Origin: Streptomyces durocortorensis
Lineage (GTDB): Bacteria > Actinomycetota > Actinomycetes > Streptomycetales > Streptomycetaceae
Direction of reading: 5' to 3'
DNA: 64,000 nucleotides
Assembly: GCF_031760065.1 (NCBI RefSeq)
Contig: NZ_CP134500.1
Coordinates: 3,844,001 to 3,908,000, forward strand
The position numbers were made by a program, and so were the translations under genes. Positions 1 to 64,000 of this stretch are shown here, piece by piece (position 1 is the stretch's first letter; each line of letters opens with the position of its first letter). The notes below the pieces were generated by a model. The model was not told where the DNA came from. It ran no database searches and was given only the letters and a program-made list of their open reading frames with translations.

Positions 1-2
1 GC

Positions 3-3000
3 GCCCGCGCCTCCGAGGGACCCGTCAGCTACCGGTACGCCAACCCCTCCCGCGTCGACCTCGACGGACTGCCCGAGCTGCTGGACGGCGTCGACCTCGT
101 CGTCGTACGGCTTCTCGGCGGCGTACGGGCCTGGCAGGAAGGGCTGGACGCGGTGCTGGCCACCGGCCGGCCGGTCGTCGTGCTGACCGGTGAGCAGGCC
201 CCGGACGCGCAGCTCATGGCCGCCTCCACCGTGCCGATCGGCATCGCGGCCGAGGCGCACGCCTACCTCGCGCACGGCGGGCCCGCCAACCTGGAGCAGC
301 TCGCCCGGTTCCTGTCGGACACCGTGCTGCTGACCGGCCACGGCTTCGAGCCGCCCGCCCCCGCGCCCGCGTGGGGCCCGCTGGAGCGGGAGGCCCGCGA
401 GGTGCCCGAGGGTGCGCCGACCGTCGCCGTGCTCTACTACCGCGCCCACCACATGAGCGGGAACACGGCGTTCGTCGACGCGCTGTGCACGGCTGTGGAG
501 AACGCCGGGGCCCGGCCGCTCCCGCTGTACGTCGCGTCTCTCCGTACGCCCGAGGCCGAGCTGATCGACGAACTCCGCGCCGCGGACGCCATCGTGACCA
601 CCGTCCTCGCGGCGGGCGGCACCAAGCCCGCCGAGGCGTCGGCGGGGGGCGACGACGAGTCGTGGGACGCGGGCGCGCTGACCGCGCTCGACGTGCCGAT
701 CCTCCAGGCGCTCTGCCTCACCAGCCCGCGCAGCGCCTGGGAGGAGAACGACGAAGGTGTCTCCCCGCTGGACGCGGCCACCCAGATCGCGGTGCCGGAG
801 TTCGACGGCCGGCTGATCACCGTGCCCTTCTCCTTCAAGGAGATCGACGAGGACGGGCTCCCGGCGTACATCCCCGACGCCGAGCGCGCCGCCAGGGTCG
901 CCGGTATCGCCGTACGCCACGCGAAGCTGCGCAACATCCCCAACGCCGAGAAGAAGATCGCGCTCGTGCTGTCGGCCTACCCGACCAAGCACTCCCGGAT
1001 CGGGAACGCGGTCGGCCTCGACACCCCCGCCAGCGCCGTCGCCCTGCTGCGGCGGCTGCGCGCCGAGGGCTACGACTTCGGCCCCGAGGAGGAGATCCCG
1101 GGTCTGGTCTCCGGCGACGGCGACGAGCTGATCTACGCGCTCATCGAGGCGGGCGGCCACGACCAGGAGTGGCTGACCGAGGAGCAGTTGGCGCGGAACC
1201 CCGTTCGTATCCCGGCCGCCGACTACCGCCGCTGGTTCGCCACGCTCCCCGAGGAGCTGCGCGACGCCGTGGAGCGGCACTGGGGGCCGGCCCCCGGCGA
1301 GATGTTCGTCGACCGGTCCGCGAACCCGGAGGGCGACATCGTCCTCGCGGCCCTGCGGCGCGGGAACCTACTCATCCTCATCCAGCCGCCGCGCGGCTTC
1401 GGCGAGAACCCGATCGCGATCTACCACGACCCCGATCTCCCGCCGTCCCACCACTACCTGGCCGCGTACCGCTGGATCGCCGCCTCCGCCGAGGACAACG
1501 GGTTCGGCGCGGATGCCATGATCCACCTGGGCAAGCACGGGAACCTTGAGTGGCTGCCCGGCAAGAACGCGGGGCTCTCCGCCGCCTGCGGTCCGGACGC
1601 CGCCCTCGGTGATCTCCCTCTCATCTACCCGTTCCTGGTGAACGACCCGGGAGAGGGCACGCAGGCCAAGCGTCGCGTCCACGCCACGCTGATCGACCAC
1701 CTGGTGCCGCCGATGGCCCGCGCCGACAGCTACGGCGACATCGCGCGCCTGGAGCAACTCCTCGACGAGCACGCCCAGATCGCCGCCATGGACCCGGCGA
1801 AGCTGCCCGCGATCCGCGCGCAGATCTGGACGCTGATCCAGGCCGCGAAGCTCGACCACGACCTCGGGGTGGAGGACCGCCCGGAGGACGAGGGCTTCGA
1901 CGACTTCATCATGCATCTCGACGGCTGGCTCTGCGAGATCAAGGACGTCCAGATCCGCGACGGCCTGCACGTGCTCGGCAACCCGCCCGCCGGGAACGAC
2001 CGGGTCAACCTGGTCCTGGCCGTGCTGCGCGCCCGCCAGATCTGGGGCGGTACGGCATCCCTCCCGGGCCTGCGCGAGGCGCTCGGCCTCGACGAGTCGG
2101 CTGCCACCCGCACCGCCGCCGACGCGATCGAGGAGCAGGCCCGTGCGCTCGTCCAGGCGATGGACGACGCCGACTGGGACCCGGCCGCCGTGGCGTCCGT
2201 CGCCGCCGGGCTGCCGGACGCGGTCGCCGACATCCTCACCTTCGCGGCCACCGAGGTCGTCCCGCGCATGGCGGCAACGACCGACGAACTCACCCACGCC
2301 GTCCACGCGTTGAACGGCGGCTTCGTGCCCGCAGGCCCCTCCGGGTCCCCCCTGCGAGGTCTGGTCAACGTCCTGCCCACGGGCCGTAACTTCTACTCGG
2401 TCGACCCGAAGGCCGTCCCCTCCAAGCTCGCCTGGGAGACCGGTCAGGCGCTGGCCGACTCGCTGCTGACCCGCTACCGCACCGACAACGGCGACTGGCC
2501 CACCTCGGTCGGCCTCTCCCTCTGGGGCACCAGCGCGATGCGCACGGCGGGCGACGACATCGCCGAAGCGTTCGCGCTGCTCGGCATCCGCCCCGTCTGG
2601 GACGACGCCTCGCGCCGGGTGACGGGCCTGGAGCCCATCCCGTACGAGGAGTTGGGCCGCCCCCGGATCGACGTCACCCTCCGTATCTCGGGCTTCTTCC
2701 GGGACGCGTTCCCGCACACGGTGGGGCTGCTCGACGACGCCGTACGCCTCGCCGCCTCGCTCGACGAGCCGGCCGAGCGCAACTACGTACGGGCGCACAC
2801 CCAGGCCGACCTGGCCGAGCACGGCGACGAACGCCGCGCCACCACCCGCATCTTCGGCTCCCGCCCCGGCACGTACGGCGCGGGCCTCCTCCAGCTCATC
2901 GACTCCCGCGACTGGCGCACCGACGCCGACCTCGCCGAGGTCTACACGGTCTGGGGCGGCTACGCCTACGGCCGTGAGCTCGACGGCCGCCCGGCCCGGG

Positions 3001-3566
3001 AGGAGATGGAGAGCGCCTACAAGCGCATCGAGGTCGCCGCGAAGAACACCGACACCCGCGAGCACGACATCGCGGACTCGGACGACTACTTCCAGTACCA
3101 CGGCGGCATGGTGGCCACCGTGCGCGCGCTCAAGGGCACGGCCCCGGAGGCGTATATCGGGGACTCCACCCGGCCCGAGACCGTCCGCACGCGCACGCTG
3201 GTCGAGGAGACGTCCCGCGTCTTCCGCGCGCGGGTCGTCAACCCGAAGTGGATCGAGGCGATGCGCCGCCACGGCTACAAGGGCGCGTTCGAGCTGGCGG
3301 CCACGGTGGACTACCTCTTCGGGTACGACGCGACGACGGGCGTCGTCGCGGACTGGATGTACGACAAGCTCACCGAGACGTACGTGCTCGACCCGGAGAA
3401 CCGCCAGTTCCTCCAGGAGGCCAACCCCTGGGCCCTGCACGGCATCGCCGAACGCCTGCTGGAGGCCGAGTCGCGCGGCATGTGGGCCAAGCCGGACCCG
3501 GCGGTTCTCGAAGCGCTGCGCCAGGTGTACCTGGAGACGGAAGGGAACCTGGAGGGCGAGGACTGA
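3..3566 (+). CDS. cobN: Cobaltochelatase subunit CobN, 5' end outside window
   Basis: This is the large ATP-dependent subunit that, with CobS and CobT (or ChlI/ChlD-type partners), inserts cobalt into hydrogenobyrinic acid a,c-diamide in aerobic cobalamin synthesis in the cytosol. The reading frame is open from base 3, so the gene begins upstream; the visible part is about 1187 residues against roughly 1200 or more for the family. The first visible stretch (RYANPSRVDLDGLPELLDG) is coding and precedes the first in-frame start-like codon, so that codon is not the gene start. Typical CobN/BchH segments follow: ALVLSAYPTKHSRIGNAVGLD, a histidine-rich HLGKHGNLEWLPGK segment, and the GGMVATVRALKG and FGYDATTGVVADWMYDKL segments near the C-terminus. 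It ends with TGA, followed by a pyrimidine tract and a hairpin shared with the convergent defence gene. Cobalamin riboswitch control, if present, would lie outside the window. Confidence 0.95.
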   Translation, partial: ARASEGPVSYRYANPSRVDLDGLPELLDGVDLVVVRLLGGVRAWQEGLDAVLATGRPVVVLTGEQAPDAQLMAASTVPIGIAAEAHAYLAHGGPANLEQLARFLSDTVLLTGHGFEPPAPAPAWGPLEREAREVPEGAPTVAVLYYRAHHMSGNTAFVDALCTAVENAGARPLPLYVASLRTPEAELIDELRAADAIVTTVLAAGGTKPAEASAGGDDESWDAGALTALDVPILQALCLTSPRSAWEENDEGVSPLDAATQIAVPEFDGRLITVPFSFKEIDEDGLPAYIPDAERAARVAGIAVRHAKLRNIPNAEKKIALVLSAYPTKHSRIGNAVGLDTPASAVALLRRLRAEGYDFGPEEEIPGLVSGDGDELIYALIEAGGHDQEWLTEEQLARNPVRIPAADYRRWFATLPEELRDAVERHWGPAPGEMFVDRSANPEGDIVLAALRRGNLLILIQPPRGFGENPIAIYHDPDLPPSHHYLAAYRWIAASAEDNGFGADAMIHLGKHGNLEWLPGKNAGLSAACGPDAALGDLPLIYPFLVNDPGEGTQAKRRVHATLIDHLVPPMARADSYGDIARLEQLLDEHAQIAAMDPAKLPAIRAQIWTLIQAAKLDHDLGVEDRPEDEGFDDFIMHLDGWLCEIKDVQIRDGLHVLGNPPAGNDRVNLVLAVLRARQIWGGTASLPGLREALGLDESAATRTAADAIEEQARALVQAMDDADWDPAAVASVAAGLPDAVADILTFAATEVVPRMAATTDELTHAVHALNGGFVPAGPSGSPLRGLVNVLPTGRNFYSVDPKAVPSKLAWETGQALADSLLTRYRTDNGDWPTSVGLSLWGTSAMRTAGDDIAEAFALLGIRPVWDDASRRVTGLEPIPYEELGRPRIDVTLRISGFFRDAFPHTVGLLDDAVRLAASLDEPAERNYVRAHTQADLAEHGDERRATTRIFGSRPGTYGAGLLQLIDSRDWRTDADLAEVYTVWGGYAYGRELDGRPAREEMESAYKRIEVAAKNTDTREHDIADSDDYFQYHGGMVATVRALKGTAPEAYIGDSTRPETVRTRTLVEETSRVFRARVVNPKWIEAMRRHGYKGAFELAATVDYLFGYDATTGVVADWMYDKLTETYVLDPENRQFLQEANPWALHGIAERLLEAESRGMWAKPDPAVLEALRQVYLETEGNLEGED

Positions 3567-3569
3567 CAC

Positions 3570-3610
3570 TCCTCCTCTTTCTCCTCTTCCTCTTCCTCTT
3601 TTTCCTCCTC
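3570..3610. repeat. 41-nt pure pyrimidine tract
   Basis: Every base from 3570 to 3610 is C or T (repeats of CTCCT/CTTCCT) just after the cobN stop codon, between two convergent genes. On the opposite strand it is a pure purine run. I see no coding role. It could form a triplex or act together with the adjacent hairpin in ending transcription; that is inference. Confidence 0.8.
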
Positions 3611-3652
3611 GATCCCTGCCGCAGGCATCCGCCTCAGGTTCCGGCAGGGATC
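3611..3652. terminator. Hairpin between convergent cobN and caspase-STAND gene
   Basis: GATCCCTGCC at 3611-3620 is repeated inverted as GGCAGGGATC at 3643-3652, a perfect 10-bp stem with a 22-nt loop. It overlaps the last codons and stop (3634-3636) of the minus-strand gene and lies 45 nt after the cobN stop. It can serve as a bidirectional terminator; there is no U tract on the plus side beyond the preceding pyrimidine run. Confidence 0.6.
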
Positions 3653-6600
3653 GGGGTCGGGAAGACGAAGCTGAACGGGCCGGTCGCGGACGGGGCGGGC
3701 GCGGCGGCGAGGCCGGGGCAGACCCGCCGGAAGGGTACGCCGGGGGCGATCGCCGCCCATTCGGCGGCGGTGGGGTTGGCCGCGGCGAGCCGGCAGGCGA
3801 GGGCGACGGGATCGCGGAGTGCCGTACTGAGCTGCGCGATCTTCCAGCGGGTGGTGGTGCCCGGGGACTCGTACGTGGTCAGGAAGGCGCCGTCGGACGA
3901 AACGGCGAGCGCCTGGGCCCTCGCGCCCAGGGTGAGTGACGTGACAGCGTGTGGTGCCGCGGGATCCGACACGTCCCACACGAGCACCTGGGCACCGGAG
4001 CCGCTGCCCGTGAGCAGCCTGCCGTCCCCGCCGAACGAGTAGGGCCCTTCGCCGGAGCCGTTGCGGAGCCGGCTCAGGAACCGGGGACGCCTGGGGTCCG
4101 ACACGTCGAAGAGGATTCCGCCGCGCTTGCCCATCACGAGAGTCCTGCCGTCGGGGGCGAACGCGTATGGGGCGGCGTACACAAGGGCCGAGTCCGAGTC
4201 GGGATCGGGAAGATCCGACAGCCGCTCTGGGGTGCGCGGGTCGGTGACGTCGTACAGGGCGGAGCCGACCGCCAGGATTCGGCCCTTGGGGGCGAACAGG
4301 ACCACCGGGATTCCGGTCCTCGTCCTGACGGCGCTCAGCCGCCGGGGCCTGCCGGGCGAGGAGAGGTCCCACAGCGTGACCCCCCTTTCCGTGCCGACCG
4401 CCATCAGGTCACCCTGGGCCGAGAAGGCCAGGGAGAGGCCACGGTTGCTGGACGGGGCGACGTTCAGCCGGAACTCCCGGACCGGGTGACCGGGGTCCTT
4501 CACATTCCACAGGGTCACGGTTCCCCCGGGGCCCTCGACCGCGAGGCGGTCACCGTCCGCCGAGAACCATTGCCCGTGGTAGGTGAGGTGGCCCGGCCCG
4601 TCGATCCGGATCACGCCGGCCGGCCGGCCCGCGGAGCGCCCCGTCAGCGGGATCAGACTCAGCTCACGCTCGGCCGTGGCCCCAGCCAGCAGCCGCCCTT
4701 CGGGGGCCAGGGCGTACGGGATGCCGTCCTCGAACCACCGGTAGTAGTCCCGGGCGGGCGGCGCGACGGGCCGCCCGGCCACGGTGGGGGCCAATCGGTC
4801 CGTCAGCGACCAGAAGAGCACGGAATCGTTGCCGTCCCCGCTGGCCAAGGTGCGGCCGTCGGGGGAGAAGGCCAGTGCCGAGACCGTGCTGTCGTGTCCG
4901 GTGAAGACGGCGGAACGTACGGGCCCGCCCGGGGAGATGCTCCACAGGGTCGCCGTGTGGTCCGTGCTTCCTGTCGCGAGAAGGCGGCCGTCCCCGCTGA
5001 GCGCGACCGACTCCACCGGGCCGCCATGGCCGCTGATCACCGCGGTGCGGCGAGCATCGGCAGGCCGGGCGACGTCCCACAACCGGACCTGGGCGTCGCT
5101 GGACGCGACGGCCAGGGTGCGCCCGTCCCGGCTGATGGCCAGCGCGCGCACCGGGCCGCCGGTGCCGTCGAGTACGCCGAGACTCCGCGGGCGGTCGGGG
5201 TCCTCGACGTCCCACAGCTCCACCGTCCCGTCCTGCCATCCCAAGGCCAGGACGGCACTGTCCGGTCCGAAGGCGATCGCCTTGACGTTGCTTTCGCGCT
5301 GCGGGAGCGAGGCGCGGGCGCGGGCAGAGCCGCGCCCCGCTACCACCGACCAGAGCCGCGTCTCCCCGGCGGTGGAGATGACCAGCGTCCGGCCGTCAGG
5401 GCTGAACTCCGACGCTTCCATGGACTCTCGCAACCGCAGCGGCATTCTGCCCCGGGGCTGTGGGCGGCTCCGGTCCGTGAGGGAGAACCTGCCCAGGGAG
5501 GCGCCCTGGTCCGCACCGGTGAGGAGCAGGGACCGGCCGTCGCCGATCCAGACCGCGGGGTTCCCCCAGCCGATGAGGCTCTGCTCCGTCACGACGTCGG
5601 CCAACTCCGCCGGCTCACCGGGGCCGGACGTGTCCCACAGCCCGACGACACCGGTGCCCCCGCCCACCGCGAGCGTCCGGCCGTCGTCGCTGTAGGTCAG
5701 CGAGTCGACCCCGCCCGTCGCGTCGGCGGAGCCCGCGTACTGCGTCGCGGCCAGCACGTCCATCAGCGTCCTCCGGCTCTGCGGAGAAGGGGCTCCGCGG
5801 TACGCGGCTACGGCGAGGAGCAGGGCCGATCTCGGGTCGGTGCCGATGTTCGCGCGGGCGGAGGCCTGGAGTTGGCGGTTCTGGGCGGTCTCGCCGTTGG
5901 CGCGGGCGTTCGACCGCTGCTGGTAGGCGATACCCGTGGCGACCAGTGCCGCGCACAGCGCCAGCACCGCCCCTTGCAACGTTCGTTTCAGCCGCCGTGT
6001 GCGGCGGGCCTCCCGCTCTCGTTCCGCGCCTGCCGCCCGCGCGCCGGCGTGCAGGAACTCGCTATCCAGGGCGCGGTCCAGCCGGCCGCGGTCCAGCAGG
6101 TCGCGGGCGCTCTGCAGCCGTGTTCCCCGGTAGAGGTAGGTCTGGTCGCGGCCCGCGGCCTCCCAGGCGTCGGTGTCGTCGGCGATCCGGCGGCGGAGGA
6201 CGAGTTCGGTGCGGTCCTCGTCGATCCAGTCCCGAAGCTGGTCCCAGGCACGCAGCAGTGCCTCGTGGGAGATCTGGGCGCTGTCCTGGTCGAGGGTGAC
6301 GAGCCGGGCGTCGACGAGCCGGTCGAGAAGGCGTCGCTCGCTCACGGGGGACGACAGCTCGTCGATCCGGATCCGGCGCCGTGTCGCGTCCTGGGAGGCG
6401 TCCGGGCTGACGTGCACCATCCGCAGCAGCAGTTTGCGCAGGGCGGTTCTCCCAGCACCGTCGAGATCCTCGTACAGCTTGTCCGTCGTGGTGGTGACGG
6501 ACCGCCAGATGCCGCCGGTGGCCTGGTACCCGGCGAGAGTGAGGGCGGCGCCACTGCGGCGCAGCCAGGTCTCGCGCAGGGCGTGCGCGAGGAAGGGGAG

Positions 6601-8088
6601 CCCGGCCTGCCCGGCCGGACCGCCTCGCAGGTCGTGCAGCAGGCGGTCGGTGAGTCCGGCCTGGAGGCTGAGTCCGGCGGCCTCGGCGGGATGTTCGACA
6701 GCGGCCCGCAGATCGTCCTCGGTCATCGGCGTCACGTTCAGCCGGTGATGGTCGAGGGCGCGTACGAGACCGGGGTGGTCGAGGCAGCTGCCGTAGTGGT
6801 CGGCCCGCAGGCTCAGCACGATGCGAGGCCCGTCCTGGTGCGGCGATGTCAGGAGGGTGATGAAGCGGGCGCGTTCCCCGGAGTCGCGGCAGCGGGTGAA
6901 CACCTCCTCGAACTGGTCGACGATCAGGAGTCGGCAGACCGGGCGGTCGCGCGGGGGTGGCGGAAAACGGCCCCGGTCGAGCGTGGCGCGCACCTCCTTC
7001 GGGTCCCGGCCGGTGGCCCGCGCCCACAGCCCGGCCAGGGTGCGCATCGGATGCGGGCCGGGCGCGGGCAGCAGGAGGGCGGGCCAGGCTTCCGGGCGGC
7101 GCTCCAGGCGGGCGAGGAGCCCGGCCCGCAACAGCGACGACTTGCCGACGCCGGACGCTCCCACGAGGACCAGCGGAGAGGGGTCGTCACGCACCACAAG
7201 AGCGGTGAGGTGGTCGGCGAGCGCGTCACGGCCGTGGAAGTAGCCGGTCTCCTCGGCCGGGAAGGGCTTCATGCCCGGGTACGGGCAGGGCACGTCGGCG
7301 GGCGGGGCGGCGTCCGGGCCGGGGGCTGCGGAGTAGGCGGCATTGGGAGCGAGGACCAGTCTGTCGAGTGTCCCCTCGCTCTGCCGCCGCGGATGGATGG
7401 GCCCGTCGCTGAACGTACGCGCGAGCGCGGTGTGCAGGTGATCCAGGGTGAGTTGCGGAGGGCCGGAGGGGTCGCCCGACGTGAGGAGCTCCAGGAGCTG
7501 ACCGCCGAACAGCGTGTGCCGCTCGCCCTCGGGCGCGTACGAGGGGGCGAAGTACGAGGCGGAGCTGAGCAGGAAGCTTCCACCGGGGCGCACGGACACG
7601 AACGGGTCGGCCTGCCGGTCGCTGCCGTCGGGCACGGTGGCCCGCCCGGAGAAACAGCAGTCCAGGACGACGGCGCTGCCCCCGGCCGCGCGGCCCAGGA
7701 GCCCCTTGAGCGTGTGGTAGGGGACGGCGCCGGAGACCTGCCCGGCGGAGCGGCTGGTACGGGTGGCGAGATAGAGCTCGTCGTCGGGGCCGAGCAGCCC
7801 GTGCCCCGCGTAGAGGAGCAGTACCACCCCGGTGGCCTCGCCGACGACCCGCTCCACGATGGCGACGACGTCCTCGGGACGGGCGTCGGCGGGGACACGG
7901 TGGACCCGGCCTTCGGCCATACCGCAGACCGCGTGCAGCACGCGCTGAAGGTCGTCGAGTGTCGTGTCGACGGACGGCAGGTCCGGCAGCTCCGAGCCGG
8001 TGGCGTGATGCCCGGTGCCGACGAGGATCGCGTGGGCCCCGGGCGTGGCAAGGTCGCCGGGACTTGGCGGAGGCAGGGGGCGGGGCAT
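3634..8088 (-). CDS. Caspase-like peptidase / nSTAND1 NTPase / WD40 conflict protein
   Basis: A 1484-residue multidomain protein predicted to act as a switchable death or defence effector. Residues about 15-245 form a caspase-like (peptidase C14) domain with the His of LLYAGHG (H96) and the Cys of VLDCCFSG (C145). Residues about 268-700 are an nSTAND1-type P-loop NTPase: the linker CPYPGMKPF, Walker A GASGVGKS (310-317), Walker B LLIVDQFEEVF. One membrane-helix-like stretch (LQGAVLALCAALVATGIAY, about residue 715) follows, then WD40 repeats to the C-terminus with blades ending VRLWDVA, ATLWSIS, VLFWSLT, TLWNVKD and TLWDLSS. It starts at an ATG that overlaps the stop of the upstream EACC1 gene by one base, so the two are translationally coupled. 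In known systems of this kind the WD40 part senses a trigger, the NTPase switches, and the peptidase kills or cleaves; the trigger here is unknown. Confidence 0.9.
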   Translation of the reverse strand: MPRPLPPPSPGDLATPGAHAILVGTGHHATGSELPDLPSVDTTLDDLQRVLHAVCGMAEGRVHRVPADARPEDVVAIVERVVGEATGVVLLLYAGHGLLGPDDELYLATRTSRSAGQVSGAVPYHTLKGLLGRAAGGSAVVLDCCFSGRATVPDGSDRQADPFVSVRPGGSFLLSSASYFAPSYAPEGERHTLFGGQLLELLTSGDPSGPPQLTLDHLHTALARTFSDGPIHPRRQSEGTLDRLVLAPNAAYSAAPGPDAAPPADVPCPYPGMKPFPAEETGYFHGRDALADHLTALVVRDDPSPLVLVGASGVGKSSLLRAGLLARLERRPEAWPALLLPAPGPHPMRTLAGLWARATGRDPKEVRATLDRGRFPPPPRDRPVCRLLIVDQFEEVFTRCRDSGERARFITLLTSPHQDGPRIVLSLRADHYGSCLDHPGLVRALDHHRLNVTPMTEDDLRAAVEHPAEAAGLSLQAGLTDRLLHDLRGGPAGQAGLPFLAHALRETWLRRSGAALTLAGYQATGGIWRSVTTTTDKLYEDLDGAGRTALRKLLLRMVHVSPDASQDATRRRIRIDELSSPVSERRLLDRLVDARLVTLDQDSAQISHEALLRAWDQLRDWIDEDRTELVLRRRIADDTDAWEAAGRDQTYLYRGTRLQSARDLLDRGRLDRALDSEFLHAGARAAGAEREREARRTRRLKRTLQGAVLALCAALVATGIAYQQRSNARANGETAQNRQLQASARANIGTDPRSALLLAVAAYRGAPSPQSRRTLMDVLAATQYAGSADATGGVDSLTYSDDGRTLAVGGGTGVVGLWDTSGPGEPAELADVVTEQSLIGWGNPAVWIGDGRSLLLTGADQGASLGRFSLTDRSRPQPRGRMPLRLRESMEASEFSPDGRTLVISTAGETRLWSVVAGRGSARARASLPQRESNVKAIAFGPDSAVLALGWQDGTVELWDVEDPDRPRSLGVLDGTGGPVRALAISRDGRTLAVASSDAQVRLWDVARPADARRTAVISGHGGPVESVALSGDGRLLATGSTDHTATLWSISPGGPVRSAVFTGHDSTVSALAFSPDGRTLASGDGNDSVLFWSLTDRLAPTVAGRPVAPPARDYYRWFEDGIPYALAPEGRLLAGATAERELSLIPLTGRSAGRPAGVIRIDGPGHLTYHGQWFSADGDRLAVEGPGGTVTLWNVKDPGHPVREFRLNVAPSSNRGLSLAFSAQGDLMAVGTERGVTLWDLSSPGRPRRLSAVRTRTGIPVVLFAPKGRILAVGSALYDVTDPRTPERLSDLPDPDSDSALVYAAPYAFAPDGRTLVMGKRGGILFDVSDPRRPRFLSRLRNGSGEGPYSFGGDGRLLTGSGSGAQVLVWDVSDPAAPHAVTSLTLGARAQALAVSSDGAFLTTYESPGTTTRWKIAQLSTALRDPVALACRLAAANPTAAEWAAIAPGVPFRRVCPGLAAAPAPSATGPFSFVFPTPIPAGT

Positions 8089-8579
8089 CAGTCGGGCGGA
8101 GCGTCGTCGCGGGGGGCGAGGGGGCGACGGGGCTCCGCCTGCGGGACGGGTGCGTGGCCGCCGCTGTCCGCGCCGTCCGTGCTGCGCGTGTCGTCCGCGT
8201 CGCCCGGCCTGCTCGTCCCCGCCACGTCCGCCGCCAACTCACGGGCCAGATCGGTGGTCTGCTGGGCGTTCAGCCCCCGCACATGGGTCGCGGAGACGGT
8301 GATCTCCGTGCCGTCGGGGCGAATGATGGTGATCGTCTGGCTGCCCCGACGGGTCTGCGCCCACGCGACGACCGCCCCGGCGAAGACCGCCGCCACCCCG
8401 CCCGGCGCCAGGACCGCGAGCAGTGCGTCCGCCGCGGTACCCATGGCGCCGCCCGGTGGTCCGGCGTGCGCCGTGCCGCTTCGGATGCGGCCGCGCAGTT
8501 GTGGCTCGGCGCTCAACCAGCGCCGTAATTCGTGGGCGCCGTTCGGGCCCTCCCCGGCTACCACTACTCGTATGGCCAT
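8088..8579 (-). CDS. EACC1-type effector-associated constant component
   Basis: A 163-residue protein with the layout of Effector-Associated Constant Component 1: an N-terminal domain opening MAIRVVVAGEG and LRRWLSAEPQLRGRI, a hydrophobic segment at about residues 55-78 (ALLAVLAPGGVAAVFAGAVV), and a C-terminal strand motif RGSQTITIIRPDGTEITVSA, followed by a charged tail. EACC1 proteins are the invariant small partner of caspase, trypsin and TIR effectors joined to STAND NTPases in multicellular bacteria, so its place directly upstream of the caspase-nSTAND gene supports both calls. The stop TGA (8090-8088) overlaps the downstream ATG. In-frame ATGs also sit at 8585 and 8591; 8579 is chosen because the family begins at MAIRVVV. 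No clear Shine-Dalgarno precedes any of them, and TATCCT directly upstream could be a -10 box for a leaderless message. Confidence 0.8.
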   Translation of the reverse strand: MAIRVVVAGEGPNGAHELRRWLSAEPQLRGRIRSGTAHAGPPGGAMGTAADALLAVLAPGGVAAVFAGAVVAWAQTRRGSQTITIIRPDGTEITVSATHVRGLNAQQTTDLARELAADVAGTSRPGDADDTRSTDGADSGGHAPVPQAEPRRPLAPRDDAPPD

Positions 8580-8839
8580 GAGCATGCCCATAGGATACGG
8601 GCGATCGCGGGAGCGACGCGGAGCCGGGCCCCGCCGCAGGGCGAGAACATCGGGGCCTCCGGGATGCCCGAGCCCCCCTGCCCCTGTCACTCCGTAGGTT
8701 TCCGGATTCCCCGCCCCTGAGCCCGCCCGTACCTTCCTCAACGCAGCGGGCAGACGCCTGGCTTGACGAACAGGACCCCATCTTCCGGCCCCCATGAGGT
8801 CGCCCGCTCCCTTCGCCCTGTCGGTGACCAGGAGGTCAT

Positions 8840-10207
8840 GTGAGCGCGCACCGTCCCACACGCAGGAACATCCTCAAGTCCGCCGGCGGGCTTTCGGCTG
8901 TGATGGCCCTGGGCGTCAGTGGAGTCCCCACGGCGCGGGCAGCGGGGATCGAGGACACCCGGCCGGACTTCCGGCTGCCCTTCCCGTGCGGCGTCAAGGT
9001 CGAACTGAAGACCTACCGGGGTCACAATCCGGACGACAAGAAGATCGACATGTACCGGTACGGGATGCCGTCGGGGAGCCCCATCCTCGCCTCGGCGGAC
9101 GGCTTCGTGCACGAGAACTTCTGGTCGTCCGGCGGGCTGGAGATCAGGCACGGCAACGGCTGGTTCAGCCTCTATCTCCACATGACCGGCGTCGCGCAGG
9201 CCGGCACCTGGGTCAAACGCGGCGACATCATCGGCTACATGGGGGACGTCGGATCGCCGGGCAAACCGCATCTGCACTACGAGCAGCTCTACAACCCCAA
9301 CAGCGACCAGGACGCAGACACCCAGCACATGGTCCATCCCAAGCTCCAGGGGCAGTTGCTGATCATGAACCCCGACCACCCGGTGGACATGATCAGTACG
9401 AACTCCTGCGGTGGTCCTGTTCCGGGTGGGGGTGACCTGTTCGCGTTGTCGCCGGACCGGTCGGGTGTTTTCCAGTACTCCGGGCAGGGTGTCGCGTGGA
9501 CGAAGGTCGGTGGTGCTGCGGGTGAGTTGGTCGCGGGTGGGGCGGGGTTGTTCGCGACGAATCCGTCGACGGGTGATCTGTTCAGGTTCAGTGGGACGCC
9601 GGACGAGTGGAGCAAGGTCGGTGGTCCGGCGGCGCAGTTCGTGGTCGCGGGCGACGGTCTGTACGGGCTGAGCCCGGACAGGAGCGCTGTTTTCCAGTGG
9701 TCGGGTTCGGGGACGTTGTGGACGAAGGTCGGCGGCGCGGCCGGGAGGCTGTGCGGCGGTGGGGCGGGGCTGTTCTCGACGAATCCGTCGACGGGTGATC
9801 TGTTCAGGTTCAGTGGGACGCCGGACGAGTGGAGCAAGGTCGGTGGTCCGGCGGCGCAATTCGCGGTCACCGGCAACCATTTGTACGGCTTGAGCCCGGA
9901 CAAGAGTGCCGTTCTCCAGTGGTCGGGTTCGGGAACGTCGTGGATCAAGGTCGGCGGTGCTGCGGGTGAGTTGGTCGCGGGCGGAGCTGGGCTGTTCTCG
10001 ACGAATCCGTCGACGGGTGATCTGTTCAGGTTCAGCGGTACGCCGGACGAGTGGAGCAAGGTCGGTGGTCCGGCGGCGCAGTTCGCGGTCACCGGTGATC
10101 ATCTGTACGGGTTGAGCCCGGACAGGAGTGCCGTTTTCCAGTGGTCGGGATCCGGGATCGAATGGAACAAGGTGGGCGGCCCCGCGCACTCCCTCGCAGG
10201 CCGATAG
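8840..10207 (+). CDS. Tat-exported M23 peptidase with tectonin-like beta-propeller
   Basis: A 455-residue exported protein. The N-terminus has a twin-arginine signal (PTRRNILKSAGG, residues 6-17) ending near ARA. Residues about 45-155 are an M23/LytM metallopeptidase domain with zinc ligands H62 and D70, and HLH at 144-146; H114 in LYLHM is the catalytic-type His. Residues 185-455 are tandem half-units of about 37 residues (GDLFRFSGTPDEWSKVGG and AVFQWSGSG patterns), like tectonin/PQQ-type propeller blades that bind sugars. The likely role is cleavage of peptidoglycan cross-links, or an inactive LytM adaptor, outside the membrane with a carbohydrate-binding propeller. The GTG start at 8840 is set by GGAGG at 8831-8835; an ATG at 8838 is out of frame. 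Most of the propeller comes from recent DNA duplication (see the repeat entry). Confidence 0.88.
   Translation: MSAHRPTRRNILKSAGGLSAVMALGVSGVPTARAAGIEDTRPDFRLPFPCGVKVELKTYRGHNPDDKKIDMYRYGMPSGSPILASADGFVHENFWSSGGLEIRHGNGWFSLYLHMTGVAQAGTWVKRGDIIGYMGDVGSPGKPHLHYEQLYNPNSDQDADTQHMVHPKLQGQLLIMNPDHPVDMISTNSCGGPVPGGGDLFALSPDRSGVFQYSGQGVAWTKVGGAAGELVAGGAGLFATNPSTGDLFRFSGTPDEWSKVGGPAAQFVVAGDGLYGLSPDRSAVFQWSGSGTLWTKVGGAAGRLCGGGAGLFSTNPSTGDLFRFSGTPDEWSKVGGPAAQFAVTGNHLYGLSPDKSAVLQWSGSGTSWIKVGGAAGELVAGGAGLFSTNPSTGDLFRFSGTPDEWSKVGGPAAQFAVTGDHLYGLSPDRSAVFQWSGSGIEWNKVGGPAHSLAGR
9509..10174 (+). repeat. Three 222-bp tandem coding repeats
   Basis: Three units start at 9509, 9731 and 9953, each exactly 222 bp (74 codons, two propeller half-blades), with another partial half-unit upstream from about 9430. 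Long stretches are identical at DNA level, for example the 53 bases encoding ATNPSTGDLFRFSGTPDEW differ by only a few bases. The exact period and low divergence indicate recent in-frame expansion, and the array can be expected to vary in copy number between strains. Confidence 0.92.
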
Positions 10208-10227
10208 CCGATAGCCGATAGCCGATA
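10201..10227. repeat. CCGATAG heptamer tandem repeat over the stop codon
   Basis: CCGATAG is repeated three times and followed by CCGATA. The first unit includes the TAG stop (10205-10207) of the M23-propeller gene. Because the unit is 7 bp, slippage shifts frame and would move the stop codon. Confidence 0.85.
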
Positions 10228-10260
10228 CCGGAAGCCGATGCCGAACCGTAGGCGGGCCGA

Positions 10261-10294
10261 CTGTGGTTCCCCCCTGAGCGTGGGGGAACCACAG
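10261..10294 (+). terminator. 13-bp stem terminator after M23-propeller gene
   Basis: CTGTGGTTCCCCC (10261-10273) pairs perfectly with GGGGGAACCACAG (10282-10294) over an 8-nt loop. It lies 54 nt after the stop codon and is followed by TCTCC rather than a U run, as is usual in Streptomyces. The rest of the 10208-10594 gap holds the heptamer repeat and the esterase promoter region; I see no gene there. Confidence 0.75.
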
Positions 10295-10594
10295 TCTCCT
10301 GAACGGGCTTCTGACGCAGCCGAATTGCCGCCCACTCCGGAGTAGGCCCCTTGCCGCTCCCTCGAAGGGGAAAACGGCTCCACGCGGGACGCCGCCCGGC
10401 TGCTCGCTGTGCGGGCGGAGGGTCGGCCCGGGGCCGACCGGTGCCGTCACGGGCGCATCCCATCAGGACCCGAGGGCGATGTCACTCCGGATCGTTCCGG
10501 ATGCCGCAGGTAACGCCGGGCCGCTAGCTTCCGAGCGGGCGGAACCATCGGCACATACCGCTCACCGGACCATTTACCCGACCAGGAGGCCAAG

Positions 10595-11611
10595 TTGAGC
10601 GAGCAGCACCGCACCACTCGCAGGAACCTTCTCAAGGCCGTCGGCGGTGTCTCCGCAGCCGCGGCCCTCGGCGGCGCGGGCGTCGTCGCGTCGGCCTCGT
10701 CCGCGAGCGCGGCCACCAGGGGCGCCGCCGCCGGTGACGGCTTCGGGCTGCACATCGTGGACCGCATGGAGCACGACCCCCGCATGTGGTACTACCGGTT
10801 CCAGACCGGTGCGATCGGCGGCTGGGCCCCTGCCGTCAACGTCCTGCTCCCCGACGACTACCACTGGAGCGGTCGGACCTATCCCGTTCTCTACCTCCTC
10901 CACGGTGGTGAGCAGGACTTCATCTCCTGGGACCGCTGGGGCATCCGCGCGGCGACCGCGGGCAAGCCGGTCATCGTGGTGATGCCCGACGGCGGACGCG
11001 CGGGCTGGTACTCCAACCCCGTGAGCACCAACGTCGGAGCCCGCAACTGGGAGCACTTCCACATCGGCCAGCTGATCCCGTGGATCGACGCGAACTTCCG
11101 GACGTATGCCGAATTCGACGGCCGCGCCGTCTCCGGCTTCTCGATGGGCGGCTTCGGTGCGCTGAAGTACGCGGCCAAGTACTGGGGGCACTTCGCCTCG
11201 GTGAGCTCCCACTCCGGCCCGGCCAGCCTGCGCGGTCCCGTCGCCGGAGTCAATGGCGCGGTCGTGCACTGGGCCAACGCCTCGTCCGCGGCCGTCGAAC
11301 TGGGCGGCGGTACGGTATACGGCGCGCCGCTCTGGGACGAGGCCCGGGTCAGCGCGGACAACCCGATCGAGCGGCTGGAGAGCTACCGGGGCAAGCGGAT
11401 CTTCATGGTCGCCGGCACCACCCCCGAGCCGACGTTCTGGGACACGTTCAACGAGGTCGGCGTGCTCGAAACCCAGCGGGAGTTCCGCGGCTTCCTCGAC
11501 AGGGCGGGCATCCATCACGAGTCGCACGAGAGGGACGGCGGCCACAAGGTCGACCCCTGGTTCTTCGAGCAGGACCTCAACGGCATCATCGGCCGCCTCC
11601 GCAAGGCGTAG
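10595..11611 (+). CDS. Tat-exported esterase (esterase D / antigen 85-like alpha/beta hydrolase)
   Basis: A 338-residue secreted hydrolase. A twin-arginine signal (TTRRNLLKAVGG, residues 7-18) ends near SASAA. The mature part is an alpha/beta hydrolase of the esterase D/mycolyltransferase-like family: VLYLLHGG (98-105) forms the oxyanion region, GFSMGG (181-186) the nucleophile elbow with S183, and H317 in DGGHKVDPW is the catalytic His. The substrate is not predictable; family members cleave acyl esters or transfer acyl groups in the envelope. A TTG start is used, fixed by AGGAGG at 10584-10589. The gene stands alone between a terminator upstream and a hairpin downstream, and its neighbour is also a Tat substrate of similar N-terminal sequence, so the two may be co-regulated exoproteins. 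Confidence 0.88.
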   Translation: MSEQHRTTRRNLLKAVGGVSAAAALGGAGVVASASSASAATRGAAAGDGFGLHIVDRMEHDPRMWYYRFQTGAIGGWAPAVNVLLPDDYHWSGRTYPVLYLLHGGEQDFISWDRWGIRAATAGKPVIVVMPDGGRAGWYSNPVSTNVGARNWEHFHIGQLIPWIDANFRTYAEFDGRAVSGFSMGGFGALKYAAKYWGHFASVSSHSGPASLRGPVAGVNGAVVHWANASSAAVELGGGTVYGAPLWDEARVSADNPIERLESYRGKRIFMVAGTTPEPTFWDTFNEVGVLETQREFRGFLDRAGIHHESHERDGGHKVDPWFFEQDLNGIIGRLRKA

Positions 11612-11685
11612 CCAGGCACTGGCCTCGCGGCGGCCGCCTCCGGGACCATCCCCGGCGGCGGCCGCCCCCTGGGTGGTCGGTGCCT

Positions 11686-11713
11686 GGGTGGTCGGTGTCC
11701 GTACCGACCACCC
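11686..11713 (+). terminator. Hairpin downstream of esterase gene
   Basis: GGGTGGTCGGT (11686-11696) and ACCGACCACCC (11703-11713) form a perfect 11-bp stem with a 6-nt loop, 75 nt after the esterase stop. A second copy of GGGTGGTCGGT lies just upstream at 11671-11681 and could pair alternatively. Confidence 0.6.
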
Positions 11714-11816
11714 CGGACGGACCGGCGACGACACCGCCCCTTGCCCGGCAGACGTCCAGTCGGCCGTGCGGACGCCCGGCAGGCCGCCAAGGCCGAACTC
11801 GTACTCGCTGGAGTCC

Positions 11817-12355
11817 TCGCCGGAGCTGTTGAGGCGGGAGGCGTCAGGGTGCGATCCGACGCTCCGCGTTCTCCTGCCACTCCCGGCCGATCGATCGCAT
11901 CAGTGCTGGGTAGGCCCCAAGGTTTCCACGGCTGTTTCCGTAACCGAGCCGCCCTGCTGGAGGAGATGCTCGATACCTGGGAGCGTGAGGTCACCGAGGG
12001 TGTCATCGGGCGGATCGAGCGTGATGGGGGTGACGCCCGTGAGCGGCTCGGGCGTCTCTTCGACTTCGTGGGGTCGGGCGGGGCGGTCGCGACCGACGCC
12101 GGGCTGGAGCTGGCTATCCGCGAGTGGGCCCGGCGCGACGCGGGGGTGGCGCGTCGCCTCCGGCGCGCCGACAACCGCCGCATGGACTACCTGCGCGAGC
12201 TCTACGGTGCCTTCTGCCCCGACGAGGGCGATGTCGAGGCCCGTTGCCTGATCACCTTCTCGCTGCGCATCGGCGACCACCTCATCGTGGCCGACAACGG
12301 CCCGCGCGACCGCGCGGAAGTACTCGCCGCGGTCAAGGACCGGTTGTTGAGCTGA
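11817..12355 (+). pseudogene. Fused relic of a DUF2867 / TetR gene pair
   Basis: Bases 11817 to about 11920 match the 3' end of the DUF2867 gene at 22575-22678 in antisense orientation, and bases about 11922-12355 match the TetR gene from about 23440 to 23880. The roughly 760 bp between these segments in the intact locus, including both starts, the operators and the TetR helix-turn-helix, are missing here. In the TetR block I count only about six substitutions in 430 bp, and the frame stays open (FRNRAALLEEMLDTWER to DRAEVLAAVKDRLL). A chimeric frame from 11741 could be translated but would lack the DNA-binding domain, so I treat it as a relic. The junction lies near CCAAGG, present in both donor edges. 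Confidence 0.85.
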
Positions 12356-12451
12356 GCCCGTACGCAGGATGGCCTCGCCCGGACCGCTCCGGACGGGGCT
12401 GAACGAGACCGGAACCGGAACCGGGACCGGGGAGCCGTGGGGGGACCACGA

Positions 12452-12672
12452 GGAGGGGCGGCGGTGACGTAACCGCCGTTCTCGAACGTGGCGATCACCA
12501 TGACCCCCGGCGGGCGGCCGCTTCGGCCGGCGGCCAGAGGCCGGCGGACGGCGCCGATCCCGTTGAGACGCGGCCGGGGACATCCATCAGGACCACGTCC
12601 CCGGCCGCGCACTCCGCGCCCCCCTCGACCGCCTCGCCGACGGCACCGTGATCCCCGGCCGTGCGGCGGCGG
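12452..12672 (-). pseudogene. Decayed receiver-domain fragment of a NarL-type regulator
   Basis: Read on the minus strand, pieces such as GDVVLMDV and VMVIATFENGGYVTAA align with DVVLMDVRMPRRNG and IVVITTFENDDYVTAA of the response regulator at 24058-24765. The DNA aligns with about 24428-24650 at roughly 70-75% with several indels that break the frame. Only the centre of the receiver domain remains; the output domain and start are absent. It sits beside the TetR relic in the same order as the intact TetR and regulator genes, but is much more diverged. Confidence 0.7.
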
Positions 12673-12700
12673 TCAGCGGGCGGGGGAAGGCAGCCGGAGC

Positions 12701-13084
12701 TCAGAGGCGCGAGACGTGGTACTGCCGGATGCGCCAGCCCTCGTCGCCGCGGACGGCGACAAGGGAGAGACGTACGGGTATGTCGCCGTCGTGCTGGTGG
12801 AAGACGACCTGGGCGAGGCCGCCGATCCAGTCGTCCCCGCCCCGGTACGCGTGCAGGACGCGGGCGATGGCCCGGGTGCCCGGGGGGACCTGCCGGTAGT
12901 AACCGGCGATGCTCTCGGGTCCGGTGACCGGTTCCGGGAAAAGGCCCTGGAAGAGCGCGTCCTCGGTGAACAGGGCGGCGGCCCGCTCGGGATCGGGCTC
13001 GTTGAACCGGCTCTGCCACTCCTGGAGCAGGTCGCCCAGCACCTGTGTGGCGGTGGCGTTGGCAGCGGTGTTGGTGGTGGTCAT
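12701..13084 (-). CDS. SnoaL/SgcJ-like NTF2-fold protein
   Basis: A 127-residue protein with the NTF2-like cone fold pattern: helix QVLGDLLQEWQSRFNEPDPERAA in pieces, then FTEDALFQGLFPEPVTG and the C-terminal strand WRIRQYHVSRL. Family members are small polyketide cyclases, hydroxylases or proteins of unknown activity; the active-site residues do not allow a choice. The ATG at 13084 overlaps the stop of the upstream SDR gene by four bases (ATGA), so the two form a coupled operon, probably acting on the same small molecule. A longer frame continues upstream but would run through the SDR gene. Confidence 0.85.
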   Translation of the reverse strand: MTTTNTAANATATQVLGDLLQEWQSRFNEPDPERAAALFTEDALFQGLFPEPVTGPESIAGYYRQVPPGTRAIARVLHAYRGGDDWIGGLAQVVFHQHDGDIPVRLSLVAVRGDEGWRIRQYHVSRL

Positions 13085-13791
13085 CGAATGCCTCCGTCGA
13101 TGTCGAGGGTGATGCCCGTGGTGAAGGTGTTCTCCATGAGGAACAGGGCGGCATGCGCGAGTTCGTCGGCCTCCCCGGGCCGGGCGACGGGCAGCCGCCG
13201 CGACACCGATTCCCGGTAGGCGGCGTGCTCGTCCGCGGGCATCCGGGACGCGTGGGTGTCCACCGGGCCGGGGGCCAGGGCGTTGACCCGCAGCGGCGCG
13301 AGCTCGTGGGTGAGGGACTTCACCAGGCCCTCGATCGCTCCGTTGACCGCGGCGAAGGCCGAGTAGCCGAGTTCGGGCTTGCGGTAGAGGTAGCCGGACA
13401 TGAGGGTGACCGAGCCGGTCGCCCGCGGGATGCGCGGCAGGGCCGCTTTCAGGACGCGGTACTGGCCCCACCACTTGATCTCGAAGAAGCGTCGGAAGTC
13501 GTCCTCGCCGAGTTCCTCGAACGGGCCGACGGTGATTCCCGCCGCGCTGGTGAACACGTGGTCCACGCGTTCAAGCGAGCCCACGGCCGCGTCGATGGAG
13601 GCGGGATCGGTCACGTCCAGCACGCGGTACTCGGCCCGGCCGCCGATGGTCTCGGCCGCCTGGCGTACGGCGTCCTCGTTGCGGTCGGTGAGGACGACAT
13701 GGGCGCCGCGTTCGGCTGCCAGTCGCGCCGTGGCCAGGCCGATACCGGCTCCGGCTCCGGTGATGAGCACGGTGGTGCCACTGATGGTCAT
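13081..13791 (-). CDS. Short-chain dehydrogenase/reductase, catalytic Lys replaced
   Basis: A 236-residue Rossmann-fold SDR: cofactor motif TGAGAGIG (residues about 10-17), LDVTDP for adenine binding, and PGPVDT after the active site. In the catalytic segment the Tyr is present (GYSAFAAVNGAIEG), but the residue four places later, Lys in YxxxK enzymes, is Ala. This pattern occurs in a subset of SDRs; activity may be altered or absent. The start at 13791 is chosen because AGGAG lies 12 nt upstream; an extra 15 codons upstream lack such a signal. It is co-translated with the SnoaL-like gene and divergent from the LuxR gene, whose product may control it through the palindrome at 13863-13876. Confidence 0.87.
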   Translation of the reverse strand: MTISGTTVLITGAGAGIGLATARLAAERGAHVVLTDRNEDAVRQAAETIGGRAEYRVLDVTDPASIDAAVGSLERVDHVFTSAAGITVGPFEELGEDDFRRFFEIKWWGQYRVLKAALPRIPRATGSVTLMSGYLYRKPELGYSAFAAVNGAIEGLVKSLTHELAPLRVNALAPGPVDTHASRMPADEHAAYRESVSRRLPVARPGEADELAHAALFLMENTFTTGITLDIDGGIR

Positions 13792-13862
13792 AGGGAGGTC
13801 TCTCCTGCGATTCCTAGGTGGGTGCGGGGTCTGCACTGGAACGCTAAGGGGCCGCTCAGCCG

Positions 13863-13876
13863 ATTTCCTTGGAAAT
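13863..13876. promoter_or_regulatory. Palindrome between SDR operon and LuxR gene
   Basis: ATTTCC-TT-GGAAAT is a perfect inverted repeat inside the 88-bp divergent gap, only 3 nt before the GTG start of the LuxR-family gene. Its AT-rich character against the GC-rich background fits an operator for autoregulation and control of the SDR operon. Confidence 0.45.
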
Positions 13877-13879
13877 TGA

Positions 13880-14908
13880 GTGCATAATCATGAAATGCTG
13901 GATCGTGAAAGGGACAGACAGACCTCTCAGCCGTCCGGGTGCTCGTGCGGGGAGGACCCGTCGACGGTGTGCGCGCAGGGACTGGCCAGGTACCGCTACG
14001 CGGTGATCAAGGGCTGTATGCCACTGGCCCAGGCACCCGGGTGCCTGCTACAGCTCGGCCTGGTGACCCCTCCGCCGGACGACCCCAGGCTGCTGGTGCC
14101 GGTGGCGCCGGACGTAGCGCTCGATGAGTTGCTGCAACCGCTGGAGGAAGACATCCGGCGCGGCAGGCAGCGCGTGCAGCGGGCCCGTTCCGATTTCTCC
14201 TCCGTCCAGGCGATGTACCGGGCGGCGGTCCGCGAGGCCCGTTCGAGCGTGGCCCGGATCGACGGCGAAGGTGTGGTCATGCCCACGCTGGAGAAGGCGG
14301 TCCGCTCCTGCCGCAGCGAGCTGGCCACGATCCAGCCGCTGGGCGAGCGCAACGCCTTCGACCTGGAGGACCCCCGGCTGGTCCCGCGGGGGGTGACGCA
14401 CCGCACGCTGTATCCGCATGCGGCGCAGACGAACGCCCAACTGCTGCGGCACATCGCGCGGGTGGAGGAGGCGGGCGGTCATGTCCGCACCGTGGACCAG
14501 GTGATCGGCCGACTCCTGCTGTGTGACCGTTCGAGCGCCTACCTGGTCCACAGCGACGGTTCGCCGCACGCGGGGGCGGTGGAGATCACCCACCCGGGCA
14601 TCGTGGCCTTCCTCGTCTGCGTGTTCGAGGATGCCTGGCAGCGGGGCACGCCCGTGTCGGCGCCGGTGGTGCGCGCGCGGGAGCCGGTGATCATGGACGA
14701 GGTGGAGCGGGCGGTGATGCGGCTCCTCGTGTCCGGTCACACCGACGACGCGATCGCGCGCCGGCTGGGGGTGTCGCGGCGGACCGTGGCCGGTCATGTG
14801 TCCCGTATATCCCAGCAGTTGGGATCGCGGTCGCGGGCGCAGCTCGGCTACCTCATCGCCCAGGCGGAGGCCACGCACGACGGGGCGGAGGACCTTGCCG
14901 CTCCCTGA
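13880..14908 (+). CDS. LuxR-family regulator with TrmB-like N-terminal part
   Basis: A 342-residue transcription regulator. The last 65 residues are a LuxR-type helix-turn-helix (VERAVMRLLVSGHTDDAIARR, then LGVSRRTVAGHVSRI). The N-terminal region (LARYRYAVIKG, then a coiled helix EDIRRGRQRVQRARSDF) and the central domain resemble the large Streptomyces group of regulators with a degenerate TrmB-type winged helix plus ligand-binding region rather than a phosphorylated receiver. There is a Cys cluster CSCGEDPSTVC near residue 22. The first possible start is GTG 13880; an ATG at 13895 is equally plausible because no good ribosome site is visible. Divergent from the SDR/SnoaL operon, which it probably controls. 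Confidence 0.85.
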   Translation: MHNHEMLDRERDRQTSQPSGCSCGEDPSTVCAQGLARYRYAVIKGCMPLAQAPGCLLQLGLVTPPPDDPRLLVPVAPDVALDELLQPLEEDIRRGRQRVQRARSDFSSVQAMYRAAVREARSSVARIDGEGVVMPTLEKAVRSCRSELATIQPLGERNAFDLEDPRLVPRGVTHRTLYPHAAQTNAQLLRHIARVEEAGGHVRTVDQVIGRLLLCDRSSAYLVHSDGSPHAGAVEITHPGIVAFLVCVFEDAWQRGTPVSAPVVRAREPVIMDEVERAVMRLLVSGHTDDAIARRLGVSRRTVAGHVSRISQQLGSRSRAQLGYLIAQAEATHDGAEDLAAP

Positions 14909-14946
14909 TGCCTCTCGTCGCTCCCCGGCGTTCTCGTCGCAGGCCG

Positions 14947-16338
14947 TCAGCCGCGTCGGCGCAGACGGCCGACTCCGGCGAGAACGCAGGCGAGCAGGGC
15001 GGAGGCGAGGATCTGGCCGCGGGCGGACGGGTCGAAGGCCATGGCCGCGATGACGGCCACGAGGACGGCGATCACCGCGATGGTGACACCGGGAAAGCCG
15101 GGGGTACGCAGGACGAGGAGGTCGGGCTGTGTCCGTTCGAGGCGGCGGCGCAGGACCAGGTGGGAGACGGCGACCGTCAGCCACATGAACAGCATGGCCC
15201 CGCCCATGGCCTCGGCCAGCACCGGCAGTACGCCTCCGGGCCGGGCCGCTTCCAGCGGGATGCACAGGAACCCGATGGCGGCGGACGCGACCACGGCCCG
15301 GCGCGGGGAGCCCTTGGGGCTGACCGGGGCGAGGGCTGCCGGGGCGTCGTCGCGCAGGGCGAGCGAGTGCAGCATCCGGGAGGTGCCGTAGAGGTTGGCG
15401 TTGAGGGCCGAGAGGAGCGCGATGAGGACGACGGCCTCGGTGACCGTGCCCGCGGCGGGAATGCCGAGCCGTTCCAGGGCCTGCGGGTAGGGGCTGTGCC
15501 CGGGCCGGGCGGAGGTCCAGGGCAGCAGGGCGGCCAGGACGGCGACCGAGCCGATGTAGAACAGGGCGATACGCCAGATCGCGGACCGTACGGCGCGGGA
15601 GACGGCGAGCGAGGGGTTGGCGGACTCGGCGGCGGCCATGGCGATGACCTCCATGCCGCCGAAGGCGAAGATGACGGCGAGCAGAGCGGCGAAGATGCCC
15701 GTGACGCCGTGCGGGGCGAAGCCTCCGTGCCCGGTGAGATGGGCCGTGCCGGGGGACGGAGTACCGGGCAGCCAGCCCGCCAGGGCGGCGACGCCGAGCG
15801 CGATGAAGGCGATGATGGCGGCGACCTTGAGGGACGCGAACCAGAACTCCGCCTCACCGAACATCTTCACCGACAGCGTGTTCAGCGCGGTGAACAGGGC
15901 CATGAAGAGGAGGGCGGCGGTCCAGCTGGGCAGTGCCGGTATCCACTGGTGGACGATGCCCGCGGCGGCGACGGCTTCGACGGCGATGGCGATCGCGGTG
16001 ATCCACCAGTAGAGCCAGCCGGTGGTGAACCCGGCCCAGGGCCCCAGCGCCTTGTCGGCGTATACGGAGAAGGACCCCGATACGGGGAGGGCGGCGGCCA
16101 GTTCGCCCAGCATCCGCATGATGGCGAGGGCGATGAGCGCGGCGAGCAGGTAGGAGACGAGGACTGCGGGCCCGGCGAGGGCCAGCCCCTGCCCGGAGCC
16201 GACGAAGAGACCGGCCCCGATGACACCGCCGAGGGCGAGCATGGTCAGGTGGCGGGAGGCCAGGTGGGGTTTGAGTCGGTGCTCGGCGGGAGGGTGCTGC
16301 GGGGGGTGCGGTGCGCGGGTAGCGGCAGGTGCGGCCAC
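14947..16338 (-). CDS. APC-family amino-acid permease
   Basis: A 463-residue integral membrane protein with about 12 hydrophobic helices. The first helix carries the APC signature GGVIGAGLFVGSGQGL (about residues 37-52) that binds the substrate's amino and carboxyl groups, followed by LLAALIALAIMRMLGELAAA. It resembles the GABA/aromatic/proline permease group of amino-acid:proton symporters; the substrate is not predictable. GTG start at 16338 with AGGAG upstream. It is the last gene of a minus-strand series that includes tyrosinase; a 121-bp gap separates it from the MoaF-like gene, so co-transcription is possible. Supply of an aromatic amino acid to the tyrosinase cluster is an attractive but unproven role. 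Confidence 0.9.
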   Translation of the reverse strand: MAAPAATRAPHPPQHPPAEHRLKPHLASRHLTMLALGGVIGAGLFVGSGQGLALAGPAVLVSYLLAALIALAIMRMLGELAAALPVSGSFSVYADKALGPWAGFTTGWLYWWITAIAIAVEAVAAAGIVHQWIPALPSWTAALLFMALFTALNTLSVKMFGEAEFWFASLKVAAIIAFIALGVAALAGWLPGTPSPGTAHLTGHGGFAPHGVTGIFAALLAVIFAFGGMEVIAMAAAESANPSLAVSRAVRSAIWRIALFYIGSVAVLAALLPWTSARPGHSPYPQALERLGIPAAGTVTEAVVLIALLSALNANLYGTSRMLHSLALRDDAPAALAPVSPKGSPRRAVVASAAIGFLCIPLEAARPGGVLPVLAEAMGGAMLFMWLTVAVSHLVLRRRLERTQPDLLVLRTPGFPGVTIAVIAVLVAVIAAMAFDPSARGQILASALLACVLAGVGRLRRRG

Positions 16339-16459
16339 GGGGCTCCTCGGGAAGGTGCCGGAAGGCAGGCGGGTGCTGGGGGAGATCAGGCGGGTCCTGG
16401 GGCAAGGGGCCGGGCCGGCCCGTGGAGGTCGGGCCGGCCCGGTGGCGTCACCCGGTGGG

Positions 16460-16939
16460 TCAGGCGATGCGGGTGAGGGTGGCGGTGTGCAGCTCGCCGA
16501 CCCGGTCGCCGCTCTCGTTGACGTACGTCCAGTAGACGGAGACGTTCCCGGAGTTCAGGTCCATGACGTGGGAGACGGTCATGCCGGACTCCTCGACCCA
16601 GTTGACGTGGTAGACACCGTCGTTGACCTTCTTCACCGCGAGGTCCTGGTCGCCGCTGTTGCCCTTCATCGGGCCCGCGGTCGCCTCCCAGTGGAGCTTC
16701 GTGCCGTCGGCGGAGTAGCTGTTGTGGAAGACGACGCCGTTGTCGACCTCCAGGCGGTAGGAGTGTCCGGCGAAGGCGGGCAGCTCGCTGCGGTTCTGCT
16801 CGACGGCCGCGCCGACGGTGGTGCCGGTGCGGGCGGGGGCGTCGGCGGCGGCCGGTCCCGCGAGGGCGACGGCGGAGGCGAGGGCGAGTGCGGGGACGAG
16901 GGCCCGGGCGGCCCGAGTGGTGTTGGCGGTCCTGCGCAT
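16460..16939 (-). CDS. Secreted MoaF-like (lipocalin-like) protein
   Basis: A 159-residue protein with a Sec-type signal (hydrophobic residues 9-33, ending AAADA). The mature part has the MoaF-like beta-barrel pattern: YRLEVDNGVVFHNSYSADG, LHWEATAGPMKG, VYHVNWVEESGMTVSHVMDL, VSVYWTYVN. The family includes small-molecule-binding barrels; despite the name it need not relate to molybdopterin. Located 118 bp downstream of the tyrosinase gene on the same strand. An extracellular binder or modifier of the cluster's product is a reasonable inference. Confidence 0.75.
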   Translation of the reverse strand: MRRTANTTRAARALVPALALASAVALAGPAAADAPARTGTTVGAAVEQNRSELPAFAGHSYRLEVDNGVVFHNSYSADGTKLHWEATAGPMKGNSGDQDLAVKKVNDGVYHVNWVEESGMTVSHVMDLNSGNVSVYWTYVNESGDRVGELHTATLTRIA

Positions 16940-17057
16940 GACGGATCAGCTCCTTGCTGCGGTGATGAGTGGTGTACGGATGAGATGAGTTGGCCGCCCG
17001 CGCGGTCCGGTGTTCTCGGTACCGGACGCAGGGGCGCCGCCCCGGGAAGCGGGGAGG

Positions 17058-17924
17058 TCAGGCGTACCGGTAGAACCCGGTGTGATCGAGCATCTGCCGC
17101 GGGGTGACGTCCCACGGTGTGAGCTTCTCGTCGAGGGACAGGACGCGCCCGTGCTGGCTGTCGCCTGCCGCGATGGGCTTCTCCGGCAGGTACTGGGGCG
17201 CGTCCTTGTGGCGTTCCTGCCACCGCGTCCAGATCAGGTCGATGAAGCAGTGGTGCAGCCAGAAGACCGGGTCGTTCGGTGAACTGCCGCCGGTCATCTG
17301 GCCGCCTGCCCAGGCGTGGACGCGGTTGTGGAGCTTCCAGCCCACGTCCTGGCCGACGGTCCAGCCCTCCAGCTTGTTGCGGAAGCCGGTGGTGGTGGCG
17401 GTGGAGTCGTACGGGTAGCTGTCGTAGCGCGCGTCGGACAGCGCTTCTTCGAGGTCGGCCGGGCCGGGCAGCGAGACCCCGTTGTTCCAGCCGCCGAAGT
17501 CGCGCATCAGGAAGGGGTCGTTGGTGACCTGGACGTTGATGTCCCACCGGCCCGCCCGGTGGGCGAACGGGCCGCTCGTGACCTGGTGGTCACCGGCGCG
17601 GCCGTTTCCGCCCAGGAAGTCATCGGTCCAGGGGATTCCGCTGGTGGACTGTTCGGAGGTCCAGTCCCAGTAGGGGAGGGTGACGCGGTCGTCGACCTTG
17701 CGCAGCTCGTTCTCGAAGTCGATGAGCATGGCGCGGTGCCAGGGCAGGAAGCTGGGGCCCATGTGACCGTAGCGCTTGCCGCCCTCGCCGTCGGCGACGA
17801 AATAGTGGGCGTGGGTCCTGACGTAGTCGTCGTAGACGCCCTTGCTCTTCACTTCGAGGACCGCGTCGATGAAGCGCTTGCGCTCGACGGCGGTCAGGTC
17901 CTTGCAGTTCTTGCGGATGTGCAC
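17058..17924 (-). CDS. melC2: Tyrosinase (type-3 copper monophenol oxidase)
   Basis: A 288-residue binuclear copper oxidase that hydroxylates monophenols and oxidises diphenols to quinones. All six copper ligands are visible at canonical spacing: CuA H38, H54 and H63 (THAH, YGHMGP, FLPWHR), CuB H199, H203 and H225 (LHNRVHAW, FWLHHCF). The sequence diverges clearly from the classic melanin MelC2, so it may use another phenol, as o-aminophenol oxidases of the same family do. Length is slightly above the usual 273. The caddie protein MelC1 is encoded directly upstream, 61 bp away. No signal peptide: export would depend on the Tat signal of MelC1. Confidence 0.93.
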   Translation of the reverse strand: MHIRKNCKDLTAVERKRFIDAVLEVKSKGVYDDYVRTHAHYFVADGEGGKRYGHMGPSFLPWHRAMLIDFENELRKVDDRVTLPYWDWTSEQSTSGIPWTDDFLGGNGRAGDHQVTSGPFAHRAGRWDINVQVTNDPFLMRDFGGWNNGVSLPGPADLEEALSDARYDSYPYDSTATTTGFRNKLEGWTVGQDVGWKLHNRVHAWAGGQMTGGSSPNDPVFWLHHCFIDLIWTRWQERHKDAPQYLPEKPIAAGDSQHGRVLSLDEKLTPWDVTPRQMLDHTGFYRYA

Positions 17925-17985
17925 GGAGAAGGTGCTCCTGCGGTGTCGCTGGGGCGGAGACGGACAGCTGGTGGCGGGCGGCCGG

Positions 17986-18483
17986 TCAGCCGTGGATGTT
18001 GCCCAGGGCCAGCTGGGAGTTGGGCCCGAGGTTGTTGACCGCGGCCTGGGCGCAGGCGCGTGCGGTCGGGAAGGACTCGTAGTGGTTGAGGAGGCTCATG
18101 TACGTGCCGTCGGCGCGGCGCATGACGTGCAGCACCCTCCCGTCGATCTTGATCTCGACCGCCGGGGCGGGCGGGAAGCCCTGCTCGTGCGAGGAGGCGG
18201 CAGCGGTGCGGGCCAGGCCCGCGGTGCGGGTCGTGCCCGTGGCGGAGGCCCCGTGGGCGGCCCCGCCGCCGTGGTGGGCGTGGCCCTCCGGGACCGGCCT
18301 GCCCTCGATCCGGCGGCCCTTGTAGACCTCGTCGAACGGGACGGCCGGGTCCGTCTCCTCGGCTGCGGCCTCCACGCGGCGCTCCGGTGACGCGGAGGCC
18401 GTGGCCACGGCGGTGACGGCGGTGACCCCGGCGGCGGCGGTCGCCGCGATGGCGGCGTTCCGGAGCAGCGAACGGCGGGTCAT
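17986..18483 (-). CDS. melC1: Tyrosinase co-factor (copper caddie) MelC1
   Basis: A 165-residue chaperone that loads copper into apotyrosinase and carries it through the Tat pathway. The N-terminus is a twin-arginine signal (TRRSLLRNAAIAATAA). A His-rich linker (GHAHHGGGAAHG, about residues 67-78) can bind copper. The C-terminal domain has the MelC1 pattern VEIKIDGRVLHVMRRADGTY and LNHYESFPTARACAQAAV. The linker is longer than in standard MelC1. Its stop lies 61 bp before the tyrosinase start, and its own start is 20 bp after the FAD protein's stop, so it belongs to the same operon. Confidence 0.9.
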   Translation of the reverse strand: MTRRSLLRNAAIAATAAAGVTAVTAVATASASPERRVEAAAEETDPAVPFDEVYKGRRIEGRPVPEGHAHHGGGAAHGASATGTTRTAGLARTAAASSHEQGFPPAPAVEIKIDGRVLHVMRRADGTYMSLLNHYESFPTARACAQAAVNNLGPNSQLALGNIHG

Positions 18484-18503
18484 GGTGGAGGTGTTGATGG
18501 TGC

Positions 18504-20057
18504 TCAGCCCTTCCGGCCGGTGCCGCTGACGGCGTTGACGATGTCCTGGGCCCGGTCGACGATCGAGGGCATGCCGGAGGTGAAGAACAAGGTGCCTCCG
18601 GCGACGTCCCCGATGGCGTACAGCCGCTGGTGGGGCCGTGCGTCGACGGTCGCCCGGGAGGTGGCCGGTTCGACGGCGATCCCGCCGGCCGGGTGGTACT
18701 CGGCGTGCTCCGCCTCCGTCAGGGACGTGAACACGGCACGGGCGGCCTCCGGAATGCGGTGGGCCGGTGCGGAGACGGCGTTGACGACCCGGTCGGCCTC
18801 CTCCGACCGGTCCGCGCCGAGCAGGAAGCCCCCGCCGTCACGTGGCTTGACGGTGTGCAGGCCCCGCTCGACGTGCAGTTGGCCCCGGTCGGCCATGTCC
18901 AGGAGGATGCGGGCGTTCTCCGGCGGCATCGGGCAGCACAGCGACATGATGCCCCGGTAGAGGTTGTCGCGGATGTAGTCCTGGAGCTCGGGGTGCAGGA
19001 GGGGGAAGGCGTCCGGGCCGGTCGTCGGCACGGCCTCCTGCATGACGCGCATGCCGGTGTCGGGGTGGTCGATCTCCTGGTACTGGCGGCGCAGCCTGTC
19101 CAGCGGGTCCTCGCGCTCGGCCGACATCAGTTCGTCCAGCGCGATGGCGGGGTCGGCGCCGTGGGCGCGCAGCTCTTCGGCCAGCAGGTCTGTCAGCTGT
19201 TCCAGACCGATCGGGTGGCCGTCGGCGGCGATGTCGTGGATGCGGGCCGGGGTGAAGTGGCGGATCTCGGGGTGGACCGGGCGCTGCCGGATCGCGGGGA
19301 GGCATCCGTTGCGGGAGGCCATGACGACCGGTCCGGTGTGTCCGGCCCGGTACAGGGACACGACCGTGTCGACGGCGGCCAGGCCGGTGCCGATCACCGC
19401 GACCGCCGTGTCCGCGGGGATGGGGGCGAGGGTGTCGGCCAACGGATAGGGGTCGGGGAGGAAGCCTTCCTCACCGGTCAACCCGTAGTGGTCGGCCGGG
19501 ATTCCGGGACCGACGGCGCAGATGACATGGCCGAACCGCCAGGTGTCCCCGCTGTCGTCGGTGACGTCGAGCAAGGGGTCCGCGTCCCGCACCCGGGTGA
19601 CCCGGCGGTGGACGACGGTGACGGGCCTGCCGCGCAGTGACAGGGAGGAGACGGCCTGCTCGGCGGTGTGCTCCAGGTAGGAGCCGAAGACATGGCGTGG
19701 CGGAAAGTGGCCGTCCTCGTCCCAGGCGCCGCCGCCGTAGGGGGATTCCGTGCGCTTCAGCCAGTCGGCGAACGCGCCGGGGTCGCCGACGGTGGCGGAC
19801 ATCTCCGCGGGGAGGATGTTGACCAGCACGGAGTCGGTGTCGTGCTGGTAGGCGCGGCCCCGCCACAGCCGGGAGCCGTCGGGTTCGAACACGACCACGC
19901 GGCCGTTGCCGGGTTCGGGCAGCCGGGCGAGACGGTCGAGCACCGCTACGGCCGCCGCACCGCCTCCGATGATGGCTATGTCGTCGGCCATCCGCTCGTC
20001 GGCCATGCGCTTGTCGGCCATCCGCTCGTTGGACATCTGATCGGTCATGTCGTTCAT
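18504..20057 (-). CDS. FAD/NAD(P)-binding protein (FAD_NAD-binding_9 type)
   Basis: A 517-residue cytosolic flavoprotein-like enzyme. It has a dinucleotide motif IAIIGGGAAAVAVL (about 27-40), a second one VAVIGTGLAAVDTVVSL (about 210), and a C-terminal LYAIGDVAGGTLFFTSGMP where FAD is usually closed over. This is the FAD-NAD(P)-binding family found near siderophore and secondary metabolite genes; its reaction is unknown, possibly an N- or C-hydroxylation or oxidation. The ATG at 20057 is chosen because the upstream frame lacks the family's sequence. The N-terminus before the Rossmann fold consists of near-repeats of RMADE/RMADK, from 15-bp tandem DNA units. It sits between the permease gene (20 bp upstream) and melC1 (20 bp downstream). 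Confidence 0.8.
   Translation of the reverse strand: MNDMTDQMSNERMADKRMADERMADDIAIIGGGAAAVAVLDRLARLPEPGNGRVVVFEPDGSRLWRGRAYQHDTDSVLVNILPAEMSATVGDPGAFADWLKRTESPYGGGAWDEDGHFPPRHVFGSYLEHTAEQAVSSLSLRGRPVTVVHRRVTRVRDADPLLDVTDDSGDTWRFGHVICAVGPGIPADHYGLTGEEGFLPDPYPLADTLAPIPADTAVAVIGTGLAAVDTVVSLYRAGHTGPVVMASRNGCLPAIRQRPVHPEIRHFTPARIHDIAADGHPIGLEQLTDLLAEELRAHGADPAIALDELMSAEREDPLDRLRRQYQEIDHPDTGMRVMQEAVPTTGPDAFPLLHPELQDYIRDNLYRGIMSLCCPMPPENARILLDMADRGQLHVERGLHTVKPRDGGGFLLGADRSEEADRVVNAVSAPAHRIPEAARAVFTSLTEAEHAEYHPAGGIAVEPATSRATVDARPHQRLYAIGDVAGGTLFFTSGMPSIVDRAQDIVNAVSGTGRKG
19989..20036. repeat. 15-bp tandem repeats encoding RMAD(E/K)
   Basis: GGCCATCCGCTCGTC-like units recur about every 15 bp, giving ERMADKRMADERMADD at residues 11-26 of the FAD protein. 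Exact triplet multiples keep the frame, so length polymorphism is tolerable. Confidence 0.75.
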
Positions 20058-20077
20058 GGAGTGTGTGGTTTCCCTGG

Positions 20078-21067
20078 TCAGACGTTCTGGAGCACGCGGG
20101 CGTCTTCCGGGCGCCTGCGACGTCCCTTGACTACGGCGAGGAGCAGCAGGGCCAGGGCGATGACGGCCCACCCGGTCAGTACGGCGAGGGGGGAGCCGCT
20201 GCCCGTACCCGCGAAGGAGCCCTCGGCGCGGATGAACGATCCCGCCGCGCCGGGCGGCAGGAGCTGGCCGATGCTGCCGAGCCATCCGGGCAGCAGGTCG
20301 GGGCCGGTGGCGATGCCGGAGAGGGGGTTGCCGATCAGGAACATGACGACGGCTCCAGCGGCGATTCCGCCCGGGCCCAGCAGGGCGCCGAGGCCGGTGA
20401 TGAAGCCCGCCATACCCAGTTCCAGCAGCACGATCGCAGCGGCGTTGGTCAGGAAGGAGCCGGGCAGCACATCGGAGACGACGGTCAGCATGAGTGAGCT
20501 GAGGAGTCCCGAGAGGACGGCGAACGCGGCGACACCGGCGAGGCGCAGGCGGGCGTCGGGCACCTTGAGGACGAGGAGCAGGCCGATGATGACGGAGGTG
20601 ACGATCAGGGGGAAGAACCCCATGGTCATGCCGGAGCCGTGCGGGTCGCTGCCGTTGGCGGGGACGACCTCCTCGACGAGCTCGGAGGTGCCTGTCAGCT
20701 CGGCCATCCGCCCGGACAGTGCGGCGGACACGGCGGGGGAGGCGGCGGAGGCGACCTTGAGCCGCCAGCCGTGACCGGCGGCGTCGTCCTGGACGAAGGC
20801 ACCGTAGACCTCGCGGTCGCGCAGCATCGATTCGGCCCGGCCCGCGGTGTCGACCCGACGGGTGTCGAACTCGTCGCCGTGTGCCCCGAGGATCGCGTCG
20901 AGCTGCTTGTACGGCCCGCTGTCGGCGACGACGGCGACGGGCACGCGGGTGGGCTCCGAGCGGGAGGCCGTCCAGGAGAACCAGCCGCCGACGACGAACT
21001 GCACGAGGGCGACGATGATGACGGCCTTGGCCATCTCGCGCTTGGCTGATGTGAGGTGTGCGCTCAT
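20078..21067 (-). CDS. ABC-2-type / Pip-like membrane permease
   Basis: A 329-residue membrane protein. One N-terminal helix (VIIVALVQFVVGGWFSW, about 16-32) is followed by an extracytoplasmic domain of about 120 residues and then five helices (LIVTSVIIGLLLVL, GVAAFAVLSGLLSSL, and others). This arrangement matches the ABC-2 transporter/YhgE-Pip group (drug or lipid export, phage receptor-like proteins). No ATPase is encoded nearby, so it either uses a distant one or works alone. It begins 16 bp after the aldolase gene and ends 20 bp before the FAD protein gene, so it is in the operon; export of the cluster's product is the natural inference. Confidence 0.75.
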   Translation of the reverse strand: MSAHLTSAKREMAKAVIIVALVQFVVGGWFSWTASRSEPTRVPVAVVADSGPYKQLDAILGAHGDEFDTRRVDTAGRAESMLRDREVYGAFVQDDAAGHGWRLKVASAASPAVSAALSGRMAELTGTSELVEEVVPANGSDPHGSGMTMGFFPLIVTSVIIGLLLVLKVPDARLRLAGVAAFAVLSGLLSSLMLTVVSDVLPGSFLTNAAAIVLLELGMAGFITGLGALLGPGGIAAGAVVMFLIGNPLSGIATGPDLLPGWLGSIGQLLPPGAAGSFIRAEGSFAGTGSGSPLAVLTGWAVIALALLLLAVVKGRRRRPEDARVLQNV

Positions 21068-21083
21068 GGCGTGTGCTCCGGAC

Positions 21084-21887
21084 TCATCGCTCGTCGAGCA
21101 GTTCGGGCTGCTCGGCGGTGATCTCGTCCCACATGACCTGGAAGCTGAAGCGGCCGAGCTGGTCGTCGCCGAATCCGTCGCGAGCGGCGAGGGCCTGCTG
21201 GTGGCTCATGGGCTTGGGGGTGCCCGCGGCGAGCGCGGCGAGCTGGACCTGGGCGCACGATTCGTAGGTGAAGAACCAGTGCACGGCCTCTTCGATACTG
21301 CCGCCGACGGTGAGCAGCCCGTGGTGCCGCAGAAGCAGGGCCCTCTTGTCGCCGAGCCGGCGGGCGATGTCCTCGCCGTGCTCGATCCTGATCGCGGGGC
21401 CGTCGTAGTCGCCGTAGAGGACCTGGTTCTCGTAGAAGGCGCAGGACTCCTGGTCGAGCGGCTCCAGGAGCCGATCGAGGGAGCCGAGGGCCCGGGCGTG
21501 AACGGTGTGGCCGTGGGCGATGGCCTCGGCCTCGGGCCGCTCGTGGATCTTCGAGTGGATGGTGAAGGCGGAGGGGTTGACCTTCCCCTCGCCCTCGACC
21601 ACGCGGCCGGTGGCATCCACGCAGATCAGGTCCTTCACCTTGACCTGGTTGAAGGACAGGCCGAAGGGGTTCACCCAGAACCGGTCGTGGTGTTCGGGGT
21701 CGCGGACGGAGATGTGGCCGGATATCCCTTCGGCGAACCCCGCCTTCCCGAACAGCCGCATCGCGGCGGCCAGGCGCTGTTTGCGGTGGCGGCGCTCCTC
21801 CTCGACCGAGGCGAACACGGCGTCGTCGGGGATGGGCAGTCCGGTTGCGGTGTCGGCCAGGAAGCCGGTCGGCGGGCTGTCTGTCAC
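21084..21887 (-). CDS. Class II aldolase/adducin-family protein
   Basis: A 267-residue cytosolic protein with the class II aldolase fold: GISGHISVRDPEH near residue 54, ICVDATGRVVEGEGKVNPSA, IHERPEAEAIAHGHTVHARA with the paired metal-binding His, and LLLRHHGLLTVG with the third His region. Family members cleave or decarboxylate sugar phosphates or act as general zinc-dependent lyases; the substrate is unknown. A GTG start at 21887 is used. It is the first gene of the minus-strand series (aldolase, permease, FAD protein, melC1, melC2), and its upstream region contains two strong palindromes. Confidence 0.85.
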   Translation of the reverse strand: MTDSPPTGFLADTATGLPIPDDAVFASVEEERRHRKQRLAAAMRLFGKAGFAEGISGHISVRDPEHHDRFWVNPFGLSFNQVKVKDLICVDATGRVVEGEGKVNPSAFTIHSKIHERPEAEAIAHGHTVHARALGSLDRLLEPLDQESCAFYENQVLYGDYDGPAIRIEHGEDIARRLGDKRALLLRHHGLLTVGGSIEEAVHWFFTYESCAQVQLAALAAGTPKPMSHQQALAARDGFGDDQLGRFSFQVMWDEITAEQPELLDER

Positions 21888-21991
21888 AACGGTCCCTCTC
21901 GTAGTGCTGGGAATGCAGCGGGCGCCGTCGGTGCGGCGCCCAATACGCCAGTGAGCTTGGCCCGATCACGTGTCAACGGGGTTGGCAATTA

Positions 21992-22044
21992 GCGCATTTC
22001 GGACTTCATGAACCTGCATTGCCGAAATGTGCAGGCAGCTGCAC
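21992..22044. promoter_or_regulatory. Two palindromes upstream of the aldolase-tyrosinase operon
   Basis: GCGCATTTCGG (21992-22002) is inverted as CCGAAATGTGC (22022-22032) with one mismatch. Directly overlapping is a perfect palindrome GTGCAG-GCAG-CTGCAC (22029-22044). Both lie 105-157 bp upstream of the aldolase start in the least GC-rich part of the gap. They are candidate operators for a regulator not encoded next to the operon. Confidence 0.45.
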
Positions 22045-22601
22045 AAATGAGAAGAGTGGCCGAAAGTCCCTGGAAAGAGCTGGCAAAGTCCGGGCCCTGA
22101 CGGGCATGGGGGCATCGGGGTTTCCGGAAGGGTGTGTCCGGATCACGCCCCGGAAGCCGGGCGGTGCTGTCGGCCGTATTTCCGGTCCGAGGGCTCGCGG
22201 AAGCACGCGAATTCGGCGTGGTGCGCGGGAACGGCGATACGCGTGGCCGTGCGCCTTGTTGTACGGAAACGGCGATACGCGTGGCCGTGCGACCTGTTGT
22301 GACGAGCGGCGAGGGCTCCGTCATTTCCCGGGGCGACGGCCCGACGGTCCGACGGCTTCGGGTTCCGTCGAAAGGCGCAAACGGTCGGGGGGAAACCGAT
22401 GGAAGCCGATCGCCACCGGCACCCCCCCCCGCTATCTGATGCTCAAGGGCATCGACCTGGCCGGACGTACCCCCAGTCCCGGCCCCGGTCCCGGCCCCGG
22501 CCCCGGCCCCGGCCCCGGGACCTCGGGTGGCACCTTCTTGACGACGACCGTCTGGGCGGCCTGGTGCTGAGCTCTCGCCGGAGCTGTTGAGGCGGGAGGC
22601 G
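22045..22601. other. Gene-free stretch with simple repeats
   Basis: I find no convincing gene here. It holds two direct 38-bp repeats (22229-22266 and 22267-22304, sharing ACGGCGATACGCGTGGCC), a run of ten Cs near 22424, and a CCCGGC hexamer array (22478-22518). At its right end begins the segment duplicated at 11817. Confidence 0.6.
22478..22518. repeat. CCCGGC hexamer array
   Basis: About seven units of CCCGGC/CCCGGT in 41 bp of pure GC, ending at GGGACC. It lies about 55 bp from the edge of the duplicated segment and could be a recombination-prone or strongly folding site. Confidence 0.75.
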
Positions 22602-23210
22602 TCAGGGTGCGATCCGACGCTTCGCGTTCTCCTGCCACTCCCGGCCGATCGATCGGATGAGAGCCGGGTAGACCCCCAGGTACCGGAAGGGTTTGATGCC
22701 GAGCATGTACAGGGAGCCGAGGCGGCCGTTGGGCTTCACCAGGACGGCCATCTGGCCGTGATAGCCGCCGTTCCCGTCGGAGACCCAGCCGATGTGCAAC
22801 ACCCCGTGCATGGTCCCGTTGGCGTACTCGGCGGCCCACTCGTCGTGTGTCTGGAAGACCGAGGTGAAGGGCGCCGTGCTGAGGTCGGGGCCCCGTGGCC
22901 CCTCGCGCAGGTCCTCAGGCAGGCGGTCGCGCAGCGTCGCCACCCGGCCGCCGATGCCTGTGCCCGGCTTGTCCCAGCCGAGGAGCGCACCGAGCTTCCA
23001 GCGCACCGCGAAGAGGAAGCGGCCCACGGGGTTGCCGCCGTCCGGACCGTCCTTGCCGCTCGCCATCTGATCGACCAGATGGCGCAAATCGTCCGGGCCG
23101 CCCGGCGTCGGCAGCGCCCACACATCCTCCAGCCGGAAGTCGCCGGCGATCTCGTGGATACGCCAGGGGCGGGACGTGTGGTCGGTCGGGGGAAGGCGCA
23201 GATCACTCAT
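22602..23210 (-). CDS. DUF2867-family protein
   Basis: A 202-residue protein of the DUF2867 family: HTSRPWRIHEIAGDFRLEDVW near the N-terminus, a middle helix, then GTMHGVLHIGWV and a C-terminal PFRYLGVYPALIRSIGREW. Function unknown; the fold is thought to be SRPBCC-like, so small hydrophobic ligand binding is possible. The ATG at 23210 with AGGAAG 8 nt upstream is preferred over the longer frame, which would cover the operator. Divergent from a TetR gene with two matched palindromes in between, so expression is probably induced by a ligand of that repressor. The 3' end of this gene is duplicated at 11817-11920. Confidence 0.85.
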   Translation of the reverse strand: MSDLRLPPTDHTSRPWRIHEIAGDFRLEDVWALPTPGGPDDLRHLVDQMASGKDGPDGGNPVGRFLFAVRWKLGALLGWDKPGTGIGGRVATLRDRLPEDLREGPRGPDLSTAPFTSVFQTHDEWAAEYANGTMHGVLHIGWVSDGNGGYHGQMAVLVKPNGRLGSLYMLGIKPFRYLGVYPALIRSIGREWQENAKRRIAP

Positions 23211-23223
23211 GGCAGCTTCCTGT

Positions 23224-23241
23224 CTATACGGTGCCGTATAG
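23224..23241. promoter_or_regulatory. TetR operator 1
   Basis: CTATACGG-TG-CCGTATAG, a perfect 18-bp inverted repeat just upstream of the DUF2867 start (13 bp from the ATG). Typical size and AT/GC balance of a TetR-family half-site pair. Confidence 0.8.
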
Positions 23242-23258
23242 AACGAGCATAGGCCCAT

Positions 23259-23276
23259 CTATACGGTTCCGTATAT
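23259..23276. promoter_or_regulatory. TetR operator 2
   Basis: The core TATACGG-TT-CCGTATA (23260-23275) repeats operator 1 with a centre-to-centre distance of 35 bp. It lies 44 bp before the TetR start. The pair would let one repressor control both divergent promoters. Confidence 0.8.
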
Positions 23277-23319
23277 TGGTCGGGGGTTATGTTCGGGGGT
23301 TTGTGAGGAGGGACACGGC

Positions 23320-23883
23320 ATGGGTGCGATCCGTACGCCGCGGGACAGGTGGATCGAGGAGGGGCTCCGCAGGCTCGCCGTCGGCGGTCCCGAGGCTGTC
23401 CGGGTCGAGGTCCTCGCCCAGGCGCTCGGTGTCACCAAGGGCGGTTTCTACGGCTATTTCCGCAACCGAGCCGCCCTGCTGGAGGAGATGCTCGATACCT
23501 GGGAGCGTGAGGTCACCGAGGGTGTCATCGAGCGGATCGAGCGTGATGGGGGTGACGCCCGTGAACGGCTCGGGCGTCTCTTCGACTTCGTGGGGTCGGG
23601 CGGGGCGGTCGCGACCGACGCCGGGCTGGAGCTGGCTATCCGCGAGTGGGCCCGGCGCGACGCGGGGGTCGCGCGTCGCCTCCGGCGCGCCGACAACCGC
23701 CGCATGGACTACCTGCGCGAGCTCTACGGTGCCTTCTGCCCCGACGAGGGCGATGTCGAGGCCCGTTGCCTGATCACCTTCTCGCTGCGCATCGGCGACC
23801 ACCTCATCGTGGCCGACAACGGCCCGCGCGACCGCGCGGAAGTACTCGCCGCGGTCAGGGAACGGTTGTTGAGCCTGAGCTAG
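23320..23883 (+). CDS. TetR/AcrR-family repressor
   Basis: A 187-residue regulator. The N-terminal helix-turn-helix (PRDRWIEEGLRRLAVGGPEA, then LAQALGVTKGGFYGYFRNR, residues about 5-50) is complete, and the C-terminal ligand-binding part has DTWEREVTEGVIERIERDGG and LRIGDHLIVADNGPRDR. The ATG at 23320 has AGGAGG 8 nt upstream. It probably represses itself and the divergent DUF2867 gene through the two TATACGG palindromes. A near-identical copy of its C-terminal 145 codons without the DNA-binding domain lies at 11922-12355. Confidence 0.93.
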   Translation: MGAIRTPRDRWIEEGLRRLAVGGPEAVRVEVLAQALGVTKGGFYGYFRNRAALLEEMLDTWEREVTEGVIERIERDGGDARERLGRLFDFVGSGGAVATDAGLELAIREWARRDAGVARRLRRADNRRMDYLRELYGAFCPDEGDVEARCLITFSLRIGDHLIVADNGPRDRAEVLAAVRERLLSLS

Positions 23884-24057
23884 CGCGTCGAAGGCCCCGG
23901 AGGCAGGCCGCTATCGAGGCCGCCCAGCCATGTCGCCGGTGTGGACCGGGACTCCATGCCGGGTGTACCTCGTGAGACCAGGCGGCATTGGCAGTGGGCC
24001 GGGGCCCCTGGACCGGACAGCCGTGCGTGCGACCCTGAAGGGATGAGCGGAGCCCGG

Positions 24058-24765
24058 TCAGCCGGCGAAGCGCGGGACCACCAGGCCGGACTCGTAGGCG
24101 ATCACCACCGCATGGGTCCGGTTCTGCGCGCCGAGCTTGGTCAGCACGTTCCCGACGTGGGTCTTGATCGTCTCCAGGCTCACCGTGAGGGACTCCGCGA
24201 TCTCCGGATTGGAGAGCCCGGTGGCCATCAGGCGCAGTACCTCCTCCTCGCGGCCGGTCAGGGCGGCTTGCGGCAGGGCCTCCGCGGAGCCCAGTGGTCG
24301 GGCGGCGACCATGCGGCCCAGGGTGGCCGGGAAGAGAACCGCTTCGCCCGCCGCCACCACCCGGACCGCCTCGGCGATGCGGCGGACCGGGAATCGTTTG
24401 AGGATGAAGCCGCTGGCGCCCGCGCTGAGGGCGGCGGTGACGTAGTCGTCGTTCTCGAAGGTGGTGATCACCACGATCTTCGGCGGGTCGGCCACATCGG
24501 CCAGAAGCTGGCGGGTGGCCTCGATCCCGTTGCGCCGCGGCATTCGGACGTCCATCAGGACCACGTCCGGCCGCAGGCTCCGCGCCCGGTCGACCGCCTC
24601 GACGCCGTCGGCGGCCTCGCCGAGCACCGTGATCCCCGGCTGTGCGGCGAGCAGCATGCCCAGACCGCTGCGGGTCACCTCGTCGTCGTCCGCGATAAGG
24701 AGGGTGACGGCGGGGCCTGCGACCGAGGGGAGGGCCTCGCCCTCGCCCGCGCCTGATCCACTCAC
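24058..24765 (-). CDS. NarL/FixJ-type response regulator
   Basis: A 235-residue regulator with an N-terminal receiver (VTLLIADDDEVTRSGL; phospho-acceptor D72 in DVVLMDVRMP; conserved Lys in FILKRF) and a C-terminal LuxR helix-turn-helix (LTGREEEVLRLMATGLSNPE, then SLETIKTHVGNVLTKLG). The GTG start overlaps the stop of the sensor kinase gene by four bases (GTGA), so they form a coupled two-component operon. The palindrome at 26038-26055, upstream of the kinase and of the serine hydrolase genes, is a candidate binding site. A diverged fragment of this kind of gene lies at 12452-12672. Confidence 0.95.
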   Translation of the reverse strand: MSGSGAGEGEALPSVAGPAVTLLIADDDEVTRSGLGMLLAAQPGITVLGEAADGVEAVDRARSLRPDVVLMDVRMPRRNGIEATRQLLADVADPPKIVVITTFENDDYVTAALSAGASGFILKRFPVRRIAEAVRVVAAGEAVLFPATLGRMVAARPLGSAEALPQAALTGREEEVLRLMATGLSNPEIAESLTVSLETIKTHVGNVLTKLGAQNRTHAVVIAYESGLVVPRFAG

Positions 24766-26003
24766 GCCGACACCCGTACCGGCAGCCGGACGGCCAGCCG
24801 CCAGTGCTGCGTTCCCTCCGGGCCGGACCGGAACTCACCCTGCAGCAGCCGGACGCGCTCGGCCAGTCCGGGCAGACCGTGGCCGGACGTCGAGAAGGAT
24901 CCCGGGTTCGGCCCCGTACGTGCCCCGGTCCGGTTGACCACCATGAGATCCAGTCCGTCCGGTCCGGCCGCCGCCCGAACCTGGATGGGGCCGCCCACTC
25001 CGTGGCGCAGCGCGTTCGTCAGCCCCTCCTGGAGGATCCGGTACGCCGCCCGGGAGAGCGTCCCCTGTACCCGCGCCAGTTCACCCGACAGCTCTGCTTC
25101 GACCGTCGCCCCGGTGTGCCGCAGGCGTTCCAGCAGCTCGGGGAGGTCGGCCAGGGTCCGGGTCGGCGCCGTCCCGGGCTGTTCCTCACGCAGCACTCCG
25201 AGCGCGTAGTCCAGGTCCTCCAGTGCGGCACGCGTCGATTCCTCGATGCTGCGCATGGCGGCCCGCGCCGCGGCCGGATCGGCGGAGAGCACCTCGCCCG
25301 CCACCGCCGCCTGGATGGTGGCCGCCGTCAGCGTGTGCCCGATCGAGTCGTGCAACTCGTGGGCGATCCGGTTGCGTTCGGCCAGCAGCAGCTCCCGCTC
25401 GGCAGCCAGCGCGAGCCGTTCGGCCGCCGACGGCCCCAGCAACCGTGGCGCCGACCACCGCAGGGCTTTCGTGACCATTACGCAGACGGCGAGCGCCAGC
25501 AGGATGCACGCGGCGGCCGCCACCCAGCTCCACCCGCCCGACACCCGGACCGACGTACCGAACAGGCTCGCCCGCACCTCGCCGCCGAGCCAGTTCATGG
25601 GCAGGGAGAGGCCCATGATGAACAGCACCCCGCTCGCCAGTGCCCCCGTCCACCCGACGGCCACGTGCAGCACCAGCCAGAGCGGAGTCCGCCAGCGGTC
25701 GAGGCCGGGTGAACCTGAGGCCGGGCGACCGGAGACCGGGTTCGGCAGCGACACCCGCAGCAGCCGCCGGGCTGACGCGACCAGCGCTCGCCGTACGGGG
25801 CGCGCCAGTCCGGCCACGCCGACCAGCGCCGCCCAGATCAGCAGCACCAGGACGATCTGCACGCTCTCGGGGGCGGACCGCCACGACAGCGTCGGCAACA
25901 GGGCGAACGGCAGCAGCGGAAGGCTCGCCAACGCGCCGCAATAGGCGAACAGCACACCTGAGTACGTGGAGCCGCGCAGCAGCAGCCCAATTCCCCTGTT
26001 CAT
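24762..26003 (-). CDS. Sensor histidine kinase (NarL-partner, HisKA_3)
   Basis: A 413-residue membrane kinase. About four to five hydrophobic helices make up the first 190 residues with only short loops outside, as in intramembrane-sensing kinases. The dimerisation/phosphoacceptor motif is ERNRIAHELHDSIGHTLT with the phospho-His in ELHD; the ATPase part has ILQEGLTNALRHG and GHGLPGLAERVRLLQGEF. The ATG at 26003 is taken as start; nine upstream codons are possible. Partner of the overlapping regulator gene. Divergent from two serine hydrolases that it may control. The large cytoplasmic N-terminal linker contains a Pro/Ser-rich stretch (VSLPNPVSGRPASGSPG). Confidence 0.92.
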   Translation of the reverse strand: MNRGIGLLLRGSTYSGVLFAYCGALASLPLLPFALLPTLSWRSAPESVQIVLVLLIWAALVGVAGLARPVRRALVASARRLLRVSLPNPVSGRPASGSPGLDRWRTPLWLVLHVAVGWTGALASGVLFIMGLSLPMNWLGGEVRASLFGTSVRVSGGWSWVAAAACILLALAVCVMVTKALRWSAPRLLGPSAAERLALAAERELLLAERNRIAHELHDSIGHTLTAATIQAAVAGEVLSADPAAARAAMRSIEESTRAALEDLDYALGVLREEQPGTAPTRTLADLPELLERLRHTGATVEAELSGELARVQGTLSRAAYRILQEGLTNALRHGVGGPIQVRAAAGPDGLDLMVVNRTGARTGPNPGSFSTSGHGLPGLAERVRLLQGEFRSGPEGTQHWRLAVRLPVRVSA

Positions 26004-26037
26004 GGTCGCCAGTATCGCCGGGCGGCCCACCGGCGGC

Positions 26038-26055
26038 CTCCCCCGATCGGGGGAG
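26038..26055. promoter_or_regulatory. 18-bp perfect palindrome in divergent gap
   Basis: CTCCCCCGATCGGGGGAG reads identically on both strands. It lies 35 bp upstream of the kinase start and 88 bp upstream of the first serine hydrolase. Possible site for the NarL-type regulator or another dimeric factor; as a hairpin it could also act at RNA level. Confidence 0.5.
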
Positions 26056-26143
26056 CGATTTCTCCTGCTTTCCCGCGATGCGGTCAGAGGGCGCTGGAAA
26101 CAAGGATCGTGCCCCGACCAAATGATTGCTGAGGAGTTGACTT

Positions 26144-27337
26144 ATGCGTCTTCAGAAACGGCAGAGTCCTCGTTTCTCGACCCGGCAGGGCGGTCGGCGA
26201 CGAGCCTGGTCGGCGGCTGCCGCGGTGGCCGCCGGCGTCCTGGCCCTGGGTGCCGTGGCGCTGGTTCCGCCCGCCGCCTCCGGTTCCGTCGCGCCGGCTG
26301 ATGCTGCTGCCAGGCCGGACGCCGTGCAGCGGGCCCTGAACGCGCTGGTGCGCGATGACAGGATGCCTGCCGCGTTGGCGAGCGTGAAGGACCGGAGCGG
26401 CCGGGTGCGTACGTATACGGCGGGGGTCGGCGACCTGGCCACCGGCTCGAAGGTGCCCAGGGACGGCCAGGTGCGGATCGGCAGCAACACCAAGTCGTTC
26501 ACGGCGGTCGTGGTGCTGCAACTGGTCGGCGAGGGGAAGATCGACCTCGACGCGTTCGTGGACACCTACCTGCCCGGCCTCGTACGCGGGGAGGGCATCG
26601 ACGGGAACCGCATCACCGTCCGCCAGCTCCTCCAGCACACCAGCGGGCTCCCCGAGTACGGCATCCACCTCGACGACGCCGGGATCAGGAACCGGTACTT
26701 CGAGCCCCGCGAGCTGCTCGACCTCGCCCTCGAACACAAGGCCGACGCGGAACCGGGGGAGACCTGGGGGTACAGCAACACCAACTACGTCCTGGCGGGC
26801 CTGATCGTCCAGAGGGTCACCGGCCGCCCCCTCGCCGAGGAGATCGACCGGCGCATCATCAAGCGCATCGGGCTGCGCCACACGTACTTCCCCACTCCCG
26901 GCGATATGACCATCCGCGAGCGGCACCCGCGTGGCTACCACCGCAGCCCGGAGGACGGACCGCTGCGGGACTTCACGAAGATGGACCCCTCCGCGGGCTG
27001 GGCCGCAGGCCAGTTGATCTCCACCAACTCCGACCTCAACCGCTTCTTCACCGCGCTCCTCGCGGGCCGCCTCCTCCCGGCGGCCCAGCTCGCCGAGATG
27101 CGTACGACCGTCCCCGCCGGGACCTCCGGCCTCCGCTACGGGCTGGGGCTCACCAGCAGGCCGCTGTCGTGCGGCGGCGTCTACTGGGGCCACGGCGGTG
27201 ACATCGCGGGGTACGAGACGCGAGGCGGTGTCACCGACGACGGCCGCGCCGCCAGCGTCGCGGTCACCAGCATCCCGACGGACAAGAAGGCCGCACAGCA
27301 CGTGAACGACGCCGTGGACAAAGCCCTGTGCGGCTGA
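26144..27337 (+). CDS. Secreted S12 serine hydrolase (beta-lactamase/DD-peptidase family), copy 1
   Basis: A 397-residue exported protein. Basic residues, then a hydrophobic signal (about 22-45). Mature part: class C beta-lactamase/D-Ala-D-Ala carboxypeptidase fold with nucleophile motif SNTK (S114, K117), second motif YSN in WGYSNTNYVLAGL, and HGG in YWGHGGDIAGYE. Such proteins cleave D-amino acid peptides, esters or beta-lactams outside the membrane. A GGAG site lies about 9 nt before the ATG. It is followed 54 bp later by a paralogue; the 440 bp encoding residues about 26-172 are almost identical in both genes, while the rest is far more diverged. Confidence 0.92.
   Translation: MRLQKRQSPRFSTRQGGRRRAWSAAAAVAAGVLALGAVALVPPAASGSVAPADAAARPDAVQRALNALVRDDRMPAALASVKDRSGRVRTYTAGVGDLATGSKVPRDGQVRIGSNTKSFTAVVVLQLVGEGKIDLDAFVDTYLPGLVRGEGIDGNRITVRQLLQHTSGLPEYGIHLDDAGIRNRYFEPRELLDLALEHKADAEPGETWGYSNTNYVLAGLIVQRVTGRPLAEEIDRRIIKRIGLRHTYFPTPGDMTIRERHPRGYHRSPEDGPLRDFTKMDPSAGWAAGQLISTNSDLNRFFTALLAGRLLPAAQLAEMRTTVPAGTSGLRYGLGLTSRPLSCGGVYWGHGGDIAGYETRGGVTDDGRAASVAVTSIPTDKKAAQHVNDAVDKALCG
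26220..26659 (+). repeat. Near-identical 440-bp block, copy 1
   Basis: Aligns without gaps to 27471-27910 (offset exactly 1251 bp) with about eight differences, whereas the flanking parts of the two hydrolase genes differ at many positions. The sharp edges fit gene conversion, not a simple gene duplication. Confidence 0.88.
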
Positions 27338-27391
27338 ATGACGCAAACGGTGACCCGGACGACGACCCAACGATTCCTCAGGAGTTGACCT

Positions 27392-28588
27392 ATGCGTGGA
27401 CAGAAGGGGCGAATACTCCGCTCGACGAGCCGGCAGCACGGCACGCGGCGACAGATCCTGCCCGCCGCAGCCGCGGTGGCCGCCGGCGTCCTGGCCCTGG
27501 GTGCCGTGGCGCTGGTTCCGCCCGCCGCCTCCGGTTCCGTCGCCCCGGCTGATGCTGCTGCCAGGCCGGACGCTGTGCAGCGGGCCCTGAACGCGCTGGT
27601 GCGCGATGACAGGATGCCTGCCGCGTTGGCGAGCGTGAAGGACCGGAGCGGCCGGGTGCGTACGTATACGGCGGGGGTCGGCGACCTGGCCACCGGCTCG
27701 AAGGTGCCCAGGGACGGCCAGGTGCGGATCGGCAGCAACACCAAGTCGTTCACGGCGGTCGTGGTGCTGCAACTGGTCGGCGAGGGGAAGATCGACCTCG
27801 ACGCGTTCGTGGACACCTACCTGCCCGGTCTCGTACGGGGGGAGGGCATCGACGGGAACCGCATCACCGTCCGCCAGCTCCTCCAGCACACCAGCGGACT
27901 CCCCGAGTACAGCAACCACCTCGGGGACGACGTTCGCTACTACGCCCCCCGTGAACTGCTCGCCACAGCACTCCGGCACCCGGCCGAATTCGTCCCCGGG
28001 AAGAGCTGGAAGTACAGCAACACCAACTACGTCCTGGCGGGCCTGATCGTCCAGAAGGTCACCGGCCGCCCTCTGGCCGACGAGATCGACCGGCGTGTCG
28101 TCCGCCGCGCCGGGTTGCGTCACACCTACTTCCCCGCTCCCGGTGACGCGAGGATCCGAGAGCCTCACCCCCACGGCTACCACCAGGAATCGAAGGAGAG
28201 GCCGCTGCGCGACATCACGGAGATGGACCCCTCCTGGGGCTGGGCGGCAGGGCAGATGATCTCCACCAGCACCGACCTGAACCGCTTCTTCGGGGAGCTG
28301 CTCTCCGGCCGCCTCCTGCCCCCGGCCCAGCTCGCCCAGATGCGCTCCACCGTCCCAGCCGAAGCGACCTTCGGCCCAGGCGCCCGCTACGGACTTGGAC
28401 TGGTCAGCAGGCCACTGCCGTGCGGCGGCCTCTCCTGGGGCCACGGCGGTAGCTTCCCGGGGTACGAGACCCGTGGCGGCGCCACCGACGACGGCCGCGC
28501 CGCCAACGTCGCTGTCACCATGCAGCTGACCGGCGAGGCGGCCCGGGGACGCCTCGAACGCGCCGTGGACACCGCCTTGTGCCGCTGA
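27392..28588 (+). CDS. Secreted S12 serine hydrolase, copy 2
   Basis: A 398-residue paralogue of the preceding gene with the same signal region, SNTK nucleophile motif, WKYSNTNYVLAGL and SWGHGGSFPGYE. Length and domain order are the same, but after residue 172 it differs substantially (for example SNHLGDDVRYYAPRELLA against YGIHLDDAGIRNRYFEPREL), so substrate range may differ. The upstream AGGAGTTGAC before its ATG also mirrors copy 1, meaning the duplication included the ribosome site. The 54-bp gap has no terminator, so one message is likely. It ends 88 bp before a convergent HNH gene. Confidence 0.92.
   Translation: MRGQKGRILRSTSRQHGTRRQILPAAAAVAAGVLALGAVALVPPAASGSVAPADAAARPDAVQRALNALVRDDRMPAALASVKDRSGRVRTYTAGVGDLATGSKVPRDGQVRIGSNTKSFTAVVVLQLVGEGKIDLDAFVDTYLPGLVRGEGIDGNRITVRQLLQHTSGLPEYSNHLGDDVRYYAPRELLATALRHPAEFVPGKSWKYSNTNYVLAGLIVQKVTGRPLADEIDRRVVRRAGLRHTYFPAPGDARIREPHPHGYHQESKERPLRDITEMDPSWGWAAGQMISTSTDLNRFFGELLSGRLLPPAQLAQMRSTVPAEATFGPGARYGLGLVSRPLPCGGLSWGHGGSFPGYETRGGATDDGRAANVAVTMQLTGEAARGRLERAVDTALCR
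27471..27910 (+). repeat. Near-identical 440-bp block, copy 2
   Basis: Partner of 26220-26659; see that entry. A direct repeat of this length and identity is also a substrate for deletion that would fuse the two hydrolase genes in frame. Confidence 0.88.
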
Positions 28589-28676
28589 ATCCCGCCGAGG
28601 GCGTTTCGTGTCTGTGGGTACGACGTGATGTCGCCCCCGCAGCCACACCCGCGCACCGCCGCCGCGCTCGACTACC

Positions 28677-29570
28677 TCAGACGGTCGTGGCGGGACGTGG
28701 GCTGCCGTGGAAGACCTGGCTGGTGTGCCAGGAACGGTGGGCGGCGGCGATGGGGCGGACGCCCGGCTGGGGGCCGATGAGCGGTCGGCCGGCGAGCGTG
28801 GTGACGTGCTCGCGGGCGGCGGTGCTGTGGCCGACGAAGCTCCGCGAGACCAGGATGCGGTGGCCCTCACCGAGACCGAGTACGCCCTTGTCGAACAGCT
28901 TGTGGTGCAGCGAGCACAGGCACAGCCCGTTCTCGACGTCGTCCGGTCCGCCGAACGCCCACCAGCGCACATGGGCGGCCTCAAGCCCGACCGGCACCGC
29001 GCCGATCCTGCCGTCGTACCCGCAGAAGGCGCACTGGTACTCGTACGCCGTCAGGACCATCTCCCGCATCCGCCGGTCCCGCTGTCTGCGCGCGGCCGAG
29101 AGTTGTCCGGCCTCGGCCTCCTCCAGCTCCAAGCCGACGGCCTCGCACAGCTCGCCGTGGAGGGAGGGCGGGAAGTTCAGATCGAGCAGCACCCGCGCCA
29201 TCCGGCGGGCAAGGGACGGCTCGCGCCGCAGCGCCGCCCGTAGCTCCGGCGCCAGCCGCCCGGCGGCACCGGTTGCGCGCAGTTCCCTGACCCCGGTCCC
29301 GGGGCTGCCCGGCCCGCGCTCGGTGCGCACCTCCCAAACGCCGTCACTCACCAGGTGATGGAACGGGTAGGCGGGAGTCGTCCGCGTACCGGGACCGTAT
29401 TCGGCGAGCAGTCCCCGCAGGTCCTCCTCCACAGCGCTGTACCGCAGCTCGTCATCGGCGTTCTGCTGGAACCGGCTGAGCGCGTACAGGAACAGCAGTG
29501 GCTTGTGCGGAGCCCGCGTCCCGTTCCTCGTCCACTGTCTCAACTGCGCGGCCCGCTCGACCCAGTTCAT
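28677..29570 (-). CDS. Phosphorothioate-dependent type IV restriction endonuclease (SBD-HNH)
   Basis: A 297-residue nuclease. Residues about 1-165 match the sulfur-binding domain (SBD) of ScoMcrA/SprMcrA-type enzymes: APHKPLLFLYALSRFQ, the TTPAYPFHHLVSDGVWEV pocket motif, and LDLNFPPSLHGELCEAVGL. The C-terminal part is an HNH nuclease (CAFCGYDG, EAAHVRWWAFGGPDD, NGLCLCSLHHKLFDKG) with two CxxC-type zinc pairs. Family members cut near phosphorothioated DNA and so reject DNA from dnd-modified hosts; this implies the host does not itself use that modification. The ATG at 29570 is chosen because the domain begins there; the 51 extra codons upstream look non-coding. It lies just outside the tRNA-Ser repeat-bounded island and next to other defence-type genes. 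Confidence 0.85.
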   Translation of the reverse strand: MNWVERAAQLRQWTRNGTRAPHKPLLFLYALSRFQQNADDELRYSAVEEDLRGLLAEYGPGTRTTPAYPFHHLVSDGVWEVRTERGPGSPGTGVRELRATGAAGRLAPELRAALRREPSLARRMARVLLDLNFPPSLHGELCEAVGLELEEAEAGQLSAARRQRDRRMREMVLTAYEYQCAFCGYDGRIGAVPVGLEAAHVRWWAFGGPDDVENGLCLCSLHHKLFDKGVLGLGEGHRILVSRSFVGHSTAAREHVTTLAGRPLIGPQPGVRPIAAAHRSWHTSQVFHGSPRPATTV

Positions 29571-29740
29571 GGTCGACGATCGTAGTGGCGGCTCGTCGCG
29601 GCGCTCGGCCGTGGGCATCGCCCCAGTGGCCGGGCGGTCACCAGGCCGCGATGCGGAGCCCGGTGACCCGGGCACGACGCCGTGGATGCGGGAGAGGGTG
29701 AAGCCCCGACCGTCGTCGCGCATAGGGCCCCATCAACGCC

Positions 29741-29849
29741 GAAGGGCCCCACCGCGAACGGTGGGGCCCTTCGACGTATTGCCCGGTGAGAGCAATGGCG
29801 GAGGATACGAGATAACTCGTGAGGGGTTGCCCCCAACACGCTTTCCAAG
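29741..29849 (-). repeat. Left direct repeat: truncated tRNA-Ser copy plus terminator
   Basis: This 109-bp segment matches 32414-32525 with a 3-bp deletion in the T-loop (GATAACTCG for GATTCGAACTCG) and a few changes in the hairpin loop and stem. It contains the rho-independent hairpin (29741-29754 / 29759-29772), the encoded CCA, acceptor 3' strand, T arm, variable arm and part of the anticodon arm up to TTTCCAAG, and then similarity stops. It cannot encode a working tRNA. It has the form of the second attachment site of an element that integrated at the tRNA-Ser gene. The remainder of the 29571-29972 gap shows nothing else I can support. Confidence 0.85.
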
Positions 29850-29972
29850 TCTTCGCCCGGCCGTTCTGGACGATACAAGAACGTCCTGACCTGCAGTTCC
29901 GCCGACCCGGATGGGGTTTCTGAACGTTTCTGTACGTCGGTGAATGCAACCAGAACTGCAACCGCGCATCGG

Positions 29973-30395
29973 CTACTTGCCCGGTTCGGGCCCGTACCAC
30001 TGCAGTGCCTGACCGGTGACGGCGGCGATGCAGTCGAAGTCACGGTCGCGGTGCAGCAGAGTCAGTCCTTGAAGCTCTGCGGTGGCCGCCACGATGAGGT
30101 CAACAGCTCCAGCGCTGCGGTGCTGCCCGCGCTTGGTGAGTACTTCCTGGACCTGCCATGCGCGGTCGTGGGCGCGGTCGTCGACGGGCACCCAGCCGAA
30201 GAGTAGCCGTATGTCCTCGATGCCCTTCGCCCGGTCTGCGGCGGACCGGGCACTGTAGAAGAATTCGAGCTCCGTGATGGGGCAGGTCGCGATTAGCCCA
30301 GCTGCTGCGGCTTGGTCCCAGCCGTAGTGCTCGGCGTCAGCGCGCAGAAACCGTGCGAGCGCGCTGGTGTCGATCAGGAACTGTGCCGCGTTCAC
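29973..30395 (-). CDS. vapC: VapC-type PIN-domain toxin
   Basis: A 140-residue PIN-domain ribonuclease with all expected acidic residues: D9 (FLIDTSALARF), E42/E44 (ITELEFF), D99 (SAGAVDLIVAATA), D117 and D119 (LLHRDRDFD). VapC toxins cut tRNA or rRNA with Mg2+ and are held inactive by VapB. The ATG at 30395 overlaps the stop of the antitoxin gene by four bases, the standard arrangement. It is located at the left edge of the island bounded by the tRNA-Ser repeats, where a toxin-antitoxin pair may stabilise the element or give anti-phage protection. Confidence 0.93.
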   Translation of the reverse strand: MNAAQFLIDTSALARFLRADAEHYGWDQAAAAGLIATCPITELEFFYSARSAADRAKGIEDIRLLFGWVPVDDRAHDRAWQVQEVLTKRGQHRSAGAVDLIVAATAELQGLTLLHRDRDFDCIAAVTGQALQWYGPEPGK

Positions 30396-30607
30396 CTGCG
30401 GTAGTTCCGCTTATCTTCGAAGAGATCCAGGTCGAAGGCGCCTTCGTCGGCCACTGTCCGCAGCCGCGCGAGCGCGAGCGCGCGCCGTCGGTTCTCCAGA
30501 ACCTCGCGCAGGGCGGTGTTGACGGTTTCCTTCTTGGTGCTGGTGCCCAGAGCCTTGGCCACGTCGGCGACCAGGCCGTCGTCGAGATCGATCACAGTCC
30601 GTGTCAT
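30392..30607 (-). CDS. vapB: VapB-type antitoxin
   Basis: A 71-residue antitoxin. The N-terminal part MTRTVIDLDDGLVADVAKA, with TKKETVNTALREVL, is the ribbon-helix-helix DNA-binding domain; the C-terminal tail (FDLDLFEDKRNYRR) is the toxin-binding arm. The ATG at 30607 has GGAGG 8 nt upstream. Operon order is vapB then vapC with overlap. The AT-rich leader with inverted AGATAT/ATATCT arms is the probable autoregulatory operator. Confidence 0.93.
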   Translation of the reverse strand: MTRTVIDLDDGLVADVAKALGTSTKKETVNTALREVLENRRRALALARLRTVADEGAFDLDLFEDKRNYRR

Positions 30608-30621
30608 CGATGCACCTCCAT

Positions 30622-30650
30622 AGATATCCGATGTGCTACTGAGTATATCT
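30622..30650. promoter_or_regulatory. AT-rich dyad upstream of vapBC
   Basis: AGATAT (30622-30627) and ATATCT (30645-30650) are inverted arms 17 nt apart, 15-43 bp upstream of the vapB ATG. The block is much lower in GC than its surroundings and contains TATATCT, usable as a -10 region. Consistent with binding by the VapB ribbon-helix-helix. Confidence 0.5.
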
Positions 30651-30688
30651 TGCGAGGTGTCGTATGTGTGAGTCGCAGAGAACGGCGC

Positions 30689-32083
30689 CTACGGTGAGTC
30701 ATCGTCCGGTCGGCAATCGGGCAGCATGCGGATCTCGTCGCCCAACTCGGGGGCCGAGATCTCATGACCCCGGGCGAAGCTCTTGAACACTGCAGGCCCG
30801 GTGCGTCGATCGACCGAGGAGGGGTAGCAGATCTCTATCTGCTTGCATTGATCGCACAGGAGGCTGGCCACGAGGGGCGCCAGGGCGAGTGGACCCTCTG
30901 AACTCAGCACGTAGAGCGTGTCGTTGGCGACAGGCTCGGCCCATGTGAAGGACTGACACTCGAAATCGGGGTGGTCCCCCGTTACGCGCTGCATGACTAC
31001 TTCAAAGGCTCGTGGTCTCGGCCGATAGCTGCACGAAATGGCGAGAAGCCACGGGGCGCCGCTGAGGAATGCGGCCTTTACCAGGGCCCGTTCGAGCTGC
31101 GGTCTGAACTCGACCATGCGTAGAGCGGATTCCTGCGGACTCCGGGGCTTGTCGCCGTGAGATGTGCGGTTGCGTTCGTTCTGTAGGGCCCGGAGGTCTG
31201 TGAGGATCCCCGGGGTCTCGCCGTCGTCCTGGAGAGCGTTCCGGAGGCCGGGGATTAGGTCGGGCTGGGTGTCGGCGATCGGTCCGAGGTGCTGGTCGAG
31301 CCAATTCGTCCACGTCCCGAACGTGGTGCGCTGGAGGCCGTTTCGCAGTGCAGCCAGCCCCCGCTGCGCTCGATCTCGCTGATCACTGTCGCCGGTGACA
31401 CGGCCATCAATCTGTCCTCGAAGCAGCGCCGCCCCGGTGACCGTGAGGGTGATGGCGAGAATCTCGGCAGCCTCGAGCATTGCTTCGTACTGGTCCTTCG
31501 GGGCGTGTGCCCGTTGGAGTGCTCGCACAGCACGGGCAACGGGATGTGGCAACGATTCCCGGGCGTTCATCAGTGCTTGCGAGGTCCGGGGAGGCTGACT
31601 GCCGTCTTCCCGGTGCGCGATGCGGTCCGGGTCAGTCGGCGACGTCTGGGGAGTTGTCACGGGGGTAATCGGGGGCTGTGGGGCGCGCCTGGCGGACAGT
31701 GTCGGCCCACCAGGGAGAGGTGGCCGTGCCATTGTTGGTCCAGCGGTTCGGGTGGGCGCCCGTGGTGCCGTGCTGGGTGGCTCCGCCTCATGCTGCTGCC
31801 TGCGCCACCGCCATCGGCGGAAGAGCAGCCGAAGCCAAGTTGGGAATATGCCGAACAGTGCGATGAACACGACGATGGCGAGGAGGGTGTCCAGCCATGT
31901 CGGTAGAGGGCTCGGTTCTTTACTGCTCGGAATCGAGGCGGCTGCAAGGACCCCCCAGCCGATGGTCATCCAGAACGCCCAGTCCCGGTGCACGGGGCTG
32001 TCAAACAGTCTGAGCACCGCGTTGGGCCGCTTCGGCAGGGCAGAAGGCGGAGGTGACGACGGGGCTCTGGCGCCACTGTCCAT
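30689..32083 (-). CDS. Two-helix membrane protein with HEPN-like RxxxxH motif, unknown function
   Basis: A 464-residue protein I cannot assign to a named family. Two membrane helices at about 35-52 and 63-88 anchor the N-terminus. A Pro/Thr-rich linker (about 100-165) follows, then a mostly helical region (170-345) containing LRALQNERNRTSHGDKP at 298-313. R304-x4-H309 in that setting is the signature of HEPN ribonucleases or HEPN-derived folds. The last part (345-464) has a CDQC pair (410-413) and the segment AVFKSFARGH (431-440). Encoded inside the tRNA-Ser repeat-bounded island beside vapBC, 81 bp upstream of vapB on the same strand. Reduced GC and less biased codon use than the core genes suggest transfer. 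A membrane-tethered RNase acting in phage defence is inference. Confidence 0.7.
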   Translation of the reverse strand: MDSGARAPSSPPPSALPKRPNAVLRLFDSPVHRDWAFWMTIGWGVLAAASIPSSKEPSPLPTWLDTLLAIVVFIALFGIFPTWLRLLFRRWRWRRQQHEAEPPSTAPRAPTRTAGPTMARPPLPGGPTLSARRAPQPPITPVTTPQTSPTDPDRIAHREDGSQPPRTSQALMNARESLPHPVARAVRALQRAHAPKDQYEAMLEAAEILAITLTVTGAALLRGQIDGRVTGDSDQRDRAQRGLAALRNGLQRTTFGTWTNWLDQHLGPIADTQPDLIPGLRNALQDDGETPGILTDLRALQNERNRTSHGDKPRSPQESALRMVEFRPQLERALVKAAFLSGAPWLLAISCSYRPRPRAFEVVMQRVTGDHPDFECQSFTWAEPVANDTLYVLSSEGPLALAPLVASLLCDQCKQIEICYPSSVDRRTGPAVFKSFARGHEISAPELGDEIRMLPDCRPDDDSP

Positions 32084-32408
32084 ACACCCATGGTGCCTCC
32101 GGACGCCGTCCGAGAACAGCGTCGTAACACTCAGTTGATGCTTTGTGAGCCTTGAGTGACAGGACGGTCCGGCGGCCCCAAGCGGTCGAGGGGCGGCAAG
32201 GTTGTGACTCCGGGCGCCTCAGTTCCGTACCGAAGCCCATGTCTCGGGAGGCCGCCGCGCTGCGGGTTTCCTCTTGCTGGGTGCGGAGGCGTCCAGCCGT
32301 TCCTCGTTCGCGGCGTCATGGCAGGTCGGGGAGCAATGGCTGTGCCGCGGCAGCGAGGGCGCACGTCGACGCGTCGCTGTCGTGCAGGCGACCCGGCCGA
32401 GTCGGAGA
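32084..32408. other. Gene-free stretch inside the island
   Basis: No frame here has recognisable protein features, and there is no clear ribosome site. It is the right arm of the island between the membrane-protein gene and the tRNA-Ser terminator. An integrase or excisionase, if the element had them, is not detectable here. Confidence 0.5.
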
Positions 32409-32450
32409 ACGTTGAAGGGCCCCACCGCAAGCGGTGGGGCCCTTCAACGT
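32409..32450 (-). terminator. Terminator of tRNA-Ser (right repeat)
   Basis: ACGTTGAAGGGCCCCACCGC (32409-32428) pairs perfectly with the inverse at 32431-32450 around AA, a 20-bp stem. It follows the tRNA-Ser gene by 19 nt. The same hairpin occurs in the left repeat at 29741-29772. Confidence 0.9.
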
Positions 32451-32525
32451 ATTGCCCGGTGAGAGCAATGGCGGAGGATACGAGATTCGAACTCGTGAGG
32501 GGTTGCCCCCAACACGCTTTCCAAG
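32414..32525 (-). repeat. Right direct repeat of the island
   Basis: 112 bp shared with 29741-29849, comprising the terminator hairpin and the 3' 57 bases of the intact tRNA-Ser up to the anticodon arm. Same orientation as the left copy; together they enclose about 2.56 kb. Confidence 0.88.
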
Positions 32526-32556
32526 CGTGCGCCCTAGGCCACTAGGCGAATCCTCC
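32469..32556 (-). tRNA. tRNA-Ser(GGA)
   Basis: Read on the minus strand: acceptor GGAGGAT pairs with ATCCTCC, D arm GCCTAGTGGCCTAGGGC, anticodon loop TTGGAAA between CACGC and GCGTG (anticodon GGA, reading UCC/UCU), a long class II variable arm TTGGGGGCAACCCCTCA, T loop GTTCGAATC, discriminator G and an encoded CCA (32471-32469). 88 nt including CCA, normal for tRNA-Ser. Its 3' half is repeated at 29741-29849, showing that this gene served as an integration site and was kept intact. Confidence 0.95.
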
Positions 32557-32683
32557 GCCGCAAACAATACAAGACGTTGGAGGGTGCTCGCGAACCTGAT
32601 CCCCGGAGATCGTCCGGAGAGGCTCCGCAGGTCGCTCGGCGGGACGGGCGGCTGGACCGGAGGGGGTGGGGATCGGTTAAGGT

Positions 32684-32780
32684 GGGCGTCAGCCCCTCAC
32701 GTGGCGCTATCTGACTGAACTCCCCCAGGGCCGGAAGGCAGCAAGGGTAGGTTGGCTCTGGCGGGTGCGTGGGGGGCCCT
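32684..32780 (+). ncRNA. ffs: Signal recognition particle RNA (small bacterial type)
   Basis: Contains the conserved domain IV loop: CAGGGCCGGAAGGCAGCAAGGGTAG (as 32726-32750; asymmetric AGCA and GGAA tetraloop). The outer helix is formed by CCCCTCACG near 32693 and CGTGGGGGG near 32768. The RNA binds Ffh and targets nascent membrane proteins. It lies between tRNA-Ser and dnaX, as in many actinobacteria. Exact ends are estimates from the pairing. Confidence 0.9.
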
Positions 32781-32899
32781 TTGTGTTCCCTGGAGGGTGC
32801 CCCGTCGTGGCCCCCTGGGGCTGCCCGTCGTGTTCGCTGGGAGTGCCCGCGTGGGCCGTGTGGGGCCGGGTGTCGGTCCGCCCCGATAACCTCGTAGAT

Positions 32900-35146
32900 G
32901 TGTCGTCCCTTGCGCTGTACCGCCGCTACCGCCCCGAGTCGTTCGCCGAGGTCATCGGTCAGGAGCATGTCACTGACCCGCTCCAGCAGGCCCTGCGGAA
33001 CAACCGGGTCAATCACGCGTACCTGTTCAGCGGGCCGCGCGGCTGCGGAAAGACGACCAGTGCGCGCATCCTCGCCCGCTGTCTGAACTGCGAGCAGGGG
33101 CCCACGCCCACCCCGTGCGGTGAGTGCCAGTCGTGCCGGGACCTCGCGCGAAACGGGCCGGGGTCCATCGATGTGATCGAGATCGACGCCGCATCGCACG
33201 GCGGCGTCGACGATGCTCGTGACCTGCGGGAGAAGGCGTTCTTCGGGCCCGCCTCCAGCCGTTACAAGATCTACATCATCGACGAGGCGCACATGGTCAC
33301 CCCGGCGGGCTTCAACGCCCTGCTGAAGGTGGTCGAGGAGCCGCCGGAGCACCTCAAGTTCATCTTCGCGACCACCGAGCCCGAGAAGGTCATCGGGACC
33401 ATCCGCTCGCGTACGCACCACTACCCCTTCCGGCTGGTGCCCCCGGGGACCCTGCGCAGCTATCTCGCGGATGTCTGCGGCCGGGAGAACAGCCCCGTCG
33501 AGGACGGCGTGCTGCCGCTCGTCGTGCGGGCCGGGGCCGGGTCCGTGCGTGACTCGATGTCCGTCATGGACCAGCTGCTGGCCGGTGCGGGCGACGACGG
33601 TGTGACGTATGCCATGGCCACCTCGCTCCTCGGGTACACGGACGGCTCGCTGCTCGACTCGATCGTGGACGCGTTCGCGGCGGGGGACGGGGCCGCCGCC
33701 TTCGAGGTCGTGGACCGGGTGATCGAGGGCGGTAACGATCCGCGTCGCTTCGTCGCGGATCTGCTGGAGCGGCTGCGTGACCTGGTGATCCTGGCCGCCG
33801 TGCCGGACGCGGGGGACAAGGGGCTCATCGACGCGCCCGCCGATGTGGTCGAGCGGATGCAGGCCCAGGCGTCCGTGTTCGGCGCCGCCGAGCTGAGCCG
33901 TGCCGCCGACCTGGTCAACGACGGGCTCACCGAGATGCGCGGCGCCACCTCCCCCCGCCTCCAGGTGGAGCTGATCTGCGCCCGGGTCCTTCTCCCCGCC
34001 GCCTTCGACGACGAGCGGTCGATGCAGGCCCGGCTCGACCGGCTGGAGCGCGGGGCGTCCGCCGCTGCCGCCTCCTTCACCGCCCCGCCCGCCGCCGCGG
34101 CGCCCATGGGGTACGTCCCCGGGCCCGAGGCCCACGCCCATGCCCCGGCCCCCGCCGCCCCAGCCGGGCCGGACGCGGCCCGTGCCGCCGTACGGGGCGA
34201 GGCGCCCCCTGCGCCCGCCGCGCCTGCGCCCCCCGCCCCTGCGCCCGTCGCCTATGCACCGCCGCCCGCCGCTGAGCCCGCCGCCCCGCAGGCCCCCGCC
34301 GAGGTGCCCGCCCCCGCCCAGAGGCCCGGGTCCTGGCCCACCGCCGGCGGCGGGGACCAGGCCCGCCGCCCCGGCGGCTGGCCCACCGCGTCCGCCCCCG
34401 GCAGCGGCCCGGCCCCCGCCGCCCCGCCCGCCGCCGGGCCGGCCGCTCCCGCCGCCCCGGCCCCGGCGGCCCCCGCGGCGCCGGTCGCGCCCGAGGGCGG
34501 CCAGAGCATGGCCCAAGGCGCCGCCCAGGTGCGGAACATGTGGCCCGACATCCTGGAGGCGGTCAAGAACCGCCGCCGCTTCACCTGGATCCTGCTCAGC
34601 CAGAACGCCCAGGTGACCGGCTTCGACGGGACCACCCTCCAGATCGGCTTCCTCAACGCGGGCGCCCGTGACAACTTCGCCAGCAGCGGCAGCGAGGAGG
34701 TCCTGAAGCAGGCCCTCGCCGAGCGCTTCAACGCCCAGTGGCGGGTCGAAGCGGTCGTCGAACCCTCCGGTGGCGGTGGGACGCCCCCGCAGCCCGGCGG
34801 CGGACGCCCCGCCCCGCAGTACCAGCCCGCCCCCACGGCCCCCGCCGCCCCGCTCGCGTACGAGCCCCGGCCGCAGCACTCCGCCCCCCAGCAGTCCTCG
34901 GCCCCGTCCCAGCCGCAGCACGCGCCGCCTCCCCAGCAGACGCCGCCCTCCTCGGCGCCCCCGTCCCCCCAGGGCGGCCGGGACGCCGCGCCGCCCGCCC
35001 CGGAGCCGCCGCGTTCCGTGGCCCCCGAGGACGACACCCCGGAGGCCGACGATCCGGATCTCGTCGACTCCGCCCTCTCCGGCCACGACCTGATCGTCCG
35101 GGAGCTGGGCGCCACGGTGATCGAGGAGTTCACGAACGAGCAGTGA
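32900..35146 (+). CDS. dnaX: DNA polymerase III gamma/tau subunit
   Basis: The clamp-loader ATPase that loads the beta clamp and couples the replicative polymerase to the helicase. From GTG 32900, 748 residues: ALYRRYRPESFAEVIGQEHV at the start, Walker A GPRGCGKT (45-52), zinc Cys at 61, 64, 73, 76 and 79, Walker B/DEAH region IIDEAHM, sensor-1 FIFATTEPEKVIGTIRSR. Domain III is followed by a very long Pro/Ala-rich linker (about residues 390-535) and another near 615-700, with a folded block VRNMWPDILEAVKNRRR between them. An open frame extends 45 codons further upstream, but that part runs through the SRP RNA region and lacks the family sequence, so GTG 32900 is preferred. No frameshift heptamer for a short gamma form is evident. 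Confidence 0.95.
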   Translation: MSSLALYRRYRPESFAEVIGQEHVTDPLQQALRNNRVNHAYLFSGPRGCGKTTSARILARCLNCEQGPTPTPCGECQSCRDLARNGPGSIDVIEIDAASHGGVDDARDLREKAFFGPASSRYKIYIIDEAHMVTPAGFNALLKVVEEPPEHLKFIFATTEPEKVIGTIRSRTHHYPFRLVPPGTLRSYLADVCGRENSPVEDGVLPLVVRAGAGSVRDSMSVMDQLLAGAGDDGVTYAMATSLLGYTDGSLLDSIVDAFAAGDGAAAFEVVDRVIEGGNDPRRFVADLLERLRDLVILAAVPDAGDKGLIDAPADVVERMQAQASVFGAAELSRAADLVNDGLTEMRGATSPRLQVELICARVLLPAAFDDERSMQARLDRLERGASAAAASFTAPPAAAAPMGYVPGPEAHAHAPAPAAPAGPDAARAAVRGEAPPAPAAPAPPAPAPVAYAPPPAAEPAAPQAPAEVPAPAQRPGSWPTAGGGDQARRPGGWPTASAPGSGPAPAAPPAAGPAAPAAPAPAAPAAPVAPEGGQSMAQGAAQVRNMWPDILEAVKNRRRFTWILLSQNAQVTGFDGTTLQIGFLNAGARDNFASSGSEEVLKQALAERFNAQWRVEAVVEPSGGGGTPPQPGGGRPAPQYQPAPTAPAAPLAYEPRPQHSAPQQSSAPSQPQHAPPPQQTPPSSAPPSPQGGRDAAPPAPEPPRSVAPEDDTPEADDPDLVDSALSGHDLIVRELGATVIEEFTNEQ

Positions 35147-35244
35147 GCGACCACTGATCGGGCCGGCCCGCTGGGCGGCCCCGCTCCCGTCCGCCCACCG
35201 GCTGGCGTCAAGGCTCTGCGGGCCCGGCGGCTAGGCTGCATCCC

Positions 35245-36495
35245 GTGAAGGTCCTCGTCATCGGCGGCGGCGCCCGCGAACACGCCCTGTGCCGCTCTCT
35301 GTCCCTCGACCCCGATGTCACCGCTCTGTACTGCGCCCCCGGCAACGCCGGCATCGCAGAGGTGGCCGAACTGCACCCGGTCGACGCGCTCGACGGTGAC
35401 GCCGTCGCGCGCCTCGCGGCCGAGCTGGGCGCCGGGCTGGTGGTCGTCGGCCCGGAGGCACCGCTCGTCGCCGGGGTCGCCGACGCCGTGCGCGCGGCGG
35501 GCATCCCCTGCTTCGGCCCCTCCGGCGAAGCCGCGCGGCTCGAAGGCTCCAAGGCGTTCGCCAAGGACGTCATGGCGGGCGCCGGTGTGCCCACCGCTCG
35601 CAGCTACGTCTGCACCACCCCCGCGGAGATCGACGAGGCCCTCGACGCCTTCGGCGCTCCGTACGTCGTCAAGGACGACGGCCTCGCGGCGGGCAAGGGC
35701 GTCGTCGTCACCGAAGACGTCGAGGCGGCCCGCGCCCACGCGCTGTCCTGCGACCGCGTGGTCATCGAGGAGTTCCTCGACGGGCCCGAGGTCAGCCTCT
35801 TCGCGATCACCGACGGCACCACGGTGCTGCCGCTCCAGCCCGCCCAGGACTTCAAGCGCGCGCTCGACGGCGACGAGGGCCCGAACACCGGCGGCATGGG
35901 CGCCTACTCCCCGCTTCCGTGGGCCGACCCCAAGCTGGTCGACGAGGTTCTCCAGACCGTTCTCCAGCCGACCGTCGACGAGCTGCGCCGCCGGGGTACG
36001 CCCTTCTCCGGGCTGCTCTACGCGGGCCTCGCGATCACCTCGCGCGGGGTGCGGGTCATCGAGTTCAACGCCCGCTTCGGCGACCCGGAGACCCAGGTGG
36101 TCCTGGCCCGGCTGAAGACCCCGCTGGCCGGTGTCCTGCTCGCCTCCGCCAACGGCACCCTCGACGTCCTCCCGCCGCTGAACTGGCGCGACGACGCCGC
36201 CGTCACCGTGGTCATCGCCTCGCACAACTACCCGGACACCCCGCGCACCGGCGACCCGATCGACGGACTCGCCGAGGTCGCGGCGCAGGATGGACCCGAC
36301 GCGTACGTCCTGCACGCCGGGACCCGCGCCGAGGGCGACGCGATCGTCAGCGCGGGCGGCCGGGTGCTCTCGGTGACCGCGACCGGCAAGGACCTCGCGG
36401 CAGCCCGTGAGCGCGCCTACACCGCCCTCGGCCGCATCCGCCTCGACGGTTCCCAGCACCGTACGGACATCGCCCTGAAGGCCGCCCAGGGCTGA
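35245..36495 (+). CDS. purD: Phosphoribosylamine-glycine ligase
   Basis: Second enzyme of de novo purine synthesis; joins glycine to 5-phosphoribosylamine with ATP. 416 residues, the normal length. N-terminal [21 protein letters not shown]-grasp region with [32 protein letters not shown] and [19 protein letters not shown]; metal site [27 protein letters not shown]. The GTG start is 98 bp after dnaX. It stands alone, apart from purC, purSQL, purF and purM in the same 21 kb. Confidence 0.97.
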
Positions 36496-36823
36496 CCCGC
36501 CCCCGGACCGCCCCCAGCCCCTCCGCCCGCCCTCGTACGCCACCGGCGTACGCGTCGGGCGCGAGGGGCTGACCCATGGGCGCCCAGGTCTGCCCGTGAC
36601 CTGCCCTATGGGCGCGAACACGTCAGCAGCTTTACCCAAAGCCATTCCATCGGGTGACGACTGGGCCATCCGGATGACGGCCGCCGGAGGCCCAACTAGG
36701 GTGCGGCGCAAGCGTTCCGGCACTTGGCCCACCGGCATTGCGATGTCGGTGGCGGGTGCCACAGTGGGGGAATGAGCAACACCGTCGCGAGGGCAGTGAG
36801 GGCAGAGGGGGTGACGTCCGGCC
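36496..36823. other. Gene-free gap after purD
   Basis: Holds a small hairpin, CGTACGCC (36534-36541) with GGCGTACG (36545-36552), about 40 nt after the purD stop, which may terminate it. A 23-codon frame begins at ATG 36773 behind GGGGGA; it lacks other support. Otherwise nothing recognised. Confidence 0.5.
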
Positions 36824-38476
36824 GTGTCAGGTATCGATGTGGGTGAGGAGCTGGGTGCGCGGGCCGCGCAGGCGCGAGCGCTCTCCCTGTTGCGGATCCG
36901 CGGCAGGGCGCTGGCCGTGGCGATCCTGCCCGCGGCCGTCGCCGTGGTGCTGTTCGCCGCGGGTGCGCAGGGGCACCTGGGCGGCCCGGTCTGGGACGCC
37001 GTGCGCTGGGCGGCCCTCGGCGTGGCCGTCGCCGTGCTGCTGGTGACTGTCCTGGTGGCGGTCTCCGTGGCCCGCGCACGGCCCGCCATGAGTCCGACCG
37101 TCCCCGTGCCGGAGGAGGGGGCTCCCGACCTCTACCGCCTGGTCCGGGACCTGGCCGACCGCCTCGACGTACCCGCGCCCTCGGCCATAGCGCTCACCCC
37201 GGACTGCGACAGCTGGCTGGAGGACCGTACGCACCGCGCGCACCGCCGCCTCCGGCACGGGCAGCACGGCGCCGCGTCCCGGCAGGACGCCCCGGTGCTG
37301 GTCATCGGCTCGCCGTTCCTGTGGTGGATGCGGGTCGCCGAGCTCCGCGCCGTGCTCGCCCCTGTCGTGGCGGGCACCGGCCCCGCCGCGCACCCCGACA
37401 TAGCCGCCGCCCGCCGCTTCGTCCGCGGTCTGGACGCCGCGGTCGCCGATGCCGCCGCCCCGGGCCGGGGGGCGGTGCGCGGGGCGCCGCTCACCTTCGT
37501 CGGCTGGGTCGCCCGCCTGCTGCTGCGCGCCTGCCGGGGCCATGCCGCCGAGATGGAGCGCTGTGTGGCCACGGCCGCCTCCCTGCGTGCCCAGACGGTC
37601 GACTACGGGCTCCGTATCGCCGCCCAGGAACAGGTCGGCCTCGCCTATGCGGGCTGGGACCGGCTGCTCACCCGGGTCGCGCTGCCCGCCTGGCGGATGG
37701 GGCGCTGGCCGTCCCGGCTGGACGCCGGGGTCGTCTCCGCGCTCACCGAGCTCTCCCGCCGGGACCGGCTGGCCGACGGCTTCGCCTCGCGGCTCGGCGA
37801 GCGCCCCGCCTGCGATCTGCTCGAAGAGCCCGGTGTGGCCGACGAGGCGGCGTCGCTGCTCGCGGCCCGGCTGTTCCACGGCGGCCCCGCGGAGAGCGGT
37901 CCGGACTGGGCGCCGGTGGACTGGCAGCAGTATCCCGACGAGGTCGTCGACCGGAAGTGGCGCACCGAGGCCGCCCGGCTCCACCGGGTCCTCGACACGA
38001 TGGACGTTCCTCCGGCGCCCGCGGCCGACCCGGCCGTGCCCACCCTGGCCCGGGTCATGGAGCACCTGTCCGGGCCCAGCGGCCCCGGCGACGCGCTCGC
38101 CGCGGGTATCGGCGCCGCGGTCGCCCGCGAGGAGGCGAAGGTCCCGGCGGTGCAGCCCGGTCCCGCCGTCGACGATCCCCTCGACCTCTGGGGTCCCGGC
38201 CCGCTGCCCCTCTTCCCGCTCCAGCCGCCGCGTACGGGCACGGAGCTGCTCGTCGACCACGTCGCGGCGATGGTCTGCTGCGCGGCCGTGGACACGGCGG
38301 GCGCGGCGCCCGGTCTGGACTGGCTGGACGGCCCCGCGCTGCTCGTCGACGGCGAGCGCCGGGCGGACCTCGCGACGCCCGTCCTGAGCCTCGTCGAGGA
38401 CGGCGACCCGGACCCGCTGCGCTCCTGGCTCGCGGAGGTCGGAGTCCGCTCCGACAAACCGGTCCGGCTGGTGTGA
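36824..38476 (+). CDS. Membrane protein resembling M48 peptidase without its zinc motif
   Basis: A 550-residue protein conserved in type with actinomycete membrane proteins. Two N-terminal helices (VAILPAAVAVVLFAAG and GVAVAVLLVTVLVAVSVA, about 30-85) precede a region like M48/HtpX peptidases: LYRLVRDLADRLDVPAPSAIALTPDCDSW, VLVIGSPFLWW, then MRVAELRAVLAPVVAGTG. In active M48 enzymes the last segment reads ELRAVLAHELGH; here the HExxH is replaced by PVVAG, so zinc binding and proteolysis are lost. A helical C-terminal half follows. Probably a pseudo-protease with a binding or regulatory role at the membrane. GTG start. Confidence 0.65.
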   Translation: MSGIDVGEELGARAAQARALSLLRIRGRALAVAILPAAVAVVLFAAGAQGHLGGPVWDAVRWAALGVAVAVLLVTVLVAVSVARARPAMSPTVPVPEEGAPDLYRLVRDLADRLDVPAPSAIALTPDCDSWLEDRTHRAHRRLRHGQHGAASRQDAPVLVIGSPFLWWMRVAELRAVLAPVVAGTGPAAHPDIAAARRFVRGLDAAVADAAAPGRGAVRGAPLTFVGWVARLLLRACRGHAAEMERCVATAASLRAQTVDYGLRIAAQEQVGLAYAGWDRLLTRVALPAWRMGRWPSRLDAGVVSALTELSRRDRLADGFASRLGERPACDLLEEPGVADEAASLLAARLFHGGPAESGPDWAPVDWQQYPDEVVDRKWRTEAARLHRVLDTMDVPPAPAADPAVPTLARVMEHLSGPSGPGDALAAGIGAAVAREEAKVPAVQPGPAVDDPLDLWGPGPLPLFPLQPPRTGTELLVDHVAAMVCCAAVDTAGAAPGLDWLDGPALLVDGERRADLATPVLSLVEDGDPDPLRSWLAEVGVRSDKPVRLV

Positions 38477-38657
38477 GCGGCCCCCGTCGCGGAAGCACCA
38501 GGCGTCGGCCGCAGGTCACAAATCGGAAGCCCATGTTCCGTTCCCGTCAATTCGCGACGAACGGTGACGGACTGCATGCGTTATGTGATGTGCTGGGGAC
38601 CGGCGCTGACATCCGGCGCACCACAGTTGTCCGGGGGACGTGAGGGAGGGGCGCGGC

Positions 38658-40118
38658 ATGGGGGCGGAGCAGATTCGACGGTGGGAGTCGGGTGCCCTCG
38701 CGCACGCGGTGAGCGATCCCTTCGGACAGGGCCCGCTGCCCTGGCTGCGCGGCAGTGAGCACTACTTCGACGACACCGGCCAGGTCGTCCCCTGGTATGC
38801 GGACGTGGCGCTCGGCCGCGGCACCGGCGGCGGCACCCGAACCGCCGACGACGTGCACCGGCAGATCAAGGGCTTCGTCTCGCCCGGCGCGGCGGCCCCG
38901 GGCGAGGCCATCGACTTCCACATCACCGTCGATCCGCCCCAGCAGTTCTCCGTCGACGTCTACCGGATCGGTCATTACGGCGGCGACGGCGCGGCCAAGA
39001 TCACCACGAGCCCGCGGCTCTCCGGCATCGTCCAGCCCCCGCCGCTCGCCGCCGACCGGACCGTCTCCTGCCACCACTGGTGGATGTCCTGGCGGCTGCA
39101 GATCCCGAGCTACTGGTCGGTCGGCGCCCATGTGGCCGTCCTGACCACCGCCGACGGCCACCGCTCGCACATCCCCTTCACCGTGCGCCACGACCACCCC
39201 GCCGACCTGCTGCTCCTGCTGCCCGACATCACCTGGCAGGCGTACAACCTCTACCCGGAGGACGGCCGCACCGGCGCCAGCCTCTACCACGCGTGGGACG
39301 AGAACGGGCGGCTGGTCGGCGAGGAGGACGCGGCCGTCACGATCTCCTTCGACCGCCCCTACGCCGGGGCGGGCCTGCCGCTGCACGTGGGACACGCCTA
39401 CGACTTCATCCGCTGGGCCGAGCGGTACGGCTACGACCTCGCCTACGCCGACGCCCGTGACCTGCACGCGGGGCGCGTCGACCCCAGCCGCTACCGGGGC
39501 CTGGTCTTCCCCGGCCACGACGAGTACTGGTCCACGCCCATGCGCCGGGCCGCCGAACGCGCCCGCGACTCCGGCACCTCGCTCGTCTTCCTCTCCGCCA
39601 ACACCATGTACTGGCAGGTGGGCCTCGCCCCCTCCGCCTCCGGCGAACCGGACCGCCTGCTGACCTGCCGCAAGCGCCGGGGGCCGGGGAAGTCCGCGCT
39701 GTGGCGCGAGGTGGACCGCCCCGAGCAACAGCTCCTGGGCATCCAGTACGCGGGCCGGGTGCCCGAGCCCCGCCCGCTGGTCGTGCGCAACGCCGAGCAC
39801 TGGCTCTGGGACGCCACGGGCGCGGTCGACGGCGACGAGATCGAGGGCCTGGTGGCGGGCGAGGCCGACCGCTACTTCCCGCGCGTCAGCTTGCCCGAGC
39901 ACGACAGCCGCATCCTGCTCGCCCACTCCCCGTACGCGGACTCCGAGGGCTCCCTCCGCCACCAGGAGACCTCGCTGTACCAGTCCCCCTCCGGTGCGCT
40001 CGTCTTCGCCTCCGGCACCTTCGCCTGGTCCCCGGCCCTGGACCGCCCCGGCCATGTCGACCCCCGTGTCCAGCAGGCGACGGCCAACCTCCTCGACCGG
40101 ATCTGCAAGCGCGACTGA
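38658..40118 (+). CDS. N,N-dimethylformamidase large-subunit-like protein
   Basis: A 486-residue protein with the DMFase beta-subunit C-terminal domain pattern: DFHITVDPPQQFSVDVYRIG with HYGGDGA, LLLLPDITWQAYNLYPEDG, SFDRPYAGAG, and VFPGHDEYWS followed by a glutamine-amidotransferase-like fold (LVFLSANTMYWQVGL). Characterised DMFases hydrolyse dimethylformamide using a mononuclear iron held by two Tyr and a Glu; most actinobacterial homologues have unknown substrates. The ATG at 38658 is set by GGAGGGG about 8 nt upstream; a GTG 18 bp earlier lacks a site. The first 40 residues (HAVSDPFGQGPLPWLRG) are typical of the actinobacterial branch. No cofactor subunit is nearby. Confidence 0.75.
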   Translation: MGAEQIRRWESGALAHAVSDPFGQGPLPWLRGSEHYFDDTGQVVPWYADVALGRGTGGGTRTADDVHRQIKGFVSPGAAAPGEAIDFHITVDPPQQFSVDVYRIGHYGGDGAAKITTSPRLSGIVQPPPLAADRTVSCHHWWMSWRLQIPSYWSVGAHVAVLTTADGHRSHIPFTVRHDHPADLLLLLPDITWQAYNLYPEDGRTGASLYHAWDENGRLVGEEDAAVTISFDRPYAGAGLPLHVGHAYDFIRWAERYGYDLAYADARDLHAGRVDPSRYRGLVFPGHDEYWSTPMRRAAERARDSGTSLVFLSANTMYWQVGLAPSASGEPDRLLTCRKRRGPGKSALWREVDRPEQQLLGIQYAGRVPEPRPLVVRNAEHWLWDATGAVDGDEIEGLVAGEADRYFPRVSLPEHDSRILLAHSPYADSEGSLRHQETSLYQSPSGALVFASGTFAWSPALDRPGHVDPRVQQATANLLDRICKRD

Positions 40119-40292
40119 TCGGGGCCCGGACCGCGACCGGACGGGGTCCGGACCAAGCACGGGCAGGCCACGGCCGAGCCCCGAGCGCATCCGACCGGGT
40201 CCCGAACGCACCCCGCCGAGCCCCGCGCGCGCCCCGCTCCCCCCGTACGGGACAATCGGAACCGCTCCTGGATCAATCTACGCGGAGGCACC

Positions 40293-41207
40293 GTGTCCGG
40301 TTTTGTAGAAAAGCCCGAGCCCGTGCAGGTTCCGGGCCTCACCCACCTGCACACCGGCAAGGTGCGTGACCTGTACCGGAACGAGGCGGGGCAGCTCGTC
40401 ATGGTCGCCAGCGACCGTATCTCCGCGTACGACTGGGTCCTGCCCACCGAGATCCCCGACAAGGGCCGCGTCCTCACCCGGCTCTCGCTCTGGTGGTTCG
40501 ACCAGCTCGCCGATCTGGTCCCCAACCATGTGATCTCCACCGAGCTGCCCCCGGGCGCCCCGGCGGACTGGGAGGGCCGCACCCTCATCTGCACGTCCCT
40601 GCGCATGGTCCAGGTGGAGTGCGTGGCCCGCGGCTATCTGACCGGCTCCGGGCTGGTCGAGTACAACGATTCCCGTACGGTCTGCGGCATCGGTCTCCCC
40701 GAGGGCCTGGTCAACGGTTCCGAGCTGCCCGGCCCGATCTTCACCCCGGCCACCAAGGCGGCCGTCGGCGACCACGACGAGAACGTCAGCTACGAGGAGG
40801 TCGCCCGCGAGGTCGGCGTCGAGACGGCCGCCGAGCTGCGGCGGACGACGCTCGACGTCTACGGCAGGGCCCGGGACATCGCGCACGAGCGCGGCATCAT
40901 CCTGGCCGACACCAAGTTCGAGTTCGGCTTCGAGACCACCGAGGACGGCGGCGAGCGCCTGGTCATCGCCGACGAGGTGCTGACCCCGGACTCCTCGCGC
41001 TTCTGGCCCGCCGCCACCTGGCAGCCGGGCCGCGCACAGCCCAGCTACGACAAGCAGTTCGTACGCGACTGGCTGACCTCGCCCGCCTCCGGCTGGGACC
41101 GCGCGAGCGAGACGCCGCCCCCGGCGCTGCCGCAGGAGATCGTGGCCGCGACCCGCGCCAAGTACATCGAGGCGTACGAGGTGCTGACCGGAACCAGCTG
41201 GTCGTAG
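40293..41207 (+). CDS. purC: SAICAR synthetase
   Basis: Phosphoribosylaminoimidazole-succinocarboxamide synthase; joins aspartate to CAIR with ATP. 304 residues with GKVRDLYRNEAGQLVMVASDRISAYD split across residues 19-45, VECVARGYLTGSGLVEY, ADTKFEFGFE, and ADEVLTPDSSRFWPA. GTG start with GGAGG at 40283-40287. It ends in front of a strong 15-bp hairpin shared with the convergent tRNA-Gly. Confidence 0.97.
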   Translation: MSGFVEKPEPVQVPGLTHLHTGKVRDLYRNEAGQLVMVASDRISAYDWVLPTEIPDKGRVLTRLSLWWFDQLADLVPNHVISTELPPGAPADWEGRTLICTSLRMVQVECVARGYLTGSGLVEYNDSRTVCGIGLPEGLVNGSELPGPIFTPATKAAVGDHDENVSYEEVAREVGVETAAELRRTTLDVYGRARDIAHERGIILADTKFEFGFETTEDGGERLVIADEVLTPDSSRFWPAATWQPGRAQPSYDKQFVRDWLTSPASGWDRASETPPPALPQEIVAATRAKYIEAYEVLTGTSWS

Positions 41208-41222
41208 CGGCAGGCGGATACG

Positions 41223-41256
41223 CAGAAGCCCCGGTCCGAGAGGACCGGGGCTTCTG
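41223..41256. terminator. Bidirectional terminator between purC and tRNA-Gly
   Basis: CAGAAGCCCCGGTCC (41223-41237), loop GAGA, perfect inverse (41242-41256). It lies 16 nt after purC and just past the tRNA 3' end on the other strand. Confidence 0.9.
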
Positions 41257-41259
41257 TCG

Positions 41260-41335
41260 TGGAGCGAACGACGAGGTTCGAACTCGCGACCTCAACCTTG
41301 GCAAGGTTGCGCTCTACCAGCTGAGCTACGTTCGC
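41260..41335 (-). tRNA. tRNA-Gly(GCC), CCA encoded
   Basis: Minus strand: acceptor GCGAACG with CGTTCGC, D arm GCTCAGCTGGTAGAGC, anticodon loop TTGCCAA (GCC), T loop GTTCGAACC, discriminator U, then CCA encoded at 41262-41260. 76 nt. A close relative with GCGGACG acceptor and no encoded CCA lies at 45490-45562. Confidence 0.94.
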
Positions 41336-41358
41336 AGTGCGCCGAAGCGCGATGCCTA

Positions 41359-41985
41359 CTATACCCAACCCCGCTCGCGCGCGAGACGCACTGCCGTGTG
41401 CCGGTTCTCCGCACCGATCTTGGCGGCGGCCGATGACAGGTAGTTGCGTACCGTTCCCTGGGACAGCGAGGCCCGCTCGGCGATCTCCGCGACCGGTGCC
41501 CCGTCCGCCGCCAGTTCGAGCACCTCGGCCTCCCGGGCGGTCAGCGGCGAGTCCCCGGCGGAGATCGCGTCGGCCGCCAACTCCGGGTCCACGTAACGGT
41601 TTCCGGCGTGGACGGTACGGATGATCTCGGCGAGCCTGCGGGCGCTGACCGTCTTCGGGACGAACCCGCGCACCCCGGCGGCCAGGGCCCGCTTGAGATG
41701 CCCGGGGCGGCCGTGGCTGGTCACGATCATGGTGCGGCAGTGGGGGAGTTCCGCCCGCAGGGATGTGGCGACCTTCACACCGTCCGCCCCTGGCATCTGG
41801 AGATCGAGGACGGCGACATCGGGCCGGTGCGCGAGGGCCATCGCGAGCGCCTCGGGGCCGCTCGCCGCCTCCGCGACGACCATCAGGTCCTCCTCCAGGG
41901 CGAGCAGCGCGGCCAGCGCTCCCCGGATCAGGTGCTCGTCATCGGCCAGCAGGACCCGCAGGGGGCGGTCGGTGCCGGTGGTCAT
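41359..41985 (-). CDS. DesR-like response regulator
   Basis: A 208-residue NarL/FixJ regulator of the short DesR type: RVLLADDEHLIRGALAALL, phospho-acceptor D61 in DVAVLDLQMP, Lys in FVPKTVSARRL, and a LuxR helix-turn-helix (LTAREAEVLELAADGAPVAE, then SLSQGTVRNYLSSAAAKIGA). It follows the kinase gene with an ATGA overlap and closes a four-gene operon with an ABC exporter. The palindrome TGTCATGA-N4-TCATGACA upstream of the ATPase gene is the likely binding site, giving self-control in response to a membrane or drug stress. Confidence 0.94.
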   Translation of the reverse strand: MTTGTDRPLRVLLADDEHLIRGALAALLALEEDLMVVAEAASGPEALAMALAHRPDVAVLDLQMPGADGVKVATSLRAELPHCRTMIVTSHGRPGHLKRALAAGVRGFVPKTVSARRLAEIIRTVHAGNRYVDPELAADAISAGDSPLTAREAEVLELAADGAPVAEIAERASLSQGTVRNYLSSAAAKIGAENRHTAVRLARERGWV

Positions 41986-43457
41986 CGTTCCTCCGGGATG
42001 GTGGGAAGAGGGGTGTCGTCGGCGGGGGAGGGGCGGCCGTGCGCACCCGGACGCGGATCGGCAGCGAGCGGCACCGTGGCCGTCACCCGGAAGAGGCCGC
42101 CCTCGGAGCCCTCGGCGGTGCCGGAGCCATCGGGGCCCGTAGCGCCGCCGGCGCCTGTAGCCGCCCCGGAACCCCTGGTGGTCCCGGCGCCGCCGAAGCC
42201 CCCGGTCCCCTTGCCGCCCCCGGCGGCCCAGGGGTCCGTAGCGCCCCCGACGACTCCGGCCGTCAGCGATCCGCCCAGCGCGCCCAGCCGCTCGCGCAGT
42301 CCGGCCAGTCCCGAACCACCGCCGTCCGGGCCGGGCGCGCCCGTGGAGGCCCCGTCGTTCTGCACCTCAAGCACCACCGCGTCCCGGGTCCGGGTGAGAC
42401 GGATCGCGCAGTGGCGCGGATCGCCGTGGCGCAGGACGTTCGTCGCCGCCTCCCGCACCACCCAGCCCAGGGCGGCCTGGACGGCCGCCGGAGCTCCGAG
42501 GCCCGCCGGGCCGTCTGCGCCCTCGACGGTGCAGGTCATTCCGGCGGCCTGCAACACGCCCTGGGCGCCCATGAGTTCGGTGGCGAGATCGGCCTCCCGG
42601 TAGCCCCGTACGACATCGCGCACCTCTTGCTGTGAGGCGCGGGCGATCCGCTGCACCTCGACCATCTGGTCCACCGCGGCCGGGTTGCCGCGCTGTGCCA
42701 GCTCCACGGCCAGCTCGCTCTTCAGCGCGATCACCGCCAGATTCCTGCCCAGCACATCGTGCATGTCCCGGCCGAACCGCAGCCGCTCCTCCGCCACCGC
42801 CAGCCGGGCCTGCGTGTCCCGCGCCTCCTCCGCCTGCCACATCACCGACAGGCTCCAGCCGCTGGGGCGTACGGAGCCGACCACCAGCGCGATGGCGACG
42901 GTCATCGTGGCGCCCGTCGCCAGCAGTGGCGTCCCGCTGCCTCCGAAGGCCGCCAGCAGCGCCAGGAAGGCCGCGACGTAGGCCGCGCCGTGCAGCAGGA
43001 ACTTCCGGGCGGGTACGAGCAGGGCGTACGGCACTCCGAACGCCACCGGCAGGTCCATCGCCAGCACCGGCAGCGACTCGTCGTCGATCCCGCCCACCGC
43101 CGCCAGGGCGATCACCAGCCCGGACATCGCCACCAGGAGCACTGCCGGGAGCCGCAGTCGGCGCAGGGGGAAGGGCTCCGCTCCCCGGTAGTGGGCGAAG
43201 GCGGGTCGCACGTTGAGGTTGCTCAGCACGGACTGGGTGATGTTCAGGACGAACAGGGCCACACCGATGGCCAGCGCCCAGGCGCCCCGGTCCAGGATCG
43301 TGGCGAGCGGCAGCAGGCCCCAGGTCAGCAGGAAGATCCAGGTCATCGCGCAGAGGGTGACCCGGGTGTAGAGGTCGATGCGCTGGAGCTTGGTGCCCTC
43401 GTGCCAGCCCCGCCGCCAGCCCCGTACCCGACCGATCACGCCTGTCAGCCCTTTCAT
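41982..43457 (-). CDS. DesK-like sensor histidine kinase with Gly-rich insert
   Basis: A 491-residue membrane kinase. About six helices (for example VTLCAMTWIFLLTWGLLPLA, ALAIGVALFVLNITQSVL) fill the first 170 residues. The HisKA_3 motif RLRFGRDMHDVLGRNLAVI carries the phospho-His; the ATPase part has WVVREAATNVLRHG and GSGLAGLRERLGALGG. Unusually, about 45 residues of Gly/Ala/Thr-rich sequence (GGGKGTGGFGGAG and GSGAATGAGG) separate the G-box from the final strand GLFRVTATVPL. The start at 43457 is fixed by GGAGG 5 nt upstream. It senses in the membrane and phosphorylates the overlapping regulator. Confidence 0.92.
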   Translation of the reverse strand: MKGLTGVIGRVRGWRRGWHEGTKLQRIDLYTRVTLCAMTWIFLLTWGLLPLATILDRGAWALAIGVALFVLNITQSVLSNLNVRPAFAHYRGAEPFPLRRLRLPAVLLVAMSGLVIALAAVGGIDDESLPVLAMDLPVAFGVPYALLVPARKFLLHGAAYVAAFLALLAAFGGSGTPLLATGATMTVAIALVVGSVRPSGWSLSVMWQAEEARDTQARLAVAEERLRFGRDMHDVLGRNLAVIALKSELAVELAQRGNPAAVDQMVEVQRIARASQQEVRDVVRGYREADLATELMGAQGVLQAAGMTCTVEGADGPAGLGAPAAVQAALGWVVREAATNVLRHGDPRHCAIRLTRTRDAVVLEVQNDGASTGAPGPDGGGSGLAGLRERLGALGGSLTAGVVGGATDPWAAGGGKGTGGFGGAGTTRGSGAATGAGGATGPDGSGTAEGSEGGLFRVTATVPLAADPRPGAHGRPSPADDTPLPTIPEER

Positions 43458-43531
43458 TTCGCCTCCCGCGCGGAAGACTCCCGCGGCAGGCCCCTGCGGA
43501 AGGCTCCCGGTGGAGCCGCCCGGTGCGCCGC

Positions 43532-44356
43532 TCAGCCGCGCGGGTCCCAGCGGAACCACCGCTGCACAGCAAACACCCCGAACGCGGTCCAGGCCAGCGC
43601 GGTCACCCCGGCCGTGACCAGGTCACCGCTCTCCACGCCGCCGAGCCAGCCGTGCCGGACCAGGGTCATCACGCCGGTCATCGGCAGCAGCTCGAACACC
43701 GACGCCAGCCGGTCCGGGAACACCTCCAGCGGGACGAAGAGCCCGGAGCCGAACAGCGAGACGAAGTACAGCGGCAACGTGGTGAGCTGCGAGGTCTGCA
43801 CCGTACGGGTCACCACGGCGGTCGCCGCGGCCAGCGCCGACATCAGCAGGAAGCCCAGCAGCAGCCCGGCCACCAGCAGATCGGGCCGGTGCGGTGCGCT
43901 CAGGTCGAAGGCGAGCGCGCCCGCCACCACCAGCAGCACGCACTGGGCCAGGGCCAGCGCCACGGACGGCAGCGCGGTGCCGGTGAGGATCTCGCGGTCG
44001 GAGATCTCGCCGGTGCGCAGCCGCTTCAGGACGAGCTCCTCGCGCCGGGCGACGTACGCGGAGACGAGGTTCATGTAGACGACCTGGACCAGCACCATGC
44101 CGATGCCGCCGGTGAGGGTGGCGCCCGCGATGGTGAGGCCGGTGCCGCCGAGGTCGATCTGTTCGAGCGAGGACCGTATCGCGAAGATCATCACGAGCGG
44201 CACCAGCAGGGCCACGACGATCGCGGTCCGGTTGCGCACCAGGAGGATCAGCTCGGCGCGCCCGAGCGCGGCCAGCCGCCGGGCCACGGCCGGGGCGTTC
44301 GCGGCGGGGCGGGTCGCGGCCGCCCGGTCGTGCACGGGGGGCGTGGTCGTCGTCAT
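43532..44356 (-). CDS. ABC-2-type exporter permease
   Basis: A 274-residue membrane protein with six helices of the ABC-2 fold: AIVVALLVPLVMIFAI, GGIGMVLVQVVYMNLVSAYVA, ALAQCVLLVVAGALAF, LVAGLLLGFLLMSALAAATA and a final TALAWTAFGVFAVQ. RREELVLKRLRTGEISDRE between helices 2 and 3 is the usual coupling region. Works with the overlapping ATPase (ATGA) in exporting a drug, lipid or peptide. The ATG at 44356 is chosen for that overlap. A 74-bp gap separates it from the kinase. Confidence 0.92.
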   Translation of the reverse strand: MTTTTPPVHDRAAATRPAANAPAVARRLAALGRAELILLVRNRTAIVVALLVPLVMIFAIRSSLEQIDLGGTGLTIAGATLTGGIGMVLVQVVYMNLVSAYVARREELVLKRLRTGEISDREILTGTALPSVALALAQCVLLVVAGALAFDLSAPHRPDLLVAGLLLGFLLMSALAAATAVVTRTVQTSQLTTLPLYFVSLFGSGLFVPLEVFPDRLASVFELLPMTGVMTLVRHGWLGGVESGDLVTAGVTALAWTAFGVFAVQRWFRWDPRG

Positions 44357-45360
44357 GCCGTCACCTTCTTCGTCCGGGTGGTGCGGGTGGGCCGGGCCGG
44401 GACCTGGCGGGGGTCCTCGTCCCGGGGCGCGTGCTGGGTCTTCGCGATGTCGAGGAACGCCTCCTCCAGCGAGGCGGAGCGGGCGTCGAGCCCGTGCAGC
44501 CGCACGCCCGACTCCCGGGCCCACTCCAGGAGTTCGTGCAGCGACTCCTGGAGGGCGGGGGTGCGGATCTCGATCCGCTGCCCCTCGGCCGCCGCCCGGA
44601 GAGAGAGCGGCAGGCGGGCCGCGGGCACGGCCTCGGGCAGGACGAACCGGATTCGGGCGGGCTGCTGTGCGGTCACCTCGGCGATGGTTCCGGACGTCAC
44701 GATCCTCCCCTGGTGCATGATCGCCAGCCGGTCCGCGAGCGCCTCGGCCTCCTCCAGGTAGTGCGTGGTCAGCAGCACGGTCGTGCCGTTGTCCCGCAGC
44801 GCCCGGACGAGCTCCCAGGTCTCCTGCCGCCCCTCGGCGTCCAGCCCCGTCGTCGGCTCGTCGAGGAAGAGGACCTCGGGCCGGGAGGTCAGGGCCAGCG
44901 CCAGGTCGAGCCGGCGCTTCTCACCGCCGGACAACTGCTTGACCCGGACCTTCGCCCGGGCGGTCAGGCCGACCATCCCCAGGGCCTCGGCGGCGGGGCG
45001 GGCGCCGGTGGTGCAGGCCGACCACATGCGAACGGTCTCCATGACCGTGAGGTCGGAGGGGAAGCCGCCCTCCTGGAGCATCACCCCGGTACGGGGGCGG
45101 ACGGCGGCGCGTTCGCGGTACGGGTCGTGGCCGAGGACCCGGACGGTGCCGTCGGTCGGCGGTGCCAGGCCCTCCAGGAGCTCCACGGTGGAGGTCTTGC
45201 CCGCGCCGTTCGTCCCGAGCAGGGCGAACAGTTCGCCGCGGGCCACGGAGAAGGAGATCCCGGACACGGCCTCGAAGCCGTCGGCGTAACGGCGCCGGAC
45301 CCCGTTCGCCTCGATCACGGGAGCGTCCACGCGGTCGCTGAGGATGTCGTCGCTGGTCAT
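44353..45360 (-). CDS. ABC exporter ATPase
   Basis: A 335-residue nucleotide-binding subunit: Walker A GTNGAGKTS (49-57), Q-loop MLQEGGFPSDL, signature LSGGEKRRLDLALAL, Walker B VLFLDEPTTGLD, H-loop TTHYLEEAEALADR. The C-terminal extension of about 100 residues (RIRFVLPEAVP to LEEAFLDIA) is typical of DrrA/CcmA-like drug exporters. First gene of the exporter-kinase-regulator operon; the palindrome at 45404-45423 lies 44 bp upstream of its ATG. Confidence 0.95.
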   Translation of the reverse strand: MTSDDILSDRVDAPVIEANGVRRRYADGFEAVSGISFSVARGELFALLGTNGAGKTSTVELLEGLAPPTDGTVRVLGHDPYRERAAVRPRTGVMLQEGGFPSDLTVMETVRMWSACTTGARPAAEALGMVGLTARAKVRVKQLSGGEKRRLDLALALTSRPEVLFLDEPTTGLDAEGRQETWELVRALRDNGTTVLLTTHYLEEAEALADRLAIMHQGRIVTSGTIAEVTAQQPARIRFVLPEAVPAARLPLSLRAAAEGQRIEIRTPALQESLHELLEWARESGVRLHGLDARSASLEEAFLDIAKTQHAPRDEDPRQVPARPTRTTRTKKVTA

Positions 45361-45403
45361 GCTTCAAGGTTTCCGCCGGAGAGGGCCCGTCGGCAGTGCG
45401 CGC

Positions 45404-45423
45404 TGTCATGACTGCTCATGACA
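45404..45423. promoter_or_regulatory. DesR-type operator upstream of ABC operon
   Basis: TGTCATGA (45404-45411) and TCATGACA (45416-45423) are perfect inverted arms around CTGC. A further half-like CGTCATG follows at 45426-45432. TCATGAC repeats of this kind are recognised by DesR-family regulators, and the operon's last gene encodes one. Confidence 0.75.
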
Positions 45424-45450
45424 AACGTCATGGGCGGGGTGCGGGCACGA

Positions 45451-45484
45451 CTAAGGCCCCGATCGAAATCGATCGGGGCCTTAG
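45451..45484. terminator. Terminator after tRNA-Gly
   Basis: CTAAGGCCCCGATCG (45451-45465), loop AAAT, perfect inverse (45470-45484). It follows the minus-strand tRNA-Gly by 5 nt and lies in the upstream region of the ABC operon, insulating the two. Confidence 0.88.
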
Positions 45485-45489
45485 ATCTG

Positions 45490-45562
45490 AGCGGACGACC
45501 AGGTTCGAACTGGCGACCTCAACCTTGGCAAGGTTGCGCTCTACCAACTGAGCTACGTCCGC
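45490..45562 (-). tRNA. tRNA-Gly(GCC), CCA not encoded
   Basis: Minus strand: acceptor GCGGACG with CGTCCGC, D arm GCTCAGTTGGTAGAGC, anticodon loop TTGCCAA, T loop GTTCGAACC, discriminator U followed by CAG instead of CCA. 73 nt. The central part is identical to the tRNA-Gly at 41260-41335. Confidence 0.94.
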
Positions 45563-45642
45563 ATTGCAGCCACTCGGCTTTCACCGGTGGAGCGAGCACT
45601 ACTCTACCTGATCCAGCGAAGTGGTCTGAAGAGGTCGTGCAG

Positions 45643-45714
45643 AGCGGGTGACAGGAATTGCACACTGCGCCTTCCCCCTGGAAGGGGGATGTTCTACTAC
45701 TGAACTACACCCGC
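45643..45714 (-). tRNA. tRNA-Gly(TCC)
   Basis: Minus strand: acceptor GCGGGTG with CACCCGC, D arm GTTCAGTAGTAGAAC, anticodon stem TCCCC/GGGGA with loop CTTCCAG (anticodon UCC), T loop AATTCCT-type, discriminator U, CCA not encoded. 72 nt. Reads GGA/GGG glycine codons. Confidence 0.88.
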
Positions 45715-45913
45715 ACGCTGCGTGGGATCCGGCTTTGCGGCCTCGCCCCTCGGCGTGCTCCAGACTCTAGCCGACCTGCGGGGGTGTCGCGCAAGTCGAC
45801 TCCCGGCGGGTCCCGTCGCACGGGTCCCCGAGGGGGCGTTCGCGGTGCCCCGCACCCCGCCTGACGGAGCGTCCGCCGCCGGGACCCGGGGCCCGACGGT
45901 GGACGCCGCGCTC

Positions 45914-46249
45914 TCAATCGGAGGCCTGGAACGCCTCGTAGACCTTCTTCGGGATGCGGCCGCGGGCCGGCACCTCCATGCGGTGCGAGCGGGCCCAGGC
46001 GCGGACGGCCGCCGGGTCCGGCGCGAGGGCGGTGTGGCGGTAGGCCGTGGGCGTCCTGCCGTGTTTGCTGGCATTTGTCTGCTTTCGGCCGGCCGCCATG
46101 TAAGGCGCCAGAGTCTTCCGCAGTTTCTTCGCGTTGGCGGGATTGAGGTCGATCTCGTACGTCCTCCCGTCCAGGGCGAAGGTCACCGTTTCCGCCGCTG
46201 CTCCCCCGTCGATGTCGTCGGAGAGCGTCACCACTACGCGCTGAGCCAC
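45914..46249 (-). CDS. lsr2: Lsr2-family nucleoid-associated protein
   Basis: A 111-residue protein of the Lsr2 xenogeneic silencer family. The N-terminal dimerisation domain AQRVVVTLSDDIDGGAAAET and VTFALDGRTYEIDLN is followed by a linker and a C-terminal DNA-binding domain with AVRAWARSHRMEVPARGRIP; the RGR minor-groove hook is intact. Lsr2 bridges AT-rich, often acquired, DNA and silences it. GTG start at 46249. The position beside purSQL matches the second Streptomyces paralogue often called LsrL; Streptomyces usually have another lsr2 elsewhere. Confidence 0.92.
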   Translation of the reverse strand: MAQRVVVTLSDDIDGGAAAETVTFALDGRTYEIDLNPANAKKLRKTLAPYMAAGRKQTNASKHGRTPTAYRHTALAPDPAAVRAWARSHRMEVPARGRIPKKVYEAFQASD

Positions 46250-46670
46250 GGATATCGGTCCTTTCCTACGGCATCGGCGCGTTCTGCGTACGCGGATGCC
46301 GGCCTTCCGGCTGTCAGGCGGGCGGATGCGGATCGACATGATGTCGACTGTTCCGTTGTCCCGGGGCAATGCTGCTTTCCCCGGTAATCATTTGTACAGC
46401 GACGGGTGCCGCATTGTGAAGCCCAGTCAATTGCATCCGCGTGTCCGTACGCAATCCGTGCACAATCCGGGCGAGATTTTTTCCGGACCTTTTCCCGTGC
46501 GGTGTCCTGGCCGATATCTGGACGTGATCTCCGCCGGGTCCCCTCCGCCTCCGCGCCGCCCGATATCTACCCGCGTAGAAATTTTGGGCAGGTACGCTGA
46601 GTGGACCCGCGGGGGTCTGGGGAACCCCCCGGAGAGACAGCCGCACCACACCACCACACCGGGAGTGCCA
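46250..46670. other. Gap between lsr2-type gene and purS
   Basis: No gene seen. The centre (46370-46500) is distinctly AT-richer than the surroundings and holds the promoters of both divergent units, for example TGTACA and TTGTGAAGC elements; I cannot fix start sites. Such AT-rich DNA is what Lsr2 proteins bind, so autoregulation is possible. Confidence 0.5.
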
Positions 46671-46922
46671 GTGGCACGCGTCGTAGTCGACGTCATGCTC
46701 AAGCCCGAGATCCTCGACCCGCAGGGACAGGCGGTGCAGCGCGCACTGCCCCGTCTCGGCTTCGAGGGAATCGCGGACGTTCGTCAGGGAAAGCGTTTCG
46801 AGCTGGAGGTCGAGGGGCCGGTGGACGACGCCGCCCTCGCCCGTATTAACGAGATGGCCGAGACGTTCCTCGCCAACACCGTCATCGAGGACTTCGTCGT
46901 GAAGGTGGAGGAGGAGAAGTGA
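46671..46922 (+). CDS. purS: FGAM synthase subunit PurS
   Basis: The small subunit that bridges PurQ and PurL in the three-part formylglycinamidine synthase. 83 residues: [53 protein letters not shown]. The GTG start at 46671 follows GGGAG. Its TGA overlaps the purQ GTG by four bases. Confidence 0.95.
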
Positions 46923-47595
46923 CCACCCGTATCGGCGTCGTCACTTTTCCCGGCACCCTCGACGATCAGGACGCCCTGCGCGCCGTCCGGATCGCGGGCG
47001 CCGAGCCCGTATCCCTGTGGCACCGCGACAAGGACCTGCACCAGGTCGACGCGGTCGTCCTCGCCGGTGGCTTCTCCTACGGGGACTACCTCCGCGCCGG
47101 AGCCATCTCCCGCTTCTCGCCGGTCATGGAAACGATCGTCGAGCAGGCGAAGGCCGGTATGCCGGTCCTCGGCATCTGCAACGGCTTCCAGATCCTGACC
47201 GAGGCGCACCTGCTGCCCGGCGCGATGCTGCGCAACAACCACCTGCACTTCATCTGCCGTGACCAGAAGCTGCGGGTGGAGAACGCGGAGACGGCCTGGA
47301 CCTCGGACTACAGCGCGGACCAGGAGATCAGCGTCCCGCTCAAGAACATGGACGGCCGCTACACCGCCGACGAGCGCACGCTCGACGAGCTGGAGGCCGA
47401 GGGCCGCGTCGCCTTCCGCTACCTGGACGGCAACCCCAACGGCTCGCTCCGCGACATCGCGGGCATCACCAACGCCGCGGGCAACATCGTCGGCCTGATG
47501 CCGCACCCCGAGCACGCCGTGGAGCCGCTCATCGGCACCGGCCGCACCGACGGCCTCGGTTTCTTCACCTCGATCATCAAGAAGCTGGTCAACGC

Positions 47596-47599
<4 letters not shown>
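46919..47599 (+). CDS. purQ: FGAM synthase glutaminase PurQ
   Basis: Class I glutamine amidotransferase, 226 residues, releasing ammonia for Pur[20 protein letters not shown], nucleophile Cys in [14 protein letters not shown], and His/Glu in MPHPEHAVE. Coupled by overlapping start and stop codons to purS and purL, so the three subunits are made in step. Confidence 0.97.
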
Positions 47600-49845
<2,246 letters not shown>

Positions 49846-49870
49846 GCCCGAGCCGCGTCGCCGCGTACGC

Positions 49871-49909
49871 CCGAAGCCCCCGCCCGGATGACCCGGGCGG
49901 GGGCTTCGG
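49871..49909 (+). terminator. purSQL terminator
   Basis: CCGAAGCCCCCGCCCGG (49871-49887) and its exact inverse (49893-49909) form a 17-bp stem with a 5-nt loop, 25 nt after the purL stop. Confidence 0.9.
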
Positions 49910-49947
49910 CCTTCCCGGAACCTGTTCCGGAACTCTCTTGATGGAAA

Positions 49948-49963
49948 TTACGTAATTACGTAA
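49948..49963. promoter_or_regulatory. TTACGTAA double palindrome at the ArsR-like gene start
   Basis: TTACGTAATTACGTAA is two adjacent copies of the palindrome TTACGTAA and is itself self-complementary. It ends one base before the GTG start of the regulator gene. An operator in this position would block the start of a leaderless or very short-leader message. Confidence 0.7.
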
Positions 49964-49964
49964 G

Positions 49965-50516
49965 GTGGATGTCGTGGAGCTGGAGGAGCGGGTCGCCGAG
50001 CTGGAGAGGCGGCTCACGGCGCTTGAGCGGCAGGACCGCGAGGCGCCCCGCCTGGGCGACGGCGGCTTCTGGGCGCTGGAAGGGCTCAAACAGCAGCTCG
50101 CCGACGCCGGGGAGACCGCAGCCGACGGCGGGGTGCTCTACACGGGCTCGGTCCGGCTGCCCACCGGCGAGCAGTACGAATGGCAGTACGGCGCCTTGAC
50201 CGAGGCGCTGCTCGACGGGGGCGCGGAGCAGGGGGACGAGGGCCACGAGGGCGACGCCTGGGCGGGCGCCGCCGAGGCCTTGGCCGCGCTGGGCCACCCG
50301 GTCCGGCTGCGCCTGCTCCGCGAGATCCTCGGCGGCCTGCGCACGACCGCGGAGCTGGCCGCGCTCGACGGGGTCGGCACCACCGGCCAGATCTACCACC
50401 ACCTGCGCCAACTCACCGGCTCGGGCTGGCTGCACGCGGCCGGGCGCGGACGGTACGAGGTTCCGGCCGCCCGGGTCGTACCGCTGCTGGTGGTGCTGAC
50501 GGCGGCGCGGCCGTAG
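49965..50516 (+). CDS. ArsR-type winged-helix regulator with coiled-coil N-terminus
   Basis: A 183-residue regulator. Residues 4-25 form a coiled coil (LEERVAELERRLTALER). The C-terminal half is an ArsR-like winged helix (ALAALGHPVRLRLLREILGG, TTAELAALDGVGTTGQIYHH, LRQLTGSGWLHAAGRGRY). There is no metal-binding Cys motif, so the ligand is not a classic metal. GTG 49965 is the first start, with no ribosome site, directly after the TTACGTAA palindrome; a second GTG at 49974 is possible. It is followed by an M23 peptidase gene 46 bp later, which may be in the same unit. Confidence 0.85.
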   Translation: MDVVELEERVAELERRLTALERQDREAPRLGDGGFWALEGLKQQLADAGETAADGGVLYTGSVRLPTGEQYEWQYGALTEALLDGGAEQGDEGHEGDAWAGAAEALAALGHPVRLRLLREILGGLRTTAELAALDGVGTTGQIYHHLRQLTGSGWLHAAGRGRYEVPAARVVPLLVVLTAARP

Positions 50517-50562
50517 ACCCACGGCCGCGGACGACCTAAGACAACATGGGGGGAAGTTGAAG

Positions 50563-51441
50563 ATGTCCGTTCGCAGTGCCGTGGAGAGGGCCCACCGCAT
50601 CTCCTGGGTGGTCCTGCTCGCGCTGGTGACCGCCGAGTTCCTCACGGATCCGCCCGGGCCGGGGTGGACGACCACACTGCTGCCCGCGGCGGTCGTGTCG
50701 GTCCTCCTGCTGACGACGCTCGCGCTCCAGACCAGGGCCGCCGCGCCCCGGGGCGAGCCGCGGGACCCCGTGGCGGTCGACCCGCCGGTGGCCGGGCGCT
50801 GGGCCGCCCTCAACAGCCCTGCGGACAAGGCCCCGAGCCACGGGACGCACGTCTACGGGCAGACGTACGCGATCGATATCCTGGCCGACCCGGAGCCGAC
50901 GGACGGCGAGGTTCCGGCTCGTCCGCCGTTCCGGATGCTGTGGCCGGTCTTCCGCCGCAACCGCGACTTCCCGGCCTTCGGTGCCCCGCTGCTAGCGGTG
51001 GCCGACGCCACGGTCGTGGCGGCCAGCGACGGCCAGCGCGACCACCTGAGCCGCAACTCCCTGCCCGGGCTCGTCTATCTGATGCTCGTCGAAGCCGCCG
51101 TCCGGTCGGTCCTCGGCGTGCACCGGGTCTTCGGCAACCACGTCATCCTCGACCTCGGGGACGGTACGTACGCGGCCTACGCCCATGCCCAGCGCGGCTC
51201 GCTGACGGTGAAGGCGGGGGACACGGTCCGGGCCGGGCAGCGGATCGGCCGGTGCGGCAACTCCGGCAACACCACCGAACCCCACCTCCACTTCCAGCTG
51301 ATGGACGGCCCGGACCTCGACACCGCCCGGGGCGTCCCGTTCAGCTGGCGGGGCGTCGGAGTCCCGGCGGGCGGGGAGACGTTCACGGCCGGGGAGCAGG
51401 TCGCACCAGCCCGACCGGGCGATGTCGGAGGGGCCGGTTAG
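50563..51441 (+). CDS. Membrane-anchored M23-family peptidase-like protein
   Basis: A 292-residue protein with two N-terminal helices (ISWVVLLALVTAEFL, TLLPAAVVSVLLLTTLAL) and an M23/LytM domain: SHGTHVYGQTYAIDI carries the first His/Asp ligands, then LDLGDGTYAAYAHAQRGSL and EPHLHFQLMDGP with HLH. A loop of about 50 residues (RPPFRMLWPVFRRNRDFP) interrupts the usual core. Envelope role inferred. The ATG at 50563 has GGGGGGAAG upstream; a TTG six bases earlier is less likely. The next gene starts 10 bp after the stop. Confidence 0.85.
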   Translation: MSVRSAVERAHRISWVVLLALVTAEFLTDPPGPGWTTTLLPAAVVSVLLLTTLALQTRAAAPRGEPRDPVAVDPPVAGRWAALNSPADKAPSHGTHVYGQTYAIDILADPEPTDGEVPARPPFRMLWPVFRRNRDFPAFGAPLLAVADATVVAASDGQRDHLSRNSLPGLVYLMLVEAAVRSVLGVHRVFGNHVILDLGDGTYAAYAHAQRGSLTVKAGDTVRAGQRIGRCGNSGNTTEPHLHFQLMDGPDLDTARGVPFSWRGVGVPAGGETFTAGEQVAPARPGDVGGAG

Positions 51442-51450
51442 TCTCGGCCC

Positions 51451-52254
51451 ATGCCCCCGGCCAAGAAGCGCCCGCGCGCCTACGACCACCTCAGGACCCG
51501 GACCGCCGTCCTCGCACAGTTCGGCCATGTGCGGGACGCCGTCCGCACGTTGACGCCCGACCAGCTCGCCCGGCCGACCAGGCTCGGAGCCTGGACGGTG
51601 CGCGAGCTCGCCGCGCATGTCGCGATGGGGCTCGCCAGTGTCGGCCGGTCCCTGGACCAGCCGGAGCCGCCCGGCCCCAAGCCCGAGGTCGCCCTGCCGC
51701 AGTGGCCCTCGGCCACCGCGGCCCACGCCGGCCGGATCGCCGAGGACGTCGAGGAGCTGGCGGCCGCCCATCGCGATCTGGACGCGCTGTACGAGGAGGC
51801 GGAGGCGGGGTTCACCGCGGCTGTCCTGGCGTCCGGCACCGGAGAACGGCTGCTGGTCACCCGGGTCGGCTCCATGCGCCTGACCGACTTCCTGGTCACC
51901 CGGACCGTCGAGCTGATCGTCCACACGGACGACCTGAACGAGGCGCTCGGAACGGAGATCCCGTACGACCGGCAGGCGCTGGCCGCCTGCACCCGGCTGC
52001 TGGCGGACGCCCTCGCGGACCGGGCGCCCGGCGGTTCCGTCGAGGTGCGGGTCCCGCCGTTCGCGGTGGTCCAGTGCATCGGCGGCCCCAGGCACACGCG
52101 CGGGACCCCGCCCAATGTCGTGGAGACCGGCCCGCTGACCTGGATCCGGCTCGCCACCGGGCGTACGGAGTGGGCGCGGGCCCTGGAGGACGCCGAGGTC
52201 AGCGCCGGCGGCGAGCGGGCGGACCTGGCCGCGCTGCTGCCCCTGATGGGCTGA
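51451..52254 (+). CDS. Maleylpyruvate isomerase/DinB-like, mycothiol-dependent family
   Basis: A 267-residue protein. N-terminal DinB-like bundle: LTPDQLARPTRLGAWTVREL with AAHVAMGLASV giving one metal His, and LTDFLVTRTVELIVHTDDL giving the next. C-terminal SCP2-like domain (VPPFAVVQCIGGPRHTRGTP, TWIRLATGRTEWARAL). This is the actinobacterial TIGR03083-type family that includes mycothiol-dependent maleylpyruvate isomerase; most members have unknown thiol-transfer reactions. Ten bases after the M23 gene, hence probably co-transcribed. Confidence 0.85.
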   Translation: MPPAKKRPRAYDHLRTRTAVLAQFGHVRDAVRTLTPDQLARPTRLGAWTVRELAAHVAMGLASVGRSLDQPEPPGPKPEVALPQWPSATAAHAGRIAEDVEELAAAHRDLDALYEEAEAGFTAAVLASGTGERLLVTRVGSMRLTDFLVTRTVELIVHTDDLNEALGTEIPYDRQALAACTRLLADALADRAPGGSVEVRVPPFAVVQCIGGPRHTRGTPPNVVETGPLTWIRLATGRTEWARALEDAEVSAGGERADLAALLPLMG

Positions 52255-52301
52255 GCCCGACGGGGCGGAACCGGATCGGCCCCTCGTACCGTCCCATCGC
52301 C

Positions 52302-53174
52302 ATGCACACACAACGTATGGCTGTCAGCGTCAGCGTCCTGGCCCTCCTCACCCTCGCCGCCTGCGGTACGGAGCCGGGTTCCGGGTCCGGTTCCGGCGCG
52401 GGCTCCGGCGACCGCGGCGACACCGTGCGGAGCGATGTGCCCGTCACGGGGGTGCGGTGGAACGTGGACTCCGTCACCGTCGGGGGCAAGAAGACCGAGG
52501 CGCCCGACGGCGCCCGGCTGGAGATCGACCCGAAGGGCCGGGCCACCGCGAACTTCGGCTGCAACCACATCAGCGCCGAGGCCCGTGTCGAGGGCGACCG
52601 GATCACCGTGGGCGGGCCCGTCTCCACGCAGATGGCGTGCGAGGAGGACATCGAGGCGTTCGAGAAGGCCGCCACCCGCGCGCTCACCGGCGAACTCACC
52701 GCGAAGCTCGCGGGCAAGAAGCTCACCCTCACCACCGGCGGCGGCGACACCGTCGCGCTCAGCGAGCAGCCCGCCGCCGATCTCGTGGGCACCCGTTGGG
52801 CGGTGAACACCCTGCTCAGCGGCGAGAGCGCGACCTCCGTCCCGGCCGATCTGCCCCAGGAGCGGACGCCGCACCTCACCTTCCGCGAGAACGGCACGGT
52901 CGAGGGCAACTCCGGCTGCAACGCCTTCCACGCCAAGGCCACGGTGAAGGGCGACACGATCACCTTCGGGCCGGTGGCCGGGACCCGCAGGATGTGCCCG
53001 AAGGCGGAGATGGAGACGGAGCGCGCGGTGCTCGCCGCCCTCGACGGCAAGGTGACGTACACGATCAAGGGGCAGACGCTCACGCTCACCGCCGCCGACG
53101 ACAAGGGGATCGCCGCCACGGCCGCGGACGCGGAGGCGAAGGGCGCCCCGAAGACCCCGCGGCAGCACGGCTGA
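52302..53174 (+). CDS. Lipoprotein with two META (HslJ-like) domains
   Basis: A 290-residue lipoprotein: signal with lipobox LTLAAC (Cys 21), then a Gly/Ser linker, and two META domains, each with the WxxxS start and GCN motif (VRWNVDSVTVGG, FGCNHISAEARV; TRWAVNTLLSGE, SGCNAFHAKATV). META/HslJ domains occur in stress-related envelope proteins such as HslJ, linked to novobiocin tolerance in E. coli. ATG at 52302. Forty-seven bases downstream of the preceding gene. Confidence 0.88.
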   Translation: MHTQRMAVSVSVLALLTLAACGTEPGSGSGSGAGSGDRGDTVRSDVPVTGVRWNVDSVTVGGKKTEAPDGARLEIDPKGRATANFGCNHISAEARVEGDRITVGGPVSTQMACEEDIEAFEKAATRALTGELTAKLAGKKLTLTTGGGDTVALSEQPAADLVGTRWAVNTLLSGESATSVPADLPQERTPHLTFRENGTVEGNSGCNAFHAKATVKGDTITFGPVAGTRRMCPKAEMETERAVLAALDGKVTYTIKGQTLTLTAADDKGIAATAADAEAKGAPKTPRQHG

Positions 53175-53548
53175 CCCCGGCCACAGGCCCCGGCACACCG
53201 CGCGTACGGTGTGAGGCTCACCACGAAACGAGCGTTCGGCCAGCGGTCGGGCCGGGGCCCGGGGCCTCACCGAACGCCACGGCCGGGCGGTCGTCACCGG
53301 GGCGCGGCCTCCGGTCCGGACGGACGCCCCGACCGGCCGGTAACCGGCTCCGCAGCCGGGCGGCAGGCGCCGGACGCCGACCACGGGGGGCCTGCCCGCC
53401 CACCCGCCGCTCACCCTGGGTGACCGGCCGAAGCCCCCCGAAACGCCCTCCCGGCACCGGCCCGCGACGCGTTCCCCGTGCTCCGCCGTGTCCTTGCCGG
53501 CCGGTCCCGAATTCGGACCAGTGGTCGATCTCGCCTACACTCGGTGCT
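53175..53548. other. Gap upstream of purF
   Basis: No gene or RNA motif recognised. Very GC-rich with several weak inverted repeats. Near its end TACACT (53536-53541) with TTCGGA (53512-53517) at 18-bp spacing could be a promoter; that would put transcription start at about the purF GTG, giving a leaderless message. Confidence 0.4.
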
Positions 53549-55075
53549 GTGCCCCGTGGTGATGGACGACTCAACCACGACCTGCTCCCCGGAGAGAAAG
53601 GCCCCCAGGACGCTTGTGGCGTCTTCGGTGTCTGGGCTCCGGGTGAAGAGGTCGCCAAGCTCACCTATTTCGGACTGTATGCCCTGCAGCACCGCGGACA
53701 GGAGTCCGCGGGCATCGCAGTGAGCAACGGGTCCCAGATCCTGGTCTTCAAGGACATGGGACTGGTCTCGCAGGTCTTCGACGAAACGTCTCTGGGTTCT
53801 CTCCAGGGCCATATCGCGGTCGGTCATGCCCGCTACTCCACCACCGGTGCCTCGGTGTGGGAGAACGCGCAGCCGACGTTCCGTGCCACCGCGCACGGCT
53901 CGATCGCCCTCGGCCACAACGGGAACCTGGTCAACACCGCCCAGCTCGCGGAGATGGTCGCCGACCTCCCGCGCAAGGACGGCCGCGCCACCCAGGTCGC
54001 CGCGACCAACGACACCGACCTGGTGACCGCGCTGCTCGCCGGTCAGCGCGACGAGGACGACAAGCCCCTCACCATCGAGGAAGCCGCCGCCAAGGTGCTC
54101 CCCGACGTCAAGGGCGCCTTCTCCCTCGTCTTCATGGACGAGCACACGCTCTACGCCGCCCGCGACCCGCAGGGCATCCGCCCGCTGGTCCTCGGCCGGC
54201 TGGAGCGCGGCTGGGTGGTCGCCTCGGAGTCCGCCGCCCTCGACATCTGCGGCGCCAGCTACGTACGCGAGATCGAGCCGGGCGAGCTCGTCGCCATCGA
54301 CGAGAACGGTCTGCGCACCTCCCGATTCGCAGAAGCGAAGCCCAAGGGCTGCGTCTTCGAGTATGTGTACCTGGCCCGCCCCGACACCGACATCGCCGGG
54401 CGGAACGTCTACCTCTCCCGCGTGGAGATGGGCCGCAAGCTGGCCGCCGAGGCCCCCGTCGAGGCGGATCTCGTCATAGCGACCCCGGAATCCGGCACCC
54501 CCGCCGCGATCGGGTACGCGGAAGCCAGCGGCATCCCCTTCGGCGCCGGACTGGTGAAGAACGCCTACGTCGGCCGGACCTTCATCCAGCCCTCGCAGAC
54601 CATCCGCCAGCTCGGCATCCGGCTCAAGCTGAATCCGCTGAAGGAAGTCATCAAGGGCAAGCGCCTGGTGGTCGTCGACGACTCGATCGTCCGCGGCAAC
54701 ACCCAGCGCGCCCTGGTCAGGATGCTCCGTGAGGCCGGAGCGGCCGAGATCCACATCCGGATCTCCTCCCCGCCGGTCAAGTGGCCCTGCTTCTTCGGCA
54801 TCGACTTCGCGACCCGCGCCGAACTGATCGCCAACGGCATGACCGTCGACGAGATCTGCACCTCGATGGGCGCCGACTCGCTCTCGTACATCTCGATCGA
54901 CTCGATGATCGAGGCGACGACGATCGACAAGCCGAACCTCTGCCGCGCCTGCTTCGACGGTGAATATCCGATGGAGCTCCCGGACCCGGAGCTGCTCGGC
55001 AAGCAGCTGCTGGAGACCGAGCTGGCGGCGGGCCCCGCGGCGACCGCCGCGGCCGACGCGCTGCGCCGTCCGTGA
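53549..55075 (+). CDS. purF: Amidophosphoribosyltransferase
   Basis: Committing step of purine synthesis: PRPP plus glutamine to 5-phosphoribosylamine. 508 residues. A 22-residue propeptide precedes the catalytic Cys23 (GPQDACGVFGVWAPG). The glutaminase half has YFGLYALQHRGQESAG and HNGNLVNTAQL; the phosphoribosyltransferase half has VIATPESGTPAAIGYAEASG and the PRPP loop VVVDDSIVRGNTQ. Four Cys typical of the Fe-S type occur (VKWPCFFGID, LCRACFDGEYP). The GTG at 53549 is selected because the family begins there, although the frame is open far upstream. Sixty-three bp upstream of purM. Confidence 0.96.
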   Translation: MPRGDGRLNHDLLPGEKGPQDACGVFGVWAPGEEVAKLTYFGLYALQHRGQESAGIAVSNGSQILVFKDMGLVSQVFDETSLGSLQGHIAVGHARYSTTGASVWENAQPTFRATAHGSIALGHNGNLVNTAQLAEMVADLPRKDGRATQVAATNDTDLVTALLAGQRDEDDKPLTIEEAAAKVLPDVKGAFSLVFMDEHTLYAARDPQGIRPLVLGRLERGWVVASESAALDICGASYVREIEPGELVAIDENGLRTSRFAEAKPKGCVFEYVYLARPDTDIAGRNVYLSRVEMGRKLAAEAPVEADLVIATPESGTPAAIGYAEASGIPFGAGLVKNAYVGRTFIQPSQTIRQLGIRLKLNPLKEVIKGKRLVVVDDSIVRGNTQRALVRMLREAGAAEIHIRISSPPVKWPCFFGIDFATRAELIANGMTVDEICTSMGADSLSYISIDSMIEATTIDKPNLCRACFDGEYPMELPDPELLGKQLLETELAAGPAATAAADALRRP

Positions 55076-55138
55076 CCCGGACCGGTTCCGCGTCCCTCCC
55101 TCCCCAGCCCCGTATCTCCACACGAAAGATCCCAGGCC

Positions 55139-56212
55139 ATGTCTGAGACAACAGGTGCTTCCTACGCGGCGGCCGGCGTCGACATCGAAGCCGGCGACCG
55201 TGCCGTCGAGCTGATGAAGGAGTGGGTGAAGAAGACGCAGCGCCCCGAGGTCGCGGGCCTCGGCGGCCTCGGCGGGTTCGCCGGTCTCTTCGACGCCTCG
55301 GCGCTCAAGCGCTACGAGCGCCCGCTCCTGGCCTCCGCCACGGACGGCGTGGGCACCAAGGTGGACCTGGCGCGGCAGATGGGCGTGTACGACACCATCG
55401 GCCACGACCTCGTCGGCATGGTCGTGGACGACCTCGTCGTCTGCGGCGCCGAGCCGCTGTTCATGACCGACTACATCTGCGTCGGCAAGGTGCACCCCGA
55501 GCGTGTCGCGGCCATCGTGAAGGGGATCGCAGAAGGCTGCGTCCTGGCGGGCTGCGCCCTGGTCGGCGGCGAGACCGCCGAGCACCCCGGTCTGCTGGGC
55601 CCGGACGACTTCGATGTCGCCGGAGCCGGTACGGGCGTGGTCGAGGCCGACCGACTGCTCGGCCCGGACCGTATCCGCAAGGGTGACGCGGTCATCGCGA
55701 TGGCGTCCTCCGGTCTTCACTCCAACGGGTACTCGCTCGTCCGCCATGTGGTCTTCGACCGGGCGGGCTGGACGCTGGACCGGCAGGTCGAGGAGTTCGG
55801 CCGGACGCTCGGCGAGGAGCTTCTGGAGCCCACCCGGATCTACTCCCTGGACTGCCTGGCGCTCACCCGGACGACCGAGGTGCACGGCTTCAGCCACGTC
55901 ACCGGCGGCGGCCTGGCGAACAACCTGGCCCGGGTCATCCCGGACGGGCTGCACGCCACAGTCGATCGCTCCACCTGGACGCCCGGCGCGGTCTTCGACC
56001 TCGTCGGCAGGGCCGGGAACGTGGAGCAGCTGGAGCTGGAGAAGACGCTGAACATGGGCGTCGGCATGATCGCGATCGTCCCGGCGGACTCGGTGGACGC
56101 CGCGCTGACGACCCTGGCCGACCGCGGGGTCGACTCCTGGGTCGCCGGTGAGATCACCGACCGCGGTGACCGCACCACGGGAGCCCAGCTGACCGGCAGC
56201 TACGCACGCTAG
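55139..56212 (+). CDS. purM: AIR synthetase
   Basis: Phosphoribosylformylglycinamidine cyclo-ligase, 357 residues, closing the imidazole ring with ATP. Motifs: SATDGVGTKVDLARQMGVYD, TIGHDLVGMVVDDLVVCGAE, GCALVGGETAEHPG, MASSGLHSNGYSLVR, VTGGGLANNLARV. Its N-terminus (SETTGASYAAAGVDIEAGDR) is typical. Probably transcribed with purF. A hairpin follows 78 nt after the stop. Confidence 0.97.
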   Translation: MSETTGASYAAAGVDIEAGDRAVELMKEWVKKTQRPEVAGLGGLGGFAGLFDASALKRYERPLLASATDGVGTKVDLARQMGVYDTIGHDLVGMVVDDLVVCGAEPLFMTDYICVGKVHPERVAAIVKGIAEGCVLAGCALVGGETAEHPGLLGPDDFDVAGAGTGVVEADRLLGPDRIRKGDAVIAMASSGLHSNGYSLVRHVVFDRAGWTLDRQVEEFGRTLGEELLEPTRIYSLDCLALTRTTEVHGFSHVTGGGLANNLARVIPDGLHATVDRSTWTPGAVFDLVGRAGNVEQLELEKTLNMGVGMIAIVPADSVDAALTTLADRGVDSWVAGEITDRGDRTTGAQLTGSYAR

Positions 56213-56290
56213 GACGCATGCCGCGGTGCGCCGGGCGGACGCCCGGCGCACGACGGCCAGCGTGTCCGCTTCCGTGTCGGGACAGCACAG

Positions 56291-56321
56291 AACCCGGCCC
56301 GGGGCAGGCCCGGACCGGGTT
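56291..56321. terminator. Hairpin between purM and DUF3073 gene
   Basis: AACCCGG (56291-56297) and CCGGGTT (56315-56321) enclose a second pairing CCCGG/CCGG-type core, followed by GTTGT. Lies between two convergent genes and can serve both. Confidence 0.7.
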
Positions 56322-56338
56322 GTTGTGTCAGCGCGAGG

Positions 56339-56596
56339 TCAAGCGCCGCGGCGCTGGGACGAGGGACCGGACTGATCGTCCTGATCCTCGTCATCATCCT
56401 GGTTGTAGCGATCCGCGTACTGTGCGTACGGGTCATCTTCCTCGTCGTCGTCCTCGAACGGCTCTGCGTTCGGTGGCTGACTCGAAGGCGATGCGCCCAG
56501 CTCATTGGCCAGACGCGACAGGTCCGTCCCGCCGCTGCTGTACTTCAGCTGGCGGGCGACCTTGGTCTGCTTGGCCTTTGCCCGGCCGCGCCCCAT
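56339..56596 (-). CDS. DUF3073 protein
   Basis: An 85-residue actinobacterial protein of unknown function: basic start MGRGRAKAKQTKVARQLKYS, SGGTDLSRLANELG in the centre, and a highly acidic tail (EPFEDDDEEDDPYAQYADRY). The conserved basic block suggests nucleic acid binding. The ATG at 56596 begins the family's conserved sequence; 19 codons upstream are not part of it. Convergent with purM. Confidence 0.9.
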   Translation of the reverse strand: MGRGRAKAKQTKVARQLKYSSGGTDLSRLANELGASPSSQPPNAEPFEDDDEEDDPYAQYADRYNQDDDEDQDDQSGPSSQRRGA

Positions 56597-56820
56597 GGCT
56601 CGACCCCCTCGGTGACGGGGCTCGACGGCCCCAGAGTCTTGACACCCGTTCATGTTTCAGGACGGACTCTCGGCAGAGAGACCGCGCCTGTAGGGCTTTA
56701 ACGGTACCTGCTTCCGTGGCCATACGGTACGCCGCCCGCATCACGGTCCCCGGCACAGGGCCAGTGAGGAGCCCCGTCCCCGCTGGTCAACTGCGATTTT
56801 AACCTCTTGTGGGCGTACGA

Positions 56821-56860
56821 CCCGCCGACCGGCGTGAGTCTTGTCTCGTCGGTCGGCGGG
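56821..56860 (-). terminator. Hairpin downstream of vdh
   Basis: CCCGCCGACC (56821-56830) and GGTCGGCGGG (56851-56860), a perfect 10-bp stem, 18 nt after the vdh stop on the minus strand. Confidence 0.7.
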
Positions 56861-56877
56861 CCGTGACCGCGCCCGGC

Positions 56878-57969
56878 TCAGCGGCCGCGTGCCTCCGCCA
56901 TCCGCTGCTCGGCGATCCGGTCGGCCGCCGCGGCCGGCGGAATTCCGTCCTTCTTCGCACGTGCGAATATTTCCAGCGTGGTGTCGAAGATCTTCGCGGC
57001 CTTCGCCTTGCACCGGTCGAAGTCGAACCCGTGCAGCTCGTCGGCGACCTGGATCACGCCACCGGCGTTGACCACGTAGTCGGGTGCGTAGAGAACCGAC
57101 CGGTCGGCCAGGTCCTTCTCCACACCCGGGTGTGCGAGCTGGTTGTTGGCCGCGCCGCACACCACCTTCGCGGTGAGGACGGGCACGGTGGCGTCGTTGA
57201 GCGCGCCGCCGAGCGCGCACGGCGCGTAGACGTCCAGGCCCTCGGTACGGATGAGCGCGTCGGTGTCCGCGGCGACCGCGACCTCGGGGTGCAGGTCGGT
57301 GATCCGGCGTACCGACTCCTCGCGGACATCGGTGATCACCACGTTCGCGCCGTCCGAGAGCAGGTGCTCGACGAGGTGGTGGCCCACCTTGCCGACGCCG
57401 GCGACGCCGACCGTGCGGCCGCGCAGCGTCGGGTCGCCCCACAGGTGCTGGGCCGAGGCGCGCATGCCCTGGAAGACGCCGAAGGCGGTGAGCACCGAGG
57501 AGTCGCCCGCGCCGCCGTTCTCGGGGGAGCGGCCGGTGGTCCAGCGGCACTCCCGGGCGACGACGTCCATGTCGGCGACGTACGTGCCGACGTCGCAGGC
57601 GGTGACGTAACGGCCGCCGAGAGAGGCGACGAACCGGCCGTAGGCGAGGAGGAGTTCCTCGCTCTTGATCTGCTCCGGGTCGCCGATGATGACGGCCTTG
57701 CCGCCACCGTGGTCGAGCCCGGCCAGGGCGTTCTTGTACGACATCCCGCGCGAGAGGTTCAGCGCGTCGGCGACGGCCTCGGCCTCGGAGGCGTACGGGT
57801 AGAAGCGGGTGCCGCCGAGGGCCGGGCCCAGGGCGGTGGAGTGGAGGGCGATGACGGCCTTGAGGCCGCTGGCACGGTCCTGGCAGATCACGACTTGCTC
57901 GTGGCCCCCCTGGTCCGAGTGGAACAGGGTGTGCAGTGCATCGACAGGCGCGCCGGTCACATCGGTCAC
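56878..57969 (-). CDS. vdh: Valine (branched-chain amino acid) dehydrogenase
   Basis: NAD-dependent oxidative deamination of L-valine and relatives, feeding branched-chain acyl-CoA precursors for fatty acids and polyketides. 363 residues, as expected for Streptomyces Vdh. Dehydrogenase motifs: [15 protein letters not shown], catalytic Lys region [15 protein letters not shown], Rossmann [13 protein letters not shown], and [13 protein letters not shown]. The GTG start at 57969 gives [20 protein letters not shown], the usual Vdh start, preceded by GGGAG; a frame extends far upstream but is not Vdh-like. Single gene with its own hairpin. Confidence 0.93.
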
Positions 57970-58145
57970 TGTGGTGACTCCCAAATAACGAAGCGGCAGG
58001 AGGCCCTCCTGAGGGTGGGGAGGACCCCGGACCGACCGGCACGGCCGGTCCGATGGGCAAGAGCGTAAGTCCTCCGGCGGCGCGGATCTGCCCCCGTGCG
58101 GAGGATCACCCCCTGGGGGTGTACGGCCGTGACACGATGCGCTGC

Positions 58146-59000
58146 ATGTCGGTGGTGTCTTCGGTGCTCGTCCCTTACGCGTCCTACCTCCGGATCTACG
58201 AGCCGCTCGCCGCGTTCGCCGAGCCCGAGCGGAGTCACTGGGCGCGCTACGCGCAGCGCGCGGACCTTCCCACGGCCCAGGACGAACTGCGCCGCTCGCT
58301 GGCCGACTTGGTGCCGACGCCGCCGGTGGGGGTGCCCGTGCACGAGAGCGGCGACGCGTTCGTGGCGGAGCTGGACGGGGTGGTGTGCGTCTGCCCGTGG
58401 CGCACCCGGCTGCGGGGCTGGCTCGCCCTGGAGGGGCTGGAGGAACAGGGGGGAATGTTTCCGGCCAACGTGCTGGACGCCCTGCTGCCATCGGTGGTGC
58501 GCGGCCAGGCGAGGGCGGACCACGAGCGCTGGCAGGCCCGGCACCCGGACGCGCGGCCGTGGATCCGCACCACGGTGTGGCAGGTCCCGGTGCGCTGGTT
58601 CGTCCTCTTCCACGACGAGGAGCGGGAGTACGCGGCGGCGGACGGCGAGGGCGCCTGCCCCGTTCTGCGCTACCGCACCCCGATGGTGGAGGCCCGCCGG
58701 CGGCTGGCGCGGGCGCTGCGCACGCTGCGCGAGAGCGTCGCCGAGGGCCCGCTGACCGAGGGCCTGGTGGATGTGGGCCGCTGGCTGGAGGAGTTCCATC
58801 CGCGCTCGCTGGTCGAGCTCGACTACGGCGGCCTGGTGCACGCGCTGCCGGCGGAGCAGCTGGACGCGGACCGGTCGGCGGCCGACGTGGCGGAGGGGCT
58901 CGCCGCGCTCCGGGACGGTGACAGCGAGGCGGCGGGCGCGGCCTACGCGCGGCTGGCGGAGCGCTGGCGGGCGGTTCGGCACCGCCAGTTCACCAATTGA
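58146..59000 (+). CDS. Conserved actinobacterial protein of unknown function (DUF8083-like)
   Basis: A 284-residue soluble protein without a named activity. Visible features: [21 protein letters not shown] at the start, [38 protein letters not shown], and a helical C-terminal half with [19 protein letters not shown]. No signal peptide or membrane segment. The start at 58146 is the first ATG giving the conserved N-terminus; ATG 58137 is also possible. It lies between vdh and bldC, a gene order I believe is common in Streptomyces. Confidence 0.75.
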
Positions 59001-59622
59001 CGTGAAAAGACCCACAGCGGCATCAACGTGATGGAACCGGGGCATCCTTCATCCAGGACGAAAGGCGGGGACGCCGACCGAAGGGAGGAGGCAGAACTGA
59101 CGGGCTGTGAACCGGTGGCCCGTGTGACGCGTGAGGTCTCATGGGGCGAGTGAGGCGGGAGCGTACGCCGCTGGGCCCGGGACCTACGTCCCGAACCGGG
59201 CCTTTGTCTCAAGCGTGATGGACAGCACTTACGGGGCCCTTGCGTCCATCCCTACTCCTCATGCCAAAATAGGACAAGGAGTCCGGGGAGGGCTCCTTCT
59301 GTCCAAGTAAGGGCAGAATGCTCAGCATTGCACTCTATGGGGGGTCTGACGACTCCTGATCGCTCTGTGACTGATCGTCACTGTGGCGTGACTGTCCGCT
59401 ATGGCATGGTCCATCGGCTTCCGTCGCTGATGAACACCTGGGAGGGCAATTCCATCGGTTTGGCCGACGTGGCTGGACGGATGGTGTAGTTGTAGTGCCG
59501 AGGACAAGCCGTTCGTCCTATAACCGACTCGGCCCGCGTCCGCCATTTCGGGCAACGCGGGTCAAGGTGCAGAATTTAGAGGAAAGAACCGAGAAGGTTC
59601 GGTTCTCCCGAGGAGGCCGCTC
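59001..59622 (+). other. Long structured leader or RNA region upstream of bldC
   Basis: 622 bp without a protein gene and much less GC-rich than its neighbours. It holds a GGCCCGG/CCGGGCC hairpin near 59175-59205 (probably terminating the upstream gene), a bulged stem GGACAAGGAG (59272-59281) / CTCCTTCTGTCC (59293-59304), the small dyad GTGAC-TGATC-GTCAC near 59368, and a stem AGAACCGA (59585-59592) / TCGGTTCT (59599-59606) directly before the bldC ribosome site. It could be a long bldC leader, or include a small RNA. Confidence 0.5.
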
Positions 59623-59829
59623 ATGACCGCTCGCACCCCTGATGCCGAGCCGCTGCTGACCCCGGCTGAGGTTGCCACGATGTTCCGCGTGGACCCGAAG
59701 ACGGTCACCCGTTGGGCCAAGGCTGGCAAGCTCACGTCCATCCGCACGCTCGGTGGACATCGCCGGTACCGCGAGGCAGAGGTCCGCGCACTGCTTGCGG
59801 GTATTCCGCAGCAGCGCAGCGAGGCCTGA
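59623..59829 (+). CDS. bldC: Developmental regulator BldC
   Basis: A 68-residue MerR-type winged-helix protein without an effector domain; it binds direct repeats cooperatively and holds back sporulation genes, keeping vegetative growth. LLTPAEVATMFRVDPKTVTR, WAKAGKLTSIRTLGGHRRYR and EAEVRALLAG cover the whole domain, matching Streptomyces BldC closely. ATG with GAGGAGG 8 nt upstream; a leader hairpin ends 3 nt before that site and could limit initiation. A canonical terminator follows at 59987. Confidence 0.97.
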   Translation: MTARTPDAEPLLTPAEVATMFRVDPKTVTRWAKAGKLTSIRTLGGHRRYREAEVRALLAGIPQQRSEA

Positions 59830-59986
59830 CACACCCCTGCCGCGCAAGCAGCACAGCAGTAACGCAGTACAGCAGCACCATCGGGCAGCTTCCGGGTCCC
59901 CCAACCCAGCCGCCCGCCCATAGCTCCACTCGACGGACGCCTGCCCCAACGGGCGTCATACCTGTGTTCTGCGGGTGCGTCGTATC

Positions 59987-60026
59987 GATCGCGCTGGACT
60001 CCGCCGGGTCCAGCGCGATCTTTTTT
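59987..60026 (+). terminator. bldC terminator with U run
   Basis: GATCGCGCTGGAC (59987-59999) pairs with GTCCAGCGCGATC (60008-60020), followed by six Ts. One of the few classic rho-independent terminators with a U tract in this window. The remaining gap to 60352 carries the palindrome at 60204 and AT-rich DNA but no gene that I can support. Confidence 0.95.
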
Positions 60027-60203
60027 GTGCCCTCTGCCCGAGCCCTCCGCGGGGCTCCTCAGAACCGGGCGGTCGGTCGGCTTCAGGAGGTCGGCGGGGG
60101 CGTTCGTGGGCCTGTGAGCGGGTCTGTGCGGGAGTGTGGGTGAGCGTCCCGGACGCGGTGGGACGGCCCCGGACGGAACGGTCCTCGCGTACTTGCCGCC
60201 CTC

Positions 60204-60215
60204 GTGCAATTGCAC
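60204..60215. promoter_or_regulatory. GTGCAATTGCAC palindrome
   Basis: A perfect 12-bp palindrome at the start of an AT-rich block (60200-60290) that also contains TATTAAATT. A second dyad, GTGAC-TACC-GTCAC, lies at 60275-60288. Regulatory site for an unknown dimeric factor, or promoter of an unrecognised transcript. Confidence 0.4.
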
Positions 60216-60352
60216 ATATTAAATTCACCAGTTGTAGGGGAGGCGTAAAATCCCCCGGTCTGAAAACTGATTCGGTGACTACCGTCACACCACGCGATGC
60301 TTGCCAACTACGAGCCTGCCACGGTCCGAACGCGGAATCACCCGGCCGATGG

Positions 60353-60613
60353 TCATGTCGCGGAGGGCCTTTCGGCCCGGCCTCCGTCCCTGTCCCCGTC
60401 CCCGCGATCGTCCGGCTGCCCGGCGGCCTCCTGCGGGGCGTCGGAGGGGCTGGTGGGCTCGCTCCGCCCGCCGGGGTCTCCGGGGTCCATGGCGAGGCGC
60501 AGCAGGCGGTGGCAGACCGCGCAGTGCCGGGTGAGGTGGCGATAGCCGGAAGCGGCCGCCAGATGGGCGCGCAGCAGCGCGCGGGTCTCGTGTCGTGCTG
60601 TGGACGCGGACAT
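60353..60613 (-). CDS. DUF6274-type small protein
   Basis: An 86-residue protein. Conserved part: STARHETRALLRAHLAAASG, YRHLTRHCAVCHRLLRLAMD with a CxxC pair (Cys about 32 and 35), suggesting zinc or redox binding; the C-terminal tail is low complexity (Asp/Gly/Pro-rich). The ATG at 60613 is selected because GGAGG at 60622-60626 is spaced 8 nt from it; the GTG at 60622 would lie inside the ribosome site. Function unknown; neighbour of bldC. Confidence 0.8.
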   Translation of the reverse strand: MSASTARHETRALLRAHLAAASGYRHLTRHCAVCHRLLRLAMDPGDPGGRSEPTSPSDAPQEAAGQPDDRGDGDRDGGRAERPSAT

Positions 60614-60746
60614 ACGAGCCACCTCCCGGTGGGCCCGGCCGTCCCCCGCCGTGTGAAGCGCCGGGGTACGCCGAGAAACAGGGACAGCCTCTGCTTCTAC
60701 GAGGTACCCGCGGCAGGTGCCGCCGTCAAGACGCGGAGCACGACGC

Positions 60747-60781
60747 GAGAAAGCCCGGATCGAAACGATCCGGGCTTTCTC
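60747..60781 (-). terminator. tRNA-Asp terminator
   Basis: GAGAAAGCCCGGATCG (60747-60762) and exact inverse (60766-60781) with AAA loop, a 16-bp stem, 6 nt beyond the tRNA-Asp 3' end. Confidence 0.9.
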
Positions 60782-60787
60782 CTACTG

Positions 60788-60862
60788 CGGTCCTGACGGG
60801 ATTTGAACCCGCGGCCTCCACCTTGACAGGGTGGCGAGCACTCCAAACTGCTCCACAGGACC
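60788..60862 (-). tRNA. tRNA-Asp(GTC)
   Basis: Minus strand: acceptor GGTCCTG with CAGGACC, D arm GAGCAGTTTGGAGTGCTC, anticodon loop CTGTCAA between CCACC and GGTGG (GUC), T loop GTTCAAATC, discriminator G. CCA not encoded. 75 nt. Confidence 0.94.
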
Positions 60863-60988
60863 AGGTTTTCGCTGCTTGCCGTGCGGCTTGCTGCGAAACC
60901 AGACTGTACAGGAGGGATGAGGTCCAGGTCGACTTCACTCCTGGTGGTGACTCCGTCACCGCCCCGCGGGCCCCGAACGGCGCCCGTG

Positions 60989-63900
60989 TCAGGGCGCCGC
61001 GGCGTCGATCGCCTTCACGATCCGCTTGTCCGAGACGGGGAACGCGGTGCCCAGGGCGTGGGCGAAGTAGCTGACCCGCAGCTCCTCGATCATCCAGCGG
61101 ATGTCCAGGACCTCCTGCGGCACCGGGCGGCCCTGCGGGAGCTGTTCGAGCAGCCAGGCGTACTCGTCCTGCATCTCGTGGACCTTCGCCATCCGCGTGG
61201 TGTCCCGTTGCACGGCCGTCGGCATCTGCTGGAGCCGCCGGTCGGCCGCCACGAGGTAGCGCATCAGGTCCGGCAGCCGGCGCAGACCGGTGGCCGTAAC
61301 GAAACCGGACGGTACGAGTCGGGCCAGTTGCTCGCGTACGTCGGTGACGTTGGCGACCAGCGTCAGGCTGTTCGTGGACTTCAGCCGGCGCTCGCAGGCC
61401 TGCCAGGCGGCCAGGATCTGCTGCACCTGGTCGATCGTGCGGACGGTCAGGTCTACGAGATCGGCGCGGACCTTGTCGTACAGCGTCCGGAACGCCTTCT
61501 CGTCCCACGCCGGGCCCCCGTGCGCGGCGATCAGCCGGTCGGCGGCGGCGGTGGCGCAGTCCTCGAAGAGGGCCTGCACCGAGCCGTGCGGATTGCGGGA
61601 GAGGGCCAGCTTCTGCTGGTTGGTGAGCCGGTCCGAGGCGAACTTCGCGGGGTGCACCGGGATGTTCAGCATGATCAGCCGCCGGGTGCCGCGCCACATG
61701 GCCTGCTGCTGCTCGGCCTCGGTGTCGAAGAGGCGTACGGCGACAGTGTCGCCCTGGTCGACGAGCGCCGGGTAGGCCTTCACCGGCTGCCCGGCCCGAC
61801 GTGTCTCGAAGACCCTGTCCAGCGCCCCGATCGTCCAGTCCGTGAGGCCGGAGCGCTCGATGGACTCGCCGGACGGTCCCGCGGTCGCCGCGGCGGCCTT
61901 GGAGAGCGCCTGGCGGGCCTTCGGGCGCAGCTGGAGCTTCAGCGCCTCCAGGTCCTTGTCCTCGGCGACCTTGCGCCGCCGCTCGTCGACGATCCGGAAC
62001 GTGATCTTCAGGTGGTCCGGGACCCGGGAGAGGTCGAAGTCGTCGGCCGTGACCGGCACCCCGACCATCCGCTGGAGCTCGCGCGCCAGGGTGACCGGAA
62101 GCGGCTCCTGGAGCGGGACGGCCCGGTCCAGGAACTTCTCCGCGTAGTTCGGCGCGGGGACGTAGTGGCGGCGGATCGGCTTCGGCAGCGAGCGGATCAG
62201 CTCGGTGACGACCTCCTCGCGCAGCCCCGGGATCTGCCAGTCGAAGCCCTCGGCGGTGACCTGGTTGAGCACCTGGAGCGGTACGTGAACGGTCACGCCG
62301 TCCGCGTCCGCGCCGGGCTCGAACTGGTAGGTCACCTTGAACTTGAGCTTCCCCTGCCGCCAGGAGTCCGGGTAGTCGTCCTTGGTGACCGCCCCGGCCT
62401 TCTCGTTGATCAGCATGGAGCGCTCGAAGTCGAGGGCGTCCGGCTCCTCGCGCTTCTTGTGCTTCCACCAGGAGTCGAAGTGCGCCCCGGACACGATGTG
62501 TTCGGGAATCCGCTGGTCGTAGAAGTCGAACAGCGTCTCGTCGTCCACGAGGATGTCGCGACGGCGGGCGCGGTGCTCCAACTCCTCGACCTCGCCGAGC
62601 AGTTTGCGGTTGTCGTGGAAGAACTGGTGGTGCGTGCGCCAGTCGCCCTCGACCAGGGCGTTGCGGATGAACAGATCCCGCGAGGCCTCCTGGTCGATAC
62701 GTCCGAAATTGACCTTGCGCTGAGCGATGATCGGCACCCCGTAGAGCGTGACCCGCTCGTAGGCCATCACCGCCGCCTGGTCCTTCTCCCAGTGCGGCTC
62801 GCTGTACGTGCGCTTCAGCAGGTGCTGGGCCAGCGGCTCGATCCACTCGGGTTCGACCTTGGCATTGACCCGCGCCCACAGCCGGGAGGTCTCCACGAGC
62901 TCCGCCGACATCACGAACCGGGGCTGCTTCTTGAACAGCGCCGACCCCGGGAAGATCGCGAACTTGGCGCTGCGCGCGCCCAGGTACTCGTTCTTCTCGG
63001 TGTCCTTCAGCCCGATGTGCGACAGCAGTCCGGCCAGCAGCGAGGTGTGCACCGCCTGCTCGGGAACGCCCTCGTCGGCCTTGGGCTCCTCGACGGTGAT
63101 GCCCATCTGCCTGGCCACCGTACGCAGCTGCGCGTAGATGTCCTGCCACTCGCGGATGCGCAGGAAGTTCAGGTACTCCTGCTTGCACATCCGGCGGAAC
63201 GAGGACGAGCCGCGCTCCTTCTGCTGCTCGCGGACGTAACGCCACAGGTTCAGATACGCCAGGAAGTCGGACGTCTCGTCCTTGAACCGCGCGTGCTGCT
63301 GGTCGGCCTGCGTCTGCTTCTCCGAGGGCCGCTCGCGCGGGTCCTGGATGGAGAGCGCGGCGGCGATGACCATGACCTCGCGGGCGCAGCCGTTGCGGTC
63401 GGCCTCGATGACCATGCGGGCCAGGCGCGGGTCGACGGGGAGCTGGGAGAGCTTGCGGCCGAGCGGGGTGAGCCGCTTCTTCGGATCCTTCTCCGCCGGA
63501 TCCAGCGCCCCGAGCTCCTGGAGGAGCTGGACGCCGTCGCGGATGTTGCGGTGGTCCGGCGGGTCGATGAAGGGGAACTTCTCGATGTCACCGAGCCCGG
63601 CCGCGGTCATCTGGAGGATGACGGAGGCCAGGTTGGTCCGCAGGATCTCCGGGTCGGTGAACTCCGGCCGGGTGACGAAGTCGTCCTCCGAGTACAGCCG
63701 GATGCAGATGCCGTCCGACGTACGGCCGCAGCGGCCCTTGCGCTGGTTGGCGCTGGCCTGGGAGATCCGCTCGATCGGCAGCCGCTGGACCTTGGTGCGG
63801 TGGCTGTAGCGGGAGATGCGGGCGTTGCCCGGGTCGATCACGTACTTGATGCCGGGGACGGTCAGCGAGGTCTCGGCGACGTTCGTGGCGAGGACGATGC

Positions 63901-64000
63901 GGCGTCCCGTGTGGCGCTGGAAGACGCGGTGCTGCTCGGCGTGCGAGAGGCGTGCGTAGAGGGGGAGCACCTCGGTATGCCTGAGGTTCCGCTTGTTCAG
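60989..64000 (-). CDS. hrpA: ATP-dependent RNA helicase HrpA, 5' end outside window
   Basis: DEAH-box RNA helicase that resolves stalled and collided ribosomes in other bacteria. The window holds the C-terminal 1003 residues of about 1300: the frame enters at 64000 with LNKRNLRHTEVLPLYARLSH, then helicase motifs V and VI (NVAETSLTVPGIKYVIDPG; QRKGRCGRTSDG), the HA2/OB region (FPFIDPPDHRNIRDGVQLL), and the long HrpA-specific C-terminal domain (DUF3418: LLADHEQ-like TYQFEPGADADGVTVHVP; PVTLARELQRMVGV). The DEAH and Walker motifs lie beyond the window. It ends with IVKAIDAAAP and TGA at 60989, 126 bp from tRNA-Asp. Confidence 0.95.
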   Translation of the reverse strand: MNKRNLRHTEVLPLYARLSHAEQHRVFQRHTGRRIVLATNVAETSLTVPGIKYVIDPGNARISRYSHRTKVQRLPIERISQASANQRKGRCGRTSDGICIRLYSEDDFVTRPEFTDPEILRTNLASVILQMTAAGLGDIEKFPFIDPPDHRNIRDGVQLLQELGALDPAEKDPKKRLTPLGRKLSQLPVDPRLARMVIEADRNGCAREVMVIAAALSIQDPRERPSEKQTQADQQHARFKDETSDFLAYLNLWRYVREQQKERGSSSFRRMCKQEYLNFLRIREWQDIYAQLRTVARQMGITVEEPKADEGVPEQAVHTSLLAGLLSHIGLKDTEKNEYLGARSAKFAIFPGSALFKKQPRFVMSAELVETSRLWARVNAKVEPEWIEPLAQHLLKRTYSEPHWEKDQAAVMAYERVTLYGVPIIAQRKVNFGRIDQEASRDLFIRNALVEGDWRTHHQFFHDNRKLLGEVEELEHRARRRDILVDDETLFDFYDQRIPEHIVSGAHFDSWWKHKKREEPDALDFERSMLINEKAGAVTKDDYPDSWRQGKLKFKVTYQFEPGADADGVTVHVPLQVLNQVTAEGFDWQIPGLREEVVTELIRSLPKPIRRHYVPAPNYAEKFLDRAVPLQEPLPVTLARELQRMVGVPVTADDFDLSRVPDHLKITFRIVDERRRKVAEDKDLEALKLQLRPKARQALSKAAAATAGPSGESIERSGLTDWTIGALDRVFETRRAGQPVKAYPALVDQGDTVAVRLFDTEAEQQQAMWRGTRRLIMLNIPVHPAKFASDRLTNQQKLALSRNPHGSVQALFEDCATAAADRLIAAHGGPAWDEKAFRTLYDKVRADLVDLTVRTIDQVQQILAAWQACERRLKSTNSLTLVANVTDVREQLARLVPSGFVTATGLRRLPDLMRYLVAADRRLQQMPTAVQRDTTRMAKVHEMQDEYAWLLEQLPQGRPVPQEVLDIRWMIEELRVSYFAHALGTAFPVSDKRIVKAIDAAAP

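Follow-up and report, generated by a model that had tools for sequence, protein, structure and literature searches.

We find that an intact tRNA-Ser(GGA) gene lies on the minus strand at 32469-32556 of the window, the whole 64,000-nucleotide stretch of the Streptomyces durocortorensis genome analysed here, a correction to the original prediction. Its 3' half and its terminator (32409-32450) make up one member of a pair of direct repeats, the right att copy (32408-32525, minus strand), and the small SRP RNA gene at 32688-32784 (RF00169, plus strand), then dnaX, form a right anchor common to relatives among the matches listed. The left att copy (29735-29849, minus strand) carries a terminator and the 3' half of a tRNA-Ser in the same orientation, and matches the right copy in two blocks, the first of 79 nt (94%) and the second of 45 nt (93%), between which the T-loop TCG is absent, so that three bases are gone from the core. 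The repeats and the damage to the left copy are therefore real, as predicted; the 109 bp originally assigned to that copy (29741-29849) are correctly placed but stop six bases short at the terminator end. The match breaks off in the anticodon region, where left-type copies of other genomes also stop, and the left copy is therefore missing the 5' side of the anticodon stem with all sequence upstream of it, a loss that, like that of the TCG, had been anticipated. Each of the two terminators can still form a 19-bp hairpin. No further copy of the tRNA part is found in the 7.30-Mb genome besides these two, and one further place matches approximately 33 nt of the terminator palindrome and nothing more of the repeat. 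The insert is bounded by direct repeats of the tRNA-Ser 3' end, as in a tRNA-targeted integrative island.

Only three genes lie between the att copies, all on the minus strand and with a GC content of 65-66%, versus 71-76% in the six neighbouring genes computed. Two of them, vapC (29973-30395; PIN domain, PF01850, 52 bits) and vapB (30392-30607; PF09957, 42 bits), overlap by 4 bp and pair a PIN toxin with a VapB antitoxin in the arrangement characteristic of VapBC systems; vapC also matches the NCBIfam VapC model, below cut-off (38 of 80 bits). An imperfect palindrome, AGATAT...ATATCT, noted by eye upstream of vapB at 30622-30650, is a possible VapB operator.

The third gene (30689-32083, minus strand) encodes a 464-residue protein, termed TM-HEPN here, with two N-terminal membrane helices, a predicted HEPN-like domain and a C-terminal beta domain with a CxxC motif. 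A Pfam scan places it in no family above cut-off, in keeping with its earlier description as an unfamiliar membrane protein beside vapBC. RNRTSH at residue 304 conforms to the HEPN motif (Rx4-6H, with N, D or H after the R), and the R, N and H of RNxxxH are invariant in 26 of 26 aligned TM-HEPN rows. In a model of the domain (own numbering), one helix spans 134-149 and the next 157-183, and the motif residues R145, N146 and H150 are predicted to sit at the end of the first helix and the start of the following loop, the placement described for active HEPN domains in the available part of PMC3710099. The domain is modelled as a helical bundle whose alignment with HEPN toxin structures is suggestive of a HEPN fold. 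Pfam HEPN-type matches of the homologues are weak (DUF4145, E = 0.014; HEPN_RiboL-PSP, E = 0.38; 2 of 21 members each), a profile search with the 21 homologues adds one protein and no named family, a search of the TM-HEPN profile against PDB sequences gives no E-value below 0.03 and no HEPN protein, and the whole-protein model finds no usable fold match. The invariant RNxxxH and the HEPN-like predicted fold make a membrane-anchored HEPN RNase the preferred reading of this protein. It would have in common with HEPN superfamily RNases such as the HepT-type toxins the motif, its position and possibly the helical bundle (PMC3710099, in the part available), but differs from HepT-type toxins in its membrane helices and C-terminal CxxC domain and in having no adjoining nucleotidyltransferase partner.

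VapBC may stabilise or guard the locus while TM-HEPN acts as a membrane-tethered RNase against invading genetic elements, a proposal that we put forward tentatively and that would narrow down the defence-related cargo of the original prediction. TM-HEPN could instead be a membrane signalling or stress protein in which the HEPN-like domain is otherwise used, a serious possibility that still falls short of an even chance and that is compatible with the island described below. Its homologues are found in varied places, beside a PP2C phosphatase gene at one locus (L037) and its duplicate (L108) and downstream of a kinase-TPR gene at another (L036), and no partner is common to all homologue loci compared; PADLOC has no model for TM-HEPN, nor for vapC, and the available flanks of five named relatives contain no tRNA-Ser repeat. 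Against such a use stand the invariance of RNxxxH and its modelled placement as in active HEPN domains.

The inserted sequence extends beyond the left repeat. Backbone on this side consists of a histidine kinase gene and two serine hydrolase genes (24011-28667), delimited by blastn against the tRNA-side sequence of relatives (≈88% identity) and by aligned junctions; in two genomes, G088 and G139, sequence ending near window 28.6 kb is joined straight to tRNA-Ser, and approximately 28.67-32.40 kb is therefore extra in the window. In order, this stretch contains an HNH nuclease gene and the end of a helicase/WYL gene (module 1), the left att copy, and then vapC, vapB and the membrane protein gene (module 2). 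The HNH gene (28677-29570, minus strand; PF13391) scores 337 bits against NCBIfam NF045808, the phosphorothioated-DNA-binding endonucleases (cut-off 180); its start codon at 29570 was chosen, the mechanical open reading frame extending to 29723. The helicase/WYL remnant (29667-29732, minus strand) was recognised by tblastn (residues 764-785, 68%, of a gene product that is 785 aa long in G029) and by DNA homology to G029, G019 and G106, which stops near 29724; it comprises the last ≈20 codons directly before the left att copy. G029 has the HNH gene, the helicase/WYL gene and a single intact tRNA-Ser, with vapBC and the membrane protein absent, and is thus an empty site for module 2, as G088 and G139 are for the whole stretch. 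The HNH gene is not old flank but an accreted module, probably the earlier one, and the left boundary of the original prediction is therefore an inner one. Strains without the island were expected to join the HNH side directly to one tRNA-Ser copy; this check comes out in favour, in G029 with the HNH side leading to one copy, and in G088 and G139 with the HNH gene absent as well. The outer edge of module 1 shows no att copy.

No credible integrase is found in the window by tblastn with six recombinase reading frames from sibling loci, in agreement with the earlier reading of the interval between the copies; the two top-scoring hits (E = 0.009 and 0.07) fall on the repeats, since one of the queries extends across the repeat of its own locus. 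The integrase family of the sibling islands has no match in the genome at E ≤ 1e-30. With no integrase gene in the window and no match to this family in the genome at that threshold, the locus is therefore a remnant rather than an active island. Pattern search and comparison with relatives reveal a distal arm-type site, the paired direct heptamers TGCAACC-AGAAC-TGCAACC at 29945-29963 (plus strand), which is the single match in 64 kb (0.04 expected) and occupies the same position beside left-type copies of relatives. This distal arm is kept. Sibling islands have their integrase end or tRNA-side arm at the place corresponding to 32084-32407, and the window shows neither there. In a tree of 22 integrases, each clade goes with paired arm sites of its own next to the core (the labels A, A2, B and C for the classes were coined in the present analysis); the integrase of G109, which has no known arm, falls in no group of this comparison. 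Clade B mixes the arm types GAGACC and GCAACC, and the two ends of G081 differ from each other; the clade assigned to the window is inferred from one arm, because no integrase relic is left there. The sibling sites appear to follow a rule in which the core runs from anticodon loop to terminator and is flanked on either side by paired arms with a 12-bp spacing, the arm type matching the integrase clade.

A table of 100 tRNA-Ser(GGA) sites, drawn from part of at least 121 genomes among the matches listed, places this locus in context; 104 loci were entered and four failed the tRNA pattern (L123 of G134, L129 of G116, L170 of G132 and L195 of G137). Upstream of the tRNA, between 1.2 and 20 kb of sequence was covered per site (median 9 kb), and repeats lying farther away are missed. 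An integrase of one family, either whole or as a remnant, occurs no more than 1.5 kb from the tRNA at 28 of the 100 sites, none of the features sought is present at 39, and there is no conserved left neighbour within 3 kb (36 singletons, 46 in one chained cluster). By these comparisons the site is an insertion hotspot. Fixation of the cargo here in related genomes, the outcome named beforehand as pointing to simple tRNA duplication, is not seen: vapC is near the tRNA at 9 sites and TM-HEPN (E ≤ 1e-5) at one, the window itself. The larger inserts of other strains do contain a tyrosine integrase, as anticipated, but share the cargo only in part: vapBC occurs with integrase remnants in G103 and G025, and the G025 island, outside the table, has an 82-residue TM-HEPN piece (49% identical) together with an intact integrase. 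Some sibling islands also have RepSA, Prim-Pol or FtsK-type genes, and two large genes of islands with an adjacent integrase (L129, L134) give no Pfam hit. Of six sibling islands examined in the matching integrase clade, five have restriction or CBASS-type genes near the tRNA, the place occupied here by TM-HEPN; PADLOC returns no match for the slot genes of G081 and G084, nor for one gene each of G069 and G022.

Taken with the empty sites and integrase-bearing sibling inserts, which bear out the prediction of an element at a tRNA 3' end that lost its mobility genes, these data indicate that 28.67-32.40 kb most probably consists of two integrative-element remnants, decayed and in tandem, at the 3' end of tRNA-Ser(GGA). 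An element with the HNH nuclease and helicase/WYL genes would have entered first beside the tRNA; entry by the same route is only a proposal, because no att copy is seen at its outer edge. A second element with clade-B-type arms would then have entered by tyrosine-integrase recombination in the core between anticodon loop and terminator, rebuilding the tRNA and leaving the displaced 3' half at 29735-29849. Subsequent deletions would have removed the integrase and the tRNA-side arm, together with the helicase/WYL gene except for its end; self-excision would then no longer be possible, and vapBC and TM-HEPN were retained.

It is unlikely, if conceivable, that both modules arrived together as one composite element rather than in two steps. 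G076 has a similar order (HNH fragments, repeat, arm, vapC, vapB, tRNA) and transfer of composite tandems is described in the available part of PMC5704250, but module 1 stands alone at the tRNA in G029, and in G063 and G133 the vapBC genes near the tRNA are not accompanied by an HNH gene in the sequence compared. We give little credence to a non-autonomous element that can still move with an integrase supplied in trans by a second element at this site: small stretches that lack an integrase but have an arm pair at each end do exist in G063 (≈3.5 kb), G131 (≈3 kb) and G029 (≈4.8 kb), but the window has no tRNA-side arm, its left core lacks three bases, and the genome has no match to the integrase family at the threshold given above. 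A scenario free of any integrative element, in which the tRNA was partly duplicated or gene-converted and homologous recombination brought in the genes, fits the missing integrase and damaged left copy but is highly improbable, as the distal arm is at its expected place and the same core and breakpoint copies bound unrelated inserts elsewhere, many with an integrase, and plain tRNA duplication is rejected because same-breakpoint copies bound different inserts in other genomes.

The tandem of remnants resembles a cis-mobilizable element (CIME), described in the available part of PMC5704250 as having lost its integrase while keeping both att sites, with tandem accretion, in that it too lies at a tRNA gene and has lost its integration and transfer genes. 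Both cores are present in the window, but the left lacks three bases and the tRNA-side arm is missing; the two att sites are thus not both kept, and we therefore do not file it as a CIME. Sibling islands share with the AICEs of actinobacteria a tyrosine integrase acting at tRNA 3' ends (PMC3218068, in the part available), and some have the replication or FtsK-type genes listed above, but replication, transfer and integrase genes are all absent from the window island, which is not an AICE. The available part of PMC11195616 describes a Streptomyces hotspot with different islands at one place adjacent to a tRNA-Ser in several strains, absent in one; the window is similar, but that part does not give anticodon, arms or neighbours, and the tRNA may be another one.

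As an object the island is of an ordinary kind, and what is new in detail is its att architecture and the TM-HEPN family; we do not claim that the hotspot or TM-HEPN is missing from the literature. One possible generalisation, which we would not yet call probable, is that clade B integrases with paired GAGACC/GCAACC arms use tRNA-Ser(GGA) of Streptomyces as a docking site, that swappable defence cassettes sit between integrase and tRNA, and that this slot was occupied in the window, until the integrase disappeared, by TM-HEPN as an undescribed defence gene for a membrane-tethered RNase. With the arm and core rule, this site can be read in genomes of the genus as a succession of element ends, layers and lost integrases, and the site yields a short list of defence candidates, TM-HEPN first. 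The HNH protein of module 1, ≈297 aa long and encoded outside the interval of the original prediction, passes its NCBIfam model and is akin to ScoMcrA and other phosphorothioate-dependent HNH endonucleases (PMC3009677, in the part available), a likeness by family model.

The genome carrying the window is a single contig of 7.30 Mb, and most named relatives of its proteins and loci belong to Streptomyces. Its tRNA-Ser(GGA) gene (32469-32556, minus strand) is followed by a strong terminator (32409-32450). We find that the terminator and the 3' half of the tRNA recur in the same orientation as a left repeat (29735-29849), which matches the intact copy in two blocks, one of 79 nt at 94% and an adjoining one of 45 nt at 93%, separated by the loss of three T-loop bases; a third copy of the tRNA part was not found anywhere in the genome. 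Both terminator hairpins fold over 19 bp despite their differing sequences (-41.8 and -40.6 kcal/mol), and the left hairpin, downstream of vapC, could terminate transcription of the cargo genes. Elsewhere in the window, Rfam finds a tRNA at 45643-45714 (minus strand; 53.5 bits) that ARAGORN does not list.

Alignment with relatives defines the true extent of the insertion. Two of them, G088 and G139, have an empty site: their alignments to the window end at 28667 and 28608, with junction pieces at 86% and 87%, and past the junction the terminator and tRNA-Ser are reached after ~45 bp and immediately, respectively; no further repeat copy was found in either genome within roughly 9 kb beside the tRNA. 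Because their backbone joins the tRNA-Ser there, the window has additional DNA from ~28.67 to ~32.40 kb, and an HNH nuclease gene that the original prediction placed in the flank of the island falls inside it. In a third relative, G099, the backbone matches up to 28599 and is followed by a repeat and different contents. Since window positions 1-3566 are located within 9 kb of the tRNA-Ser in G089 and G096, the DNA from 3.6 to 24 kb may also be accreted. Two adjacent serine hydrolase genes (PF00144; 26144-27337 and 27392-28588, plus strand) encode, by eye, a long identical stretch in the N-terminal halves of proteins that differ over the remainder; the pair looks like a tandem duplication with recent gene conversion.

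The extra DNA comprises two modules. The HNH gene (28677-29570, minus strand) encodes a phosphorothioate-dependent endonuclease (NCBIfam model, 337 bits against a cut-off of 180), and just past it survive the last ~20 codons of a helicase/WYL gene (tblastn, residues 764-785), the full-length version of which in G029 encodes 785 aa with Helicase_C_3 and WYL. That gene is intact in G029 and G019, with HNH on one side of it and the following repeat or tRNA on the other; G029 thus has the first module without the second. DNA homology with G029, G019 and G106 ends near 29724, about ten bases short of the left repeat. G076 has the order of the window (HNH fragments, repeat, arm, vapC, vapB, tRNA), with the membrane protein absent.

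Between the repeats lie vapC (29973-30395), vapB (30392-30607) and the gene for TM-HEPN, a 464-aa membrane protein read as HEPN-like (30689-32083), all on the minus strand and with a GC content of 65-66% versus 71-76% in the six neighbouring genes computed. A tblastn search with six recombinase reading frames from sibling loci gave nothing credible as an integrase between the repeats. Upstream of TM-HEPN homologues are a PP2C phosphatase gene (locus L037, 3411-4163) and a kinase-TPR gene (locus L036, 3106-7065).

The tRNA-Ser site is a hotspot. We entered 104 loci, four of which failed the tRNA pattern, and tabulated 100 sites. At 28 of them a tyrosine integrase, all from a single family (PF00589) and either intact or remnant, lies ≤1.5 kb from the tRNA; at another 7 it occurs only at a greater distance upstream. 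A second repeat copy is present at 20 of the 100, the helicase/WYL gene at 12 (the short remnant in the window uncounted), the HNH gene at 10, vapC at 9 and TM-HEPN at one, the window itself; in the sequence examined, 39 sites have none of these features. This integrase gives a match at E ≤ 1e-30 in 68 of the 121 genomes searched, at the tRNA-Ser site or elsewhere, and none at that threshold in the genome of the window. In G029 (L042, 3094-4299), two repeat copies enclose a ~1.0-kb stretch that has matching arm pairs at either end; no integrase was found in it, and it is a very small island. An island hotspot beside a Streptomyces tRNA-Ser, which may or may not be this one, is already described (PMC11195616), and decayed tRNA islands and their tandem accretion are of a known kind (PMC5704250). 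To that kind the present island adds an att architecture that is clear and a cargo family, TM-HEPN, without a name in the Pfam, PADLOC and NCBIfam libraries.

Left-type copies carry a distal arm inside the insert, ~95 bp (in a few, ~117 bp) from the core end: a direct pair of TGMRACS heptamers 12 bp apart, start to start. A similar pair on the tRNA side ends ~3 bp before the core. Allowing at most one mismatch, the distal pair occurs at 19 of 27 left-type copies, the window included, and the tRNA-side pair at 12 of 28 full tRNA copies, with the window's own in the denominator; single-base shuffles of the distal flanks yield a pair in 8 of 5400. Under a slightly looser pattern the tRNA-side pair is found at 37 of the 100 sites, exact in 31. 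The paired heptamers have features expected of arm-type sites, putatively bound by the integrase. Arm type tracks integrase clade in a tree of 22 integrases: the GAGACG, GAGACT and motif-less groups each form one side of a branch, and GAGACC and GCAACC are intermixed inside a single clade (clade B). Taken together, the arm groups need 5 changes versus a shuffled mean of 12.0 (0 of 200 shuffles as low). By eye, the motif-less group has a GGACAA-type repeat of identical spacing. The distal arm of the window, TGCAACC-AGAAC-TGCAACC (29945-29963), has no second match anywhere in the 64 kb, where 0.04 matches would be expected, and the tRNA-side pair was not found in the window. Given this retained GCAACC-type distal arm and the missing tRNA-side pair, the module with vapC, vapB and TM-HEPN most likely arrived with a clade-B integrase and is most likely now unable to excise by itself. 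Two large Streptomyces plasmids (NZ_CP108633 and NZ_CP109560) carry an attachment-like piece of ~230 bp resembling the left repeat and arm side.

The tree holds seven clade-B integrases, and for six we examined the genes that separate the integrase from the tRNA (from a repeat copy in the case of G010). PADLOC recognises genes in five of these six slots: G025 has type I restriction-modification, G010 and G035 each have all or part of a type I restriction subunit, G134 has a type IIG/ISP enzyme and G028 a SAVED-nuclease effector. The slot gene of G081 has no PADLOC match, nor does that of G084, where the integrase is a remnant and a type II restriction pair lies just past it. This pattern of defence cargo in clade-B slots is suggestive only, because genes were chosen for PADLOC by size and place. 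Elsewhere at the site, PADLOC recognises a helicase fragment (G118) and PDC-S27 proteins (G006, G007 and G079); single genes from G022 and G069 gave none. Some sibling islands with an adjacent integrase carry, for example, RepSA (G021), Prim-Pol (G005 and G116) or FtsK-type (G019) genes, a likeness to AICEs (PMC3218068).
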